A stretch of DNA of 64,000 bases, from positions 1 to 64,000 of the IMG/VR virus record IMGVR_UViG_3300021389_000005. One strand, given 5' to 3'. The position numbers were made by a program, and so were the translations under genes. This stretch comes from a virus. Positions within the stretch are counted from its first letter, which is position 1. Every line of letters begins with the position of its first letter. Below the pieces are notes generated by a model. That model was not told the origin of the DNA, did not search any database, and worked only from the letters and a program-made list of their open reading frames with translations. Positions 1 through 64,000 of the stretch are shown in pieces.

Positions 1-10
1 TTGGTTAGAT

Positions 11-1003
11 ATGGCTATTGAATTAATGCAAGATGGTTATGCAGGAGACGCTACTAAAAAATTAAAGCAATTTAATAAAAAATGTAAGGATGTTCTTAAT
101 GGAAAAGATATTGGTTCAGCTTTTGAATCAGTTACTGAAGGTATGTCTAAGTCTGCTATTAAAAAAGCCATCAAAGTTATTGATCAACAGATTGAAGATG
201 AAGAAGGTGGAGATGGTGAGCCATTAGATAATGAAACTCTTCAAGCACTAGAGCAAGAAAGAGAAAGATTACTAGGAATGAATGAAGGTAAATTCTCGCC
301 AATGGGATATGCTAAGAGAGTTGTAGATGGAAGTATTAAAATAAAGGATGCCATGAAAGAAGCTGGTATTTCTTTAGGTAATATAGCTAAATTGATCAAG
401 AAGGTAGACAAATCATTTGATGTTGATGCAGCATTTTTAGAAAAGAATGTAATGCAAGATGATCCTGAAAAATTCGTTGAATCTAGTAAGCTTAAGTATA
501 TTAGAGTACTTAATGAAGGTGTAGATAATTACACATATAGTAATTGGATTAAAGAGAATGGCAAGATTAAATATCCTAAGTGGATTGAGGAACAACGCAA
601 AGAAGTTATTAAGCAAGGATTAATGCAACCCGTATATGATTCTGAATCTCAGAATATGATTATTTGGATTAATTCTTTTGGTAAGAAGTTTTTCCCTATA
701 AATGCTGATTCAAAAAAGAGAGAAAAAGAATTTGGTAAAAACGGTTCTGAATTTATAAATAGATTCTATAATGATTTAACTGGATATAGTGCTTTCTTTT
801 GGCAAGCTGCTACGATTTGTTTAGAGATCATTAGACAAATAGAAGATCTGCAAGTAAATGGCGAACCAATAGAGCCAAGTTATTATCTAGCAAAAGAATA
901 TTTTAATAACCACGGCCTAGATACTAAGAGAAGTAGAATATTCAATAGCGCTACTGAAAAGCTAGCAGTGTGGATGAAAGATAACAATATCGAAACTTTA
1001 TAA
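11..1003 (+). CDS. Unknown phage protein, 330 aa, possibly 5' partial
   Basis: I do not recognise the family. The reading frame is open to the left edge of the window (codons TGG TTA GAT precede the ATG), so the true start may lie outside and this could be the C-terminal part of a longer gene. The product is mostly charged and helical-looking, with an acidic patch near residues 60-75 and a lysine-rich middle. There is no signal peptide or membrane segment. A tryptophan/aromatic-rich stretch around residues 240-290 suggests a folded C-terminal domain. It is followed by a 43-base gap with a GATATATAAT promoter-like motif, so it probably ends a transcription unit. Confidence 0.7.
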   Translation: MAIELMQDGYAGDATKKLKQFNKKCKDVLNGKDIGSAFESVTEGMSKSAIKKAIKVIDQQIEDEEGGDGEPLDNETLQALEQERERLLGMNEGKFSPMGYAKRVVDGSIKIKDAMKEAGISLGNIAKLIKKVDKSFDVDAAFLEKNVMQDDPEKFVESSKLKYIRVLNEGVDNYTYSNWIKENGKIKYPKWIEEQRKEVIKQGLMQPVYDSESQNMIIWINSFGKKFFPINADSKKREKEFGKNGSEFINRFYNDLTGYSAFFWQAATICLEIIRQIEDLQVNGEPIEPSYYLAKEYFNNHGLDTKRSRIFNSATEKLAVWMKDNNIETL

Positions 1004-1012
1004 ATTAAGTCT

Positions 1013-1022
1013 GATATATAAT
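1013..1022 (+). promoter_or_regulatory. GATATATAAT promoter-like motif
   Basis: An exact copy of a 10-base element that recurs in gaps before genes in this window. It lies 34 bases upstream of the next ATG. Spacing and recurrence suggest a phage-specific promoter analogous in position to the T4 late promoter, but this is inference. Confidence 0.5.
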
Positions 1023-1046
1023 AAAAGAAAACAATAATACAATATT

Positions 1047-1598
1047 ATGGCAAAACAAATATTATCGTTCGAAGACTACAGTAAGAATCTTAAAGGATCT
1101 GACGTAGGAGAACACGAAAACCCAGAAGGGTACCCAGCACCTGAAGGAGAAACTGATGATGTTGAAGATTTTAACGACGAAGAAGTTGAAGAAACTGAAG
1201 AAGTAGCGGATGCTAAAGACGTTGAAGAAACTGAAACTGAAGAAGTTGAAGAAGAAGACGAACAAGGAACTGAAGAATCTGAAGAGATACTAAAGGTTGC
1301 TGAACAAATGGTTAAAACTTACAAAAGCGTTGTAATGGAAGCTTGCGAATTTAGCGGTGATGATTACGAGGACCATACATTAGAAACTTACATGAAAGAA
1401 AATGCTGCATTAGCGGCAACTCTAGCTGCTCAAGCATTAGAAGAAGCTTACGAAAAGATTAACGAAGATATTGAAATGTCTAACGAAACTTACGAAGCTA
1501 TGATGAATGAAATGAAAGAAGCTTACTGTAATAAGATTGATCAATGTAGAGAGGCATTCACTGGAGATCCAAGAGGTGCTGCTGAAGAAGAAGCATAA
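1047..1598 (+). CDS. Acidic coiled-coil-like protein, possible virion/core protein
   Basis: Unknown family. Residues about 35-80 are an extremely acidic low-complexity run of E, D, V and T, followed by a helical, alanine/glutamate-rich C-terminal half (about 80-183). The N-terminus, MAKQILSFEDYSKNL, contains an S-F-E-D-Y core similar to the F-x-x-F/Y core of the candidate capsid-targeting leaders seen later in the window, but it lacks a clear I/L-x-E cut site. An acidic, helical composition is typical of scaffold, core and internal-head proteins, so a head role is possible but unproven. A strong terminator follows directly. Confidence 0.75.
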   Translation: MAKQILSFEDYSKNLKGSDVGEHENPEGYPAPEGETDDVEDFNDEEVEETEEVADAKDVEETETEEVEEEDEQGTEESEEILKVAEQMVKTYKSVVMEACEFSGDDYEDHTLETYMKENAALAATLAAQALEEAYEKINEDIEMSNETYEAMMNEMKEAYCNKIDQCREAFTGDPRGAAEEEA

Positions 1599-1627
1599 TC
1601 AATACAATTTTAATAAACTTTTTAAGA

Positions 1628-1661
1628 AGTCCGTGTATAATACATGGACTTTTTTTATTTT
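1628..1661 (+). terminator. Rho-independent terminator
   Basis: A ten-base-pair stem (AGTCCGTGTA / TACATGGACT, one G-T pair) closes a three-base loop at 1628-1650 and runs into a T-rich tract (TTTTTTT ATTTT). It ends the transcript of the acidic protein gene and separates it from the dCMP deaminase operon. Confidence 0.9.
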
Positions 1662-1669
1662 AACAAGAT

Positions 1670-2176
1670 ATGCCTAGAATACCAGTAGACTTAATATACA
1701 TGCAGATGGCTTACCAAATATCTAAGCTTTCTTATGCTAAACGCAGACGTGTTGGTTGTATTATTGTAAAAGATACACAAATTATATCAACCGGATATAA
1801 TGGAACTCCTTACAATTTTGAGAACGATTGTGAAGAATTACAAGTTAGAGATATAGATAATGCAAATCATAAAAAAGTTTTAGAAGAAAAAGGATATGAC
1901 TGTGAAGACGGTTGTTGTTCTAAAGAAGTAACTAAAAGAGAAGTCTTACACGCAGAATCAAACGCATTAGCAAAAATAAGTCGTTCTACGCTTTCGTCAG
2001 AAGGTGCAGACATGTACGTAACAATGTCACCTTGCTTTGACTGCGCAAAATTAATTATTCAATCAGGTATTGCAAGAGTATTTTATTCAGAAAGTTATAG
2101 AGATATGACTGGAGTAGAATTACTAGAAAAAGCAGGTATCACAGTAAAAGAAGTTGTATGCTGGAACGATCTATAG
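1670..2176 (+). CDS. cd: Deoxycytidylate (dCMP) deaminase
   Basis: Converts dCMP to dUMP, feeding thymidylate synthesis for phage DNA replication. The cytidine-deaminase zinc signature is intact: H-A-E at residues 94-96 (zinc ligand and catalytic glutamate) and P-C-x-x-C at 121-125. An insert at about 50-90 carries extra cysteines (54, 78, 82, 83), as in phage dCMP deaminases that bind a second zinc. Its length of 168 aa is close to the usual phage enzyme. The gene starts 8 bases after the terminator T-tract and its 3' end overlaps the helicase gene by 19 bases, so the two are translated from one message. Symbol by analogy with T4 cd. Confidence 0.95.
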   Translation: MPRIPVDLIYMQMAYQISKLSYAKRRRVGCIIVKDTQIISTGYNGTPYNFENDCEELQVRDIDNANHKKVLEEKGYDCEDGCCSKEVTKREVLHAESNALAKISRSTLSSEGADMYVTMSPCFDCAKLIIQSGIARVFYSESYRDMTGVELLEKAGITVKEVVCWNDL

Positions 2177-3888
2177 ATCAAATCATAGACAGTGCCTTAA
2201 AGGCCAACACATTTGGAATAGGTTTTGAATTTAGAAAAAACCAAAGAGAAATCATAACTAAAATATGTGAATCCTATAAAAAAGATCCAGATTCTACTGT
2301 TGTAATAGATGCACCTACTGGGAGTGGAAAATCCCTTATAGCAATGTGGTCTTCGTATGTCATGAAAGAAATGGGTAAACGAGGTTACTTAGTAACTAGT
2401 GATTTGACATTACAAGATCAGTACGAATCAGATTTCATGAGACTTAAATTAAATTGGCCATCTATTAGAGGTGTAGACAATTATGAATGTAGTGTAAATG
2501 GTTTACCATTCTCATTAGGAGATTGTAAACTAAAAGGAATGGGATATGAAGCTGCTAAAGAATTATCTTGTTATAGTTCTTGTGAATATTTACAAAACAG
2601 ATCTAGGGCAATTCATCAACCAATAGCTTTATTGAATTACGCGTTCTGGTTAATTCAAAGAAATTACGTTGATGCCAAAATGCAACTAGATGATAGACCT
2701 GTTCCATTTGAAAAAAGAGATTTTGTGTTTTTCGATGAAGCACATAAAATAGATGAGATTGTTCAGGGACATTTTAGCCCTAGAGTTGATCCTTCATTAG
2801 TAGATAAAATACTAGAAGCTACTAGATTTTCAAATAAGCAAGGTTTTGGTAGTAGTGCATATACTCGAGGTAAACTAACAAGTCTTGTTAATGATTTAAT
2901 GAAAGGAGATAAATCTACCGTGTTTGAAGCATTACAAGAATTCGATGTTATTCTTAAGGTATATGGTAAAATCAGAAATGAAGGTAATAAAGCCGCTAAG
3001 CTTAGGTACAAAAGTCAAACTCTCCCAAGAGATTGGCAAAAAGCTTTCGGTATTTTTGATAGACTAAAAGACACTCATTGTAAAATTAACGATTATGTTG
3101 CTCTTATAAAATCAGTAGGTGTAGATAAAATGGTACTTGATCAAAGAGAAGAAGAGTCTACATTTAAATGTGTTGAAGAGGCACTTATGATAAACAAATA
3201 CTTGCATGAGAAATCAGGATTTAAAGTATTTATGAGTGCAACTATTGGAGATCCAAGATCTTTTGTAAAAATAATGGGAATTAAGAATGCACAGTTTATT
3301 AGATTAGACAATGTATTTAATTATGAAAAATCTCCTGTTGTTTTTATAAACAGACACAAGCTAACATATAGAGAGAAGGTCAAGAGTTTACCACATGTAG
3401 TTGCTATCTTAGATCAGATTATAGATAAACACAAGGGTCAGCGCGGTATCATTCACACTGGATCATATGAGTTTACTAACTATATTAAACAAAACACTAA
3501 GCATCCTTTTAGAATTATGGACTATGAAAATTCTAAAGAGAAAGCAGGTATGATTGAATTATTTAAGAAAAAAGAAAATGGTGTATTAATGGGACCATCT
3601 TTATTAGAGGGACTAGATCTTAAGGATGATACAAGTAGATTTCAAATATTTTTTAAAGTACCGTATCCTAATTTAAATGAACCACTAATCAAAGCTAAAT
3701 TAAATAAATCAAATGAGTGGTATGATTGGAAAACGGGCATCAGTGTAATGCAAGGTGTTGGAAGGTCAGTGAGAAGTGAAAATGATTGGGCTATCACATA
3801 CATCCTGGATGCTAGCTTTAAAAACCTGATAAATAAGAAGGGATTCTTCCCTCCATCCTTTTTAGAAAGGCTTAAAACTATAAAATAA
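2158..3888 (+). CDS. DinG/XPD-family superfamily 2 DNA helicase
   Basis: An ATP-dependent 5'-3' type helicase by family resemblance. Walker A is DAPTGSGKS at residues 51-59 and the Walker B DEAH box is at 193-196. Four cysteines (111, 123, 138, 142) lie between them in the position of the iron-sulphur cluster of XPD/DinG/FancJ enzymes. A motif-VI-like QGVGRSVRS is near residue 531. These enzymes unwind forked DNA, R-loops or G-quadruplexes in repair and replication. The gene overlaps the deaminase upstream and shares its stop with the next start (TAATG), so it is tightly coupled. Which helicase step it serves in this phage cannot be told from the sequence. Confidence 0.9.
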   Translation: MLERSIDQIIDSALKANTFGIGFEFRKNQREIITKICESYKKDPDSTVVIDAPTGSGKSLIAMWSSYVMKEMGKRGYLVTSDLTLQDQYESDFMRLKLNWPSIRGVDNYECSVNGLPFSLGDCKLKGMGYEAAKELSCYSSCEYLQNRSRAIHQPIALLNYAFWLIQRNYVDAKMQLDDRPVPFEKRDFVFFDEAHKIDEIVQGHFSPRVDPSLVDKILEATRFSNKQGFGSSAYTRGKLTSLVNDLMKGDKSTVFEALQEFDVILKVYGKIRNEGNKAAKLRYKSQTLPRDWQKAFGIFDRLKDTHCKINDYVALIKSVGVDKMVLDQREEESTFKCVEEALMINKYLHEKSGFKVFMSATIGDPRSFVKIMGIKNAQFIRLDNVFNYEKSPVVFINRHKLTYREKVKSLPHVVAILDQIIDKHKGQRGIIHTGSYEFTNYIKQNTKHPFRIMDYENSKEKAGMIELFKKKENGVLMGPSLLEGLDLKDDTSRFQIFFKVPYPNLNEPLIKAKLNKSNEWYDWKTGISVMQGVGRSVRSENDWAITYILDASFKNLINKKGFFPPSFLERLKTIK

Positions 3889-4469
3889 TGGCATATACAT
3901 CAATAATCATCGACGACTTTTATGAAAACCCAGATGAGGTTAGAGAATTTGCACTTTCACAAGAGTATAATGTTAGTGGTAATTTTCCTGGAAGCAGAAC
4001 TATTCCCTTTTTAAATGACAGCATTGAAGGTTATATTTCAGATCATATAAAACCTCTTCATGGCAAAATAACATGGCTAACTGAAGAATATACTGGATCT
4101 TTTCAGTATACCACACAGGAAGACAGAAGTTGGATTCATGCAGATGAAAATAATAAATGGGCTGGAGTTTTATATTTAACACCAAATGCACCACTCACAG
4201 GTGGAACTGGAATTTTTAAACATAAAGCAACTGGTCTATATAAGATACCTAGGCTTTCTAACGGAGAAATAGATACACAACTAACTGAAAGACTATATAC
4301 AGACTCGAGAGACATGACAAAATGGGAAATGGTAGATTTTATTGGAAACATATATAATCGCCTAGTTATTTACCAAGGTGATTTATTTCACACATCTCTC
4401 GATTATTTTGGAACAGATATTAATAACGGAAGATTGTTTCAAACATTCTTCTTTGACACAGAAAAATAA
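3888..4469 (+). CDS. 2-oxoglutarate/Fe(II) oxygenase-like protein
   Basis: Probable non-haem iron oxygenase of the prolyl-hydroxylase-like fold. An H-x-D pair (His84, Asp86 in WIHADENN) is followed by beta-strand sequence AGVLYLTP, and a distal histidine (His168 in GDLFHTS) plus an arginine (Arg182 in NGRLFQTFFF) complete the usual 2-His-1-carboxylate and 2-oxoglutarate-binding set. The length (193 aa) fits single-domain phage members. The substrate is unknown; such enzymes are common in marine T4-like phages. The start overlaps the helicase stop. The alternative, a structural jelly-roll protein, is less likely given the ordered HxD...H...R pattern. Confidence 0.75.
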   Translation: MAYTSIIIDDFYENPDEVREFALSQEYNVSGNFPGSRTIPFLNDSIEGYISDHIKPLHGKITWLTEEYTGSFQYTTQEDRSWIHADENNKWAGVLYLTPNAPLTGGTGIFKHKATGLYKIPRLSNGEIDTQLTERLYTDSRDMTKWEMVDFIGNIYNRLVIYQGDLFHTSLDYFGTDINNGRLFQTFFFDTEK

Positions 4470-4474
4470 AAAAT

Positions 4475-4696
4475 ATGGGATTTAATAAAATGTATTTACC
4501 AGAAGTAGAAGAATTAAAACAATTCTTAAAAGATAATGGAAACCAAAGATTCATAGAAAGATGGTGCGTACCTTTTCAAAAAAGAGATGCAATCATTGGA
4601 CCTGAAGGCTCAATTGAGTTTATTAAACAATTTTTAAAACAAGAGTATAATGATAGTAGAACTGTTAACACTAATTTATCAGACTCTGCTAAATAA
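4475..4696 (+). CDS. Small unknown protein, 73 aa
   Basis: Not recognised. Soluble, with mixed charge, an N-terminal helix-like region and a W-C-V-P-F segment in the middle. It starts five bases after the oxygenase stop. Its stop codon is the first arm of a perfect six-base-pair hairpin (TAAGCG / CGCTTA, 4694-4710) with no T-tract. Confidence 0.65.
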   Translation: MGFNKMYLPEVEELKQFLKDNGNQRFIERWCVPFQKRDAIIGPEGSIEFIKQFLKQEYNDSRTVNTNLSDSAK

Positions 4697-4724
4697 GCGT
4701 GAACCGCTTAAAATAAAAGAAGAT

Positions 4725-5321
4725 ATGAGTGTAGATCAAAAAGAAATTAAAGAAACTCCTGCAGCTATGTATGTTTGGGGTAAAACAGAAAAAGCTGGCA
4801 AAATAGTTACTGAAGACAAGGACAAGTCAGACGCGAAATTTATGGCATTTGATGATGGTTCTAGATGTGCGCGTAACTTAGTAGGTGAAATGTTATTGTT
4901 AGCTAGGAATCAAGAAGATGCAAATAACCTTGCACTTGGTTTTAATCCTGCAGCTAATGTATCGGCGAATGATAAAAACGTAGATCATCAAGAAGCACTT
5001 GACACTGCTTCGGAAAAAGGATCTACTGAGTTTCAAGAACCAGCATCGAGTGAAATTAATGTTATGATGGAGATGCTCAGAAAAATGAGTGCTAAAAATC
5101 ATGCAAGTATGCCAGTAAAGGTTAACATTCCTTCAAAGGATGTTTATGATCTATTTAAAGATCAGATGGATATTACTAAAAAAGACCTTAATTCACAAAT
5201 AGGGCTGCTAGTAGAAAGTCAGATAGATAATCTAAGAGAGCAATTAAAAGAACAAATAGAATCATTTATTAAAAATTATTATAATGGAACAACAACAAAA
5301 TCAGGCAACGCCAAATCGTAG
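4725..5321 (+). CDS. Unknown protein, 198 aa
   Basis: I prefer the ATG at 4725 to the in-frame ATG at 4650. The longer form would overlap the previous gene and adds a leader (MIVELLTLIYQ) that reads like out-of-frame sequence, whereas 4725 follows the upstream stop and a short hairpin. The product has an N-terminal globular part (A-M-Y-V-W-G-K, then D-D-G-S-R-C-A-R-N) and a C-terminal helical, probably coiled-coil region (about 125-190). No known family. It overlaps the following gene by 38 bases. Confidence 0.65.
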   Translation: MSVDQKEIKETPAAMYVWGKTEKAGKIVTEDKDKSDAKFMAFDDGSRCARNLVGEMLLLARNQEDANNLALGFNPAANVSANDKNVDHQEALDTASEKGSTEFQEPASSEINVMMEMLRKMSAKNHASMPVKVNIPSKDVYDLFKDQMDITKKDLNSQIGLLVESQIDNLREQLKEQIESFIKNYYNGTTTKSGNAKS

Positions 5322-5676
5322 ACAAAGAAGAGCTTACTTAAAGCAACAAGGTATTATTAAGGCACTTGCTAAGATGCCATATTTTGGTGAAGTTAGATCT
5401 AAAGTTAGATCTGAAAATATTGCATATGGTAAAAAGTTGCATGCAGAAAACACTAGACGCATTGAAGAATTAAATGCTACTAGATTAGAAGCTGCATTGG
5501 ATCTAGCTAAAAATTCATGGAAGAAGCAAGGTTACAATGCTACTGAAATGGAATTGTTAGAAGAGGCATGGGCTCTTCATGCAATTAAAGATAAAGAGAC
5601 TTATCGAGAAGATAAGAAAAAGAGAAAGCAATTGTTAGCACAGGTTAAAGAATCAGTAACTAACAGAACAAAATAA
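5284..5676 (+). CDS. Basic helical protein, 130 aa
   Basis: A lysine/arginine-rich, almost entirely helical product starting with a low-complexity Q/N run and then N-R-R-Q-R-R-A-Y-L-K-Q-Q-G, a basic motif I associate with several uncharacterised small phage proteins. It could bind nucleic acid or be an assembly chaperone; nothing in the sequence decides. It starts inside the preceding gene (38-base overlap) and is followed eight bases later by the next gene. Confidence 0.7.
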   Translation: MEQQQNQATPNRRQRRAYLKQQGIIKALAKMPYFGEVRSKVRSENIAYGKKLHAENTRRIEELNATRLEAALDLAKNSWKKQGYNATEMELLEEAWALHAIKDKETYREDKKKRKQLLAQVKESVTNRTK

Positions 5677-5684
5677 TCTACTGA

Positions 5685-6005
5685 ATGATTACAATTAGCA
5701 TAGAACCAGCCGATAACGGTTTAATTAAATTTGTGTTTGATGATAACGTTAATGGTGGTGGAGAAGAATACACGTCTAGGACAGTATATGAGTTCGAAGG
5801 TCCTAAGACAAGACCAAATCAAATTAAATTTCTTAAGGAATTAGTTATGGATTTAGGACTGTCTACTGGTACACAATTAGATGCTAATGAACTAAGTATA
5901 CAATCTGGGTGGGGTGTAAAATATCAACCTAATCAGAAAGAATTAAAACTAAAGATCCAAGAACTTGAGACTAGACTTAAGCACTATAGATCACAAATAC
6001 AATAA
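5685..6005 (+). CDS. Unknown protein, 106 aa
   Basis: Family not recognised. The N-terminal half reads as beta strands (ITISIEPADNG, IKFVFDD), and the C-terminal 30 residues form a likely coiled coil. The stop overlaps the next start (TAATG at 6003-6007), indicating translational coupling. Confidence 0.65.
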   Translation: MITISIEPADNGLIKFVFDDNVNGGGEEYTSRTVYEFEGPKTRPNQIKFLKELVMDLGLSTGTQLDANELSIQSGWGVKYQPNQKELKLKIQELETRLKHYRSQIQ

Positions 6006-6409
6006 TGACTTTAAGAATAGACGGAGTTTGGTGCAAAACTAAGACAGAATTTGAAAAATTAGCGAAATCTAGAGATTATGATCTCGCGGTATCATATTTT
6101 GATATTTTTAATCGTTTGATTAAAAGTGATCCATATGGATCAGAACCATCGTCTATTATTGTGGCACTCTATATTAGAAAAATGCTACAAAAACTAATCA
6201 CAGATTCTAGTGAAGTTGAAGAGATTTCAATTGCATACATGTTTAAAGAACTAGACACTAAAAGCGTTTTAGGATTTAAAGACTTTATAACTGATCTTGT
6301 TCAAGATCGAGACATTAGCTTAGACTTAACTATTATCAATAGATGTGATTACCCTAAAAGAGGTGTTCTCAGTAGGTTTGATAACGTTAAGTTTATAGAT
6401 AATGATTAA
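6005..6409 (+). CDS. Unknown protein, 134 aa
   Basis: No recognised domain. A soluble, mixed alpha/beta product. It begins on the stop of the preceding gene and overlaps the next by 8 bases, so it belongs to a coupled run of three small genes whose common role is unknown. Its position just before the baseplate block could suit an assembly factor, but no motif supports that. Confidence 0.65.
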   Translation: MTLRIDGVWCKTKTEFEKLAKSRDYDLAVSYFDIFNRLIKSDPYGSEPSSIIVALYIRKMLQKLITDSSEVEEISIAYMFKELDTKSVLGFKDFITDLVQDRDISLDLTIINRCDYPKRGVLSRFDNVKFIDND

Positions 6410-7001
6410 ACATAAACTATTTTCTAAAGGAGAGCAAGTTCAAGCATTGATCTCCACTACTCAAAACCCTAACGTACTTATCCCTGTTAGGGCAACTATC
6501 TATGATGTCAAATTTGATGACACTAATCCAAAGTATCAAATTAGAATTAAAAAGTTCTATGATAATGCATACTTTCTAAAAAAGAACATTTTTGGAGGAA
6601 GATTTATTAAAAACTTTGAAGGAAAGGACACAAAATTAAATGTCAAAAGAGCTGGTTATAATACTGTTAAAGAAATAGAAGATAATTTATTTAATGGTGA
6701 TAAATGGAAGAACTATCTAATAGTGGTAGACTCTGTGTTCTGCACCAAGACTCGCAGTGAACAGATTGAACTGTTCAATAATATACAAACGTTTCAAATA
6801 CAAATGTGCATAAAAGAGCTCTATGAGCTTACTAATAGAGCCACATATAGCAACGGACAATTCTTTTATAATTCGCAAGGTGAATTTGTTGCATCCCTTA
6901 AAAAATTCTTAGGTAATCGGTTACCATCCGATCCAAATTGGAGCGCTGATCTCTTATATCGTCCAGAATCTTCTGAAATGGACGATGTAGAATGGGTTTG
7001 A
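6402..7001 (+). CDS. Unknown protein, 199 aa
   Basis: Not recognised. The N-terminal part looks like a small beta-barrel (GEQVQALIS..., IPVRATIYDVKFD, KYQIRIKKFYD), then a helical C-terminal part. It is the last gene of the coupled run before a 71-base gap that holds two promoter-like motifs. Confidence 0.65.
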   Translation: MIKHKLFSKGEQVQALISTTQNPNVLIPVRATIYDVKFDDTNPKYQIRIKKFYDNAYFLKKNIFGGRFIKNFEGKDTKLNVKRAGYNTVKEIEDNLFNGDKWKNYLIVVDSVFCTKTRSEQIELFNNIQTFQIQMCIKELYELTNRATYSNGQFFYNSQGEFVASLKKFLGNRLPSDPNWSADLLYRPESSEMDDVEWV

Positions 7002-7045
7002 TATATACTTTAGAGAAAATTATATTAATGTAATATATTTTTCTA

Positions 7046-7055
7046 GATATATAAA
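7046..7055 (+). promoter_or_regulatory. GATATATAAA promoter-like motif (plus GATATATACT at 7000)
   Basis: One-mismatch copy of GATATATAAT, 27 bases before the ATG of the first tail/baseplate gene. A second near-copy, GATATATACT, overlaps the end of the previous gene at 7000-7009. This would be the promoter for the 7-15 kb tail operon. Confidence 0.45.
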
Positions 7056-7072
7056 ATAAACCATTACAAATA

Positions 7073-8896
7073 ATGCCAGAAAATTATTTTACTTATATTA
7101 GCGGTCCTGTAGGCCCTAAGTATGTTTTGGAAGATTTCGACGGTTCTCAGTTTGAAACTTTTAGACCTGATATCGATGAAAACGGAGAGGCAACATTGAA
7201 TGGATTTCCAATAAGAGGATTCCCTGTTGAAGAAAAGGAAGAAGAAACAGTAGATTCTCAAGGTAATACGACTATCGATGCGGCTGCACAAGATACTCCA
7301 CCTAATTCTAATAGTATATATGGTGTAAACGAGGTGGATTCTAGAAAATATACCGTTGGTAAAACCGTTAGTGGAACAGGTGGAGATAAGATAGAGGATG
7401 CTGGAACATCTGTTTCTGCAGGAAAAGGTCTTAATGCAAAAATGAACGCATGGTCTTTACATAAATATAAAAACCGTTCTGATTCCTCTAAAGATGACAT
7501 GTCAAGTGGTAAAGATGGTTATAACAAAGCGGTGTTCCATAATAATTTGCAATTCGCATATTCCCCAACTGCCAGTAACATCGTAAACGAATCTAAAGAA
7601 CATCCTTCTATTGCATATACTTATAGTTATAATGATTTTATACAAGCAGAACATTATGGTAAAATATCTAATGATTATTTAATTACACTAAGAAGATTTC
7701 CATATCCTGTTCAAGATGATCTTAAGAACATGATGATTCCTGGAAAAGACGGAAAGCCAATTGATGGCTCTATGCCAGATATAGCGAGAGCTATTACTTG
7801 GATGTCTCCTAAATTAGGTAATGAAATGAAAGCCATTCTTAAATTTGGAACTAAATTTAATTGGAAAGAGGTAGAATCTGAAATTCAAAAAATTACAGCA
7901 AGTGCTGGTAAAAAAGGTAAAGTAGGTGCGATGATTGACGGAAGCCCACTACTTAGTGCTGTAAACGCAGGTGTAAACAATGTTAGTCCAGAACAAGCTA
8001 TTAGAATAAAAGACAAAGGTGCTGGTTGGGATCCAACAAGTGAGACATATCCTAATAAAGTATTTGGTCCTTTAAATGTAATTAAAAAGGTTTTAACTAA
8101 ACAACAAGGTTTAGAATTCGATCAAACATTTGAACTTAATTTTCACTACGACCTTAAAGGATATGCAGATACTAGTCCTAAAGTTGCATTTATGGACACC
8201 TTATCTAATATACTTGCACTAACATATAACAATGCTCCTTTCTGGGGTGGTGCTACAAGAGGTTTAGGTAGTGGTAGTATTGGTAAACCATTTGGTGATA
8301 TTGCTAAACTTAAAAGTGGTGATTATAAAGGATTCTTAAGTTCTGTTGGTGATCAAATTAAAGGTGCAGCCGGTTTTGCATTAGGTGATCTTGGAAATGC
8401 AGTAAAAGGTGTTGCTAATGGTAAAGGTATAAATGCATTAGGTGATTCTAAGATTTTAGATAATATCGTAGGTGGTGGTTTAATGAAATTAATGAATGGC
8501 CCACAAGGTGCATCAACTGTTGCAGCATTTTTAACAGGTGATCCAACTGGACAATGGCACGTTACTATAGGTAATCCATTGAATCCGATGATAGTTTGTG
8601 GAAACTTAGCAATGATGGAAAGTAAAATAGAATTTGACGGGCCGATTGGTTATGAAGGTTTTCCTACTAAATTAAAGCTTACGTGTCAAATGAAGCCTGG
8701 TAGACCAAGAGATAAAAGTGAAATAGAATCAATGTTTAATGCAGGTAGAGGTAGAACTTATCTACAACCAGACGTTGAAGGATCTATTGATGTAAACGAA
8801 ATGTTTGATGTAAGTGCATACGGTGGAAAAGATAAAACTGCTTCACATGTTACTAAAGCATTCCTTAAGAGAGTTTCAGATCTTAACGCTGGATAA
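7073..8896 (+). CDS. Tail/baseplate structural protein, 607 aa
   Basis: Probable virion structural protein, first of the baseplate run. The N-terminal 60 residues are acidic with a Y-I-S-G-P-V-G-P-K-Y start, and residues about 60-130 are low-complexity. The central region has a large beta-rich part (LDQ/FDQTFELNFHYDLKGYAD). Residues about 400-500 are glycine/alanine-rich and may be membrane-active or flexible. The last 100 residues (W-H-V-T-I-G-N-P-L-N-P, then D-G-P-I-G-Y-E-G-F-P-T-K) read like a conserved tail-hub/baseplate fold. Its exact T4 counterpart cannot be assigned. The operon context (LysM-like, hub and spike genes follow) supports a baseplate role. Confidence 0.7.
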   Translation: MPENYFTYISGPVGPKYVLEDFDGSQFETFRPDIDENGEATLNGFPIRGFPVEEKEEETVDSQGNTTIDAAAQDTPPNSNSIYGVNEVDSRKYTVGKTVSGTGGDKIEDAGTSVSAGKGLNAKMNAWSLHKYKNRSDSSKDDMSSGKDGYNKAVFHNNLQFAYSPTASNIVNESKEHPSIAYTYSYNDFIQAEHYGKISNDYLITLRRFPYPVQDDLKNMMIPGKDGKPIDGSMPDIARAITWMSPKLGNEMKAILKFGTKFNWKEVESEIQKITASAGKKGKVGAMIDGSPLLSAVNAGVNNVSPEQAIRIKDKGAGWDPTSETYPNKVFGPLNVIKKVLTKQQGLEFDQTFELNFHYDLKGYADTSPKVAFMDTLSNILALTYNNAPFWGGATRGLGSGSIGKPFGDIAKLKSGDYKGFLSSVGDQIKGAAGFALGDLGNAVKGVANGKGINALGDSKILDNIVGGGLMKLMNGPQGASTVAAFLTGDPTGQWHVTIGNPLNPMIVCGNLAMMESKIEFDGPIGYEGFPTKLKLTCQMKPGRPRDKSEIESMFNAGRGRTYLQPDVEGSIDVNEMFDVSAYGGKDKTASHVTKAFLKRVSDLNAG

Positions 8897-8910
8897 AATT
8901 AAGATATAAT

Positions 8911-9750
8911 ATGGATTTTAAAACACTAATAAATAAAACATACGATACGGTCAAATTAATAATGACTCAGCCAACCATGATCTTTAGAAATAAAGAAAAT
9001 GCTGAAATTATAGCAAAGCATGTTGTTACTGAAGATGATAAAGTTAGACCTGATTTGATTGCACTAAAATATTACGGAGATGACACTAAAACAGACATGA
9101 TCTTAAAATATAATAGAATATCTGATCCGTTTAGCATAAATCCGGGTGAAATTATATTAGTACCTTCGCCTGATACTGCATATTATAGATTAGAAAGGCC
9201 GATGTCATTTGAAGATAACATAGTTAAAAGACAGTTTATAGATACTAAAAGATTAAGTCAGAAAGATCAAAAAAGAATAGAGGCTCTTAAAAAGAAATAT
9301 AATAAAGAAACTCTTTTGCCACCTAATGTTATTCCAGTGGGTAAAAAGAATTACGAGTTTAACGGAAATCAAGTTAGGTTGGGTGCACAGGTTCAAACAG
9401 ATCCAGTTACTGATTCTATTACTGCTGAAATTATTGCATCTCAGAATGAAGAAAAGAGCCCAAGAGAATTGGTAGAAGAACAACAAGGTTCTGATTTTGA
9501 TGGTAATGGTAGCGGTGACGGTACTGGCAACGGTACTGGTAATAACGGTACAACAGATACTACCGCTGAAAACCAATTTGAGGATGGATCAGGAAAAGGT
9601 GGATCAACTGGATCAGGTGGAAGTGGAGTCGATGGTAATAAAACAGATGATGCAGATCCAATTGGGGATAATAACAACGGAACAGACGGTCCTGCTGGAC
9701 AAGATACCGGTGGTGCTGGTGGAAGTGAAGATTCACCGTGTGCCAAATAA
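8911..9750 (+). CDS. LysM/gp53-like baseplate protein with low-complexity tail
   Basis: Residues about 45-90 (RPDLIALKYYGD...KYNRISDPFSINPGEIILVPS) match the LysM-like pattern found in T4 gp53-type baseplate wedge proteins and other small baseplate proteins that clamp the tail hub. Residues 95-155 are basic and helical. From about residue 190 to the end the protein is a flexible run rich in G, N, D, S and T, unusual for a baseplate clamp. The gene starts 15 bases after the preceding stop; the upstream sequence is A-rich with no Shine-Dalgarno. Baseplate assignment is moderately sure; the specific gp53 equivalence is inference. Confidence 0.65.
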   Translation: MDFKTLINKTYDTVKLIMTQPTMIFRNKENAEIIAKHVVTEDDKVRPDLIALKYYGDDTKTDMILKYNRISDPFSINPGEIILVPSPDTAYYRLERPMSFEDNIVKRQFIDTKRLSQKDQKRIEALKKKYNKETLLPPNVIPVGKKNYEFNGNQVRLGAQVQTDPVTDSITAEIIASQNEEKSPRELVEEQQGSDFDGNGSGDGTGNGTGNNGTTDTTAENQFEDGSGKGGSTGSGGSGVDGNKTDDADPIGDNNNGTDGPAGQDTGGAGGSEDSPCAK

Positions 9751-9769
9751 TTTGACTAATAAACAATAG

Positions 9770-11269
9770 ATGGATTTAGAACATAATATTTTAGCAGTAG
9801 TAGAACCAGCTTTAATGCCAACAGAAATAGAAATATATGCTGCTGGCGAAGAAGAAGGCGGTGATAAACAAACTAAGAACACTGGTAATATTGAGCCATT
9901 TATAATGGTAAATAAATATGTTTTCGGTAGAGACAATATACAAAGCGTAGAATTAGATTTATCTGGAATTGTACCTAAGTGCGAAATTTCAGTTATCGAT
10001 AATAAACAAGCATTTGATGTTGATCACTATCCTAGAGATGGTGATTCTTTCGTTATTTTATTCAATTCTAAGAATCAAGAAACTTTTAAATCTATTCATA
10101 TGGATTTCGATATTACTGAAATAACAAATGAAAGAGAAGTTGATGGTGAACCACCTACAATTAACATGAGCGGTATTGCTAAAGTACCTAAATTGTTTGC
10201 AGAAAATTGTCAAACACTAGACGCAGCTGGATCATTGGATCATTTAGAAATGGTGGCAAGAGAACTTCAATTAGGTTTAGCAACAAACATAGACGCTACT
10301 GATGATAGTCAATCTAGAATACAAGCATATGAAACTTATTTAGAATTTATAAAATCAATAGCTAAAGATTCATATATTGATGAAGAATCATTTACTAAAT
10401 TTTATATAGATCAATATTATTATTTGAACTACGTTGAAGTTAATAAGATTTTTAACTCATCTAACCCCGATATAAACGATTTACAAGTTGCGTTGGCTTC
10501 TGCCGCGGTTTCTTATGGAGAAGATGGAGATCAAGAAGGAGAAGATCCTGATGATATTGAAATGCCATTAATGCTTACTAATAACCGTGAGGTACAAGGT
10601 ATGAATAACTACGCTGACAAAGTTGAACTTATTAATAATTCTAGTAAAATAAGCTTAAAGGCTGGTAATAAAAGAAACGTAATGATCTATGATAATAATA
10701 GTGATTCTGATAGATTACAACAATTTGACATAGAGCCATTAAGTTCTACTAATCTTAGAGATATTGAAGAGCCATTAAAGGGTAAAAGAACAGAAGAACG
10801 TTATCAAGAAAATGTTAAGTTTAAGTATATGGGTAGACAAAATGCTGGAGATGACGGTTTAGGTAATACACATAAAAATGCCATATACTCTAAATTATTT
10901 CAAAAGCAAAATGAAATGGAAACACAAAAGATGAAAGTAAAGGTTACTTTGAGTAGCTTTAACCCTGCTCTTTATAAGTTTCAAAAGATTCCACTGCTTA
11001 TGTACCATTACGATGGCGTTAAAATTAAAGCCGCTGAAGAAGCTCAAGCCAAACAAGATGAAGCTGGTTTTAGTGAGCAAGCTATAATTCCAGACACTGG
11101 TGAAAGAGAAGAAGAATCAAATTCACAAGTAGTAGATAGATTTTTAACAGGATTTTATATTATTGAAAACATAAACATAAACTATGACCTAGAATCTGGC
11201 TTATCTCAAGAGGTTACTTTGATTAGAAGAGAGTGGCCTACTAAAGTTGCAGATTTAAAAGAAGAATAG
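9770..11269 (+). CDS. Baseplate hub-like protein, 499 aa
   Basis: Probably the tail hub (T4 gp27/VgrG-N/gpD-type ring). The N-terminal third is beta-rich and reads like a hub tube domain (V-S-E/I-S-V-I-D-N near 70-80, then PRDGDSFVILF). The C-terminal segment F-L-T-G-F-Y-I-I-E-N-I-N-I-N-Y-D...Q-E-V-T-L-I-R-R-E-W-P resembles the end of hub domains that contact the spike. An acidic insert sits around 235-260. It is flanked by the LysM-like protein and by the OB-fold spike two genes downstream, which is the expected hub neighbourhood. Confidence 0.55.
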   Translation: MDLEHNILAVVEPALMPTEIEIYAAGEEEGGDKQTKNTGNIEPFIMVNKYVFGRDNIQSVELDLSGIVPKCEISVIDNKQAFDVDHYPRDGDSFVILFNSKNQETFKSIHMDFDITEITNEREVDGEPPTINMSGIAKVPKLFAENCQTLDAAGSLDHLEMVARELQLGLATNIDATDDSQSRIQAYETYLEFIKSIAKDSYIDEESFTKFYIDQYYYLNYVEVNKIFNSSNPDINDLQVALASAAVSYGEDGDQEGEDPDDIEMPLMLTNNREVQGMNNYADKVELINNSSKISLKAGNKRNVMIYDNNSDSDRLQQFDIEPLSSTNLRDIEEPLKGKRTEERYQENVKFKYMGRQNAGDDGLGNTHKNAIYSKLFQKQNEMETQKMKVKVTLSSFNPALYKFQKIPLLMYHYDGVKIKAAEEAQAKQDEAGFSEQAIIPDTGEREEESNSQVVDRFLTGFYIIENININYDLESGLSQEVTLIRREWPTKVADLKEE

Positions 11270-11287
11270 AAATAGAATATATAGGAT

Positions 11288-12661
11288 ATGGCAGGTCAAC
11301 AAGATTTATATAAAAATACAACTGAGTTTAGAAAGGGAAGTCCACTTAGAACAATTAATGAGGATCCAACTTACTTGAGCTGGTTAATCATGTTTGATAA
11401 GACATCTGACGGATCTCCTCTTTTTAATGGAGCTGCTGAGAAATATTTATTAGAAACAGTAGGTGGAGACTATGGTAAAGGATTGGCAGCTACTCTAAAT
11501 GCATTTAAAACTTTATTATTTAAAATTAATACAGATATGCCTTGGTTTTGGCAAACACTTTCTGGTTTAGAACAGTCACAGATATATGAAAACCTATCAG
11601 AGCCTTATTGGGGTGCAAAAGATCCTAAACTAGAAATAGAATGTCTAGAAGAAACTGTTGATTTAACAGTTATATCTTTAATGGACTTGTACAAAAGATC
11701 TGTATATGATTTTAACAGATGGATTGAAATAATTCCATTTAATTTAAGGCATTTTAGAATGCAAATATACATTTCTGAAATTAGACAATTTCAACTAGAT
11801 ACACACGCTAAAGATTTAGATTTTACATACAAACCAGGAGGACCGGCACATAAAAATCAGACAGAACCTAAAACTTTACATCAACAATTAAATTTAACAG
11901 CAAAGCCATTTATTAAATTACAATTTGATTTTTGTGAGTTTGACATTGATGCTATATCTACTATGTATGCAGATATTACAAAAAACCCTGAACTAAGAAA
12001 ACCTAAAATTGCTATTAAGTGGCAATCGGTGAGGAATGCTGGTCAAAAATATCCAAACGATACAGAAGCTACCGAAGGATTAGGTGTTGTTGGAAAGCTT
12101 AACCCATATGATTTTGGCCCGTTTGATCCTTTACAATCGGTTAAAGACGCAGCTAACGATAAGCTTAAAGATATTAAAGAAGGTGTAATGGGTAAAATAG
12201 ATAATTTTAAAGGTGCATTTTCTCAAGAACCAAATGGAATAGCAAACGTTTATGGCCATAGTAGAACTGGACTTAGCGGTCCTTTAGCGAGTTTAGCTGA
12301 TCAAGCAATTGATAATTTAACAGCTAGTTTGTTACTAGGAAACGTACACGGTGCCAACACACTAAGTAATATACAAGATGCTATTACTTCTGGAAGTGTA
12401 AATGCTATTGCTAATTTAGCTGGACAATTATTTAGCGGCAAGAGCGACAGTGTACCAGGAGATTTATCACCAGGTAACATACACCCAACTGATAATTTTG
12501 CATTAGATTCATCACCAGACGGTAATATTACACCTAAGAAAGTATATGATGATATACCTGCCGACAGAGATGATCCAATTAACGATAATGTATATGGTGG
12601 TCCAAACACAGGTGTAGATTCATCACCAGACGGTAACTTAAACGATAACGTACATGAATGA
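11288..12661 (+). CDS. Structural protein, probably baseplate/tail, 457 aa
   Basis: Not assigned to a named family. Residues 1-250 look globular (tryptophan-rich, W-F-W-Q-T-L, then R-H-F-R-M-Q-I-Y-I-S-E-I-R-Q-F), and 250-457 is a flexible glycine/asparagine-rich region with a repeated D-S-S-P-D-G-N unit (two copies near the C-terminus). The phrase F-R-M-Q-I-Y-I-S-E-I-R-Q-F followed by F-I-K-L-Q-F-D-F-C-E-F resembles beta sandwich folds of tail-tube-related proteins, but this is weak. It overlaps the spike gene by 8 bases, so it probably partners the spike or hub. Confidence 0.6.
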   Translation: MAGQQDLYKNTTEFRKGSPLRTINEDPTYLSWLIMFDKTSDGSPLFNGAAEKYLLETVGGDYGKGLAATLNAFKTLLFKINTDMPWFWQTLSGLEQSQIYENLSEPYWGAKDPKLEIECLEETVDLTVISLMDLYKRSVYDFNRWIEIIPFNLRHFRMQIYISEIRQFQLDTHAKDLDFTYKPGGPAHKNQTEPKTLHQQLNLTAKPFIKLQFDFCEFDIDAISTMYADITKNPELRKPKIAIKWQSVRNAGQKYPNDTEATEGLGVVGKLNPYDFGPFDPLQSVKDAANDKLKDIKEGVMGKIDNFKGAFSQEPNGIANVYGHSRTGLSGPLASLADQAIDNLTASLLLGNVHGANTLSNIQDAITSGSVNAIANLAGQLFSGKSDSVPGDLSPGNIHPTDNFALDSSPDGNITPKKVYDDIPADRDDPINDNVYGGPNTGVDSSPDGNLNDNVHE

Positions 12662-13370
12662 TAAAGAACTTTTTAAAGACAACATTAGAGAAACTCACTG
12701 GCTTGGTGAGGTAGTTGTTAATGAAGATCCATTACTGCAAGGAAGGTGTAGAGTAAAGGTTTATGGTAAATTCGATACACTAACAGAAGACGCTATTCCA
12801 TGGGCAACTCCTATGAATAGAGACCAAGTAGGTGCACATTCAGTACCTAGAGTTGGAGATATAGTTGCAGTTAGATTTGATAATGGAAATATTTACCACC
12901 CAGAATATTGGTTTCAGATTGATCAAAACCCAGATTTAAAGACAGATATATTGGAATCATCTGATGCACCACATGATGTGATTAGTTTAGTATATGATGC
13001 AGAAAGAAATGTTAGAATATATCATTCCCCAGAAGATGGCTTAGTTATTACTAGAGGTAGTGGTGCTAAAGAAAGACCAATGATACAAATAGACGAAGAA
13101 GGATTCATTAAGATAAGCACAGATGCGAAGATGTTCTTAGACTGTGGTGATATATTCGTTTCAAATGAAGGTGAACCTGGAGCAGATGAGACAGAGCCAG
13201 CAGTAAGAGGTCAATCTCTACAAGATTGGTTACAAACTTTATTAGACGATTATAATGCACATATTCACCCAACAGGTGTTGGACCATCAGGTCCACCGAT
13301 GCCACCTACACCAGCAACTGTAGGTAAATTATCTAGTACTCATATTAACTATCAACAAAAAGGTAAATAA
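12654..13370 (+). CDS. Baseplate central spike, gp5 OB-fold-like, without lysozyme
   Basis: Residues about 15-100 (H-W-L-G-E-V-V-V-N-E-D-P-L-L-Q-G-R-C-R-V-K-V-Y-G, P-W-A-T-P-M, R-V-G-D-I-V-A-V-R-F) have the OB-fold pattern of T4 gp5 N-terminal domain/gpV spikes. A beta-strand region follows (I-Q-I-D-E-E-G-F-I-K-I-S-T-D-A-K), as in spike beta-helix starts, then a proline/histidine-rich C-terminus (H-I-H-P-T-G). The lysozyme domain of T4 gp5 is absent at 238 aa, so any peptidoglycan hydrolase must be elsewhere. It sits directly after the hub region, as expected. Confidence 0.8.
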   Translation: MNDKELFKDNIRETHWLGEVVVNEDPLLQGRCRVKVYGKFDTLTEDAIPWATPMNRDQVGAHSVPRVGDIVAVRFDNGNIYHPEYWFQIDQNPDLKTDILESSDAPHDVISLVYDAERNVRIYHSPEDGLVITRGSGAKERPMIQIDEEGFIKISTDAKMFLDCGDIFVSNEGEPGADETEPAVRGQSLQDWLQTLLDDYNAHIHPTGVGPSGPPMPPTPATVGKLSSTHINYQQKGK

Positions 13371-13372
13371 TT

Positions 13373-15358
13373 ATGCCCGTAATTTGGCCATCATTTATCA
13401 GCGCAGCGGCTAATACAATTTCAAGCCACGAGTTTACAAAACCAGGTGGACTTGCAACAGCGTCGTACGAAACACCTAAAGTTGGAGCAGATCAAGTTAA
13501 TATTTTTCCACCATCACCTGAGCTCATAGAAGCTATAAAACCAGGAAATCCGCTAAATGCTAATTTAGCTACTAATCCTACACAGTTTACTAATATTGGA
13601 AATACTAATCCATTAAGCGGTAGATTTGATTTTGGTAAAGCCATTGCTCAAGACTATTTAGATGCAGTTAAAGGTATGGCTATGACACCAGTTGGAGCAA
13701 CACATACAAATAATGGTATTGCTGAACAACTATTATTAAATGGATATGGTTTAGTATTTGAGAGGTTATTAAAAGAAGGTGATATACCATTAATGGACCA
13801 AAAGGATGAGGACGGAAATATAACTGAAGTTGGTAAAGAGTCTCATCCTGACTACGCTGATCTTTGTCCCGAACCTATAGTACCACCAGACCCTATAGAA
13901 GAAGAGAAGAAAATTGAAAAAAAATTTAGTAAGTTTATTGAAGAATCCAAAGAAGATCCTTTTTATGATCTATATAAGTTTAGATTTTTTCAATTTCATT
14001 GTTTAGACGGAAAAGAATCTGCAAGTGATATTATTGATTTATTTGCAAATAGACTTTTGCAGCAATTCGATTCGCTTGATACTTCTGGAAGTTGGAGTAG
14101 CACTGTAAATAGAAGATTTAACTATATTAGATGGGCTACAAGTTTAGGTAAAGCAAATTATGAAAATTTCAATGCAAACGATTATTATTATGCTAGCTCA
14201 GATTGGAAAAGTAGATTCCCATACGTCAATGTCTCTATTAAAACTAGGAACGGAATTAAAAATGCAGGTTATAATGATTGGCAACAAATAGTAGATGGCG
14301 TTTCTAGGGTGTTTAAAGAAGCAATAGATGTTGCATTTCCAACGTTTGAGGTTATGGTTCCTGCAGAAGGAAATCGAGAATCATATCTTTATGTAGAACA
14401 AGATATGTATAAAAGAGTAGCTAAAGGTAGAATGGCGCCAACTCCAATGCCATCACCAGATTTAAGTGAAGATGTGCTTTGCCCGTTAGATCAATACAAG
14501 TGTCAAGTTTCTTATAACAGGGAGCGTGGGACATATCAAAATGCAGAGGGTAATACAGTTACAATTACAAGCAAAAGACCTAAGATATTGACTGATCACG
14601 TAGTAACTTTCTTTTCATATGATAATGGTGCATTAGAAGATGTTAATAACTTTAATGAATTTAATTCAGGTAATCTAGACGAAGGTGAAGCTGCTAACGT
14701 TGTATTAAACGACGATAATAAGATTTTATGGTGGGACAAAGATGATCAATATGTAAAAACCCAATATGAAATTTTAGAGTATGAAACAAAATGGACAAAG
14801 ATACCTGCTGCGGTAAGTAATATTAGTCCTGCTGCTACTGATGCTAAAGCAGTCTTAACTCAATTTTTATCTATTGACCCAAAACAAGGTGGAACTGTTT
14901 TTAAATTTCAATATGATCAAGCTAAGAAATCAAAAGAAGCCGCAGAAGAATGCGATGAACTAGAAGAAGGCGCAGAAATTGCATTTACTTGGCCAGGTGG
15001 AGATCCATACGAAGAAATGGCAGAAATTACGATTGCGTATTGGTATGCTTGTATTGTAAAACCATTTGCACCATCAACATCTATGCCTCCCGCGTTAATA
15101 CCACCGCCACTTACAGGTATTTATGTGCCTATTTATTATGGTGGAAAAACTAGATTAGCTAATAATTTAAGAAGAGCTTGGAACTCTGGCAAATCATTTA
15201 TGATTCCGCCAACAAAACCACCAGCGACTGTAGTCGCTACTGCATTAGCTGCTACTTATGCTATGCATTTATTAGAATTTAAATTACTTTATTTAGGTGG
15301 AATTCCGACACCTGCTGGACCTGTCCCTATGGTAGGTTTTGTACCTGTCGTGTTCTAA
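13373..15358 (+). CDS. Baseplate/tail structural protein, 661 aa
   Basis: Unrecognised but clearly in the baseplate operon (2 bases after the spike stop). Residues 1-130 are hydrophobic/proline-rich. An acidic region with a short coiled coil lies near 165-200, and an aromatic globular region at 200-330. The last 90 residues are rich in P, A and G with long non-polar stretches (for example I-P-P-P-L-T-G-I-Y-V-P-I-Y-Y-G-G, then A-T-A-L-A-A-T-Y-A-M-H-L-L). The hydrophobic ends could be buried in the hub or contact a membrane during ejection, but I cannot assign a T4 counterpart. Confidence 0.6.
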   Translation: MPVIWPSFISAAANTISSHEFTKPGGLATASYETPKVGADQVNIFPPSPELIEAIKPGNPLNANLATNPTQFTNIGNTNPLSGRFDFGKAIAQDYLDAVKGMAMTPVGATHTNNGIAEQLLLNGYGLVFERLLKEGDIPLMDQKDEDGNITEVGKESHPDYADLCPEPIVPPDPIEEEKKIEKKFSKFIEESKEDPFYDLYKFRFFQFHCLDGKESASDIIDLFANRLLQQFDSLDTSGSWSSTVNRRFNYIRWATSLGKANYENFNANDYYYASSDWKSRFPYVNVSIKTRNGIKNAGYNDWQQIVDGVSRVFKEAIDVAFPTFEVMVPAEGNRESYLYVEQDMYKRVAKGRMAPTPMPSPDLSEDVLCPLDQYKCQVSYNRERGTYQNAEGNTVTITSKRPKILTDHVVTFFSYDNGALEDVNNFNEFNSGNLDEGEAANVVLNDDNKILWWDKDDQYVKTQYEILEYETKWTKIPAAVSNISPAATDAKAVLTQFLSIDPKQGGTVFKFQYDQAKKSKEAAEECDELEEGAEIAFTWPGGDPYEEMAEITIAYWYACIVKPFAPSTSMPPALIPPPLTGIYVPIYYGGKTRLANNLRRAWNSGKSFMIPPTKPPATVVATALAATYAMHLLEFKLLYLGGIPTPAGPVPMVGFVPVVF

Positions 15359-15368
15359 AAAATAGAAG

Positions 15369-15378
15369 GATATATAAT
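15369..15378 (+). promoter_or_regulatory. GATATATAAT promoter-like motif
   Basis: Exact copy, 35 bases before the ATG of the S1-like gene, suggesting that this gene has its own transcription start within the tail region. Confidence 0.5.
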
Positions 15379-15403
15379 ATGTTACACTCTTAATATAAAA
15401 AAA

Positions 15404-16702
15404 ATGACAAACAAATCAAAAAGAGCTAGAATCGGCGAAACTACGGTCACTCTAGCAGAAAAGACAGTAGAATCAAATACTGAAACAGTAGTAGAATCAA
15501 CAACTAAGAAAGAGGAAATAGAAGATACCAATGATCAATGGTATAATGCAGAAGGAGAATTCATGTGGGACGAATATGAAGCTACTTGTGTAACTAGACT
15601 TAGAAAACCAAATCCACATATTAAAACCAGAAACGGTGACAAGGTTTATTCCAGAGAATTATATGCTCAAGAGTTATATGATAAGATGGAAGTATACGAA
15701 TCTAATGTCAACATGCTACCTGAATTAATTGAAGGTGGAATATATGACGGTACAGTATTTGCTGTGACTTCAGATTTTATCACGGTCGACGTGGGTTATA
15801 GAGAATCTGTTTATATTAAGTTTGAAAAAGAGCCTGAACATGTTCAAGCCCTTAAACCTGGAGAAGCTACTTCAGTGTTGATCACAACGTATAGGCCAGG
15901 ATCACATGTTATTGGAAGCATCAGCGGTGGTGTTAAGCAAAAAACATTTATGGATCTAAGAGACGGTGTTGAAAAAGGTGACACTGCTTGGGTAGGTACA
16001 GTTGTAAATATGATAGAAAACGGAGGTTACATAGTTAACGTTCAGGGAATAGATTGCTTTATGCCTGGATCATTAGCTGGAATTAACAAGCTACATGACT
16101 TTAGCTCTATTATAGGGACTGAAATGTATGTTGTTCCTGTTAGTTTCTCACCAGACAGAGGCACATTAGTTGTTTCACATAGAAAATATTTACAAGCATT
16201 AATTCCTACTGCAATAGAAGAATTAAAAGAATCTATTGATAATGAACAAACAGGACATGTAACAGGTACTGCAAAATATGGAGTATTTGTTGAGTTCAAT
16301 AAATGTTTAACGGGTATGATTCATAACAATGACTTAGACGAAGATACATTAGTTAAGTTTAAGGCCAGAGAAATTAAACCCGGTGATGAAATTTCATTTA
16401 AAGTCAAAGACATTGTAAGCGAAAAGAAAATTACACTAACGCAAAAGGTAAACGTACAAATTAATCCATGGTCGGACATTACAACTAGAATTCAAATTCC
16501 TTCTAATGTTACTGCTATTGTTAAAACAAAAAAGGATTATGGTTTATTCATTACTATAGAGGATGGTGTAACTGGATTGCTACATATTAGTGAAATAGGA
16601 GAAGAAACAATGTCAGTCTTTAAACCCGGTGATGAAATTACTGTGCAGATTACAAGAATAGACGTTGACTCAATGAAAGTATTTCTTAAACTGCCACAAT
16701 AA
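15404..16702 (+). CDS. Ribosomal protein S1-like RNA-binding protein (four S1 domains)
   Basis: After a charged 100-residue N-terminal region come four S1 (OB-fold) RNA-binding repeats at about 108-176, 192-262, 283-350 and 366-431. The last two are the most canonical (G-H-V-T-G-T-A-K-Y-G-V-F-V-E-F, then D-Y-G-L-F-I-T-I-E-D-G-V-T-G-L-L-H-I-S-E-I). Bacterial S1 has four to six such repeats and brings mRNA to the 30S subunit, which matters most for messages lacking a Shine-Dalgarno sequence. A phage version could favour phage mRNAs or protect RNA. It has a promoter-like motif of its own and lies between two structural blocks. A role as a general RNA chaperone or RNase component (as in PNPase/RNase E S1 domains) cannot be excluded, but four tandem repeats and no nuclease domain favour S1. 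Confidence 0.85.
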   Translation: MTNKSKRARIGETTVTLAEKTVESNTETVVESTTKKEEIEDTNDQWYNAEGEFMWDEYEATCVTRLRKPNPHIKTRNGDKVYSRELYAQELYDKMEVYESNVNMLPELIEGGIYDGTVFAVTSDFITVDVGYRESVYIKFEKEPEHVQALKPGEATSVLITTYRPGSHVIGSISGGVKQKTFMDLRDGVEKGDTAWVGTVVNMIENGGYIVNVQGIDCFMPGSLAGINKLHDFSSIIGTEMYVVPVSFSPDRGTLVVSHRKYLQALIPTAIEELKESIDNEQTGHVTGTAKYGVFVEFNKCLTGMIHNNDLDEDTLVKFKAREIKPGDEISFKVKDIVSEKKITLTQKVNVQINPWSDITTRIQIPSNVTAIVKTKKDYGLFITIEDGVTGLLHISEIGEETMSVFKPGDEITVQITRIDVDSMKVFLKLPQ

Positions 16703-16717
16703 GTTCAACGTGAGTGT

Positions 16718-16727
16718 GATATATAAT
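16718..16727 (+). promoter_or_regulatory. GATATATAAT promoter-like motif
   Basis: Exact copy, 33 bases upstream of the amidoligase-like gene; nearly the same spacing as before the S1-like gene. Confidence 0.5.
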
Positions 16728-16750
16728 CAAACGGTAATATCATACTCTAG

Positions 16751-18061
16751 ATGCAAAAACTTAATATAAAATCTACAAAGGAACAGATCTTGAACTCTGC
16801 ACAAATAGGTGTGGAGTTCGAGTTCTATTCTAACTTGAGCCTTCAAGAGACCCAGAAATCTATTTCTGATCTATTGAATAGAAAAATTCAGTTAGAAGAC
16901 AAAGCGCATTCCGATTTTGTACCTGATGACAAAGTCTTTAAAATGGAACCTGATATGTCAGGTGGTAAAGGACTTATAGAATTGGTAACTGGTCCAATTC
17001 CTTACAGAAATGCTAGGGTAATTATCATTAAAATGCTGGATTGGATTGATAAAAACGGATATACTAACGATCGTGCTAGTATTCACTTAAACATGTCATT
17101 TCAAACTGACTACTTAGAAGATCCTATAATGGTTTCTAAAATGAACGTTCTTAAATTCATTTTAGATTTTGATGAGCAACAAGTTTACAATTTCTTCCCT
17201 TCTAGAGAGGGTTCAACATACGCTAAAAGTATAAAATGGGTTATGCCAGCAAGAGAAGCATATTACTTCGATGAAGATCATATTTCACCGATGAATTTTA
17301 TTTTTGCTAATTCTAAATATTACGGTATAAACTTTGAAAAAGCCCAAAAGAATTACTTAGAGTTTAGATACATCGGTGGAGAAGACTACCATAAACGCAA
17401 AGAAGAGATACTTTATTTGTGTGAAAGATTTATTATGCAAATGTGGAAATCATGTAATAATCCTAGGTTTTCATCACAAAATAGAATAGAACTTAAAAGA
17501 ATTCTTAATAAGAATAAACCACTTATAGAATCTTTAAAAGATCATACTAAATTAAATAAATACTTTCCTAAAATACATGTGTTAGTTGATTTACAAGATA
17601 ATGATCAAGTTATTAAAGTTCAATGGGCTAGAATAAAGAATAAAGTAATTGATTTAATAGCCAACGGTACAATGGAAAAGGGTATTATTAACTATGATTC
17701 AGATTACGGTACTATTCAAGTAAAAGACGGTGTATTCTCTGCTATATTTCTTTTAGACGGATATGAATTCATAGATTGCGAATTAAGAGGTAATGTAGAA
17801 AATGCATCTATTTATGGAGGTGAAGTAATTGGATCTATGCTTAAAAGATGTAATCTTTATAGCAGTGCTGAAATAAAAGACAGCAAAATAGAATCATGTT
17901 ATGTTAACGGTAGTGTAACTGCTAATAACTGTTTTATATTTGGACGCGATGGTGTGTTTAAAGGTAGAACAATCGGTGGTATATACAGAGAAGGCTTTTT
18001 AGGAAAAGATGCCAGAATAGGAGATACTACTGAAGTTGTAGTTAGTAAAAAAATAAATTAA
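16751..18061 (+). CDS. GCS-type amidoligase-like protein with C-terminal beta-helix
   Basis: Resembles the amidoligase (glutamate-cysteine-ligase-like COOH-NH2 ligase) family that forms peptide or isopeptide bonds using ATP. Visible signatures in order: G-V-E-F-E-F at 20-25, M-E-P-D-M-S-G-G at 65-72, E-L-V-T-G-P at 77-82, a HLNMSF strand at 112-117 and L-E-F-R-Y near 202. Together these give the acidic metal/ATP-binding pattern of the fold. From about residue 330 to 420 there are short regular repeats (F-I-D-C-E-L-R-G-N-V-E-N-A-S-I-Y-G-G) like a pentapeptide or parallel beta-helix, an unusual fusion that could anchor the enzyme to a fibre or protein target. The neighbours are virion genes, so a virion or host surface protein is a possible substrate. 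Family assignment is by motif only. Confidence 0.65.
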   Translation: MQKLNIKSTKEQILNSAQIGVEFEFYSNLSLQETQKSISDLLNRKIQLEDKAHSDFVPDDKVFKMEPDMSGGKGLIELVTGPIPYRNARVIIIKMLDWIDKNGYTNDRASIHLNMSFQTDYLEDPIMVSKMNVLKFILDFDEQQVYNFFPSREGSTYAKSIKWVMPAREAYYFDEDHISPMNFIFANSKYYGINFEKAQKNYLEFRYIGGEDYHKRKEEILYLCERFIMQMWKSCNNPRFSSQNRIELKRILNKNKPLIESLKDHTKLNKYFPKIHVLVDLQDNDQVIKVQWARIKNKVIDLIANGTMEKGIINYDSDYGTIQVKDGVFSAIFLLDGYEFIDCELRGNVENASIYGGEVIGSMLKRCNLYSSAEIKDSKIESCYVNGSVTANNCFIFGRDGVFKGRTIGGIYREGFLGKDARIGDTTEVVVSKKIN

Positions 18062-18064
18062 AAA

Positions 18065-18919
18065 ATGAGTGAAATTAGAAGCGGCGGTTATGCCGGTAAC
18101 GACAATAATTTAATAACACCTAGGAATTTTGGGACAAATTGCCTAAACTCTTTTTTAGAAGAAATTGCAGATGAAATTACAGGTGCATGTATGTTGCCTG
18201 TAAATTTGCCACAAAAAGAAGTTATTAACATAATTAAAAGGGCTAAGAAATGGATGTATAAGAAATATGAGGACTCTGTTAGAGAAAACTATTATCATAT
18301 TCCATTTGAGACTTTTAATTCAGAATATTTTATAGACAATAGGGTTCTTAATTTGCCTGCACCTGGCATAGATGGTGGCGGTGGAGTATTTTCAGTATAT
18401 GGTGTATATGATTTAACATCTGGTTGGAATTCAGTTGGATCTGGAATGGATCTTAGATTCCAGCCTGGTGCAGATTTTGCATTAGAAAGAATGTTATTTA
18501 GAAATATGTATAATGGATCAGGTCCTGCGGAAGCTGCAGAAGAATTACAATATTATGTATTAAATGCTTCATTAGCTGACATGTCAAGACAAATTTTAGA
18601 AAATCCTATTTCTTATCAGTATCAAAGAAACACTGGTGAATTAAAGATTATGGGTGACACGCCAAAGGGTGACGTTATATTAGAGCTTTATGAGACTATT
18701 CCAGACTGTGCGTTATACGACGATGAAATATTCTTTAGATATGTTAGTGCTAAAATAAAACAATCATTAGGCGCTAAGTTAGGTATCTTTAAATTTGCTT
18801 TACCTGGTAACGTTGAGTTTGACTATAGTGCTATAAAAGATATGGGTGACACTGAACTAGAGGCCATAGAAGAAGAAATCAAAGGAGATGAAGGTGTAGA
18901 CTTCATGTTCCATAGTTAA
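18065..18919 (+). CDS. Virion structural protein, 284 aa
   Basis: Not assigned. The N-terminus, G-G-Y-A-G-N-D-N-N, is followed by a helical region (28-75) with K-W-M-Y-K-K-Y-E-D-S and then beta-rich sequence. A glycine-rich loop near 100-105 (D-G-G-G-G-V) lies in the middle, and the end is acidic. The gene sits four bases after the amidoligase and directly upstream of gp25. In T4-like phages this neighbourhood carries baseplate wedge or neck/completion proteins, so I call it structural by context. Confidence 0.55.
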   Translation: MSEIRSGGYAGNDNNLITPRNFGTNCLNSFLEEIADEITGACMLPVNLPQKEVINIIKRAKKWMYKKYEDSVRENYYHIPFETFNSEYFIDNRVLNLPAPGIDGGGGVFSVYGVYDLTSGWNSVGSGMDLRFQPGADFALERMLFRNMYNGSGPAEAAEELQYYVLNASLADMSRQILENPISYQYQRNTGELKIMGDTPKGDVILELYETIPDCALYDDEIFFRYVSAKIKQSLGAKLGIFKFALPGNVEFDYSAIKDMGDTELEAIEEEIKGDEGVDFMFHS

Positions 18920-18940
18920 AAAATTGAGATACATATATAA

Positions 18941-19297
18941 ATGGATTTTTATATAAAAACTTTAGGAGACCCAAACTGGAATAGAACACAAGTTCAAACC
19001 AATGGAGAAATAGAACAGCTCATTCAACAAATAGAGACTATTTTATTTACCGGAAAGGCTGATGTTTTAGGATCACCTGGATTTGGATGTGATTTAGAAA
19101 ACTACATATATTCTCTAGGATATAACGAAGGTCAACTAAAAGACGTGTTAGATACACAAATTAAATATTATTGTCCTTTAGCACAAAAATACAGCGTTTC
19201 AACTAAGATTAACTTTCTTAAGGGTAGCGTTAGAGATATTGCATATATTGATATTACAGTAGACAGCAAATATCTCGTACAATTAAACATTAGATAA
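18941..19297 (+). CDS. 25: Baseplate wedge subunit gp25-like
   Basis: A small protein of the GPW/gp25 family that joins sheath to baseplate and triggers sheath contraction. The length (118 aa) is typical. Recognisable elements are the early I-E-Q-L-I-Q-Q-I-E-T-I-L-F-T helix, the central G-S-P-G-F-G-C-D-L-E-N-Y-I-Y strand-turn, and the C-terminal strands with I-D-I-T-V-D-S-K-Y-L-V-Q-L-N-I. The next gene, a gp6-like wedge protein, starts one base after the stop, which reproduces the conserved gp25-gp6 partnership. Confidence 0.9.
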   Translation: MDFYIKTLGDPNWNRTQVQTNGEIEQLIQQIETILFTGKADVLGSPGFGCDLENYIYSLGYNEGQLKDVLDTQIKYYCPLAQKYSVSTKINFLKGSVRDIAYIDITVDSKYLVQLNIR

Positions 19298-19298
19298 A

Positions 19299-21131
19299 AT
19301 GGCAGAGTTAAAATTTATAAGTACATTAAGAGCAACCGCAAGGCAGGTCAGAGACGATGCTAGAGTTTATGTTTCTAGGGTTTATGGACGAGCAGGTACA
19401 TTATTTACTGATGCATCGCCGTTTGCTCAAATTATATCTGTAATAACTGAGATTCAAGAATTAATATTATTTTATCTTGAAGATGCATTGGTTGAACAGA
19501 ACATATATACAGCTCAACATCCAGAATCTATTTATGGTATGAGTAGACTCACAGGTCATGACTCTACTAGAGGTTTTGCAGCTACAGGTGAAATTGAATT
19601 TAGATGGAAACCAGGTGTTGATTTTGATAAAATTTCAGGAGCTGGAATTACAATAGACAATAGAGCTGAATTAAAATTCGACCTTAACGGGTTAACATAT
19701 ACGTTGTTGACCAACAAAGACAGATTTAGATTAGAAAAAAGTAACAATAAAATTATTAGTACCGCAATTATTCAGGGTAAATTTGAAACACAAACTTTCA
19801 CAGGAGATGGCGAACCTTTACAATCTTTTAACGCACAGACAAAGGGATTAACTGATCATAGCAAAATAAGTGTTAGCGTTAACGGTGAATTATGGACAAA
19901 GCAGGAATCTCTTTATGATTTACAAAGAGATGAAAAAGGTTACCTTATTAAAACAGGTATTTCAGGTGGATTAGATGTTTATTTTGGAAACACTGCGTTT
20001 GGTATGGCGCCTCCACAAGGTTCTAAAATAGAACTAGAGTACGTCACACATGATGGTAAGAAAGGAAACTTAGATGATTCAAATGATTTAACATTAAAGT
20101 GGCAAGCAACAGGTGAAGATTCTTTAGGTACATCACATGATTTAAATAATTTCTTAGACATAACTGTTACATCTTCTCCTAAAATGGGAACAGATAAAGA
20201 ATCTACTCAATTTACAAAGATCATGACTCCTCTTGCTAGTAAGTCATTCGTGTTGGCAACTCCAGATAATTATGAATACTTCTTATCAAGATATGGTATA
20301 TTTTCTTATTTGGATGCTTATAACACAACAGATGATCAATATCTAGATGATGATAACGTGATTTATATTTTTGCAATTCCAGATGTTAGAAAGAAGTTAG
20401 CTAAAAACCAAGATTATTTTTCTATTCCACAAGAAGAAATGTTTTTCGATGATAATGAATATGAAAAAATGTCTAAGGTATTACAAGATAGTGGACAGCA
20501 AATGGTAACTACCGAAGTTGTTTTTGTTAAACCTAAGATTAGAAAATATAGCATGGATGTTAACATTAGATTTTTTGAAGGTTTTACAAAAGATGAATTA
20601 ACTAGTGCAATTAGATCTAAAATAGATGAATACTTATTGAATGTAACTAGAAGAGATAAGTTGCCAAAATCAGATATAATTTACATATTAGAAGAGATTG
20701 AAGGCATCGATGCTGTTAATGTTAGGTTTATTTCTGAAACAGAAGAAACAGCAAGAAGATTAGGTTACTTTGAATCTAAAACAATTTCTGTTGTACCACA
20801 AGATCCTGTAACTTTAGAAAATGTTGGAAACGGAAAACAAAAATATGTGTTCTTTAAAAGAATAGAAGAAGTTTCAACAGTAACAGTAGATGAAACAACA
20901 ATTATACCTGAAACCGTAGTTGGTTTAGATAGATGGGGTGATATTATTATGGAAAAAGAAGAGGTTGCAGTATTTAGAGGTGGATGGCAAGATAGAGACG
21001 GAGATGAAATTGTAGACGATGTTTTAATTAACGCAGAAGCTGCATTAAGTATTAATTTCGAAGGTGATCCAGTTCCTAGAACAATATACACTAGACTACA
21101 GGCTGGTGATAGAAAAGCATTAAAGAAATAA
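19299..21131 (+). CDS. 6: Baseplate wedge subunit gp6-like (gpJ family)
   Basis: Homologue of the wedge protein that forms the iris ring of the contractile baseplate. The region about 405-480 (V-F-V-K-P-K-I-R-K-Y-S-M-D-V-N-I-R-F-F-E-G-F-T, then I-R-S-K-I-D-E-Y-L, K-S-D-I-I-Y-I-L-E-E-I-E-G-I-D-A-V-N-V) is the characteristic core of baseplate J/gp6 proteins. The N-terminal 80 residues (Y-V-S-R-V-Y-G-R-A-G, E-I-Q-E-L-I-L-F-Y-L-E-D) match the wedge-docking helices. 610 aa is close to T4 gp6. It sits between gp25 and a large gp7-like protein, as in T4. Confidence 0.88.
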   Translation: MAELKFISTLRATARQVRDDARVYVSRVYGRAGTLFTDASPFAQIISVITEIQELILFYLEDALVEQNIYTAQHPESIYGMSRLTGHDSTRGFAATGEIEFRWKPGVDFDKISGAGITIDNRAELKFDLNGLTYTLLTNKDRFRLEKSNNKIISTAIIQGKFETQTFTGDGEPLQSFNAQTKGLTDHSKISVSVNGELWTKQESLYDLQRDEKGYLIKTGISGGLDVYFGNTAFGMAPPQGSKIELEYVTHDGKKGNLDDSNDLTLKWQATGEDSLGTSHDLNNFLDITVTSSPKMGTDKESTQFTKIMTPLASKSFVLATPDNYEYFLSRYGIFSYLDAYNTTDDQYLDDDNVIYIFAIPDVRKKLAKNQDYFSIPQEEMFFDDNEYEKMSKVLQDSGQQMVTTEVVFVKPKIRKYSMDVNIRFFEGFTKDELTSAIRSKIDEYLLNVTRRDKLPKSDIIYILEEIEGIDAVNVRFISETEETARRLGYFESKTISVVPQDPVTLENVGNGKQKYVFFKRIEEVSTVTVDETTIIPETVVGLDRWGDIIMEKEEVAVFRGGWQDRDGDEIVDDVLINAEAALSINFEGDPVPRTIYTRLQAGDRKALKK

Positions 21132-21137
21132 TAAGCC

Positions 21138-21410
21138 ATGAATTTATTTAAAGACTTACTAAAATATAATAAGACCAAAGTATATGATGTTGCTAAAACA
21201 AGGCATGACAATAGGCTTAATACAGGTAATCAGTACATGAATGAAAGTTTTATATCTAAGATGCTTTCAAAACACATAATTAGAAATACTATCTTAAGAG
21301 AATTCTTATATTTTATAGATGATTATTTATTTGTATTAATAAGAGGTGTTAGAGTATTTAAAGGTTACAAGAATTATACTGTAAAAAAAGATGATAAATT
21401 TATTAGATAA
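21138..21410 (+). CDS. Small basic protein, 90 aa, in the wedge operon
   Basis: Not recognised. Basic, with a hydrophobic/aromatic segment (F-L-Y-F-I-D-D-Y-L-F-V-L-I-R-G-V-R-V-F) that could be a beta-hairpin or a buried helix. It lies six bases after gp6 and its stop overlaps the start of the next gene. The strict coupling suggests a small wedge component or assembly factor. Confidence 0.65.
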   Translation: MNLFKDLLKYNKTKVYDVAKTRHDNRLNTGNQYMNESFISKMLSKHIIRNTILREFLYFIDDYLFVLIRGVRVFKGYKNYTVKKDDKFIR

Positions 21411-24160
21411 TGTATAATAATTTAAGATTTTTTAACGGATTAGAAAATGATCTAAATTTACTACAAGATGCAAACGGTGTTTGGACAGGTAGTCTTTATT
21501 TAGATGAAGTTTCTGTTCAGTTATATGAAACAGTTAATCTTTTCGTATTAGAAGAGTGTAAACATTTGGGTGATTTAGTAGCTAATGCGCCAGTTGCAGA
21601 AACTAGCGACGCGACTAAATTTATTTTTAGATGGCAAAAAGATATGTTAGGAATGTCGGACGACATTATAATGTATAGTACTAAATTATCAGAAGGTAAA
21701 ATACTTGTTGATAATAAAACTTCAGTTGAGTTTGACATAGAAGATAACTCTATTATAGATTCTACTGATGTTAATGGCATAAAGGAATTGTCAGTTGCAA
21801 ATCAAGTTGCATTACAGGTTAATCTAGCATTAAGCTCTAAAATAGACGGTCCACATCAAAGAACACTTTACATGTACCAATCTATTGCAGGTGTAGAAAC
21901 TGTTATTGCAAAGATAAACATATATGGTGAAGTTATTGCAGAAGATGAAAGACTTAGTATTTTATTATCTAATTTTGGTGCAACACTAGATGTTGGAGAT
22001 TTTATGTTGTTTAAAACGCATGACATCAGTGAAATGTCTCCAGATTTTAAACTACTTAATAAGAAGCGTAAAGAACTACTCCTAGAGTTACATAACATTA
22101 AGCCATTTGTAGGAACATATAAAGCTATATTGAATGCTATAGATTTCTTTGGCTATGACAGGATCACTCTAAAGGAATACTGGCTTAACGTTGATAAATC
22201 AGCAGAAAGCTTCGGTAAAATGTATGCAGTTCCAGTACCTAACGCATCTAAGCGTGGGGAAATGATTCGTAAAAGATTAAAGTTTAATGTTCCTAGTAGT
22301 ACAATTAAGAAAACTAGCAGGTTTAGTTTAGTGTATAGGATTAACGAACCTGATGGGACATTTGATCATTGGGATATTCCTAATGTACAAGAGGTATTTG
22401 ATTTTACACCCGAAGAAGTTTTAATAAAACTATACGGACTTAAGAATAGATTGCAAAAAGATTTCTTACCATTAAATGCTAAGATAATTGACATAACAGG
22501 GGAAGGTGACTATTTTGCTCAGAAAAATCTAAATGCTTGGAATATTCAAAATGGCGTAGGTTTCTTTACAGAAGGTCATAACATAAAATTCGAAGCTCAT
22601 CCAAAAGACAGGCCTATATTTATAGAAGATACTTCAATGGTTCTTAAAAGTCACTTAGATCAAAACGACGACACTTCTAATTACAATACTTTACTAAATA
22701 TAGAATATGGAAACGAAGACACTCTTACACAGGGTGAAAGAGAAGATTTAATATCTGCACATTCTAAATTTTATCAAAATTACTACGATACTGAATTACA
22801 TTCATATAATCAGAATATTCCTATCGGCGCTCCAATTACATTAGACGGTACATTAACATTTGATGATATTTGGTCTGAAGCTAATTTTACATGGGAAGAT
22901 GCAGTAGATGCTAACGAAAACCTTAAAGTTACTTGGGATAATTGGTGGAAAAGATGGGTTTATGAAATAGAATGGATTATAACTAACAAAGACCAAGGAT
23001 ATGATCAAACATTTAGAGGTCCAATCGATAACTTTTTAGTATTTCCTATTACATTGCCATTTGTTGGTCAGTACTCTGTTGAAATGAGAACATATGATCT
23101 TTTTGGACATAGATCACATTTTAGAATGGATGACTTAATTAATATAAGACTAAAAGATTTAGAATTATATGGCATATACAAGTGGAAAGAAATTACTGAT
23201 TGGAATTCTAAGAAATTAGATTGGTCAAAATCAGGTGGTTATTGGGATTTTCCTCAAGATAATTTAACTAAAGTAGAAGACGATATAGCTACTTTATATT
23301 TAACGTTAGATAGAGCAAATTATGTGCACAGAGAAGATGATCAAGGTGTTAGATTCTCAACAGTACAAAGATTTGTTGATGTTTATTCAGAAATAGGATT
23401 TAGTGAAAATACTGGACCCTACACATATGATGAATCTACATTTAGATGGAAAGACACAGATCATTTATGGTGGAATGCAATGAGAGTTGGAACAGATTTA
23501 TCTGCCAGCTTTAAAATAAATGACATCTCGCAAGGAGAAACTTTACAAATTACACACACTGATCAAAAAGGTCAATCTTTTGTAGGAACACATGTAATAA
23601 CATCTCCAACACCAACTAGTACTTCTGATATATTTGCATGGAATGCTATAGCTGAAGAATTAAATAACAGTGAAGATTTTGTTATAAATAAATTTAATTT
23701 TAATCCAGTATTAGAAGATGTTGACGGTATTGATCCACTAGAGAGCGATATCTTTAGATTTATTATAGCAACTGGTGAAGAATATTCATATACTTATGAT
23801 TTTTCTGATGTTAGAATAATTAGTGGAAATTTAGGAAGCACATCTAGTGTTAGTGGTGAAAATCACGTAGTACACTATAATCCAACATGGGACGATACTA
23901 AAATATTTAAAGATTATGCTGAGGTTGAAAGATCTACGCACGTGACTATTTCTACTGACATTTCTAAGTTCCCCGGAGCGAAGAATGCAAAGTGGACTAT
24001 TCAGAATATAAGTAATCCAGAAATCACTGATATATACTATAATAATATGTGGTTGACTTACATATTCAAGGAACCTGGATATTACTCCATATCTCTTGAA
24101 GCAGAAGACACATATGGAAACAAAAACGTTGTAAAACGCAATATGCTAAAAGTAAAATAA
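21410..24160 (+). CDS. Large baseplate wedge protein, gp7-like by position
   Basis: 916 aa, directly after gp6 as T4 gp7 (about 1030 aa) is. The first 350 residues are helical/beta mixed with the conserved-looking G-T-Y-K-A-I-L-N-A-I-D-F-F-G-Y-D segment, which resembles the fold of tail wedge proteins that wrap gp6. The middle is rich in tryptophan (W-D-N-W-W-K-R-W-V-Y-E-I-E-W). The C-terminal 100 residues look like PKD/Ig-type beta domains (Y-Y-S-I-S-L-E-A-E-D-T-Y-G-N-K), often used by baseplate-attached fibres. Family identity is inferred from context and length; no single diagnostic motif is visible. Confidence 0.6.
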   Translation: MYNNLRFFNGLENDLNLLQDANGVWTGSLYLDEVSVQLYETVNLFVLEECKHLGDLVANAPVAETSDATKFIFRWQKDMLGMSDDIIMYSTKLSEGKILVDNKTSVEFDIEDNSIIDSTDVNGIKELSVANQVALQVNLALSSKIDGPHQRTLYMYQSIAGVETVIAKINIYGEVIAEDERLSILLSNFGATLDVGDFMLFKTHDISEMSPDFKLLNKKRKELLLELHNIKPFVGTYKAILNAIDFFGYDRITLKEYWLNVDKSAESFGKMYAVPVPNASKRGEMIRKRLKFNVPSSTIKKTSRFSLVYRINEPDGTFDHWDIPNVQEVFDFTPEEVLIKLYGLKNRLQKDFLPLNAKIIDITGEGDYFAQKNLNAWNIQNGVGFFTEGHNIKFEAHPKDRPIFIEDTSMVLKSHLDQNDDTSNYNTLLNIEYGNEDTLTQGEREDLISAHSKFYQNYYDTELHSYNQNIPIGAPITLDGTLTFDDIWSEANFTWEDAVDANENLKVTWDNWWKRWVYEIEWIITNKDQGYDQTFRGPIDNFLVFPITLPFVGQYSVEMRTYDLFGHRSHFRMDDLINIRLKDLELYGIYKWKEITDWNSKKLDWSKSGGYWDFPQDNLTKVEDDIATLYLTLDRANYVHREDDQGVRFSTVQRFVDVYSEIGFSENTGPYTYDESTFRWKDTDHLWWNAMRVGTDLSASFKINDISQGETLQITHTDQKGQSFVGTHVITSPTPTSTSDIFAWNAIAEELNNSEDFVINKFNFNPVLEDVDGIDPLESDIFRFIIATGEEYSYTYDFSDVRIISGNLGSTSSVSGENHVVHYNPTWDDTKIFKDYAEVERSTHVTISTDISKFPGAKNAKWTIQNISNPEITDIYYNNMWLTYIFKEPGYYSISLEAEDTYGNKNVVKRNMLKVK

Positions 24161-24169
24161 ATAAATAAA

Positions 24170-24730
24170 ATGGCAAACATTACAGAAATCTTAGGAACTG
24201 ACTCGGTATCATCATCGAGACCAACTATTAATAATAACTTTGAGTTATTAAACGATGAGTTAGCTAGTGTAACTGCTCTGTTAAACCCGACAACTTCGGT
24301 TTTAAGTGGAGTAACTAACATTACTACTTCAGCTATTACAGTTTTGCAAAACAATTTAACGTTATTCCAAGTTAATTCAAATGGTGGAACAGTAGGAACA
24401 GACTTTACATTCAACAATGCTATCACAGCCTCTGGCAAAGTGATATTTAGCGGTGTTGTAGGTTCTGCTTCAACTGCCACGACAATCGCTGCACCGACAA
24501 CGCTTGAAAAATCGACATACTTCGTGGATGCTGATTTTACAATGCCTGCTGCAGTCGATGGTCATGAAGTTATGATTATCGCGACAGCGGCATCTACTCT
24601 TTTAGTAGCTGCAGGTGTTTCTTTAGGAGCGACTTCAATTGCACTTGATGGACTTAACTCAACGATTACATTAAGATGTTTTGGAAATACTTGGTACGTA
24701 GTTAGCTCACATAAAGCAACTATCGTTTAA
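24170..24730 (+). CDS. Short fibre-like protein with shared N-terminal attachment motif
   Basis: 186 aa, low in charge and rich in T, S, A, N and G, as for trimeric fibre beta structure. The N-terminus (M-A-N-I-T-E-I-L-G-T-D, then R-P-T-I-N-N-N-F-E-L-L-N) has the same layout as the start of the collagen-like protein at 38723 (I-R-E-I-L-H-P-S-D, K-I-N-Y-N-F-D-Q-I-L). Both probably dock to the same baseplate site. The C-terminal half resembles the hydrophobic beta fold seen at fibre tips. The gene follows the gp7-like protein by nine bases. Confidence 0.65.
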   Translation: MANITEILGTDSVSSSRPTINNNFELLNDELASVTALLNPTTSVLSGVTNITTSAITVLQNNLTLFQVNSNGGTVGTDFTFNNAITASGKVIFSGVVGSASTATTIAAPTTLEKSTYFVDADFTMPAAVDGHEVMIIATAASTLLVAAGVSLGATSIALDGLNSTITLRCFGNTWYVVSSHKATIV

Positions 24731-24750
24731 TAAACAAAATTAATAAATAA

Positions 24751-26688
24751 ATGGCGACTCCTTTAGTTAGAATACCTCAACCGCAAGGCGGCACAATGTA
24801 TGCATTCGCATCGGCTGCGAGAGACATAACTAGGGCCTTTAATAATCCTGATCTAAAATTTGAATTTAGCAAGTATGCATTACTTGACTTACCGGATTTT
24901 ACACAATCAGTAAATGGTTCTAATGTTATTGACTATGAACTTGGCTTAAAACAAGCCTCAGGTCAATCTTATGTTGCATCGATGCCAAATGTCGATTTCG
25001 CACAAACCTTTCAAAATTATGCTCTTAACTTAGAAGAACTTCTTTTAAGAGATGATGACTACGATCCGATTATTTTACAATCAGATGCAGAAAAGGTATT
25101 CTTTAAATGGATGTCTAAATTGGGAGCTGTAGATTTTAGACCAACTGACTCTAACGAGAGTGTTAACGGTTTATATGCAGAGAATGATAATGCCATATTA
25201 GGTGGTGGTAATTACGAAAAACTAGTTAAGTATCTTGGTACTATTGACGCAGAGAACGATGTAACTTATTCTGATAACACATATCATGAAGTTTATGTTA
25301 ACGTTCCAACATCAGTAGGTTATACACCATTGGTATTGTTTAGACCAACAAACTATAACACAACTGCTACTAAATTGTATGCAGAAGATTATATTGAAGG
25401 TAGAGCAGGCCAATCACACCCAGATCCAAATATTAATATTGATTCAATTGTTGATGAATATAATGCTGAAAGTGGACCGTATTATGATATACAAACTAAT
25501 GCAACCAATTCTGTACAAATTGAATTTAACGCTGGAAGCTACGCTGCAATAGAGCAAGATCCAGACACAACTTCTATTTTAGAATATTCTAAAAAAGGAC
25601 AAGACTTTAGATTTAATGCAATATTAATTTATTATGATCTTTATAGTGAATCAGTGCCAGCTAATAGAGCTACTAATTTATATGGAGTTTTAATTTTAGA
25701 TGATATCAAAGATGCATTCGGCCCAGGTACAAAGATACATGAACAAATTAAGTATAAACCAAATGAAGTTACTGGACTTAACGGTAACGCATACTCATTA
25801 AAATTAAATTTAAAGTTTAATTCTTCTCTAGATAATGTAGGTGTTGAAACTTCTATTAATGATTTTACAACGTTCTCTATGGATTTATTCATGGACACCA
25901 CTACGGCTCTTGAAAATGCAACGCAATTGCTTTTAGAGGCTAATACTAGATATTTAGGGATTAATACAAGATTATATGATTTAGAATCTATAGTTTTAAG
26001 TTCTAATGACAGTGAGGATATTGTTAATAGAATAGCCGCAGTAGAATCTGATTTAGAGAATGCATCTATTCAGTTACAAGATTCTAAATCTTTATTAGAT
26101 TTAATAACTAAGGCACATGATAAGATCAATAGACTGGTCGACGGAACAATCCCAGTAGAATTACAATATAATACAGATGTTATCTTTAACGGTAAAGGTA
26201 CAGCCGTAGATAAAACTATTGAGAATAAAATAAAGATTAATAATACAGTTTATGGATATTCTTTAGGCGAAGCTTGGTTGTACAACATGGCAGCTGAATC
26301 ATTGGCTTTAAAATTAGATGCAACTAATCAATTTAACGCAAATGTCTCTGGCTCAGGTGCAGATAAATTTGCGATTTGGTCAAAGCTACAAGAATATACT
26401 AATAGATTAAGTTTAAAGAATCTATTTTCATCGGATCCTAATAATGATCTGAATATATACATTGACGATAGTTCTATTTCATGGAAAGTTGGTCAAACAT
26501 ATAAGATAGCGTTCGACACGATTGACATGCAAGGTAACAATATTAAAATCTATTCTGATAAAGTTAATAGATTTGATAAACTGATTGCTGAAATAGACGT
26601 TAGTCTACATTTAACAAATAAACCATATATTGAGATAGTATGTGTAGATCCTGCAACCTATCTCTTTGAAGCAGATATTTTAAGATAA
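24751..26688 (+). CDS. Virion structural protein, 645 aa
   Basis: Family not recognised. Mostly beta-rich and polar through residue 400, a helical, coiled-coil-like stretch at about 390-470 (A-L-E-N-A-T-Q-L-L-L-E-A-N, I-A-A-V-E-S-D-L-E-N-A-S-I-Q-L), then a beta-rich end. This arrangement suits a trimeric baseplate or fibre component. It is separated from the following 1266-aa gene by one base, so the two are probably made and assembled together. Confidence 0.6.
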   Translation: MATPLVRIPQPQGGTMYAFASAARDITRAFNNPDLKFEFSKYALLDLPDFTQSVNGSNVIDYELGLKQASGQSYVASMPNVDFAQTFQNYALNLEELLLRDDDYDPIILQSDAEKVFFKWMSKLGAVDFRPTDSNESVNGLYAENDNAILGGGNYEKLVKYLGTIDAENDVTYSDNTYHEVYVNVPTSVGYTPLVLFRPTNYNTTATKLYAEDYIEGRAGQSHPDPNINIDSIVDEYNAESGPYYDIQTNATNSVQIEFNAGSYAAIEQDPDTTSILEYSKKGQDFRFNAILIYYDLYSESVPANRATNLYGVLILDDIKDAFGPGTKIHEQIKYKPNEVTGLNGNAYSLKLNLKFNSSLDNVGVETSINDFTTFSMDLFMDTTTALENATQLLLEANTRYLGINTRLYDLESIVLSSNDSEDIVNRIAAVESDLENASIQLQDSKSLLDLITKAHDKINRLVDGTIPVELQYNTDVIFNGKGTAVDKTIENKIKINNTVYGYSLGEAWLYNMAAESLALKLDATNQFNANVSGSGADKFAIWSKLQEYTNRLSLKNLFSSDPNNDLNIYIDDSSISWKVGQTYKIAFDTIDMQGNNIKIYSDKVNRFDKLIAEIDVSLHLTNKPYIEIVCVDPATYLFEADILR

Positions 26689-26689
26689 T

Positions 26690-29600
26690 ATGAATACTAA
26701 CAACTCACTTTCTAACACGCTCAAGAAGCTTCTTGAAATCAATGCTAACTCTTTAAAAATATATGAAAGAGTTAACGAAGCGGTAACTACTGAAAAGAAG
26801 GATATTCCTTTGGAAATCTTAGCACCAGATGGTACAACTACTACGGTTTATGTACCTGCATTTGGTTATATGAAACGTGAGCTAGAAAGATTAGACACTA
26901 ATCTTAAGGCACTTACAGGTTTAGGTAAAGGTAATACTAAAATAAAATTACCTGATGGTAGTTTTCAAAGTATTATTACTTCAGCCTTAAAAACGCCAGC
27001 AAACGATATTACAAGCGTAATTAGACCTGAGCGTTTTGCTACTAAAAGTAATTACTTCTTCGAAGATTTCTTAAATCCATTACTAACAACATCTTTAGAT
27101 ATTTCTGGACAGGTTCCAGAAGATACTGAAAGAGTGTTGATCAAAAGAATTATTTTTGATTCTACTAATGAAAATACAGTAGATTACTTTAAAAGTAATT
27201 TTAAAAACTTAGAAAATCTAGACTATTTTACAGTTATTAGAGACGTTGTAAATAACAACTTATCATATGTTGTTGATGAGGAAGTTAGAGATTTACCTTT
27301 TAGAAATAGTCAATATGCAGGTAAATTCGATATTACTTCTATTGATACAATGAAAAAGGATGTCGTTGTTAATGGCGTTACTAAAAAGAAATCAGTTAAA
27401 TTAATAACTGTTGATAAATTAACTTATTCTGACAACGGTAAAGATTTAGACGATACTGAACTTCTTAAAACTGGCGATGAGTTAATGCTTAACAACGGTA
27501 ACAAGAATACTAGATTTAAGATTTCAAAAATAGACGGCTCTACAAGACAATTAGAATTAGAACTAGTAGAAGGATATGAGGCACTTAAAATAGGAGCGGA
27601 TTCATTATCTATTTACAAATACACTAGAAACGGACTATCTGTTCAAGTTAACTGTGGATTCAACGAAAGAGTTTTAGTATTTATTAAAGCTATTGATCCA
27701 GATTCTAACATGTTGGCAGAAAAATGGTCACCTGGTATTGGTTTATATACTAATGAATTAACTCTTCTACAAGAAGATGGAACATTTATTAGATTAGATG
27801 ATTATTACAAAGAAAACGTTGCCGATTTCGGTCAATATATTAAAGCGCTTAAAGACGATGCTATCCCTCCAGCGACAATAGGTGTTACACCTGATGCTCC
27901 AACTCTGGATAACAGTAACTTTAAGGTTGTACAAATTAACAGACACCTGACTAAGAATGACGCATCTGATAAGATCAAGAAGTTTTCGGCAGATAAAACA
28001 TCAGTTGAAGAAACTATCAAGAAATTAGATGATACTATTTCTAAGAAAAGAACTGAAATCTCAACTAAAAAGTATGAGTCTGAAGTCCAAAGAGATAAAG
28101 ATAAAAGTGAGCTTAACTCATTAATAGATGAGAGAGCTAGTGAAACTAAACTTTACAATAGTTTAGTAAATCAAATTCAATCGTTGGCTTCAAGCACCAA
28201 TGCTACTAACATTACGCCTAAGTTTAGAGTTAGAGGTTTTTGGGCAGTGCCAGCTCCTAAAAAAGTTGCAGACACTGTTCCACAGAATGTTGTACAGTTT
28301 TCTGTTCAATACAGATACTTGTCAACCAATGGTAAATCAAGTGAGGTTTCACAGTTACCATTTACAGACGGTACTAGAGAAAAAACTGCAGTATTCTCAA
28401 ATTGGAATGAAATTAAAACTAAAGTTAGACCAAGAGGTAGAATAAAACCTACTGCTAGCAACTTGTCACAAAGAATTAGACCAATGAAATTCGAGTGGAA
28501 GGAATCATTGGTTGAAGATGCACAAGAAATTAATTTTAATCAATTAGATATTGCTATTAATCAAAACGAATTAGTTGAAATTAGAGTAAGATCTATCTCG
28601 GAAGCTGGTTATCCTGCCAACCCAATTTATTCTGATTGGTCAGAGCCAATAACTATTGATTTCCCAGAGGCTGAAATAGACACAACTGATTTAGATGGTT
28701 TAATTGAGAAAAATTTAGCTGAAGTTGCTTCTGTTAAAATATCTGAAGAATTAACTTCTAAAGGAGTATTTACACACGTTGAAGAAAGCTTTGTTGCTAA
28801 TGAAAAGCTATATGCACATAATGCAACATCAATTGCATCAGGATTCTTATCAGCAGAACAAAAACCTATTTCAGTATTTGATAAACTAATTGCATTAGAA
28901 TCTGAAATTGCAGCTCTTAAAGAGGGTATCGAAGCCGAAGTTGGTGAATTAGTAGTTACACTAAGATCAGAAGATGGTACAGTATCAGTTATTCAGAATA
29001 ATACAGTTAATCAAATATTCGCTGGATATTATGTTGATGAAGTTGCTGAACTTTCAATCAAAAAAGGTCACATTGTTACTAAGACATTTAAACTATTATT
29101 AGAAAATACTAAGGCGACTCAATTAGAATTAGTTGCAAGATTAACTGGAGATAGAGCAAAACCAGTTTACAAATCATCAGGCGCAGGTTCACAAGAACAT
29201 GGTCTTGGATTTGGAGTTCAGTTAAATGATCAAGAAACTACAAGTATCGATACTAAAGTTGCTTCTGATACTTATTATACAACGCAAGGTAAATATGATT
29301 TAGCACCAATACAATATCAAAATGTCTCTCCATCTGCAATTGCTAATGTAGAAGATTTATTATTATCTGCACCATATCAATCTGCACAAAGAAGAGGGCA
29401 ATTTATCTACAATAGATACATGGATGTTGCAAATCAAAATCCGCTGTATATCACTGAGTCTTTAATAGACGGTGCTGCTGCGAGTTTAACTAATTATGAA
29501 TATACATTAAGCTATGCTGCATTTGAAGATAGTAACATGCCTGTTGGTAGTGGTATTAGTTTAAACCAACCTACTGGTGATGGAACAACAAACGACTTTA

Positions 29601-30490
29601 TTTGGACAGGTACATTCGGTGTAGCACAAGGAGTGTCAAACCTAAACATGGACTTTGGTGCAAATATGGTAGATGTATGTTCTGTTGGAACAATAGGTGC
29701 AGCAGCATATAACACTGGTCTTTATATGCATAAAGATCATCCCGATTTAGAGAACTTATATTCTGATTGGTCACCTAACGGATATTCTGAAGCTGATCAA
29801 AAAGAGTCATTACAACTTCTTGTAAATCAAGCGACAAACACAATGCCAATACCTGCTACATTTGTATCTGGTAAATCATTTAGATCTATTGGTGCATTTG
29901 GAGCCAACTTTATTAACATTAACAATGTTAAAGCTAAACAGCAATTAGGGTTCCAAGACACTAAGGACAGCCAGATTATAGCATCTGGAGACAGAACATT
30001 TAAAATGTCGTTTGATTCTAATGATCAATTCTTATTAGGTGGAAGATCATGTGGATCTTTCTTATTTATGTCTCCTATTAATTTAAATACTTTATCGGTT
30101 GATGGAGAAACTAAACAATCTAGAAAATCTATTAAAGGTAGAGATAAATCAGGTTTGGATAATTCGAATGCACTTACAGTAGATGTTGTATTCCAATACA
30201 GAATGACTGATTACTTTGGAAATGACCCAGAATCTGATAGAGGAAGAATTGGTGGACAAGCTAAATTAACTTTCCCTAATTTAACATATACTAAAAAGAT
30301 TGGTTTCGATATCTTTGACAAATACGATCAGCAATTTACATTTGATTTAGAAATATTTGCTAAGTACAGTGCAAAAGGTAAAAACTTAAACTCAATAAGA
30401 GCTGCCCAACTAGTTAGAAACGTACCAAGCTTCTCTGCACCTGCAGTTGATAGAAGAATGTACAACTTTAAAGGTTATTCCGTAAGATAA
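26690..30490 (+). CDS. Large structural/fibre protein, 1266 aa
   Basis: A baseplate or fibre protein by size and context. The N-terminal helix region (1-40) is followed by a long beta-rich part. Residues about 430-510 form a predicted coiled coil (K-K-L-D-D-T-I-S-K-K-R-T-E-I-S and on). A fibronectin-III-like stretch follows at about 515-660 (P-K-F-R-V-R-G-F-W-A-V-P-A-P, then V-Q-Y-R-Y-L and E-I-R-V-R-S-I-S-E-A-G-Y-P with S-D-W-S). The remaining 600 residues are polar and beta-rich without recognised repeats. The last gene of its transcription unit: a 83-base gap with a promoter-like motif follows. Confidence 0.6.
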   Translation: MNTNNSLSNTLKKLLEINANSLKIYERVNEAVTTEKKDIPLEILAPDGTTTTVYVPAFGYMKRELERLDTNLKALTGLGKGNTKIKLPDGSFQSIITSALKTPANDITSVIRPERFATKSNYFFEDFLNPLLTTSLDISGQVPEDTERVLIKRIIFDSTNENTVDYFKSNFKNLENLDYFTVIRDVVNNNLSYVVDEEVRDLPFRNSQYAGKFDITSIDTMKKDVVVNGVTKKKSVKLITVDKLTYSDNGKDLDDTELLKTGDELMLNNGNKNTRFKISKIDGSTRQLELELVEGYEALKIGADSLSIYKYTRNGLSVQVNCGFNERVLVFIKAIDPDSNMLAEKWSPGIGLYTNELTLLQEDGTFIRLDDYYKENVADFGQYIKALKDDAIPPATIGVTPDAPTLDNSNFKVVQINRHLTKNDASDKIKKFSADKTSVEETIKKLDDTISKKRTEISTKKYESEVQRDKDKSELNSLIDERASETKLYNSLVNQIQSLASSTNATNITPKFRVRGFWAVPAPKKVADTVPQNVVQFSVQYRYLSTNGKSSEVSQLPFTDGTREKTAVFSNWNEIKTKVRPRGRIKPTASNLSQRIRPMKFEWKESLVEDAQEINFNQLDIAINQNELVEIRVRSISEAGYPANPIYSDWSEPITIDFPEAEIDTTDLDGLIEKNLAEVASVKISEELTSKGVFTHVEESFVANEKLYAHNATSIASGFLSAEQKPISVFDKLIALESEIAALKEGIEAEVGELVVTLRSEDGTVSVIQNNTVNQIFAGYYVDEVAELSIKKGHIVTKTFKLLLENTKATQLELVARLTGDRAKPVYKSSGAGSQEHGLGFGVQLNDQETTSIDTKVASDTYYTTQGKYDLAPIQYQNVSPSAIANVEDLLLSAPYQSAQRRGQFIYNRYMDVANQNPLYITESLIDGAAASLTNYEYTLSYAAFEDSNMPVGSGISLNQPTGDGTTNDFIWTGTFGVAQGVSNLNMDFGANMVDVCSVGTIGAAAYNTGLYMHKDHPDLENLYSDWSPNGYSEADQKESLQLLVNQATNTMPIPATFVSGKSFRSIGAFGANFININNVKAKQQLGFQDTKDSQIIASGDRTFKMSFDSNDQFLLGGRSCGSFLFMSPINLNTLSVDGETKQSRKSIKGRDKSGLDNSNALTVDVVFQYRMTDYFGNDPESDRGRIGGQAKLTFPNLTYTKKIGFDIFDKYDQQFTFDLEIFAKYSAKGKNLNSIRAAQLVRNVPSFSAPAVDRRMYNFKGYSVR

Positions 30491-30517
30491 TATGGAAAAG
30501 CTACTGTTATTGTGTTA

Positions 30518-30527
30518 GATATATAAT
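30518..30527 (+). promoter_or_regulatory. GATATATAAT promoter-like motif
   Basis: Exact copy in the 83-base gap before the 2715-residue gene, 56 bases upstream of its ATG, the longest spacing among the copies in this window. Confidence 0.5.
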
Positions 30528-30573
30528 AGAGAAAGTAGTTAGTACTCTATTAATAAAACAAGTAACACGATAA

Positions 30574-33500
30574 ATGGCAGCACAAAGTTTTAAATTATTT
30601 CAAGGATCTGCAGATCAAACGTCAGCATGTGGCTTTGATCGTAACGTTGACCCAACGCTGGATATAGAAGTGTGGTATGATGATACTAATAGTGTTACTC
30701 CAGCTTCTCCATATGATATAACAACACTTCCTAGTGGTTCACAATTATATACGAATGATACTTTAGCAGCTAACAGCATGCTTGACGCAAATCATCTCGG
30801 TGGATCCGGATTACCTGTAGGTGGAGATAATTGGTGGACATTAAGGGATAATAATAATTTTGGTCAAATAAAAATTGAAAGTACATCTGGAGAAACTAGC
30901 GATGTATACACAAATTGTACTTTAGAGTACAAAATAGCAGAGTTTAGAGACGATAATGGTGCTCCCATTTCCACTGTACTTGAAGGCGAAAGTATAGAGC
31001 TTTACATTGAGGCAATAGGTGATTTAGACGGAGTAACTGTAGCTTACGATCTAGATTCATCTTCAGATGCAGATTACGATGATCTTGAGAATCTTAACCA
31101 AGGAGGTGATATTACATTTTCTTCTGTAGATGGTGATCTGTTTAGATGGTCAGCTGTACTACCCGTTGAAATAGACACTGATGCAATCGGTGAAGGTACA
31201 GAATCACTGGTCTTTATATTAGGCGACAGTAGTAATCAAGATGACGCAGGAAATGACATAGGCATTCCTACGGTTTCTATAGATATAACAGACGTGTCAC
31301 CAACTCCGTCGCCCGTGCCGTCCTCAACTCCGTCACCAACTCCGTTACCAGAGTTTGAGTGTAGTGACGCAAATTTAGACTTGACTGCTTTGTCAGGTTT
31401 ACCAGCAGGTACACAAATTGACACGACTTTAATTACTATAAGTGCAGGAACAGTAGCAAGCATAGCACCAACCACTATTCAATCAGGTAGTGCTCAATAT
31501 GCGATTACGGTAACCGTGCCATCGAGTGGTTTTAATAATTCTGGATCAACAATATCGTGTGATGAAAGTATTACTGGTGATAGTGCACCAACTGCTAATG
31601 ATTTAATAATATCTCTTGATTCAGAAGAGAGCGAAGATATTAATATTTGGAATCTTGTAAGCGATGATATTACCAGCGACGGTGATTTAACTATTACTTT
31701 AGGTGCTTTAAACCCTGCTTTAACTGGATCATCTTTAACAGGATTAAATGCCTCTGGAATAACAACATATCAAGCACCTTTAGTTGAATTTTCTCAAGGA
31801 AACAAAACACAAACATTTACATACACAGCAGAAGATGTTGCTGGAAATACATCTACGGGTACTGTTACTATTAATATATCGGCTGAAGCAAATACTGCTC
31901 CAGTATTTCAAGGTACACCATATAGCATAACTACTCAGTTAAATCAAACTACTGCGGAAATAATTTCTTATTCTGCGACAGATGCAGAAGGACATGTAAT
32001 TACATATGCTATTTCTGTTCAGCCCACAAAAGGTGTTGCCACATTAGATACAGCTAATTCTACAGTTTCATATATACCAAACGGTGGTGAAACTGGACCT
32101 GATTCAATAATATTGACTGCGACAGACAGCCAAGGATCTCCAACAGACACTAACATTACTATTGCTATTCAATTTCCGGCATATTTTGAAATTTTAGCAA
32201 CTTCATTTTTTAATAATGAAGATGACGCATGTTTAGATCCTGCAACAGTTGCAGTTTGGTTTTCTACACAAAACGCAACACAAATAAGCGATCTTGCTGT
32301 AGGTGACAAAATATACAACGATGCCAATGGAAATGGTGTTTATGCTTCTGGATTTTGTAAAATACAACAAGGATCTTTAGAAAAAGTTGTACAGATAGGA
32401 TCTGATGGAGCTATTCTATCGATTGATAATTGTGATGCTCAATCTAATTTATTTCAATCAACTAGAGTTAGATATTCTGGGTCGGAAACAAATTTATGTA
32501 ATGATCTTGGAGGTGAAGTAGTTGATATATTTTATGGAATTTCAAACCCTTCGGATCCATCACAAGACATAGCAACACTTGTTGCAAATAACACACCATT
32601 GTTTGTTAGTAGTTATAGAGCAAATCAATATGCTAACGGATTTAACAATGATTTAGAAGGCTTAATACCTGCAGGTTTATATCAAGGACTCACTGAACCA
32701 GTCTTTTATTTTAAAAGAGGTGGCGATGATTCTTGGATTACAGTCAATCCGAATGATTATCAATTCAAATGTCCTGATCCTATTGTATATGACACATTTA
32801 GTTTAGGATTATTAAGCTATGATACCAGCGTTGACGATCTTTGTAATTCAAACACCGACAGCATTGAAATATTTTATAGATTACCACAAGTTGATGGATT
32901 TTCACAGTCGGCTGCAACTCTACTTGAAATAGCACAAGGTAATATCCCAATATTTACAAGTGAAAGAGCGGCCACTGAAAACTTAATAGATGGTTTGGCT
33001 CCAAGTGGAGTATATTCTATTGATACGGATGAATATTTTGTATGGAACAACGAAGGTGATGGATTTGAATATAACTGGTATGGCTTTAATAGTCAAAATC
33101 AATTTGTAAAAGATTCACAAATTACACGACCTGGAAACTGTTCACAATATGTTAGACCTGACATGAGCAATAATGTAGGTGTAACAACAGGTGACGGTGG
33201 ATTAAATGACACTAATGTATATTATGCGTTTTATTCATGTGCTGCAAATACTGATCAAGAAAATATATTAGGAACCGTTTCTCAATACTGGAATTTATAT
33301 GTAGTAGATGCTGGCTTTGATATGACGCTAACAGATGAAGGTAATTCAGTAGAAGTAGGGGAAAGCCCACTTAAAGGATTTTTAGAAAGCCTTAACTTAG
33401 CACCTAATGAATCTGTAACAATTAAACCAAATGGATTTGATTGTTTAACATATGTACATACAGTATGGTCAGAAACTATAAGCGATGCAATAAATGTTCT

Positions 33501-36500
33501 TAAGGTTAAAGGATTCGATACAAATGGAATTAAGATATCTGCTACTAACGCGGTTGATCTAGGTTTTGGAAGTGAGAATGAAATTTATTCATATGCAGAA
33601 TCTGGATGCCAAGCATGTAAAGATGACGTTGCACCATTAGCGACATACACTTTACCGTTTATTGACGGTGATGTTATTGAAGCATTAGGTCCTAACTTTA
33701 ATCTAGAAACTAATTATAAATTAGATAATGTTTCTAGACCTCTTTTAAGAACAAATCCTAAACTTACAACAAATATTAAATTAGTAGTAAATGAAAGCGA
33801 TAATCTATATTTAGAAAGTATAAACGCAACTAAAGAATTGGCATCAATCGAGTATAAAAAGTTTCCAATTAATAAAGATGGAAAATATTCATATGACGTT
33901 GCTAATTTTTATAATGTAAACATGACTCCCAATAAGATCATGTTCCAAACTAAAAGAGATTATTCTGATATTACCGTTTTAGATAGTTATGAAAAACAAA
34001 TTGAGGAATCATATCAATATGGTGCTAATTACAACTTCTCTAAAGCACATGAAGAAGACTTTAGAATTTTTGCTCCAATTTGGTTAGATACACATATACC
34101 TAGAAATTTTGTTATCTACAGAGTTAACGATCCTGTGGGTTCTTTGGATCTAAAGGACAACGCTGCTGATAATTTTAGAAGAATACAAAATCTTCTTCAA
34201 AATGCAGAGATTATTAAATCATTTGATTTAACTAGAAATTCTAACATTGGTACGTATTTAAGAAACCACGTCCAAGATGAAACTTTCCCTAAATCTCCGA
34301 TTACTGTTAATTTTGAAAAGAAAGAAAAATCTAGTTTTAACGGTATAGATCTTATTAAAGGTGGATTTACTAGCAAGGGTGAATACTTATATAAAGATTA
34401 CATCTTAACTGATAAACCTTTAATAGAGGCTAATGATTATATCACAGATGCCTTTAGAAGAAATGAAATCGCATCAGCAAATCTAATTAATTTAGAATTT
34501 TTATTTAATGATAACCTAGCAGAAGACTATAGTGTAAATAGATATTTCGGATTATTCGTAGACGAAATAGATTCTGGATATGGTAGAATATTTTCAATAG
34601 ACGGTAAAATTCATCAGTTTAAAGAATTAAATTCTTTAGTGGATCCATCATTACCAGAAACAGCAATACCATCACATAAGCAAGTTACTACTATGCCAAT
34701 GTTGGCATATGCAAGCGCAGGTAATAGATTTTTCAATATTTCTAGCAACACAGTATATGATGATAGTGAATGGAAAGTTGCAATAGAAGATGGTGATAAT
34801 TACATATCTAGTCAATTAGGCATAAAACAAACTGGCAGGTCAATTGATCTGGTTGAAAACAATGATCATGGCTACGACTTCATTAAGCTAAATGTAGTAA
34901 ATACGCCGTACACTAACGATTCACTAGGGATCACTAATATCAAAGAGGAAGCTAATAAATTTACGTTTATTAAGCACGTCGAAGGTGAAGTAATTGTATT
35001 TGCTATTGATAATCCTTTAGATATAAATACACCTAAAACATTTTCAATAACAACATCTGCAGAAATGCCAGATACCGTTAAAACTATTTTTAATAAAGTA
35101 ACTGCAGGTACGGATTTAGATGGGCAACCTCTTAATGCTGGAACCGGAGTTGGTGAACTAGAAGATTCTGAATTATTTAGAGATATTTTTGATATAACGT
35201 TTGATAGCGTAAACCTAACGGGTGTTAAAAGTTTCTTTTTTACAGAAAAAATAGCAAATTTAGGTGATTTAAATCTAAGAATAATTTCACAGGGAGATTG
35301 TATTATTAGAAACGACGAAATCCAAACTAATTTAAATCTACAAAATAGCATATACAGGGCAGAATCACAATTAGAATCAAAAAGATTCGAAGGATATAGA
35401 TACTCCAATCAAGGTACATCTACCGATATAGCAGTAGCATTGGCAGCATGTATTGATAGTAACGAAACTAGGTTTTCAGCATATAATGTCGGATCTTCGG
35501 TTTATATTGTAAGCGCTGTTTCAGGTTATGAATTAATGCAATCTTGTTTACTATTAGGAAAGGGTAATGTTAATGAATTCTTAAGTATAGATAATGCTGA
35601 CACATTTAATAGATTACAATTAAGAGAATCTATAGACCTATTACCTGGTCATGCTATTCTAGAAAATTATGATTCTTATTTCTTATCTGGAGGAAATGCA
35701 CCTGGAAAATCAGTATTTGTAAATAATGAAACACTCAGCGAAATAAGCGCTAATGATTATATAGAAACAGAATATAAGGGCGTTTATAACAAGGTGATTG
35801 ATGTGGTAGAAGATATTACTAGAACCGACAGTGAATATTCTAAAATAATATTAGAAAACAAAAACGACTTAAAAGACGGTGACAGTAAAGTTTATTACGA
35901 AAACGAGGTTAGACTTGGTTTATTTTCTGCATACAACATATATGACTTAAACGTTGATTTTTATGACACTTCTAATTCTGATATAAAAGAGTTAGCGTAT
36001 GAAACTCAATCTGAAATAGATTATGAGCCTTACACGAATGCCATAAACAATGTAGATCCTACTACTGGAATTGAAACCACAATATTAGGAGCTAGAGATA
36101 TTTTTAGCGAGGATTTTGAATTAAACCCTATTGATTATTTTTCTAATCTATCTAAGATACTGACTGAAGAATCAGTTGATGATGAAGACGATGTTCAAAT
36201 AACTTCAGAATATGATAGACTTAAGGAAAATAACCTAAAACAATATGCTATTAATTCTAGAATAGTACCAAATATTAATAAATGGGTACTTAAAGATACA
36301 GTTACTGTAAGAGAGCAGCCATATTATTTAAATGTTAACGAAGCTTTTGGTAGAACTAATTTTTCTCCAGATTTAACTGTATCTGAAAGAAATAGAGAAT
36401 CAATGACACATGAGTGGTTTTACATTGAAAAACCACCAAAATATTTAAAGTATAACGAAATCAACGATACTTTTAGTTATGTTAATTTTATAGAGGGGTT

Positions 36501-38721
36501 TGATTTAAGCGCCAACTTATTTAGAAGCACAACTAATGATTATTTTAATGCATTTATGGTAAGTGATGGTTTTGAAAAAACACTTACTGAAGAAGATTTA
36601 GTAGATATTTACGATGATATTTTAGAAGGTGATCCTGAAATAAATTCAATAGGAGGTTCAATTACTTCGTTTATTAAAACCAATATACTAAAAAAATATT
36701 CATTAATAAGCGGTGGTAATAATATGTCACATGCTAGTACTATATTTAAAGGAATTAAAGTTGATTTTAAAAATAGAAAAGAATTTTTAAATCCAATTGC
36801 AACAGAAGTTGTGAAGAGTAGCGAATTTAATGGTTATAAATTTAGCGTATTGCTTAAAGTAAACGAAGACGCTAGTACGAATAGTATATCGTATGAAGTA
36901 ATTCAAAATAAAAAGTTTAAATTCGTTATAATGTACATTACATTGAATTTAGGTGATTATTGGATTGACAACAATATGAATAGAAAACTTCTTTATGAAT
37001 TAAATCACAAAATAGTGTTTGATTCTGACCAAGAAGATTTTACATACGCAGATACTAAATTTAACGGTGCATTACAATTTAATGACCCTTCTATTAACTG
37101 GTCAGACGAAGGACCTTACACAATTCCTGGTATATCGCACACAAATGGATCTTTACCAAAATTTGATTCTCAAATAACACTGGGCGATGATGGTCTATAC
37201 GGAGAGATTCTTTTAGATTTATTTCCGAATGACGATACTAATTCTATCTATAAAGTTTCAGTAACTGCAGTAGATTCAGATAATTCATTAAAAATATCTG
37301 GTAAGCCTGTCAATATATCTGATAGTACTGATATTTTAAATGTTGAATTCTTACCTAATTCTATCCAAAGAGGTGCAGAATACACATATGTCGGTGGTGG
37401 AGCCAACGCACATAAAGTTATTTTAGAAAAGCTAACGGCAAAATCAGTTGCAGATTTAGTTAACCTAAACAACGACGAGATTGTATACACTACTGTTGAT
37501 GTTGATGGAACAGTACATAACAATAGATTTGTTATAAACTTTAGTGATGGAACAGAAGTAATACAAAGGTCTGAGCTTAATATAGAAGAAGATACTGATA
37601 AGCCTAAAAGTTTTAAATTATTTAAAGGTAATATAGGTTATAATTTAATGTCAGAATCTGAATACTATCCATTTTTAATTAGACATAATGGAAACTACAC
37701 GGTAGACATGAAGCCTGTCGTTACATTTACAGATCCATATTCTCACTTTAAAGTTAATAGGTTGCATTTAACAAATAATGCAAATGAACTTAAATTTGAG
37801 GAATTACTATATAAACACTCTTTAACAAACTTAAGTGAATTTAATAGAGCAGATGCATATTATAGAAGATATAACAGGTGTGGTGTTATGTTTAACTTAG
37901 GTTTTATTAGTGATGATGGAACTCATGATTCAAATTGGGGATTAATTCAAAATCATTTCTATCATAAAGTAAATGAAATTAATCCGAGCGGTGTAACTAA
38001 ACTTTCAACAACGAGTGATAAGTTGCCACTATACCCACTTATTGGAGAGATTGCTATTGATAAAAAAGACATTAATGTATTTAGATCCTCTTGGGATTCT
38101 GAATATTATACTAGGTCATTAGCCGGTGGAAATTCTACCAATATACCTGGTACATTTGATACACATGAAGAAAGATCTTATTTAGCATCAACTATTATGA
38201 AGCCTAAATATTCATATGAACTTCTTGATTTTAATACATCTTATGTTAATTCTGAAGAAGAATTGGACGAAATTCTGATAAACAGTGCTAATACAAGTGA
38301 CGTTGTAGTATTCGAAAATATAAATTACATAATAGCAGATTTTTATGTGGCTGATATTTTAATTACTAAACTAGCAAAAGAAGGTGTACTAGAAAGTATT
38401 TCACAATACGTTACTCCATCTAATTCGGCTGGAAATAAAGAAACGTTAACGGACGATGCATTAATGTATGCTGAAAATAATTTAATAGAAACATATATTT
38501 TAGATTCTATTAGATTGTACACTAAACAATTTAAAGGTAAAGGTTCTAAGATTATAAATGCGGTAACTATTGATCAATTAGACAGTGACGGATTTACTCT
38601 TGATAAGAATAATTTTGCATATAGAAGTCATGTGCAAAAGCCAATGAATTTTAGGTTGATATATAATAAAAGATTAGGCTACTCTTATGATATAAAACCT
38701 ATGATAAAAATAAAGTCATAA
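30574..38721 (+). CDS. Giant multidomain tail/fibre protein, 2715 aa
   Basis: The largest gene here. The N-terminal part is modular: a cysteine-containing surface module at about 1-100, a Calx-beta-like domain at about 110-245, a Pro/Ser/Thr linker at 247-266, then Ig- and cadherin-like domains to about 540 (N-T-A-P-V-F-Q, S-A-T-D-A-E-G-H-V-I-T-Y). Further copies of the cysteine module follow at about 545-880 (patterns such as A-C-L-D-P-A-T-V-A-V-W-F and L-C-N-S-N-T-D-S-I-E-I-F-Y). A C-x-x-C near residue 1013 marks a boundary. The C-terminal ~1650 residues are a separate polar beta/helix region that I cannot assign. The N-terminal modules suggest carbohydrate or surface binding; the C-terminal part may be the baseplate-attached body. 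Confidence 0.7.
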   Translation: MAAQSFKLFQGSADQTSACGFDRNVDPTLDIEVWYDDTNSVTPASPYDITTLPSGSQLYTNDTLAANSMLDANHLGGSGLPVGGDNWWTLRDNNNFGQIKIESTSGETSDVYTNCTLEYKIAEFRDDNGAPISTVLEGESIELYIEAIGDLDGVTVAYDLDSSSDADYDDLENLNQGGDITFSSVDGDLFRWSAVLPVEIDTDAIGEGTESLVFILGDSSNQDDAGNDIGIPTVSIDITDVSPTPSPVPSSTPSPTPLPEFECSDANLDLTALSGLPAGTQIDTTLITISAGTVASIAPTTIQSGSAQYAITVTVPSSGFNNSGSTISCDESITGDSAPTANDLIISLDSEESEDINIWNLVSDDITSDGDLTITLGALNPALTGSSLTGLNASGITTYQAPLVEFSQGNKTQTFTYTAEDVAGNTSTGTVTINISAEANTAPVFQGTPYSITTQLNQTTAEIISYSATDAEGHVITYAISVQPTKGVATLDTANSTVSYIPNGGETGPDSIILTATDSQGSPTDTNITIAIQFPAYFEILATSFFNNEDDACLDPATVAVWFSTQNATQISDLAVGDKIYNDANGNGVYASGFCKIQQGSLEKVVQIGSDGAILSIDNCDAQSNLFQSTRVRYSGSETNLCNDLGGEVVDIFYGISNPSDPSQDIATLVANNTPLFVSSYRANQYANGFNNDLEGLIPAGLYQGLTEPVFYFKRGGDDSWITVNPNDYQFKCPDPIVYDTFSLGLLSYDTSVDDLCNSNTDSIEIFYRLPQVDGFSQSAATLLEIAQGNIPIFTSERAATENLIDGLAPSGVYSIDTDEYFVWNNEGDGFEYNWYGFNSQNQFVKDSQITRPGNCSQYVRPDMSNNVGVTTGDGGLNDTNVYYAFYSCAANTDQENILGTVSQYWNLYVVDAGFDMTLTDEGNSVEVGESPLKGFLESLNLAPNESVTIKPNGFDCLTYVHTVWSETISDAINVLKVKGFDTNGIKISATNAVDLGFGSENEIYSYAESGCQACKDDVAPLATYTLPFIDGDVIEALGPNFNLETNYKLDNVSRPLLRTNPKLTTNIKLVVNESDNLYLESINATKELASIEYKKFPINKDGKYSYDVANFYNVNMTPNKIMFQTKRDYSDITVLDSYEKQIEESYQYGANYNFSKAHEEDFRIFAPIWLDTHIPRNFVIYRVNDPVGSLDLKDNAADNFRRIQNLLQNAEIIKSFDLTRNSNIGTYLRNHVQDETFPKSPITVNFEKKEKSSFNGIDLIKGGFTSKGEYLYKDYILTDKPLIEANDYITDAFRRNEIASANLINLEFLFNDNLAEDYSVNRYFGLFVDEIDSGYGRIFSIDGKIHQFKELNSLVDPSLPETAIPSHKQVTTMPMLAYASAGNRFFNISSNTVYDDSEWKVAIEDGDNYISSQLGIKQTGRSIDLVENNDHGYDFIKLNVVNTPYTNDSLGITNIKEEANKFTFIKHVEGEVIVFAIDNPLDINTPKTFSITTSAEMPDTVKTIFNKVTAGTDLDGQPLNAGTGVGELEDSELFRDIFDITFDSVNLTGVKSFFFTEKIANLGDLNLRIISQGDCIIRNDEIQTNLNLQNSIYRAESQLESKRFEGYRYSNQGTSTDIAVALAACIDSNETRFSAYNVGSSVYIVSAVSGYELMQSCLLLGKGNVNEFLSIDNADTFNRLQLRESIDLLPGHAILENYDSYFLSGGNAPGKSVFVNNETLSEISANDYIETEYKGVYNKVIDVVEDITRTDSEYSKIILENKNDLKDGDSKVYYENEVRLGLFSAYNIYDLNVDFYDTSNSDIKELAYETQSEIDYEPYTNAINNVDPTTGIETTILGARDIFSEDFELNPIDYFSNLSKILTEESVDDEDDVQITSEYDRLKENNLKQYAINSRIVPNINKWVLKDTVTVREQPYYLNVNEAFGRTNFSPDLTVSERNRESMTHEWFYIEKPPKYLKYNEINDTFSYVNFIEGFDLSANLFRSTTNDYFNAFMVSDGFEKTLTEEDLVDIYDDILEGDPEINSIGGSITSFIKTNILKKYSLISGGNNMSHASTIFKGIKVDFKNRKEFLNPIATEVVKSSEFNGYKFSVLLKVNEDASTNSISYEVIQNKKFKFVIMYITLNLGDYWIDNNMNRKLLYELNHKIVFDSDQEDFTYADTKFNGALQFNDPSINWSDEGPYTIPGISHTNGSLPKFDSQITLGDDGLYGEILLDLFPNDDTNSIYKVSVTAVDSDNSLKISGKPVNISDSTDILNVEFLPNSIQRGAEYTYVGGGANAHKVILEKLTAKSVADLVNLNNDEIVYTTVDVDGTVHNNRFVINFSDGTEVIQRSELNIEEDTDKPKSFKLFKGNIGYNLMSESEYYPFLIRHNGNYTVDMKPVVTFTDPYSHFKVNRLHLTNNANELKFEELLYKHSLTNLSEFNRADAYYRRYNRCGVMFNLGFISDDGTHDSNWGLIQNHFYHKVNEINPSGVTKLSTTSDKLPLYPLIGEIAIDKKDINVFRSSWDSEYYTRSLAGGNSTNIPGTFDTHEERSYLASTIMKPKYSYELLDFNTSYVNSEEELDEILINSANTSDVVVFENINYIIADFYVADILITKLAKEGVLESISQYVTPSNSAGNKETLTDDALMYAENNLIETYILDSIRLYTKQFKGKGSKIINAVTIDQLDSDGFTLDKNNFAYRSHVQKPMNFRLIYNKRLGYSYDIKPMIKIKS

Positions 38722-38722
38722 A

Positions 38723-40237
38723 ATGGCAATCAACATTAGAGAAATATTACATCCAAGTGATTCTGATTCTATTAAGTTTGAGAAAATCAACTATAATTTT
38801 GACCAGATACTTGCAAACGGAGGAGGTCCAAGAGGGCTAAAGGGACAAAAAGGTGATCAGGGAAATCCAGGTTTAACTGGAACCAAAGGTGATCAAGGAC
38901 TAAAAGGTGATCAGGGACTAAAAGGTGAAACTGGTACTACTAATACTCCATGGTCTTCTGTGGATCCAAGTAACGACACTACTTATAAAATTTTAAAACC
39001 AAAGAGATTAGGTTTAACTTATACTCCGGTGGTTTTTATAGGTGATGAAACCTTCGATGAAACTTTAACACAAGACGGAACAAACACTGGAATCAACTCT
39101 AAATTAACTATAAAGAAAGATTCTATTGCCTTTGATAATTATATTACATTATTAGATGACATAAGTGGTGAAAAAATAGTATTTACAGGATCATATGACG
39201 GTGGTCAATCTATAACTAGATTTGCTATTCAAAATGCGTTTCAAGCTTCTAATATTCAGTTTGCAATAAGCGTAGATTATATAGATTTAGATTCTAATAA
39301 TAACACAAATATTACAGGTGGAGCTGGTGTTAATATCCAGTCTGGAGGAGACTCTAACATTAAATTAGAAACTCTAGGAAATGGAATATTAGATGTAGAT
39401 TCGAATGCTGAATTTAAAGGGTATGTTAAATTAAATAATACATCTGATCCAATAGCACCAAGTGCTGGTATGATTAGATACAATTCAAACACCAATACAT
39501 TTGAAGGTTATTTTGCTAGCAATGAGTGGAAAGAATTATGTACTGAATGTGGAGCTGGAGTATCTAACTCTGTAATTATAGGCGGTGGAAATATAGATGC
39601 AAATGCAGATGGAACTCCAGTTAATAGTAATAGTATCTCTATCGGTGGTGGAAATACACCAAGTGGAGATATAGATGCAAATGCAGATGGAACTCCAGTT
39701 GGATCTTCTCCAACTCCGACACCGAGTTCGAGTGCAATACCTCCAACTCCGACACCGAGCCCGTCAGAATCGACGCCTGCGCCTAGTAGTATTAGCATAA
39801 CGTTAGATGATCATAATGATTCAAGTTCAAGATACGATGGCTCATATCCATACCTTATTGGATTTACATTAGCTGGTACTCCAGAAGGACAGTCGCCTGT
39901 TGATCCTGATAATGTATCTGATACTAATATTACTATGACGGTAGATGGCCAAATGATGGCACAACAAACCAATACTAGTAAAGGAATTGTAACTTCATGG
40001 ACGGGTGATTATTTAGTAACTAAAAATATATCACCTCTTAACACTGTAACTGATGATATTGAACTAACATATGCGGGTGTAGGAGTTGGTGAAAACTTCT
40101 TCTATGAAGTTCAAGGTTCTCAGGTTGGTAACAATAAGGGTAATTTTGTACCTGCAACACCAACTCCGACACCAAGTTCGAGCCCGAGCCCAACGCCTCC
40201 CGCTAGTGGCAATTTGCAATACAATGTCAAAGGATAA
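38723..40237 (+). CDS. Collagen-like tail fibre protein
   Basis: A receptor-binding-type fibre. Residues 1-30 carry the same attachment motif as the protein at 24170. Residues 35-71 are thirteen perfect Gly-X-Y triplets (K-G-D-Q-G-L type), which form a collagen triple helix. A beta-rich stem with a D-S-N-N-N-T-N-I-T-G-G-A-G run follows. At about 285-330 there is an I-G-G-G-N...D-A-N-A-D-G-T-P-V repeat encoded by an exact 32-bp DNA repeat, then Pro/Thr/Ser linkers at about 330-355 and at the end. The repeats and linkers mark swap points for tip domains. Starts one base after the giant gene. Confidence 0.8.
   Translation: MAINIREILHPSDSDSIKFEKINYNFDQILANGGGPRGLKGQKGDQGNPGLTGTKGDQGLKGDQGLKGETGTTNTPWSSVDPSNDTTYKILKPKRLGLTYTPVVFIGDETFDETLTQDGTNTGINSKLTIKKDSIAFDNYITLLDDISGEKIVFTGSYDGGQSITRFAIQNAFQASNIQFAISVDYIDLDSNNNTNITGGAGVNIQSGGDSNIKLETLGNGILDVDSNAEFKGYVKLNNTSDPIAPSAGMIRYNSNTNTFEGYFASNEWKELCTECGAGVSNSVIIGGGNIDANADGTPVNSNSISIGGGNTPSGDIDANADGTPVGSSPTPTPSSSAIPPTPTPSPSESTPAPSSISITLDDHNDSSSRYDGSYPYLIGFTLAGTPEGQSPVDPDNVSDTNITMTVDGQMMAQQTNTSKGIVTSWTGDYLVTKNISPLNTVTDDIELTYAGVGVGENFFYEVQGSQVGNNKGNFVPATPTPTPSSSPSPTPPASGNLQYNVKG
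39591..39700 (+). repeat. 32-bp direct repeat inside the collagen-like fibre gene
   Basis: Positions 39591-39622 and 39669-39700 are identical (32 bases, beginning ATATAGATGCAAATGC). They encode I-D-A-N-A-D-G-T-P-V twice. An in-frame tandem repeat of 78 bases, including a similar GGTGGTGGAAATA block, is likely expandable by recombination or slippage. Confidence 0.9.
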
Positions 40238-40579
40238 GAAAGAATTAAATATAAATATAAAAAGAAATAAAACAAAATAAAAAATGGCACATACATACAC
40301 AAGAACAGTAACAGTAGTTCCAAGCGATGATAATTATGAATGGCAGAATCCTGCAGGGTGGATAACCATTAATCAAGTTGGAAGCTCTGATACGTGGGAG
40401 ATTACAGTATCTGATAATACGACTAGTCAAAATAGGTCAGCAATATTAACGGTTAATCATTCTGATGGTGCAACTACTAATTCTATTACAGTAAATCAAG
40501 CTGGTACAGGTGGAATAACAGCATCTCCAACTCCACAGCCTAGTCCAAGTTCGAGTGCAATACCTCCAACTCCGACACC
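39725..40579 (+). repeat. 32-bp repeat shared by two adjacent fibre genes (Pro/Thr linkers)
   Basis: The stretch 39725-39756 in the collagen-like gene is identical to 40548-40579 in the BACON gene (32 bases, beginning AGTTCGAGTGCAATACC). It encodes the S-S-S-A-I-P-P-T-P-T-P linker. Related Pro/Thr/Ser coding segments lie at about 31312-31350 and 40159-40206. Sequence identity at linkers between tip domains gives homology for domain exchange. Confidence 0.9.
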
Positions 40580-41228
40580 AAGTAATTCGGCAGCAGCTGA
40601 AACAATAGCTGTTACATTTAATAACACATCACTTGCTAACTTTTTATTAGATGATGATAACGGTGGAAAAGGAGGAGGGGCAGGCTCAGCCTCACTAACA
40701 TATAGCTATAATTATAGCGGTACGACATCTGGGAATTTAGTACCTGTAATTACACAAATCGATCCTAGGATTTCGGTTACTTTTGCTCACGGTACATCTG
40801 CCGGCGGAGTTACATACGGTTCAATCTACATTAACAGTATAGACACTGGTGGTTGTCCAGCACAAGGTTTAACATTAACTGATTTAATAATATCTCATCC
40901 TGGTAATAGTAATGCAACATATACTTTAAATGGTAGCTTAACGCAAGCCTTTGTCTGTAATGATTTCCAAGTCTATAAAGGCACTAGCCCATCGAATGCA
41001 TGTCTCCAAATAGGAAGTGGAGCAGATACATATTCATCAGCTGATGCAACTTGGCAAAATGGAACGATATTATTTGACGGAGCCAACGGTTCAATAACAC
41101 CAGCAGAAGAAGACAGATATTACATACACCCTCTTGTTTCTTCTAATGCTATTTGGTACAATAGAATAGGTGGACTAGGTTTAGAATTAAGTACATCTCA
41201 ATGTAGTGATTTTAGTACATCTTCTTAA
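40284..41228 (+). CDS. BACON-domain fibre/adhesin protein
   Basis: Residues about 1-77 have the BACON pattern (Bacteroidota-associated carbohydrate-binding fold): a W-I-T-I strand, then W-E-I-T-V-S-D-N-T-T, R-S-A-I-L-T-V and S-I-T-V-N-Q-A-G. BACON domains bind glycans or mucins in Bacteroidota proteins and occur in crAss-like phages. A Pro/Thr/Ser linker (about 80-108) joins it to a beta domain. The C-terminal ~100 residues (S-N-A-C-L, T-Y-S-S-A-D-A-T-W-Q-N-G-T-I-L-F, I-W-Y-N-R-I) are a copy of the cysteine module of the giant protein. Probably a host-binding accessory of the tail. No signal peptide. Confidence 0.8.
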   Translation: MAHTYTRTVTVVPSDDNYEWQNPAGWITINQVGSSDTWEITVSDNTTSQNRSAILTVNHSDGATTNSITVNQAGTGGITASPTPQPSPSSSAIPPTPTPSNSAAAETIAVTFNNTSLANFLLDDDNGGKGGGAGSASLTYSYNYSGTTSGNLVPVITQIDPRISVTFAHGTSAGGVTYGSIYINSIDTGGCPAQGLTLTDLIISHPGNSNATYTLNGSLTQAFVCNDFQVYKGTSPSNACLQIGSGADTYSSADATWQNGTILFDGANGSITPAEEDRYYIHPLVSSNAIWYNRIGGLGLELSTSQCSDFSTSS

Positions 41229-41247
41229 AATAATAATATTATAAACA

Positions 41248-42051
41248 ATGGAAGTAATTAAGAAAATATTTGGCAATAAGAACACCCTAACATTTGTACT
41301 GGGTGCTCTTTTTGTGTTGTTATTTTTAAGACAATGCAACCAAGTGGCCTCTTTGAAACAAGATGTTAAATATGCACAAGAAGATGCTAGTATTTCTTTA
41401 AATAATTTGTTAGCTGCCCAAGATTCTGTTACTGTTTTAAAAAATGATAACGGTGATCAATTGGCACAGATAAGATCTTATAAAGTTGATTTATCAATTA
41501 AAGATAATAAGCTTCTCAAGATGACTAATAAGTATAAAAAAGCACTAGACTTAAATGATGATTTATCAGATGTTAATTCCTTGATATCTGCTGAATTAGA
41601 AATTAAAGATAGTTTACTAGCAAACACAAGCGTAACTCAAATAGATTCAACTACTGCTGAAGTTAAATATGAATCATTTAAAGATTATGGTAACGGTAAC
41701 AGCAGATCTCTATTTGGAACTTCTACATTAAAATATGATTTCGGTCAATTTAGAGTTTTAGATAGTAAATTTGAATTAAAACAAACGCTGAGTTTATTTG
41801 CCGCTATAGAAAATGTAGATGGTGCGGATAAATTAAAATTAAGTACTAGTTATCCTGGTATAGAAATTAAAGACATTGAAAACATAAACTTAATCAACAC
41901 TCGTTTAAATAGAAAACTTGAAAAAAAATCAGGGTGGTCTATTGGAATTGGAGTTGGTTATGGAATAAACTTAAATAATAATCAAGTAATTAGTACTGGT
42001 CCTTCTATTGGTTTAGGAGTGTATTGGTCACCTAAATTTTTGAGATTCTAA
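41248..42051 (+). CDS. Spanin-like membrane protein with outer-membrane-type C-terminus
   Basis: One N-terminal transmembrane helix (about 13-28, F-V-L-G-A-L-F-V-L-L-F-L) is followed by a long coiled coil (about 32-125) and a beta region. The end has alternating glycine/hydrophobic strands (S-I-G-I-G-V-G-Y-G-I, then S-I-G-L-G-V-Y-W) and a terminal phenylalanine, the mark of outer-membrane beta-barrel strands. An inner-membrane anchor joined by a coiled coil to an outer-membrane-type end fits a one-piece spanin that fuses or disrupts both membranes at lysis. No lipobox is visible. It lies between fibre genes, away from any recognisable endolysin, so the role is inferred from architecture. Confidence 0.6.
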   Translation: MEVIKKIFGNKNTLTFVLGALFVLLFLRQCNQVASLKQDVKYAQEDASISLNNLLAAQDSVTVLKNDNGDQLAQIRSYKVDLSIKDNKLLKMTNKYKKALDLNDDLSDVNSLISAELEIKDSLLANTSVTQIDSTTAEVKYESFKDYGNGNSRSLFGTSTLKYDFGQFRVLDSKFELKQTLSLFAAIENVDGADKLKLSTSYPGIEIKDIENINLINTRLNRKLEKKSGWSIGIGVGYGINLNNNQVISTGPSIGLGVYWSPKFLRF

Positions 42052-42056
42052 ACAAT

Positions 42057-44123
42057 ATGGCAAAATCATCAAGATATTTCAGGATAGACGAAGACGTTTT
42101 ATTAGAATTCATATATCACGATCAAAGTAATCCAGACGCTACTAAAATTGAAGTAGACGATAACGGCAGTGAAGTAAAATTCTTAGATACTGTAAGAAAT
42201 GTACCGACTGCCTCTAGGCATTTAATAAATGAATTAGGTAGTGATGTTGTAAACTTTGACGTTACAACAATTAGTGGATATTTATCTATAGAAAACTTTG
42301 CTGCAAGAACTTTACTTTTGCAAAATGGTAAAACTTATAAATTTGATTTATCTGCATTAGATAGTCCAGAATTATTTTCAGTTAGTGGAACTTTAGGAAT
42401 ATGGTCATATTCAGCCGTTACTAAAATTGGTAAATATATTCCTAATCAAAATGGAACAGTTGAATATAATTACCCAAACCTTATTGGTGGTAAAATAATA
42501 GTAGATACCAGGGCAAATCCTCTGTTTTCTACACCAGATGAAGTTACTGGTAATGATATTAATCAACCAATTGGAAGATATCATGGCATTAGAGTACCTA
42601 ATGATGAATCTAGATATGCATTATTAGGATATGATTCAACAGGATATTATGAAATGTTTAATTACATAAATAACAATGCAGGTTGGACAGGTGGTAATGA
42701 AGCTGATCTTATTAATTATCAAGTAGAAGCTACTCAAAATATTAATTATATTCAGTATGATTCTATAAGATTGCATTTAAAAAGTGGATATAGTTTTTCT
42801 GCGAGAGACTATGAAGGTTTCTTATTAGAAGTTACAGCAGATAGAACAACTGGAATTAAAAATTATTTAACACAGTTAGTGTACCTTAACACTAGTAATT
42901 ACGAATATGCTAATCCAAGACCTTTTATTTTAGGTGAAACTTTATGGAGTAAATTTATTGAAATTAAAATTCCTTCTATTATAGGTCAGAATTCAGAATT
43001 TAAAGATAGATTTTATGGAGATGGAACAATAGGATCAAGTGATCTAGATCCAGCCACAAACTATGGAATAAGTTTTAAACTAATAGATAAATTAGAGGTT
43101 GGTAATGGTTTTGATTATTTTTACACAAGTGAAGAAAATAAGTTTAGTGTTTCTAGAGAAGATGAATATCAAGATTTTACAGTTGTAATAGAAGATGCAA
43201 ACGACGGAGATTATTTTAAAATATATGGTGAAAAAGATAACTCTATAGGAGCATTCGAAGCATATGTACTAGACAGGATTCAAACAACATCAGATGATAT
43301 AATAGCAATATTCGACGTAGATGTATTTGAACAAATAGGTACTGCATATGTAAAAACAAACGAATTAACTTTTACACAATATGAAGATTTTAATGATCCT
43401 ATATTGTTTAGACCTATTATAAAGAATGCAAATGTTGCGGTTAACTTTTCTATTGAAGTAACTATGCGAATTTACAATCAAACAGATAATACACAAATAG
43501 TCAAAAGAGCTAGTATGATTTTAAATCAGGCTGGTAAATACGGTAAAAAACTTTCGGCACTAAAAATCAATAGTCCTAACATAATGACTGAGGTTTATAA
43601 TATATTACCTAATTTATCAGGTAATAAAGTAATTAAAAGTTTGATTATGGATAGTGTGCCTAGATCTGTTAAAGTTGTGCCTGCATTTATGGAAAGACAC
43701 AATATTATAGCAACATCTTCCAAAGTTAAATTAGAAGGTGAAGGTGAAAATCCAATGATTAAAGATGTTGAAGAAATTGAAACTTCGGCATTCATGACAG
43801 AAGGCAATATTAAAATTAGTATTCCTCCATTTGCATGTTATTTTAAATTTGTAATTTCTAAAAAAATAGGAGATGATATTCAATTTATTTCCTTTGAAAA
43901 TGCTGAAAGATTAGTACTATCGTTTGGAGATGGTACAAATAAATTAGTATTTAATCATATATCCAATAAAGACATAGATATGGGTGAAGGTGAAGTTTTA
44001 TTTAAAATAAATGAAGCTAACGCTAAGGCAATTAGAAATATGAGTAATAACAGATTTTATATTAGCGTAGATAATGGCATTGAACAAACATACGTAACCT
44101 CTGGAGAATTTATAAAAGCATAA
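42057..44123 (+). CDS. Virion structural protein, 688 aa
   Basis: Not recognised. Polar and beta-rich, beginning M-A-K-S-S-R-Y-F-R-I-D-E-D-V-L-L-E-F, with jelly-roll or Ig-like strand patterns throughout (V-S-G-T-L-G-I-W-S-Y near 110-120; S-F-E-N-A-E-R-L-V-L near 615-625) and an acidic/glycine segment at about 560-575. It starts five bases after the spanin-like gene and is coupled to the tube-like gene below, so it belongs to the tail/baseplate set. No motif allows a specific name. Confidence 0.6.
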   Translation: MAKSSRYFRIDEDVLLEFIYHDQSNPDATKIEVDDNGSEVKFLDTVRNVPTASRHLINELGSDVVNFDVTTISGYLSIENFAARTLLLQNGKTYKFDLSALDSPELFSVSGTLGIWSYSAVTKIGKYIPNQNGTVEYNYPNLIGGKIIVDTRANPLFSTPDEVTGNDINQPIGRYHGIRVPNDESRYALLGYDSTGYYEMFNYINNNAGWTGGNEADLINYQVEATQNINYIQYDSIRLHLKSGYSFSARDYEGFLLEVTADRTTGIKNYLTQLVYLNTSNYEYANPRPFILGETLWSKFIEIKIPSIIGQNSEFKDRFYGDGTIGSSDLDPATNYGISFKLIDKLEVGNGFDYFYTSEENKFSVSREDEYQDFTVVIEDANDGDYFKIYGEKDNSIGAFEAYVLDRIQTTSDDIIAIFDVDVFEQIGTAYVKTNELTFTQYEDFNDPILFRPIIKNANVAVNFSIEVTMRIYNQTDNTQIVKRASMILNQAGKYGKKLSALKINSPNIMTEVYNILPNLSGNKVIKSLIMDSVPRSVKVVPAFMERHNIIATSSKVKLEGEGENPMIKDVEEIETSAFMTEGNIKISIPPFACYFKFVISKKIGDDIQFISFENAERLVLSFGDGTNKLVFNHISNKDIDMGEGEVLFKINEANAKAIRNMSNNRFYISVDNGIEQTYVTSGEFIKA

Positions 44124-44124
44124 T

Positions 44125-44676
44125 ATGATTTTAAATAGTAGAAATAATACGTTTGACTTTAAGTTCCCTAGGAATTTTATACCAGCAGAAGTAGCTGAGA
44201 AATATAAAACATACCTGACAAAAGTACCTGGATCAATGTTAGCAGAACCTATAGATTTTGTTAACTATTCTATACAAGGTGTAAATATACCAGGTGTTTC
44301 TTTCGATCCTATATCGCAGGCAGATAACGATGGTTCTATAAGATATCAAAGAGGTGCAGTCCCTATTCAAAATACAATTGAGAGGCAATTTACAGTGACT
44401 ATGCAATTATTAGATGGTTTTATAAATTATTGGATAATGATGGACACTCTATTATATTATTATGCAAGATCAACTACAGAACCATATACAGAACCTTTAA
44501 CATTAAGAATTTTAGATTCTGAAGGTGCATCGGTTGCATATATGCAATTTGCTAAACCGATAATGAACTCTATTAATGAACTTAATTTAAATTTCTCAGA
44601 TAACATATCTGAATTTAGTACGTTTGAAATTAATTTTTATTACAATCAGCTTAAACTAAGAATAGAATTAGACTAA
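44125..44676 (+). CDS. Tail-tube-like/baseplate protein, 183 aa
   Basis: The N-terminal half contains F-D-F-K-F-P-R-N-F, then F-V-N-Y-S-I-Q-G-V-N-I-P-G-V-S-F, followed by I-E-R-Q-F-T-V-T-M-Q-L-L-D-G-F-I-N-Y-W and a final strand pair (L-T-L-R-I-L-D-S, F-E-I-N-F-Y-Y-N). This is the strand order of the tail-tube fold (gp19/gp54/gp48-like proteins), with a helix around W-I-M-M-D-T-L-L-Y-Y-Y. The size suits a tube or tube-initiator subunit. The identification is structural inference from patterning, not a clear motif match. Confidence 0.55.
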   Translation: MILNSRNNTFDFKFPRNFIPAEVAEKYKTYLTKVPGSMLAEPIDFVNYSIQGVNIPGVSFDPISQADNDGSIRYQRGAVPIQNTIERQFTVTMQLLDGFINYWIMMDTLLYYYARSTTEPYTEPLTLRILDSEGASVAYMQFAKPIMNSINELNLNFSDNISEFSTFEINFYYNQLKLRIELD

Positions 44677-44686
44677 TATATACAAT

Positions 44687-45238
44687 ATGAAACATTTACT
44701 TACATTAGAAAGCTATTACTCTTATAAAGATTTTGAAAAAGGAAGATGGGGAACTCCATCTGAAATAGAAGAAGATTTACGTATGGGTATTATTAAATTA
44801 CTAACATATGGCGGAATTGCAGATAACTTAGATGACGTTATATATGTAGATCAATCAAGCGATAAAGGTATTAAGTGGGAAATTACTATTAAACACTCAG
44901 AAGGTAAAGATATCGTACACGCATATAAAAGAACTAATTGGAGAGGGCAATATGAATTCTATTTGAATAAGAAAAAGTCTTCTGAATATGAAATTCAACA
45001 AATGTTCTTACAAAAGTTTGTATCGCCACTAGATCAATATTTAGCTTCAATGAAGTCGTTTGATAAACACTATCAATATGCAGATGATAATAGATCCTAC
45101 AAAAGTGGGTCGGCACATGCCGAAAGATTAAGAGAAATGTATAAAATATTACAATCTTCGGACAAAAAGAAAGCATATAAAGAATTTAATAAAAAACATG
45201 GAACTGATTTACCGTTTAAAGACTTTTCAGGATCATAA
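44687..45238 (+). CDS. Unknown protein with a CTS-like N-terminus, 183 aa
   Basis: Begins M-K-H-L-L-T-L-E-S-Y-Y-S-Y-K-D-F. The M-K-H-L start (and the first 12 bases of DNA) is shared with the two small leader-bearing genes near 57.5-58 kb, but no clean I/L-x-E cut site follows, so leader function is uncertain. The rest is charged and helical, with a beta patch (W-E-I-T-I-K-H-S-E-G-K). No domain recognised. It heads the short run before the resolvase and could be a packaged protein. Confidence 0.6.
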   Translation: MKHLLTLESYYSYKDFEKGRWGTPSEIEEDLRMGIIKLLTYGGIADNLDDVIYVDQSSDKGIKWEITIKHSEGKDIVHAYKRTNWRGQYEFYLNKKKSSEYEIQQMFLQKFVSPLDQYLASMKSFDKHYQYADDNRSYKSGSAHAERLREMYKILQSSDKKKAYKEFNKKHGTDLPFKDFSGS

Positions 45239-45258
45239 ATATCAAAGATATATACAAT

Positions 45259-45627
45259 ATGAAAACATTTAATAAATATTTAGTAGAGGAGAAGATCACA
45301 GAAAATGACATTGATGTTCTTAAAGAAAACCTACAGTCTGAGTGGACGCCTGAATTAGAATCTAAAATAGATGCAGCAATAGAGGAATTTTGTAAAACTT
45401 ACCAAAACGAAGATGGTACTTATGACTTAGACAAGTTAAATGAAGAAATAACTAACGAAGGTCTTTTAGGTTCTATTATAGGTGGTTTAACTGGATTTGC
45501 TCTAGGAAAATCAGTTGGTAAATTATTAGCTAGAGTACTAGGTATTCAAAAAGGTATATTATTTGATTTATTAACTTCAAGACTTGTAGGTGCTGCATTA
45601 GGTGCTAGTCTTGGTAAAAGATTCTAA
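45259..45627 (+). CDS. Internal-head-type protein with glycine-zipper membrane domain
   Basis: The N-terminus M-K-T-F-N-K-Y-L-V-E is very close to the capsid-targeting sequence of T4 internal protein III as I remember it (MKTYQEFIAE), with L-V-E as the expected protease cut. Residues about 15-65 are acidic and helical, with another L-N-E at 56-58. The last 55 residues (G-L-L-G-S-I-I-G-G-L-T-G-F-A-L-G-K, then L-V-G-A-A-L-G-A-S-L-G) are glycine-zipper sequence typical of membrane-inserting proteins. I infer a packaged protein that inserts in the host membrane during or after DNA ejection. The RuvC-like gene starts on the next base. Confidence 0.65.
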   Translation: MKTFNKYLVEEKITENDIDVLKENLQSEWTPELESKIDAAIEEFCKTYQNEDGTYDLDKLNEEITNEGLLGSIIGGLTGFALGKSVGKLLARVLGIQKGILFDLLTSRLVGAALGASLGKRF

Positions 45628-46281
45628 ATGAATTACGTTTCAGTAGATTTTTCTTTAAATTCTCCAGGTATTTGTATTTTCAATACAGAATCCAACACAC
45701 ATCATTATATAAGTTACGTTAAACCGGGTTTAGGTACTAAGAAAGAACAAAAGCTTCAAGAGGACATTAGTCTACTAAGCGATGTTACTTTAGTATATCA
45801 ACAAGACTGGAAAACCACATTTGGTGATTACTCTAAAAATGAGCTAGCTAAGGTTAGAAGATATATGGCCACTGCTGACCAAATTATTAATATTATTTTA
45901 GGAATTACTAAAACTAAGAATGATTATATTATAGCATTCGAAGGAACTTCTTATGGTTCTAAAATGGGAACTAATAATATAATTGACATGGCTGCGGGTG
46001 CCGCTATTCTTAAAGAACAAATGATTTCTCAACTTCACGTTAAAGACATATTGACTGTTGCTCCTACTACAATTAAGAAGTTTGCTGGCAAGGGTAACAT
46101 GAATAAGCTTCAGTTGTTTGAGGCATATCAGCAAAATGTGAACGATGACCCAATCTTAGCTCGAAGCCCCTTGCATTCCATGATCAAAGATCTTGAAATT
46201 GGGAAAAAGATCCCGAAGCCGTTAGACGACCTAGTCGATGCGTATTTCTTGGTTACATACGTTTCAAACCCCTCGACCTAA
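45628..46281 (+). CDS. RuvC/RNase H-fold Holliday-junction resolvase-like nuclease
   Basis: An acidic-residue pattern of RuvC-type nucleases: Asp7 in the first strand (V-S-V-D-F-S-L-N-S-P-G), Glu105 in I-I-A-F-E-G-T-S-Y-G, and the C-terminal Asp pair in P-L-D-D-L-V-D-A-Y-F-L (200/201 and 204). These would bind two metal ions to cleave branched DNA, needed to resolve recombination intermediates before packaging. T4 uses an unrelated enzyme (gp49, endonuclease VII). 217 aa is slightly longer than RuvC. It lies just upstream of the gp32/primase/UvsY/UvsW block. Confidence 0.8.
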   Translation: MNYVSVDFSLNSPGICIFNTESNTHHYISYVKPGLGTKKEQKLQEDISLLSDVTLVYQQDWKTTFGDYSKNELAKVRRYMATADQIINIILGITKTKNDYIIAFEGTSYGSKMGTNNIIDMAAGAAILKEQMISQLHVKDILTVAPTTIKKFAGKGNMNKLQLFEAYQQNVNDDPILARSPLHSMIKDLEIGKKIPKPLDDLVDAYFLVTYVSNPST

Positions 46282-46429
46282 TCTTTCCTCCAGACTTAGA
46301 TAACATTTGTTATATGCTAGTTGTGAGAAACTGTTTCATATTTTAATTATTTATTTTTAATGAGTCTCTCCATGAAACAATTGGGAACTAAGATATATAA
46401 TAAGTATAATAATTAAAGTATTAATTTAT
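46282..46429 (+). promoter_or_regulatory. Leader region with palindromes and GATATATAAT motif
   Basis: 148 non-coding bases before the small gene and gp32. It holds a 14-base palindrome (ATAACA TT TGTTAT, 46300-46313), an 8-base inverted repeat (TGTTTCAT 46332-46339, ATGAAACA 46372-46379) around an AT-rich 32-base loop, and an exact GATATATAAT at 46392-46401, 38 bases before the small gene's ATG. These could be an operator plus promoter, or RNA structure upstream of gp32. Confidence 0.5.
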
Positions 46430-46600
46430 ATGTTGATTACTATTGAATACCTTCGTCTAATTAAGATCCTCGAAAAAATGGTGATAGCGAACCAGCTTAC
46501 CGAAAAGGAAGCGTCAGAGTTACTTCACAAGTCAGGACTGATTAAGTTAGAGGAAAATAGATGGAAGGAACCTTCAGGAGCAATCTTAGCAATTAGTTGA
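46430..46600 (+). CDS. Small unknown protein, 56 aa
   Basis: Starts MLITIEYLRLIKILEKM and ends in A-I-L-A-I-S. It is mainly helical with a short leucine-rich N-terminus, and an L-T-E-K-E-A-S-E-L-L segment in the middle suggests a small helix-turn-helix-like or coiled-coil fold. It has a good promoter-like motif 38 bases upstream and stays open between clear signals, so it is probably real despite its size. It lies just before gp32, separated by an 86-base gap with no other signal I recognise. Confidence 0.55.
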   Translation: MLITIEYLRLIKILEKMVIANQLTEKEASELLHKSGLIKLEENRWKEPSGAILAIS

Positions 46601-46686
46601 AACTATTTATTATTATACACTATAAGGTAACGAAAGAACATTAAAGTAATTTCAAGTATTAAACAATTAAACAATTTAAAGGTATT

Positions 46687-47613
46687 ATGAGCGAATCATT
46701 TGACATTTTTAACTTGGGCGTAGAAGACGTAGAAACGCATCAGCCCGAAAGAACAACAGTAAACGAAGTTTACAAGCCAACAGCCGATGACGGCAAAGAC
46801 GGAACTTATAAAGCGCTAATCCGCTTCGTTCCAAATCCAGAGAATCCAAGAAATTCTCTAATTCAAAAATACGTACACTGGTTAACTAATTCTAGTGGTG
46901 ACGGTAAATTGGTAGATTCACCATCTTCAATAGGTGAAAAATGCCCAATCGCAGATGTATTCTGGAAACTGAGAAAATCAGATTCAGCAGTAGATCGCAA
47001 GTCATCAGAGAAATTAAAGAGACGTCAGCAGTATTATTCTTTAATTAAGATCGTAAAAGATCCACAAAACCCAGAATTAGAAGGTACTTATAAAGTATTT
47101 AAATTCGGTTACAAGATTAAAGAAAAAATCGATGCTGAATTGAAACCAGATTTCGGTGAACCAACACAGGTGTTTGACCTATTTGAAGGCAAAAACTTCG
47201 AATTGATCATTACTCGCCAAGGTGAATATAATAACTACGATAAATCTAAGTTCTCTGCTAGTACTTCTGCAATTTTAATGGGCGATGCTCCAGCAGAAAG
47301 AAATAAAGAAACGATGACTGCAATCAAAGCTGAGCTTGAAAATGCACCATCTCTTGTGAACTATGATTACAAAGCATGGGACGAAGATACTAGATCTTTT
47401 GTAAATGATGTACTAAGAATGTACTTAAATCCTGGAGATTCTATCTCTGCGATGACAAGTAGTTCAACATCTACACCAAAGAAAGCTACTACAAGTGCAA
47501 CAACAGTAGTTGAAGCAGCAGCTCCGGCTCCTGCAAAGACAGAATCAAAAGAAACTGCTGCAGTTAGTACAGATGATGATCTTGATTCTTTCTTGAATGA
47601 CCTCGACATCTAA
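46687..47613 (+). CDS. 32: Single-stranded-DNA-binding protein, gp32-like
   Basis: Covers ssDNA in replication, recombination and repair. The core has the gp32 pattern (Y-K-A-L-I-R-F-V-P-N-P, H-W-L-T-N, G-E-K-C-P-I-A-D-V-F-W-K-L, Y-Y-S-L-I-K-I-V-K-D-P-Q-N-P-E-L-E-G, V-F-K-F-G-Y-K-I). It ends with a linker rich in T/A/P and an acidic tail (DDDLDSFLNDLDI, 296-308) that in gp32 recruits partner proteins. Only one cysteine (86) lies in the region where T4 gp32 has its zinc ligands, so the zinc site is probably missing, as in some marine T4-like phages. The primase gene overlaps its 3' end by 17 bases. Confidence 0.9.
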   Translation: MSESFDIFNLGVEDVETHQPERTTVNEVYKPTADDGKDGTYKALIRFVPNPENPRNSLIQKYVHWLTNSSGDGKLVDSPSSIGEKCPIADVFWKLRKSDSAVDRKSSEKLKRRQQYYSLIKIVKDPQNPELEGTYKVFKFGYKIKEKIDAELKPDFGEPTQVFDLFEGKNFELIITRQGEYNNYDKSKFSASTSAILMGDAPAERNKETMTAIKAELENAPSLVNYDYKAWDEDTRSFVNDVLRMYLNPGDSISAMTSSSTSTPKKATTSATTVVEAAAPAPAKTESKETAAVSTDDDLDSFLNDLDI

Positions 47614-48679
47614 TAATAACATAGAGTTAACACAAGAGCTAAAGGAAAGAATAGAGTATGCGCTTATACAAGTAACTACTCAACAACATTCTAATCCAAA
47701 TAAGCAATCACTAAAGAGCATGCATGGGCGAATAACCCTTGCATGCCCTTATTGTGGTGATTCCCATAAAGATGATACTGCAAAACGTGGTAATATATTC
47801 TGGGACACATTACAATATCATTGCTATAATTGTGGTCACCATACAAATCTACACTCATTCTTAAAGGATCATGGTATTAAGCTTAGTAAAAGCGGTGATT
47901 CATTTGCAGTAATAGATTACATACAACAAAATAAATTACAAGTAAGATCAGAAAATGTTCTTAAACCTACTTTATTTGAAGATATACAAAAACATGCAAT
48001 AGACATTGATTTGTTTAAATCAAAGTTTAAAGCTAAATCTATTGAACCTGGAGAATGGATATGGTTTCAACTTAAAGACAGATTATTACATAAAAAACTA
48101 GACGAGTTCCTATATTCTGCCAAAGAACATAGATTATGGATTCTAAATTTAAGTACAGATAATAAAATTATAGGTGCACAAACTAGAAGAATGAAAGGAT
48201 ACGGTCAAAGATACCTTTCATATGATTTACCTAAGCTTTATGAAGAAATGGGCCAACCATTACAAATTGAAGAAGCAGAGTCTAATCAACTGGCAAAGAT
48301 TTCTACATTATTTGGAATTATGAGAGTTTCTTTTCAAAGGCCAGTAACTTTATTTGAAGGACCACTTGATGCTAAATTTATGTCAAACTCTTTGGCATTA
48401 GCAACTGCTGGAAGATCTACTGAAGAATTTGATGAAATCGAAACAGTAAGATATATGTTCGATAACGACGATACTGGTAAAAAGAAAATGATAGAGAAGC
48501 TTAAGAAAGGAAGGCCAGTATTTATGTGGTCCAAATTTCTAAAGGACAGTAATTTAGATACATATAATATCAAAGATCTTAATGATTTGATGATTAAATG
48601 TTTTGAGTTAAAGTCAGATGCCTTTAAAAATATCAATAACTATTTTACATCAAGCCAATTAGATTTATGGTATATTTAG
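47597..48679 (+). CDS. 61: DNA primase, gp61-like
   Basis: Makes RNA primers for lagging-strand synthesis with the replicative helicase. An N-terminal zinc ribbon is formed by C-x-x-C at 50-53 and C-x-x-C at 76-79. The TOPRIM catalytic elements are present: L-F-E-G-P-L-D-A near residue 254 (glutamate) and M-F-D-N-D-D-T-G-K near 288. The length of 360 aa fits T4 gp61 (342 aa). The start at 47597 overlaps gp32, and later in-frame ATGs would cut the zinc domain. The helicase partner (gp41) is not in this window. Confidence 0.88.
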   Translation: MTSTSNNNIELTQELKERIEYALIQVTTQQHSNPNKQSLKSMHGRITLACPYCGDSHKDDTAKRGNIFWDTLQYHCYNCGHHTNLHSFLKDHGIKLSKSGDSFAVIDYIQQNKLQVRSENVLKPTLFEDIQKHAIDIDLFKSKFKAKSIEPGEWIWFQLKDRLLHKKLDEFLYSAKEHRLWILNLSTDNKIIGAQTRRMKGYGQRYLSYDLPKLYEEMGQPLQIEEAESNQLAKISTLFGIMRVSFQRPVTLFEGPLDAKFMSNSLALATAGRSTEEFDEIETVRYMFDNDDTGKKKMIEKLKKGRPVFMWSKFLKDSNLDTYNIKDLNDLMIKCFELKSDAFKNINNYFTSSQLDLWYI

Positions 48680-48894
48680 AAGAACTAACATTTATGGTTG
48701 AAGAAAACCTAGAAGATTTTTATAACGATAGAGACCGATTTAAAGGACACAAACTACTCATAGATTTTGAGGCAGTAGAAATTCCTGATGATCCGAACAC
48801 ACCTGATATTGAGTTTAGCAAACCTAAATTTAAGAAAAGGCAAACAACTTCTAAGCACATAAAACCAGATCCTAACAAAAAATCATTATTTTAA
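48667..48894 (+). CDS. Small unknown protein, 75 aa
   Basis: Starts inside the primase end (13-base overlap) and ends one base before the UvsY-like start. Acidic N-terminal half (E-E-L-T-F-M-V-E-E-N-L-E-D-F-Y), basic C-terminal end (K-F-K-K-R-Q-T-T-S-K). The bipolar charge could suit a bridging factor at the replication machinery. Not recognised. Confidence 0.65.
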   Translation: MVYLEELTFMVEENLEDFYNDRDRFKGHKLLIDFEAVEIPDDPNTPDIEFSKPKFKKRQTTSKHIKPDPNKKSLF

Positions 48895-49317
48895 ATGAGT
48901 AAAGAAAAGATATTAGCACTCGATGAAAAGTTGAGTTCACAAAGGGCTGGATGGTCAAAAAATATTAAAGACCTAGCAAGTTCTCTAAGAAATATAAATG
49001 CAATGGAAGAAACCATATCAGGAGTATTATCTTCTAGACAAACTATGGTAGAACAAATAGCATACCTAAATACCAAGGTTAAGGAACAAAAGAACAACAT
49101 AAATTCCAGGTGGAGAGAGGCGTATATCAGATACTTTGAATATGACTATAAGCTTGGTGAAAAACAAAAAGAACGTTTTATTGAAAACGATCTAGTACAA
49201 GAACATACAAAATTATCTCTTTTAGAAAATCAATTAGATTTTATGAAAGAATCGGTAAAAACCCTAGATAATATGGGATTTGCCATTAGAAACAGGTTAG
49301 CACTTAAAGACCTGTAA
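48895..49317 (+). CDS. uvsY: UvsY-like recombination mediator (probable)
   Basis: 140 aa, all helical, similar in size to T4 UvsY (137 aa), which loads the UvsX recombinase onto gp32-coated ssDNA. The C-terminal segment (L-S-L-L-E-N-Q-L-D-F-M-K-E-S-V-K-T-L-D-N-M-G-F-A-I-R-N-R) resembles the UvsY C-terminal helix pattern that ends in a G-F-A-I-K run. The neighbour is the UvsW-like helicase, as in T4. Sequence similarity is limited outside that end, so the call leans on context and length. Confidence 0.7.
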   Translation: MSKEKILALDEKLSSQRAGWSKNIKDLASSLRNINAMEETISGVLSSRQTMVEQIAYLNTKVKEQKNNINSRWREAYIRYFEYDYKLGEKQKERFIENDLVQEHTKLSLLENQLDFMKESVKTLDNMGFAIRNRLALKDL

Positions 49318-49342
49318 CTAAAAATAAAAAGTCCCATTAAAT

Positions 49343-50851
49343 GTGGAACTTAGTTTAACAGAAAATAGACAGTTGCTTCGTATTGATGATGCAACTGAAA
49401 TGGAGCTTGAACAACTTAATATCTCACTTAACAAGAGAATTGAATCATGGAGATTTAATCCATTAGTTAAGAAAGGATTGTGGGACGGTTACATATCGTA
49501 TATAAAAGATGACAAGTGGATTCCATCTGGTCTATGGAGAGAAGTCATGTCTGTATGTAAAGAATACGGATATGAACTTAAATTAAATGGTATAACTGTC
49601 CTGTTTGACACTGAAATAAACCAGGAAGAGTTTACAGAGTGGGCCTTAAAGTTCTTTGAGAAATCAGAAATAACTCCCCGCGATTATCAAATAGAAGCAG
49701 CATTTAACATTCTTAAATTTAGAAAATGTTTATCAGAGCTTGCAACCTCTGCAGGTAAAACATTAATATCATTTCTAACAGTAGCATATCAATTAGAGAA
49801 AAAGAAATCAGAAAGAATTCTTTTTATTGTACCTAATGTTTCACTTGTCGTACAGGCTAGTGAAGATTTCTTAGATTATAATTATAGAAACGCAGTAGAT
49901 ATAAAGGTACAACAAATTTATTCAGGTCAAAAAATAAGACCTGGTAGAAATGTAGTAATTGGAACGTATCAATCTCTTGTTAAAAAGAATAAAGAATATT
50001 TTGAACAATTTGATGCAGTAATAATTGACGAGACACATAAAGCCAAATCTACTTCAATTAAGACTATATTACAAAAGTGTGTAAATGCTAAATATAGATA
50101 CGGTTTATCAGGTACGATTCCAAAAGAAGGTACAATAGATAGACTTACATTAATGGCATACACTGGTCCTTTGATCACTGAAGTTTCTGCAAATTTCCTA
50201 CAAAACGAAGGACACATTGCAAAATGTAAGGTTAAAGTTATTAAAATGGATTATGCTCCTCAATCTACAAAGGACGCGTTTAGAGAAATGTCACAAAACA
50301 GATATGAAAGTAAAGATGTATTCAAATTTGAGCAAAACTATGTTATTAATTCCGAAGGGCGTCTTAATTTCATTTCGAACATTATATCCAGAGTACGAGG
50401 TAACAGTCTTGTTCTTTTCCACAGGATCGAACATGGTAAAAAACTATATGCTAAACTTAGGCAAGAAAGTGATAAAACAATATACTATGTTGATGGCGGG
50501 ACTGAAACCTCAATCAGAGAAGAGTACAAAAAGAAAATGGAAGAAAACGCAGATGTAGTCATTGTCGCGTCATATGGTACTTTTTCAACAGGAATTTCTA
50601 TAAAAAGAATACACAACATATTTTTTACAGAGTCCTTTAAATCAGAGGTTGTAATTAGACAATCAATTGGTCGTGGACTAAGGCAACATAGCTCAAAGGA
50701 TAGCGTAAATATCATAGATTTTGTAGATGATTTATCATCACCAGACTGGGATAATTATCTAATGAGACATGCTAAAGCTAGACAAGCCATATACAAAGAA
50801 CAGAAGTTTGCATACGATATAAAAAATGTGTCGTTTGAAGGAGATATATAA
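49343..50851 (+). CDS. uvsW: UvsW-like recombination/repair helicase
   Basis: A superfamily 2 helicase that unwinds branched DNA and R-loops and, in T4, ends origin-dependent replication. Visible: an N-terminal small domain (R-I-E-S-W-R-F-N-P-L-V-K-K-G-L-W-D-G, matching the UvsW start pattern), Walker A-type A-T-S-A-G-K-T at 134-140, a DETH box at 229-232, S-G-T-I near 257 (motif III) and Q-S-I-G-R-G-L-R near 440 (motif VI). 502 aa matches UvsW. The start is a GTG: an ATG two bases upstream is out of frame, and an in-frame stop lies six codons upstream at 49325. A GATATATAAT motif overlaps the stop. Confidence 0.9.
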   Translation: MELSLTENRQLLRIDDATEMELEQLNISLNKRIESWRFNPLVKKGLWDGYISYIKDDKWIPSGLWREVMSVCKEYGYELKLNGITVLFDTEINQEEFTEWALKFFEKSEITPRDYQIEAAFNILKFRKCLSELATSAGKTLISFLTVAYQLEKKKSERILFIVPNVSLVVQASEDFLDYNYRNAVDIKVQQIYSGQKIRPGRNVVIGTYQSLVKKNKEYFEQFDAVIIDETHKAKSTSIKTILQKCVNAKYRYGLSGTIPKEGTIDRLTLMAYTGPLITEVSANFLQNEGHIAKCKVKVIKMDYAPQSTKDAFREMSQNRYESKDVFKFEQNYVINSEGRLNFISNIISRVRGNSLVLFHRIEHGKKLYAKLRQESDKTIYYVDGGTETSIREEYKKKMEENADVVIVASYGTFSTGISIKRIHNIFFTESFKSEVVIRQSIGRGLRQHSSKDSVNIIDFVDDLSSPDWDNYLMRHAKARQAIYKEQKFAYDIKNVSFEGDI

Positions 50852-50852
50852 T
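50843..50852 (+). promoter_or_regulatory. GATATATAAT promoter-like motif
   Basis: Exact copy overlapping the end of the UvsW-like gene and lying 42 bases before the next ATG; would drive the internal-protein cluster. Confidence 0.45.
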
Positions 50853-50884
50853 AAAATAATCATAATGAAATAAATATAATCATA

Positions 50885-52705
50885 ATGGAAAAACTAAAAT
50901 CATTTGAGCAGTTTGCTAAGATAAAAACTGAAAGCGATCAAGCTCAACTACAAGAAGAACAAAATGCAAAAAGAGAATCTGAAGCTAATACGTTTAAGGA
51001 TCTCTTATCAGAATTTAATGTTACATCTGTAAAAGAATTATCAGAAGAACAAAAAAACGAATTCTTTACTAAATTAAGAGGTGTTGAAATGAACGAAGCA
51101 TTCTTAATCATAGAAGGAACTAGAGGACAATTTGGTAAAATAGACAAAAGAGGTAACATAGAGTCTGTGTATACACATTATGATTCATATCCTGACAACA
51201 TGCTACCGCTTATTAAGAAAACATATTTAAAGGGTGGTTCACCACTAAACATGGTTCTTAAAAATGGAGATAATTCAGGTTTAGAAGCTGATCCAAGTGG
51301 AATGAACTACTATGGAGACACTGATAATATGAAAGGTAACGTTAAAAACATTGACAGATATATTTCAACTGCAGGTGATAAAGGTGGAGCTGAATTCATT
51401 TACCTTTTTGATGAAAAATCAGGAAAGTGGTTAATGGCAGACATATATGCAGGTGATAAAGATTTAAAACCAGCATTTGAATCTGTAGAAATTAATGAAG
51501 CTATTAAAGTAGAAGGTAAGAGAGATGCTAAGAAAGTAGTAACTCAATATAATCAAATTTTGTTTTCTAAATTAAATGCAATTGGTGCATCTAACGATAA
51601 GAAGACTTTATTGGGTGCAATTAAAAAATTATTCTTAGATTCAATGGAAGATGCTAATTTCCATAGAGAAAGAGAAAAGTGTGCAGGCGCTATCAAAGGT
51701 AATATAGGATCTATTCCTGTAATAGTTGATGGTTTAGGCAAAATGTCAGTAAACATCGGATCGACAAGAATTAAAGATGCATTAGAACAAGAATATTCTA
51801 GAATTTCAAATGCAGCTGGATGGTCAGGTCAAGGTATTGCAGAAGGAACTGCATTGTTCTTAGAGCAATGTGGCTTTGCTAAAATGGGACAAGATTTACT
51901 AGATAGATTTAACTCTTTCTTTGAAGGTGAAGTAAAAGACAACTTTGAATTTAGAATGTTCGAATCTATCAAATATGCAGAGGCTGTATTAGAGGCATCA
52001 GTGGTAATGGATGCAATGGATCCTGGATCTAAAGTATTAAGAAAATTACTTAAGAAGCATAAAGTAACAATGGAAATCATTGATAACGATGGACCATCTG
52101 GATGGCCAGAAGTTGAATTAACAGGAGACAGGAAAGATCTTGAAAAGGTACTAGCATCTGAAGATGGTTGGGACGATGCAGGTTTAGCAGAATACATTGA
52201 AGAATCTAACGGAACTTATACAGCTAAAGTTAAATCTTTAAATGAAGCTAAAAAGGACTTAAAGGTTGGAGATACTGGTATCGACTATAACGACAATATT
52301 GTAGAAGTTATAGAAATTGGTAAATTTGACAAAGTAGCAAAAAGCTTTAAAAAGGAAATGAAAGCAGATGCTGAAGATTATGGATATGAAAAAGCAGCAG
52401 GTGATTTCTATCTTACTAAAAATATTGAAGCAGCTGAAGGTAATGTTGGAGATTTAGCTATTTACCCGGTAAAATACGACATGTCTCAATATTGGGGAAT
52501 AAATCCTTTAAAAGAATCAGTAGTTACTGAAGCGGAAGTTACTTCCGATGAAGAATTTAAAGAATATGCATTTTCTGTATTACAAAAAGCTTTCGGCGAC
52601 GACTTTGACGAAGCTAAAGCACAGGAAGTAGTTGATGGATTAATTTCTAAAAACTCAGGAGATTACGGTGCTATGGTTGGTGCTTTAAAATCATCACTTG
52701 GGTAA
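50885..52705 (+). CDS. Multi-domain packaged-type protein, 606 aa
   Basis: Function unknown. The N-terminus M-E-K-L-K-S-F-E-Q-F has the F-x-x-F core of capsid-targeting leaders but no close I/L-x-E. Several I/L/V-x-E sites separate what look like distinct domains: I-N-E near 203, L-N-E near 452, V-T-E near 547. The first domain (about 60-190) includes a G-Q-F-G-K-I-D-K-R-G-N-I-E-S-V-Y-T-H-Y-D-S-Y-P pattern I associate with an uncharacterised bacterial/phage family. The last module (about 550-606, E-F-K-E-Y-A-F-S-V-L-Q-K-A-F-G-D-D-F, then G-D-Y-G-A-M-V-G-A-L-K) is a compact helical unit. It may be a polyprotein cut in the prohead; that is inference. A terminator follows. Confidence 0.6.
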   Translation: MEKLKSFEQFAKIKTESDQAQLQEEQNAKRESEANTFKDLLSEFNVTSVKELSEEQKNEFFTKLRGVEMNEAFLIIEGTRGQFGKIDKRGNIESVYTHYDSYPDNMLPLIKKTYLKGGSPLNMVLKNGDNSGLEADPSGMNYYGDTDNMKGNVKNIDRYISTAGDKGGAEFIYLFDEKSGKWLMADIYAGDKDLKPAFESVEINEAIKVEGKRDAKKVVTQYNQILFSKLNAIGASNDKKTLLGAIKKLFLDSMEDANFHREREKCAGAIKGNIGSIPVIVDGLGKMSVNIGSTRIKDALEQEYSRISNAAGWSGQGIAEGTALFLEQCGFAKMGQDLLDRFNSFFEGEVKDNFEFRMFESIKYAEAVLEASVVMDAMDPGSKVLRKLLKKHKVTMEIIDNDGPSGWPEVELTGDRKDLEKVLASEDGWDDAGLAEYIEESNGTYTAKVKSLNEAKKDLKVGDTGIDYNDNIVEVIEIGKFDKVAKSFKKEMKADAEDYGYEKAAGDFYLTKNIEAAEGNVGDLAIYPVKYDMSQYWGINPLKESVVTEAEVTSDEEFKEYAFSVLQKAFGDDFDEAKAQEVVDGLISKNSGDYGAMVGALKSSLG

Positions 52706-52717
52706 AAACAATATATA

Positions 52718-52747
52718 AACTAGAGAGCATAACACTCTCTAGTTTTT
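52718..52747 (+). terminator. Rho-independent terminator
   Basis: A perfect ten-base-pair stem (AACTAGAGAG / CTCTCTAGTT) with loop CATAACA at 52718-52744, followed by a short T-tract. It separates the 606-aa gene from the ligase-like gene, whose ATG is 14 bases beyond. Confidence 0.88.
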
Positions 52748-52760
52748 ACTTTCAACTATT

Positions 52761-54032
52761 ATGAAAATATATACAGACTTTAGTACATTTATAACCGAAA
52801 GGGTTCACTTACAAGAATCTAATTTAATATTAGAAGGTGGAGCAGCCGGCCACATGTCACACCCGTTTGATAACAAGTCATTGACATTCGGCGATTTTAA
52901 AAAGCTTATAGAATCTGGATTAAGTGGAGAACTTAATTTTGAAGAAGACCCTACCGAAAAAACAGATGGTCAAAATTTATTTGCAACTGTTAAAGATGGA
53001 GAAACAATGTTTGCCAGAAATAAGGGTCAAATGAAAAATCCAATAGACCTAAACGGTATTATTAAGATGTTTACTGGTCACGCTTCTAAATTAGTAGAAG
53101 AAACATATATTTTTGCAGCAAAAGATTTAGCTGACGCTTTACCAAAACTTAAGGATCAATCAATGTTTGCAAACGGATTAAATTTCGTTAACATGGAATT
53201 GATCTACTCTAAAAACCCTAACGTGATATATTATGATAGAGATGTCATTCAATTTCACAATATAGTAGAGACAGACGGAGAAGGTAATCAAACAGGAACT
53301 CAAAACTTAGCAACAGAATTAGTAGGTGCTTTAAAAGAATTAAAGAAAGATGTTCAAAACACATTTACTATAATTCCACCACAAGTATTAAAGATTGCTA
53401 AAGACGTTGACTTTGAAGCAAACAAGTCAAAATTCATTAAACAAGTAGAAGCATTAAAGAATCGTTATAAACTAACAGATGCTGACGAAGTTTCCAGATA
53501 TCACGAAATGTGGTGGAGAGAAACGATAGACACAAATTTCCCTGATCTAGAACAAAACCACAAAGAAGGTTTATTATTAAGATGGGCATATGGTGATAAG
53601 AAGACTTTAAATTTAAGATCATTAGACAAAGCTATCGGTAAAGATAAAGCTGCACTAATTAAGAAGTTTGATAAAGAAGATGTTAAAAAGAAGTATAAAG
53701 AAAACATTAGACCATTTGAAGATCTATTCTTAGAATTAGGATCAGTAATTTTGAAAAACGCAAGTAACTTTGTAGCTGCATCGCCAGACAAAGAAATGCA
53801 AAGACTGCATAATCAAATTAGAACTGAAGCTGCTAAGATTAAAAAATCAGGTGGAATTGATCAAATTAAAAAAGTAGAAGCTGAGCTTGCTAGACTAGAA
53901 AGAATCGGTGGAATAGAGTCTATTATACCAACTGAAGGTTTAGTTTTTAAATACAAAGGACATACTTACAAATTAACAGGCACTTTTGCCGCAATCAATC
54001 AATTGATGGGAATCATCAAATACGGCAGATAA
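52761..54032 (+). CDS. Ligase-type nucleotidyltransferase with capsid-targeting-like leader
   Basis: Carries the motif set of covalent nucleotidyltransferases (DNA/RNA ligases, capping enzymes): motif I K-T-D-G at 67-70 (the lysine that would take AMP), a R-N-K-G segment at 86-89, a motif-III-like V-N-M-E-L-I near 146, motif IV E-G-L-V near 394 and a downstream Y-K-L-T. It belongs with uncharacterised phage proteins having the H-P-F-D start of the core domain (here 34-37). Before the core is a leader, M-K-I-Y-T-D-F-S-T-F-I-T-E, whose I-T-E fits prohead-protease cleavage. I infer that it is packaged and ejected, then joins or caps nucleic acid in the host. Substrate and partner are unknown. 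Confidence 0.7.
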   Translation: MKIYTDFSTFITERVHLQESNLILEGGAAGHMSHPFDNKSLTFGDFKKLIESGLSGELNFEEDPTEKTDGQNLFATVKDGETMFARNKGQMKNPIDLNGIIKMFTGHASKLVEETYIFAAKDLADALPKLKDQSMFANGLNFVNMELIYSKNPNVIYYDRDVIQFHNIVETDGEGNQTGTQNLATELVGALKELKKDVQNTFTIIPPQVLKIAKDVDFEANKSKFIKQVEALKNRYKLTDADEVSRYHEMWWRETIDTNFPDLEQNHKEGLLLRWAYGDKKTLNLRSLDKAIGKDKAALIKKFDKEDVKKKYKENIRPFEDLFLELGSVILKNASNFVAASPDKEMQRLHNQIRTEAAKIKKSGGIDQIKKVEAELARLERIGGIESIIPTEGLVFKYKGHTYKLTGTFAAINQLMGIIKYGR

Positions 54033-54044
54033 AACAAAAATAAT

Positions 54045-55889
54045 ATGGCACTACAAAACCTAAAAACATATTTTGAATCTACTAATATCAATGACTTTAA
54101 TGAGTTATTGAGTAACATATGTGTTGTAACAGAAAAAGTGCAAGCATCAAGTTTTCACGTAAGAAGAGAAGAGGTTGGTAAATTTGAATTTTTTAAGAGT
54201 GGTTCAAAAATTGCAATGAATCGCGTAGATAGAACTCTCGTTAAATATTATGAAAATGCCATTAAACATTTTAACACTATTTCAGACGAAGCGTTAAATG
54301 AAATGCCAAAAGATTGGAAATTTGGATTTGATTACATGGTAGATAAGAAAACTATCGACATAGAATATGACTTATTACCAAAAAACAATTTAATACTAAC
54401 ACATATACAGGTACTTAACGCAACAGATCCTACGAGAGTTAAGAGAGTTATTAGAGATCCTAGAATTCTTGAGAAGTGGGCAACTAAACTAGAAGTACAA
54501 GAAATATCAGTTTTATTTGAAGGTCAATTAGCATTGAATCAAAAAGAAGATCTAATAGACTTATTGTCTTTAGGTGAATCAGAATTTAAAACTAAATTTG
54601 AGAAGGAATCATTTACAAGGTTAATATACAATATATTCGATAACGGTAGAAATAAATCAGCATTAAATCTAGATTTAGATAAAGATATTGATGCATTGGT
54701 AGTAAACTTCTACGAGAATAGAAATCCTAAGAGTTTTAAACTAGAAAGATTTGATAGAATTGAATCAGAGCCTAGAAAACCATCTGACATGTATCAAATA
54801 TCTATATTAGATTTAGTTGAATTTTTAACAAGTTTTGATATATCAGATATAGAATTAAAAGAAGAGGACGCAGATCTTAGATATGTAGAATTAATGTCAT
54901 CTATATTTAATGCTTACGTAGAAAAGCACGCAACTAAATATGTAGGCGCAGATTTTGATTCAGCAGATTTTGCAGAAGGTGAAAACTTTGAACTTAATAC
55001 AGCATATATCTCTAATGAGAAAACCCTCTCACTAGTACAAAACAAAGTGTTATCGGAACTTTTTAAAATAGCACTCGGTTCTTTTAGAAAAAAGAGAAGC
55101 AAAGAAACTGATATTATAAATTCAGATCTTATGTCTCAGATTAATGAAATAGTTGAAGAGATAGAAACTATCATAATGGGTAAAACAAACGAAAAAGATG
55201 TAATGGATTTTAAAAAATATCTAATTAATCAAAAACTAAATGGCGACGTAAGTCCAATAATGGAAGGATTAACTGTAGACTATCCAGATCAGGGTAAAAA
55301 GCTAGTTAATATGTTTGTTGGTAGATTTCAGCCGTTCACATTAGGACATGCTAAGGTAATAGACACTATTAGCAAACAAAACGGACATCCTGTTGTTGTA
55401 ATATTGATTAAATCAAAGACTAAGAAAAAAGAAGATGCTTTTAAAAGACCTTATGATGAGGAAACTCAATTAGCAATGCTTAATAAATTAAAGTCTAAAT
55501 ACCCAATAGAAAAAGTATACATTTTAGATAGAGCGGCAATAGATTATATGTTTAACGCAATGAGAGCCGATGGTTACGAACCGGTACTTTGGGGAACAGG
55601 AACAGATAGGCTCAAAACATATTCGTATCAAGTTGATAAACCAGAATATAGAGAATCTTTAAATTGTAGAGAAGATTTCGGTTTATTTGAAATCCCTAGA
55701 TCTGGTAAAAACATTTCAGCAACACAAGTTAGAAATGCAATGTTAGACGGTGATGAAAAGACATTTAAAAAATTAACACCTAGACCAATTCATGGTATGT
55801 ATACTGAATTGAGAACAAAATTAGAGGTTTCTATGGGTGTTGCAGAGTCAAAATTCATGACATTTGAACAGTTTGTGAAGAAAGACTAA
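54045..55889 (+). CDS. Fusion: ligase-like N-terminal domain plus NMNAT-type adenylyltransferase
   Basis: The C-terminal domain (about 420-590) is a cytidylyltransferase/NMNAT-like nucleotidyltransferase: G-R-F-Q-P-F-T-L-G-H ((H/T)xGH motif) near 425-434, and I-S-A-T-Q-V-R-N near 563, the usual second ATP-binding motif. Such enzymes transfer AMP or CMP to make NAD or activated alcohols. The N-terminal part (1-400) has E-K-V-Q-A-S-S-F at 30-37, like a ligase motif I with D-G replaced by Q-A, then F-G-F-D-Y-M and D-L-L-P-K-N-N-L-I-L-T-H, so it may be a degenerate ligase-type domain. The final residues M-T-F-E-Q-F-V-K-K-D again show the leader core, but at the C-terminus. Only the NMNAT-like part is secure. 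Confidence 0.75.
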   Translation: MALQNLKTYFESTNINDFNELLSNICVVTEKVQASSFHVRREEVGKFEFFKSGSKIAMNRVDRTLVKYYENAIKHFNTISDEALNEMPKDWKFGFDYMVDKKTIDIEYDLLPKNNLILTHIQVLNATDPTRVKRVIRDPRILEKWATKLEVQEISVLFEGQLALNQKEDLIDLLSLGESEFKTKFEKESFTRLIYNIFDNGRNKSALNLDLDKDIDALVVNFYENRNPKSFKLERFDRIESEPRKPSDMYQISILDLVEFLTSFDISDIELKEEDADLRYVELMSSIFNAYVEKHATKYVGADFDSADFAEGENFELNTAYISNEKTLSLVQNKVLSELFKIALGSFRKKRSKETDIINSDLMSQINEIVEEIETIIMGKTNEKDVMDFKKYLINQKLNGDVSPIMEGLTVDYPDQGKKLVNMFVGRFQPFTLGHAKVIDTISKQNGHPVVVILIKSKTKKKEDAFKRPYDEETQLAMLNKLKSKYPIEKVYILDRAAIDYMFNAMRADGYEPVLWGTGTDRLKTYSYQVDKPEYRESLNCREDFGLFEIPRSGKNISATQVRNAMLDGDEKTFKKLTPRPIHGMYTELRTKLEVSMGVAESKFMTFEQFVKKD

Positions 55890-55926
55890 TATATAGTATA
55901 AGAATATAAAATATAGAAAATTAAAA

Positions 55927-57447
55927 ATGAAAAAATTCGAAGAATTTATCGGTGAAGGTAAAATTACTCTAAAGAGAAAATATACTGAAAACCATCCAGC
56001 ACAAACTGCAGGAACCCACGCAAAAATTAGAAACAAAGTATTAGAAGCTATTGCTGACGGTACATTAACTCAAGAAGAATTTGATGCTATTTTAAAAGAA
56101 ATGTCAAACGATTCAGGAAGATGGATGAGAAGAAACGCAAAATACTTTAGTGTTTCTGAGGCAGGTGTTTCTCTTTCTAAGTTCGGACAAAGAGTATTAA
56201 CAACAATCAACATTTCTGAAGAAGTTGCAGAAGACGAAGTTGAAGAAGGAAATGCATTTGGAGATGCAGTAACTAAAGCTAAAGAAAACGGAGATAAAGA
56301 ATTCGAATTTGATGGTAAAACCTACCCAGTAAAAGAAGGTAGAGGATTTGTTGCGGCTGCTAAAAAAGCAAAAGACGCAGGTGAAAAAGAATTTGAATTT
56401 AATGGTAAAAAATATCCAGTACTTCTTAAAGAAGGTACTGATTTTGTCTATGAATCTTTTACTTCTTTTTTAGAAAACCTAAACGAGGCTTTCGGTTCAA
56501 TAAAACTATCTAAGTTATTCACAAGCACAAGAGGTAAAGTTGACAAATCTTTATCAGGCGCATTTTATGGTAAAACTAAAGTTGCTTTAGATAAAGTACA
56601 GGATGAAGATCTTATTGATACTGATCCAATGACAGCGTACAAGGCAAAACAAACAAACACTATTGTTTTTTATATCTCAGATACTGAGAAAGAAAATCCA
56701 CATGCACCATACGATACATATCAATCTAATAAACTCATTCCAGGTGGAGGTTATTTATTAGCGGTAGCAAGTGGAGGTAATGAATTTTACACTAACTCAT
56801 GGTCTAGCAGATACTCTGATAATAGGAACAGAACTTTATCAAAGTCTCCTAACAACTCAAGCGATACTATTGGTATTTCTAAGAAGTATAAAGGATGGGA
56901 CGCTACTGGACTTTACAATGTAAAGAGAATTGCAGAAGTTGCAGATAGAGCAGTTGTAATTAATATTGATTTATTACAACAAAAGTATTCTACAGCCAAC
57001 AAAAGAGATGAAAGATCAGCAGCAAAAGCAGGAGCGATTGCATTCAAATCTGATAAAGACTTCAAACAAGAAAACAAAAACAGATACACTCAAATTTTAG
57101 CTACTAAAGCAGCTGCATTACCATTAGATAAAATGGTATCAAGCGCAATTGATGAATTAGCTAAACAAATTCAAGACGGTTTAAAAGCTGGAGAGAAAAC
57201 TGAATACGGAGAAATCTATATCGGTAAAAACAAAAGAGGTTCTACTGTAAAATTAAAAGATGCTTCTTCACACATGTCATCTATTTTAGATGATTACTCA
57301 AGATACTGTGATTATATCGCAAGATCTGAAGAGTCTGAAAAGAAATACGGCACAGGTGAAAGATGGTACGAAAGAGAAGCTAAGACATATGCTAAATCTA
57401 TTAAAGATAGAATTAACAAAATCAAAACTTTTGATTACGCTTGGTAA
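55927..57447 (+). CDS. Packaged-type protein with two leader-like segments and K-E-F-E-F repeats
   Basis: The N-terminus M-K-K-F-E-E-F-I-G-E is a close match to the T4 internal-protein leader, with I-G-E as the cut site. Two copies of an approximately 30-residue unit (A-K-x-x-G-x-K-E-F-E-F-D/N-G-K-x-Y-P-V) follow at about 109-138 and 139-169. A second leader-like segment (E-S-F-T-S-F-L-E-N-L-N-E-A) occurs at about 175-187, just before a large C-terminal domain (190-506) that I cannot name. That domain includes R-D-E-R-S-A-A-K-A-G-A near 358-368 and ends F-D-Y-A-W. Protease cutting at I-G-E and L-N-E would release separate pieces in the head. No enzyme motif is evident. Confidence 0.65.
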   Translation: MKKFEEFIGEGKITLKRKYTENHPAQTAGTHAKIRNKVLEAIADGTLTQEEFDAILKEMSNDSGRWMRRNAKYFSVSEAGVSLSKFGQRVLTTINISEEVAEDEVEEGNAFGDAVTKAKENGDKEFEFDGKTYPVKEGRGFVAAAKKAKDAGEKEFEFNGKKYPVLLKEGTDFVYESFTSFLENLNEAFGSIKLSKLFTSTRGKVDKSLSGAFYGKTKVALDKVQDEDLIDTDPMTAYKAKQTNTIVFYISDTEKENPHAPYDTYQSNKLIPGGGYLLAVASGGNEFYTNSWSSRYSDNRNRTLSKSPNNSSDTIGISKKYKGWDATGLYNVKRIAEVADRAVVINIDLLQQKYSTANKRDERSAAKAGAIAFKSDKDFKQENKNRYTQILATKAAALPLDKMVSSAIDELAKQIQDGLKAGEKTEYGEIYIGKNKRGSTVKLKDASSHMSSILDDYSRYCDYIARSEESEKKYGTGERWYEREAKTYAKSIKDRINKIKTFDYAW

Positions 57448-57997
57448 ATAAACAATAAAAACAATTATGAAACATTTACAATTATTTGAAGAATTTCTAA
57501 ACGAAGCAACATTAAAAGAAGGAAGAGACGAAGCATTAGCTAATGCTATTCTTGCATACTTTTATGCAGTTGAAGGAACACCAGAAGGTGACGCTGTAAG
57601 AGCATTACCTGGAAATCCAATTAGATCTGATGAACCAGTAGGTGAACAAGGTGGTTTAGGCGGATGGGGAAAAGATGTTGTAAAAGATCTATCAGGTGCT
57701 AGAAGATGTCCTTCTGACTTCATGATGGGTAATGTTATATCAATAGCAGCAAACAACGGTAACTCATACTACTTTGATGGTGGTGAATTCGTAGAAGGTG
57801 ATAAAACTATTATTAAAGGAACTAATAAAATGAAATACAGAGAATTTATCGGCGAACTTATTAAGTTAAAGATAATCGAAACTCCAAAGTATTAATACTG
57901 ACAAATTCACTTGATTACGCTTGGTAATTAATAAATTTATACAAATAAAAATATAAAAATGAAACATTTACAATTATTTGAAGAATTTCTAAACGAA
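57431..57997 (+). repeat. Duplicated leader cassette (17 bp and 39 bp direct repeats)
   Basis: Two sequences recur in the same order. The 17-mer TTGATTACGCTTGGTAA at 57431-57447 (coding the end, D-Y-A-W-stop, of the 506-aa gene) recurs at 57911-57927 as non-coding sequence. The first 39 bases of the 142-aa gene (57467-57505) recur exactly at 57959-57997 as the start of the 179-aa gene. The spacings between copies are 480 and 492 bases. This marks a tandem duplication that inserted or created a leader-bearing gene. Confidence 0.92.
57467..57895 (+). CDS. Small leader-bearing protein, 142 aa
   Basis: Starts MKHLQLFEEFLNEA, with L-N-E as the candidate prohead-protease cut site, identical in DNA to the start of the following gene. 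The mature part (about 14-142) has a helix, a glycine-rich loop (G-G-L-G-G-W-G-K) and a C-terminal beta/helix region (N-G-N-S-Y-Y-F-D-G-G-E-F). The family is not recognised. No enzyme motif. Inferred internal-head cargo. Confidence 0.65.
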   Translation: MKHLQLFEEFLNEATLKEGRDEALANAILAYFYAVEGTPEGDAVRALPGNPIRSDEPVGEQGGLGGWGKDVVKDLSGARRCPSDFMMGNVISIAANNGNSYYFDGGEFVEGDKTIIKGTNKMKYREFIGELIKLKIIETPKY

Positions 57998-58498
57998 AAG
58001 GCATATAGAATGACAGGTATCTATGCAGCTAAAGGCCTAGTAGGTAGAATAATGCAAGCGTTTAAACAAGAGATCAAAACGGTAAAATACGAAGGTATTA
58101 ATGTAGTAACCCAAGAAGAAGTTAATAAAGAATGGGCTAAGTTTGAAGATACTGCTAAGAAAATGATTTTAGATCAAGTAGAAAAAGGAGCAGGTGGTAT
58201 GGAAGGTGTTCTATATGTTACCGCTAATCTTTTTAATGGATTCGCTATAGATGAGGTTACTGGTTTAAATTCTGAAGAATCAGAGACGTTATACCTTGGT
58301 TATGAAGTTGTAATTAATGTAGGTTTCATGGACGATTTTAATGGCAAAAAGGTTTATAAGAAAATCGATAAAACTGGAATGATGAATTCCCCGTTAGCAG
58401 GTAAGAGGGATCTTATTTATGGTGAATATGATGCATCAGTTGGTAATAACAATCTTGAAATTAGAGAATCTGAATACATTCAGATTGACGGAAAATAA
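57959..58498 (+). CDS. Small leader-bearing protein, 179 aa
   Basis: Starts MKHLQLFEEFLNE, the same 39 bases as the preceding gene, followed by an unrelated body: a helical part with K-A-Y-R-M-T-G-I-Y-A-A-K, then a beta-rich part (E-T-L-Y-L-G-Y-E-V-V-I-N-V-G-F). The leader is conserved while the cargo differs, which argues that the leader is a functional module. Upstream is a partial copy of the previous gene's end. Function unknown. Confidence 0.65.
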   Translation: MKHLQLFEEFLNEKAYRMTGIYAAKGLVGRIMQAFKQEIKTVKYEGINVVTQEEVNKEWAKFEDTAKKMILDQVEKGAGGMEGVLYVTANLFNGFAIDEVTGLNSEESETLYLGYEVVINVGFMDDFNGKKVYKKIDKTGMMNSPLAGKRDLIYGEYDASVGNNNLEIRESEYIQIDGK

Positions 58499-58507
58499 TA
58501 TTATAAA

Positions 58508-59779
58508 ATGGCAAAGATATTTTACGTAAGAGAAAGATCTGGAGATTATGCTCAGGTTAATTTTTTTAAAACAGAAAAAGAAGCATTAAACTACGGTATA
58601 TCTGAATGGCCAGACTTCGATATGTTCGGTGACGAAGAAGACGAAGACGATTCATATGACATGGATAATGATACATGGTGGGTTGGAGACTCAATAGACT
58701 TTAAGAAAGGTATTTTATTTTCGTTTGAAGAAGGACAGGTTTATGTTCAAGGAATGGACGATGCCGCTGCAAGAGAATATGTTAAAGAAGAAGTTGGAGA
58801 ATATGGCGCTGCTATGTTCTTTGCTAGTTTCAAAAAAGGAATGTACGGTTACTTAGGTAATGGTGCAGATGGAAGAGGTTTCAAATGGGAATGGGACGGC
58901 ATAGACTTAAATGAAAGTTCTAAATCTTTGTCTAGTAACAAATCTAATATAACACACAGTAGATCTTTTAATGCTTTTATTAATGAAAAGCATGTTGCGC
59001 CTAAAGAATATGACAATACTAAAAATTGGGAAAAAGAAGGTTCTAGATATCGTTATATTCCATTTGCGGAGTTTAAATCAAGACAAGCTGCAAAACCTGA
59101 TTTTAAAACAGGTAAAATGGAAGATATTGAAGTTGAACAGTGGTTTACAAGTATAGCTGGACAATGTGATGGTAGACTTCAAGCTAAAATATTAAAGGGG
59201 TTCGATAAACACGGAAAAGATTTCAAACAATCTGGTGATAATATGGAAACATATAAAAGCTGGATCGTTGCAGCAATGGTAAGATGTGGGTTTATGGTAG
59301 AAGGAGAAATTCAAGAAGATTTAATAGAAAATATTACACCTTCTAATATGTCAGGTATGGGACCAACTGCTTTACCAACAAGTGGAGCTGATGGTTCTGG
59401 AGATGTACCTGCTGGACAAGGCGATGCTGAAGAAGAATTTAAGAAAAGAAAAAAAGAAAGAGAAGCAATGCTAAAAAACGAATCACACATAAAAAGTTTT
59501 GAAGCTTTTTCATTTGATTTTGAAGGCGTAGATATTAAAAATCCATTTACAGATGAGACTGCAAGAATGGATGTAGATCCAAAACAGTATTATGGAAAGG
59601 AATACGCTAAGTCAGATATTAAGAAGATCATTGACGCAAGCGAAGAGTTTATTAGTAAATACAATGAATGGAAGGAATATCAACCATTAGACTCAGATGA
59701 AGATATGCATGCTGATTATGGAGAATTTGTTAAAGCATCTCTAGAAAAACTAAATGTATTAGTTAAGAAATTAGGATAA
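58508..59779 (+). CDS. Protein with internal leader-like segments, 423 aa
   Basis: Unknown family. Domain 1 (1-135) has an acidic stretch (E-D-E-D-D at 44-48) and W-W-V-G near 57. It is followed by a linker with L-N-E (134-136) and a leader-like segment R-S-F-N-A-F-I-N-E at 152-160. Domain 2 is about 165-280. A glycine/proline-rich linker (about 280-320) and a second F-x-x-F segment (I-K-S-F-E-A-F-S-F-D-F) at about 331-341 precede domain 3. Processing at L-N-E and I-N-E would divide it into units, each headed by a leader-like segment. The terminator 30 bases downstream ends this cluster. Confidence 0.6.
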   Translation: MAKIFYVRERSGDYAQVNFFKTEKEALNYGISEWPDFDMFGDEEDEDDSYDMDNDTWWVGDSIDFKKGILFSFEEGQVYVQGMDDAAAREYVKEEVGEYGAAMFFASFKKGMYGYLGNGADGRGFKWEWDGIDLNESSKSLSSNKSNITHSRSFNAFINEKHVAPKEYDNTKNWEKEGSRYRYIPFAEFKSRQAAKPDFKTGKMEDIEVEQWFTSIAGQCDGRLQAKILKGFDKHGKDFKQSGDNMETYKSWIVAAMVRCGFMVEGEIQEDLIENITPSNMSGMGPTALPTSGADGSGDVPAGQGDAEEEFKKRKKEREAMLKNESHIKSFEAFSFDFEGVDIKNPFTDETARMDVDPKQYYGKEYAKSDIKKIIDASEEFISKYNEWKEYQPLDSDEDMHADYGEFVKASLEKLNVLVKKLG

Positions 59780-59809
59780 TTTAAGTATCATCGAATTAAA
59801 CTAAATAAG

Positions 59810-59835
59810 AGCCCACTAGATGTGGGCTTTTTTTA
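59810..59835 (+). terminator. Rho-independent terminator
   Basis: A perfect seven-base-pair stem (AGCCCAC / GTGGGCT) closes loop TAGAT at 59810-59828 and leads into a TTTTTTT tract. It ends the internal-protein cluster. Confidence 0.92.
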
Positions 59836-59849
59836 TGAAAAAAAGTGAG

Positions 59850-59890
59850 CCAGGATTTTTTTATGTCAAATATTTGTGGTATATTAGCAG
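59850..59890 (+). promoter_or_regulatory. Repeated promoter-like element, copy 1
   Basis: A ~40-base stretch (CCAGGATTTTTTTATGTCA, then TATTTGTGGTATATTAGCAG) nearly identical to 60290-60329. The TATATTAG part is only 7 bases before the ATG at 59894, so a transcript from here would have a very short leader or none. Confidence 0.55.
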
Positions 59891-59893
59891 TAT

Positions 59894-60283
59894 ATGAATG
59901 AGTTAAAGTGCAAAAATATAATTGAAGAGGTCTACGATGATATAAAAAATCACTATGGCAGATCTAAGTATCAACATGAATTCCCAGAAGTTGAACTTCA
60001 CCATAACATTTATGTTAGAATAACAGGATGTGAAGAAGCTGAAGGTGATTGTGATCCAGATGCAGAATACGATAGACAAGAAAATAAAATAGTTGTATAT
60101 TACCCAAAGGCTGAAAATAAAGAATGGGTAATCTCAACACTATTGCACGAATATACACATTATTTACAGGACGGAGAAGAAATGCAAAGAATGTATGACG
60201 AAGATGGATATGAATATGACACTCATCCATTCGAGTTAGAAGCTATCGCTGCAGAAAAAAACTGGAAACTTTTTTTAAAATAA
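59894..60283 (+). CDS. Small zincin-type metallopeptidase-like protein, 129 aa
   Basis: Contains HEYTH at 85-89 (the H-E-x-x-H zinc/catalytic motif) followed by a downstream glutamate in H-P-F-E-L-E-A (114 or 116) that could be the third zinc ligand, as in small gluzincin-like peptidases. The N-terminal 75 residues are a short, acidic, helical-beta scaffold. Such minimal peptidases occur in phages and toxin-antitoxin or ImmA-like systems; the substrate is unknown. It is the first gene after the terminator and is headed by the repeated promoter-like element, so it is probably expressed independently and early. Confidence 0.75.
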   Translation: MNELKCKNIIEEVYDDIKNHYGRSKYQHEFPEVELHHNIYVRITGCEEAEGDCDPDAEYDRQENKIVVYYPKAENKEWVISTLLHEYTHYLQDGEEMQRMYDEDGYEYDTHPFELEAIAAEKNWKLFLK

Positions 60284-60289
60284 GTCACT

Positions 60290-60329
60290 CCAGATTTTTT
60301 TATGTCATTTATTTGTGGTATATTAGTAG
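60290..60329 (+). promoter_or_regulatory. Repeated promoter-like element, copy 2
   Basis: CCAGATTTTTTTATGTCA, then TTATTTGTGGTATATTAGTAG; differs from copy 1 by a one-base gap and a few substitutions. It lies 23 bases before the ATG at 60352, and it shows that the in-frame ATG at 60313, inside the element, is not the true start. Confidence 0.55.
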
Positions 60330-60351
60330 AGTAATTAAAAGAGTAATAGAA

Positions 60352-60528
60352 ATGAAAAAAATCAAAGCAAAATTATTGACTTACTTATTCACTGATTGGG
60401 TAAAGTCAGAAACTGACGTTGAAACGTTGATCATGACAAGAAACATGATAGAGCAGCGTAAGAATAAAATAACTGGACATACTCCAGTTTTGGGTTTTAG
60501 AATGCATGGTACAACTAATATTAAATAA
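60352..60528 (+). CDS. Small basic protein, 58 aa
   Basis: Begins M-K-K-I-K-A-K-L-L-T-Y-L. I choose the ATG at 60352 because the earlier in-frame ATG (60313) lies inside the repeated promoter-like element. Basic, helical, with a C-terminal G-F-R-M-H-G-T. Not recognised. It precedes the next small gene by one base. Confidence 0.6.
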   Translation: MKKIKAKLLTYLFTDWVKSETDVETLIMTRNMIEQRKNKITGHTPVLGFRMHGTTNIK

Positions 60529-60529
60529 T

Positions 60530-60790
60530 ATGAACTATAAGAGATTTAACAGACACGATTGCTTTACGTCAGAAATGATGACAATGACAATGGACATTAT
60601 TAAAGCAACCGAAGACGATTCACTGAAAAACATGGCATACGGCCTCTTTGACGGTTATTTATATGATAATCTATTGCCTAAAGCAATCGAAGTTGGTGTA
60701 AGTAAAGAAATAGAAAACAAAATCAAAGGCCTAAAAAAAGCCATTGAGATGTATATTCAATTAACCGGTAATACAGTGACATATGTATAG
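60530..60790 (+). CDS. Small unknown protein, 86 aa
   Basis: Start chosen at 60530 (M-N-Y-K-R-F-N-R-H-D-C-F), directly after the previous stop, rather than the in-frame ATG at 60506 that would overlap that gene. Helical, with a M-M-T-M-T-M-D segment. No known family. Its stop region overlaps the start of the next gene. Confidence 0.6.
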   Translation: MNYKRFNRHDCFTSEMMTMTMDIIKATEDDSLKNMAYGLFDGYLYDNLLPKAIEVGVSKEIENKIKGLKKAIEMYIQLTGNTVTYV

Positions 60791-60947
60791 AACTACATTT
60801 TTTCTAAGAAGAGAAGACGAATATTCTCCAGAAATTATTTACGCAGTAAAACACTGCAAACGACCTGCTGCCACAAAGGCATATAAAAATCTTATCGGTA
60901 TGTTTAATCGAGGGGAAATAGCAGGATATGGTTGGAAACGAAACTAA
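60783..60947 (+). CDS. Very small basic protein, 54 aa
   Basis: Starts M-Y-R-T-T-F-F-L-R-R-E-D-E-Y and ends G-Y-G-W-K-R-N. It begins 8 bases before the end of the preceding gene. The sequence (basic, aromatic ends, K-A-Y-K-N-L-I-G-M-F) looks like a small nucleic-acid-binding or inhibitor-type early protein, but this is guesswork. Its tight coupling supports that it is translated. Confidence 0.55.
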   Translation: MYRTTFFLRREDEYSPEIIYAVKHCKRPAATKAYKNLIGMFNRGEIAGYGWKRN

Positions 60948-60959
60948 AATCAATATAAC

Positions 60960-61262
60960 ATGAATACATTTGACAAAATTAAAATAGTTAAAGAAGCTGT
61001 ACAAAAATTCTTTGATGATAGTGCAGAACAATTTATACATGATAATGATATTATTTCATGGGAAGAAAATCATATCGTAACAACAGGTACCCAAATCATG
61101 TGTAAAAAATGGAATGTCAATGACATGGGAGGCGGATTTGTCCAATCAGTTATAGACAATGATTTAAGCAAAACAATGGCCTCAGCTGACAACATCAATA
61201 TGCACGCTGTCAGATTCTACTGTGCTATGATTTATAACGTATCTAAACCTAAACGTATATAA
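60960..61262 (+). CDS. Unknown protein, 100 aa
   Basis: A soluble, mixed alpha/beta product with a C-terminal N-V-S-K-P-K-R end. A W-E-E-N-H-I-V-T-T-G-T-Q-I-M stretch looks like a beta-hairpin. Not recognised; likely one of the early host-takeover genes of this end of the window. Confidence 0.6.
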   Translation: MNTFDKIKIVKEAVQKFFDDSAEQFIHDNDIISWEENHIVTTGTQIMCKKWNVNDMGGGFVQSVIDNDLSKTMASADNINMHAVRFYCAMIYNVSKPKRI

Positions 61263-61263
61263 T

Positions 61264-61358
61264 GTTAGGAAACTAACGCTTTGCAGCCATCAGCGCGAGT
61301 GCAGCACTAAAAGAGTCGAATAAATAATTAAACAAATTATACTTTGTGTGTATAATAA
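61264..61358 (+). promoter_or_regulatory. Leader gap with small hairpin and third promoter-like copy
   Basis: GTTAG-GAAA-CTAAC (61264-61277) is a five-base-pair stem with a GNRA-type loop. A locally less AT-rich stretch follows. TTTGTGTGTATAATAA at 61343-61358 aligns with the TTTGTGGTATATTAG core of the two repeated elements, 14 bases before the next ATG. Confidence 0.4.
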
Positions 61359-61371
61359 CTAAATAAATCAC

Positions 61372-61683
61372 ATGTCTAAAAATAAGAAATCAAACATTCT
61401 ATCTGAAGCTAACGACATCGTAAATAATCGTTCTGAAGAAAAATCACGCCAATATGGCCCATTCGAAGAAGGTATGAGACGCGCAGCAATGATATTCAAT
61501 GGTATGACCGGCCAAGACCTTAACGGTTCAGATATGTATGCTGCGTTAGTAGCTTTAAAGCTAAGCAGACATTCATACAACTATAAACAAGATAATTTAT
61601 TAGATGCAGTAGCTTACTTAGGTGCATTAGATAACTATGTAGATAAACATGGTTATAAAGAAAGCGAGGATCCATTAAAATAA
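61372..61683 (+). CDS. DUF6378-like phage protein, 103 aa
   Basis: Matches the pattern of a small phage family I know as DUF6378: I-L-S-E-A-N-D-I-V-N-N-R, then Q-Y-G-P-F-E-E, A-A-M-I-F-N-G-M-T-G, the acidic D-M-Y-A-A-L-V-A-L-K-L-S-R helix, and D-N-L-L-D-A-V-A-Y-L-G-A. The family's function is unknown; its helix layout with acidic residues recalls all-alpha NTP pyrophosphatases, but a proposed nucleotide role would be inference. It starts four bases before the SGNH-type gene's operon and is coupled to it. Confidence 0.75.
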   Translation: MSKNKKSNILSEANDIVNNRSEEKSRQYGPFEEGMRRAAMIFNGMTGQDLNGSDMYAALVALKLSRHSYNYKQDNLLDAVAYLGALDNYVDKHGYKESEDPLK

Positions 61684-61687
61684 AAGT

Positions 61688-62749
61688 ATGACAGAGTTAA
61701 CATTTTTTACAGAACAGGAAACCGATAAGTCGATTAAAGTCGGCATTTGTGCATTGGTTGGTAAAATTAGCCCAAAAATCTCATCACATAAAGGTGCGTG
61801 GGCCCATATGCTATTAAATCAATTGCAAAATGCTGGTTTTGAAAACGCAGAAGTAATCACATCTAATCAAACTGATTGGAACGACTATGACGCAATTCTT
61901 ATTGATCATGGTATGGAATTCAAAGGCACCTTCAATATATTTGGAGGATCTAATGATGATTTATATCACCAATTAATGAGGTTATTTACACCAGTCAAAA
62001 TGTATTCTTTACACCATGACATGCCAGATATTGGTAACTTAATTAAAACTAGACTTAAAGCCGGTACAGATTTATTTAAAACACTTGAATCTAGAATTGA
62101 AGAAGCTACAGAAATCTGTATGGAAATACAAAAGATTGATCATATTGAAAAAACTGAAAAATTATGTTTTGGTGATAGTCACTCTTTTGGAATGTATCAA
62201 GCAGGATATATGTGCCAAAGACACGATGGATTAACAATGCACGGTGCACTTAAGCGCGGTTTACAAAGCTATGTTTATCCATGGGTAAATGAACTTACAG
62301 TTTATATGGGTAATATCGATGTTCGACATCATCTAATGCGTCAGTCAAATCCAAGCGCTGCGGTTAAAGTACTTATAAAAAGATACGAAGAAGAACTTAT
62401 CGGATTAGGCATTAATAACATTGAAATTGTAAATGTTTTACCTATTGAAAACGAAAGTAGACCTTTACCAAAAACAGGGTACTATAAAGGAACACCTTTT
62501 GCTGGGACTTGGAATGAACGTACAGAATTAGTTAAAGAAATTAATACTGGAATAGAAGACATGGCACAAAGAAACAACTGGAAGGTTTATAAACACCCAG
62601 AAGTTTATTTTAACGCCAAAGGTGAATTAACTTTTGATGTAATGGAAAAACCTAAATCTGTACATATATCCAGAGAATATTATAGATGGAACATGGAAAA
62701 AAACGAAGCAAATAAAAATTTAATTAAACAAACACTATCTTTATTTTAA
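61688..62749 (+). CDS. SGNH/GDSL-hydrolase-like protein, 353 aa
   Basis: The C-terminal two thirds resemble SGNH hydrolases: F-G-D-S-H-S-F-G near residue 160 (block I, with the catalytic serine of G-D-S) and M-G-N-I-D-V-R-H-H near 207 (a G-x-x-D block-III-like segment). A C-terminal histidine (V-H-I-S-R near 323) could be the block-V histidine, but the usual D-x-x-H is not obvious. The N-terminal ~120 residues are a separate Rossmann-like or flavodoxin-like part (I-K-V-G-I-C-A-L-V-G, then D-A-I-L-I-D-H-G-M-E). Substrate unknown; esterase or glycan/nucleotide hydrolase possible. Confidence 0.6.
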   Translation: MTELTFFTEQETDKSIKVGICALVGKISPKISSHKGAWAHMLLNQLQNAGFENAEVITSNQTDWNDYDAILIDHGMEFKGTFNIFGGSNDDLYHQLMRLFTPVKMYSLHHDMPDIGNLIKTRLKAGTDLFKTLESRIEEATEICMEIQKIDHIEKTEKLCFGDSHSFGMYQAGYMCQRHDGLTMHGALKRGLQSYVYPWVNELTVYMGNIDVRHHLMRQSNPSAAVKVLIKRYEEELIGLGINNIEIVNVLPIENESRPLPKTGYYKGTPFAGTWNERTELVKEINTGIEDMAQRNNWKVYKHPEVYFNAKGELTFDVMEKPKSVHISREYYRWNMEKNEANKNLIKQTLSLF

Positions 62750-62898
62750 TGAAAGCAGACGAAAAATTCAACATAGAAATTACCTACAACGGATCAGGTA
62801 AAACCGAAACAATAGTAATAGAAACTAAAGACATCGAGTGGTCAATGACACAATTTCAAAGAAATAGACCATCGTTTAATTGGAAAATTATAGATTAA
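62749..62898 (+). CDS. Very small protein, 49 aa
   Basis: Begins MKADEKFNIEITYNGSGK and ends S-F-N-W-K-I-I-D. It starts on the last base of the preceding stop codon (TAATG) and ends one base before the next gene. Beta-strand pattern (F-N-I-E-I-T-Y, T-E-T-I-V-I-E-T) with a helix. Not recognised, but coupling makes it a likely gene. Confidence 0.6.
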   Translation: MKADEKFNIEITYNGSGKTETIVIETKDIEWSMTQFQRNRPSFNWKIID

Positions 62899-62899
62899 A

Positions 62900-63697
62900 A
62901 TGCAAATATCTCCAAATGAAATAGCTAGAATAGCACAAATAGCATTTGTTCTAGAACCTATAGCTAATAAACCTGGATTAACAACTAGATATGCCGATAG
63001 GAATAGAAACTTAAAGCTAGAAAACTTCCTAGTAGCTGGTATTAATACAGGAGATTCATTTAGAGAATTAGCAAAACGAGTTTACGAATCTAAAGATTTA
63101 CCAATAACGTATGATATTGCACTACAAGCTCAAAAAGATTCATTTAAAAATAGACAAGGTAGTAGACTTATATATGGCGGTATAATTAGTTTATTTCCAT
63201 TGATCATAACACAAACACATATCCGGTCAACTGATCCATATGCAATTCTAAGCAATGTAGAAGATGTATTAAAACAAACACACAGAGAAGATGCAGTACA
63301 TCTTCAAGAGTTAGAAAACTATGCTTATAGTTTTGGTATTAATCATAAACAATATATGTTTGAAGTAAAGGATGAATATGAAAATGTCTGGGATTATTTA
63401 GAAAAAGATTTGATATCAATAGGAGAAATAACACAAACACATTGGAAGGACAGAGCTAAAACAGGATCATCGAATAAAGAAATATTGAATGGATATCCTA
63501 TTGTAAAGGCCATGTTAGATATTTATTACAGTACTATAAAAAATAAAGAATGGCGAGGAATAAGTCAAACAACAGAAGAAATAGATTTCTTAATAAGAAG
63601 AGAATTTCCAAATGCACACATTCAGTGGTTAGCAGATCTACATGTATGTTTGATGTATTTGATCTTATGTCATGAAAATAAAGAATTTTTTGTATAA
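62900..63697 (+). CDS. CitG/triphosphoribosyl-dephospho-CoA synthase-like protein
   Basis: Residues about 15-50 (A-F-V-L-E-P-I-A-N-K-P-G-L-T-T-R-Y-A-D-R-N-R-N-L-K-L-E-N-F-L) match the start of the CitG/MdcB fold, where the K-P-G-L sequence and the following D/E residues bind nucleotide triphosphate. The all-helical body and the 265-aa size fit. In bacteria the family makes the prosthetic-group precursor of citrate lyase; phage relatives have unknown roles, perhaps phosphoribosyl transfer to another target. The call is motif-based and tentative. Confidence 0.55.
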   Translation: MQISPNEIARIAQIAFVLEPIANKPGLTTRYADRNRNLKLENFLVAGINTGDSFRELAKRVYESKDLPITYDIALQAQKDSFKNRQGSRLIYGGIISLFPLIITQTHIRSTDPYAILSNVEDVLKQTHREDAVHLQELENYAYSFGINHKQYMFEVKDEYENVWDYLEKDLISIGEITQTHWKDRAKTGSSNKEILNGYPIVKAMLDIYYSTIKNKEWRGISQTTEEIDFLIRREFPNAHIQWLADLHVCLMYLILCHENKEFFV

Positions 63698-63709
63698 AAT
63701 AAAAAAGCA

Positions 63710-64000
63710 ATGAACATAACAACAACCAAATATTACGATGAATTCTTAAGATATTTTGAGCTAGCCAAAAAACAGCAAGATCTAAGTAATCTTGGTCATG
63801 TTCCACATGCAGAATCAAAACTAGATGACGAACTAATGCATCACATAGAATTATATGATGTAGTAGAACGTAAATATGCTGGATTTTCCCAAATAATCAA
63901 TGACTGTTTTTATGGTTGGAATTCAGATCATCCATATTGGTCAAGAATGGAAGCAGGATTATACACACCACAGCGAATGGAAGTGGCCACTAATTGGAAT
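63710..64000 (+). CDS. Unknown protein, 3' end beyond the window
   Basis: Open from the ATG at 63710 to the right edge (97 codons visible). Begins M-N-I-T-T-T-K-Y-Y-D-E-F-L-R-Y-F-E-L-A. Acidic/aromatic; contains H-H-I-E-L-Y-D and F-Y-G-W-N-S-D-H-P-Y-W-S. No family recognised from the visible part. Confidence 0.55.
   Translation, partial: MNITTTKYYDEFLRYFELAKKQQDLSNLGHVPHAESKLDDELMHHIELYDVVERKYAGFSQIINDCFYGWNSDHPYWSRMEAGLYTPQRMEVATNWN

Follow-up and report, generated by a model that had tools for sequence, protein, structure and literature searches.

Unrelated cargo genes with identical leaders in a T4-like phage: a variable slot and the apparent joining of two of its alleles

Two neighbouring genes with identical starts

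The window, i.e., the whole 64,000-nucleotide stretch that was analysed (positions 1 to 64,000 of IMG/VR record IMGVR_UViG_3300021389_000005), is part of a 126,361-base virus record. It carries two neighbouring genes, A and B, which are bordered by a conserved upstream gene (U1) and by the f1 gene starting at 58508 (gene 58508) (Table 1). The first 39 nt of A and B are identical at 39/39 positions (ATGAAACATTTACAATTATTTGAAGAATTTCTAAACGAA) and encode the same 13 residues, hereafter termed the leader, whereas the bodies past the leader are unrelated ("ATLKEGRDE..." in A and "KAYRMTG..." in B). The 17 nt that end U1 (TTGATTACGCTTGGTAA) recur as non-coding sequence located 3′ of the stop codon of A. 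These observations had been made in the initial annotation, and all of them were confirmed.

The degenerate leader core occurred three times in the 64 kb, compared to no occurrence in 100 shuffles. The 17-mer was found exactly twice, where 0.2 occurrences would be expected even if 3 mismatches were tolerated. The gaps between the 17-mer and the leader are unlike, and their alignment was no better than that of shuffled sequences (19 vs 31 nt, p = 0.83). The gene end, gap and leader therefore recur in the same order, but are identical at their ends only. A duplication of the whole unit, gap included, was not found.

Table 1. Features of the U1-58508 region (window coordinates)
Feature	Description	Position	Strand
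U1	506 aa, ends ...FDYAW; conserved upstream gene, left border of the slot	55927..57447	+
17-nt gene end, copy 1	Coding; final codons of U1 with its stop	57431..57447	+
Gap 1	19 nt; without relation to gap 2, unmatched to either parental allele	57448..57466	+
Leader copy 1	MKHLQLFEEFLNE; predicted to be a capsid-targeting sequence, with a cut after E13	57467..57505	+
Cargo A gene	142 aa; homologues alone in slot in L183/L185	57467..57895	+
Junction	18/21 nt as in the start of the gene after A in A-only phages	57896..57916	+
17-nt gene end, copy 2	Non-coding; apparent tail of U1 of a B-type haplotype	57911..57927	+
Gap 2	31 nt; similar to the gap between U1 and B in L184, a B-only phage	57928..57958	+
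Leader copy 2	Same sequence as copy 1 and as the B leader of L184/L001	57959..57997	+
Cargo B gene	179 aa; homologues alone in slot in L184, L226, L247 and others	57959..58498	+
f1/C gene	423 aa; conserved right border of the slot	58508..59779	+

The record encodes head genes in the order of T4-like myoviruses, with the portal protein (gp20) at 85552, a gp21-family protease at 87606 and gp23 at 90025. The protease is fused to an acidic scaffold-like region and has a Peptidase_S77 match above the cut-off at record positions 87678-88019. Other encoded proteins include homologues of UvsX and UvsW. No near DNA relative was found among cultured phages. In the phage collection, the nearest capsid proteins were those of an uncultured phage (51%) and of Prevotella Lak phages (38-40%). 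Because the closest capsids include the latter, the host is likely a member of the Bacteroidota.

Gene 58508 contains an internal leader-like peptide, SFNAFINE. Right behind it lies an insertion of 114 aa (58988-59329) that is absent in L184; no homologue of this insertion, as a free-standing cargo or otherwise, was found in any other fetched locus. A GMGxVxxP...GSGD motif is common to the f1 proteins and the N-terminal region of gp23. Two further repeats were observed in the window: two 90-nt repeats (70%) within U1 (56238-56417), which correspond to a repeated module of ~30 aa, and a 60-nt intergenic repeat (59831-59890 and 60270-60329, 82% identical), perhaps representing promoters.

A predicted capsid-targeting leader on unrelated bodies

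We predict that the leader is a T4-type capsid-targeting sequence (CTS), which goes a step beyond the reading given in the initial annotation. In the T4 CTS, targeting depends mainly on residues 4 and 7 and processing on residues 8 and 10, with gp21 cleaving after L/I-x-E (PMC9026906). The layout of the leader matches this CTS, including the L/I-x-E cleavage motif: F7, F10, I/L11 and E13 correspond, with equal spacing, to Y4, F7, I8 and E10 of T4 IPIII. Of note, F7, E8 and F10 were preset by the search pattern in one leader sample, and a looser sample agreed. The N-terminus of U1 itself, MKKFEEFIGEG, has the exact 10-residue spacing of the T4 CTS (MKTYQEFIAEA at the N-termini of T4 ipII and ipIII).

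The leader is carried by many different proteins. The degenerate DNA pattern of the tag matched 108 stretches in viral contigs, where the 13-residue leader precedes at least 53 families of bodies that show no detectable similarity to one another. A looser pattern gave 46 hits in 50 records that carry or are related to such phages and that were picked partly for carrying the tag, while the reversed pattern, used as a control, gave no match in the same 50 records. A gp21-family protease was present in 24 of the 32 leader-bearing or related records, compared to 0 of the 14 control genomes. In the structure models of A and B, the leader residues are disordered and the bodies are folded and well modelled.

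From these features we infer that the leader would steer the body fused to it into the prohead core, where the gp21-like protease of the phage would remove it after E13 (LNE|A in A, LNE|K in B). The remaining body would then enter the host with the injected DNA.

What the bodies might do there is suggested by analogy. Neither A nor B had a significant match to known protein families, and no relatives of either were found in cultured phages, nor of B in genome contigs. Fold searches gave no significant match in the PDB for A or B and none among viral models (B only); the B model resembled tail-completion or collar proteins weakly and without significance. Other leader-bearing bodies include a cytidylyltransferase-like protein, an ATP-grasp protein and, at L094:3460-4008 (minus strand), a body with two HxT motifs that resembles anti-CBASS Acb1/2H phosphoesterases (E = 3.6e-5, below the Pfam cut-off). 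Since T4 Ip1, Ip2 and Ip3 block type IV restriction enzymes (PMC12373910), it is a reasonable guess that slot cargos may act against host defence.

At another locus, L073:53-649 (minus strand), the leader is fused straight to a nucleotidyltransferase-like body (GRFQPFHNGH). The C-terminal domain encoded by the window gene at 54045-55889 is related to this body, and this gene ends with a leader-like peptide, MTFEQFVKKD. A homologue of cargo A (55%) was also found outside the slot, at another genome position in L017 (1104-1532), between a MARKILSFEEYS gene and a deaminase-like gene.

The slot in related phages and the origin of the A+B pair

Relatives of the locus were surveyed with the C-terminal part of U1 as query. 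This yielded 80 loci, 59 of which had enough sequence, and the first gene after U1 was one of 15 different genes across these 59. In 21 of them no gene lies between U1 and f1; others carry between one and four leader-bearing genes, which belong to about ten families. B is alone in the slot in L184, L001, L004, L226, L247 and others, and A is alone in L183, L185 and L015. Tandem alleles with several cargos occur in L202, L212, L240 and L258, with L212 carrying a different cargo ahead of B. Among the relatives, A and B were found together in the window only. The locus thus has constant flanks with differing tagged genes between them, as in variable ip-type loci, and we read the U1-58508 interval as a cargo slot, which can be empty or occupied by one or several leader genes. 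The initial annotation had expected related phages with a single leader-bearing gene or with other cargo between the same repeats, and both kinds were found; as for the opposite case, in which both genes would be ancient, fixed and alignable along their whole length, neither gene is fixed and their bodies cannot be aligned.

The slot also appears to record the loss of cargo. In the L186/L188/L208 lineage the cargo is gone, and a scar matching leader A at 23 of 24 nt directly follows the U1 stop codon (the best shuffled match was 17). This scar, which is common to several contigs, can be read as a fossil of cargo loss.

The sequence between A and B indicates how the pair may have arisen. Directly after the A stop codon, the window reads TACTGACAAATTCACTTGATT, while the A-only phages have TAATGACAAATTCATTTAATT, the start of their next gene; 18 of the 21 positions are equal (P ~8e-8). 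In the window, this relic runs directly into the second U1 end, the gap and the leader of B. A of the window is 88-98% identical to A-only haplotypes and B is 87-98% identical to the B-only haplotype L020/L184. The flanks give a mosaic identity profile: just upstream, U1 matches the A-only haplotype L036/L183 at 100% over positions 56948-57100, and for the 3′ part of gene 58508 the nearest haplotype is L037/L185, also of the A-only type. Since a relic of the A side is joined to a U1 end of the B type, the A+B pair was apparently made by joining two alternative slot alleles.

Leader A of the window departs from this profile. It differs from that of L036/L183 at 8 of 39 positions, compared to 17 of 390 positions in the body (p = 8e-4), but equals the leader of B in L184 at 39/39 positions. 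The contrast was weaker with L185 (6/39 vs 26/390 in the body, p = 0.058). An exact search of viral contigs for the leader found a single other locus, the B gene of L001. Identical leaders were rare in other genomes with several leaders, and among 354 pairs of leaders from different cargos and different loci only one pair was identical, namely A of the window and B of L184.

It was also tested whether leaders at one locus generally become homogenised, and this was rejected. The leaders of different cargos were on average identical at 28.5 of 39 positions within loci and at 28.2 of 39 between loci (permutation p = 0.38), and those of the same cargo at 32.4 of 39. Leaders thus seem mostly to move with their bodies, the window being an exception. 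The initial annotation had seen in the identical starts a recent event or continuing recombination; a recent leader exchange in this genome is supported, whereas a general continuing process is not, in view of the rejected homogenisation. Recent duplications of leaders are also seen elsewhere, as judged from L116:11800-12518 of a separate phage, where three leader copies follow a gp21-like protease gene within 600 nt. Two of them belong to a 93-nt exact repeat, made up of 54 nt upstream of the start codon plus the leader, whose copies lie 555 nt apart.

The simplest reading of these data would combine a leader exchange with the joining of two alleles through short homology. One parent would have been an A-carrying haplotype similar to L183/L185 and the other a B-carrying haplotype similar to L184, with the A side broken ~17-20 nt past the A stop, within the first bases of the gene that follows. 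This broken end would have been linked through a few homologous bases to the last 17 nt of U1 of the B haplotype. As a result, the two cargos would stand in tandem, with the 17-nt tail and the leader present on both sides, and cargo A would have gained the leader DNA of B by crossover or conversion inside the leader. Gap 1 is a poor match to both parental haplotypes, so that the left side requires a third source or later change.

Other explanations of the identical starts were weighed against this reading. A and B could be old paralogues whose leaders were kept identical by selection on the peptide and on codon use, given that the leader peptide is strongly conserved across many cargos. However, their bodies share no similarity, two independent synonymous encodings of the leader would be identical with a probability of only ~0.0015 under phage codon use, and the rarity of identical leaders described above, both between loci and within other multi-leader genomes, also argues against this explanation, which we consider scarcely credible. 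A role of the shared 39 nt as a 5′ element of translation or regulation, in place of a protein tag, is very unlikely. Although they are located at the start codon and the AT-rich gaps upstream are variable, synonymous leader sites vary freely among relatives while F7, F10, I/L11 and E13 are kept. In addition, leader-like peptides also occur within fusion proteins (the gene 58508 product and U1), and cargos of L232 and L202 with a 5-residue insertion still end their leader in LNE.

Two further explanations concern the tandem arrangement. The initial annotation had proposed that the gene end, gap and leader were duplicated as a unit, or that a new cargo was inserted between two copies. A tandem duplication of this kind, with a new cargo body grown or inserted between the copies, agrees with the exact, ordered repetition of both ends (17 nt and 39 nt), and the 93-nt repeat in L116 demonstrates that unit-like duplication occurs. 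The repeats do recur in order, but their duplication as a unit is not supported: the unrelated gaps make a duplicated cassette less likely, and A carries the start of its own downstream neighbour in A-only phages, which means that A arrived within an existing allele. We consider this course of events unlikely. It is also improbable that the tandem is a metagenome assembly chimera of A-type and B-type strains. The pair is known from a single metagenomic contig, the junction sequence had no other occurrence in the viral collection, and both haplotypes are present in related populations. In contrast, the repeat at the join is just 17 nt, which is below the usual assembly word size, the relic differs at 3 of 21 positions from both known parents, and the tandem multi-cargo alleles listed above come from other contigs.

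On balance, it is probable that the joint reading holds as a whole, i.e., that the leader is a CTS, that the interval is a cargo slot, that A and B haplotypes were joined in it and that A took the leader of B. A further proposal, that the leader doubles as an address tag and as shared DNA for exchanging and stacking genes of injected proteins, is possible but rather doubtful. If it were true, tagged cargos would be interchangeable cartridges between alleles and loci of a large uncultured T4-like group, and the leader itself would be one of the crossover points in cargo movement.

Comparison with known injected and processed head proteins

Injected head proteins disarm host defences ahead of phage gene expression. 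To our knowledge, only a handful of them are known, mainly from T4 and its relatives. Because one 13-residue tag is found on so many unrelated families in uncultured T4-like phages, likely injected proteins could be listed from sequence alone. The fossils in the slot appear to record both gain (joined alleles) and loss (leader scar), so that the gain and loss of injected cargo may be traceable in natural populations.

The direct precedent for the identical gene starts of the window is the ipII-ipIII pair of T4 (AF158101), where adjacent unrelated genes likewise carry an identical tag, with a DNA identity of 32 nt. As in the window, the tags of the T4 IPs have aromatic residues, I/L and a final E, and the genome encodes a gp21-type protease. 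The tag of the window is longer (13 residues vs 10 in T4), although U1 has the 10-residue spacing. The window cargos are unrelated to the T4 IPs, a single tag is shared by far more families here, and several tags lie inside fusion proteins, unlike in the T4 IPs.

The ip loci of T-even phages are reportedly polymorphic. Similar to the slot, their tagged genes are non-essential, highly variable and not the same in related phages, and at least 10 Ips have been reported (PMC12373910). The slot differs from these loci in its genome position and in its apparent sequence fossils of fusion and loss. Head proteins of SPN3US and phiKZ also share N-terminal propeptides that are cut after E by a gp21-like protease, and gp53 and gp54 have 15 identical N-terminal residues in common (PMC5694885). 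Most of these propeptides are much longer than the leader, with A-x-E or S-x-E type sites, and they do not form a swap slot.

For the join itself, a parallel is again found in T4, where short-homology joins are well documented and homologies of 2-10 bp led to amplifications and deletions, including the loss of ipIII (PMC9391042). This is the same kind of join as the one proposed for the window. In the window, two alleles of a natural population were apparently joined into a new cargo pair, instead of one cargo gaining extra copies.
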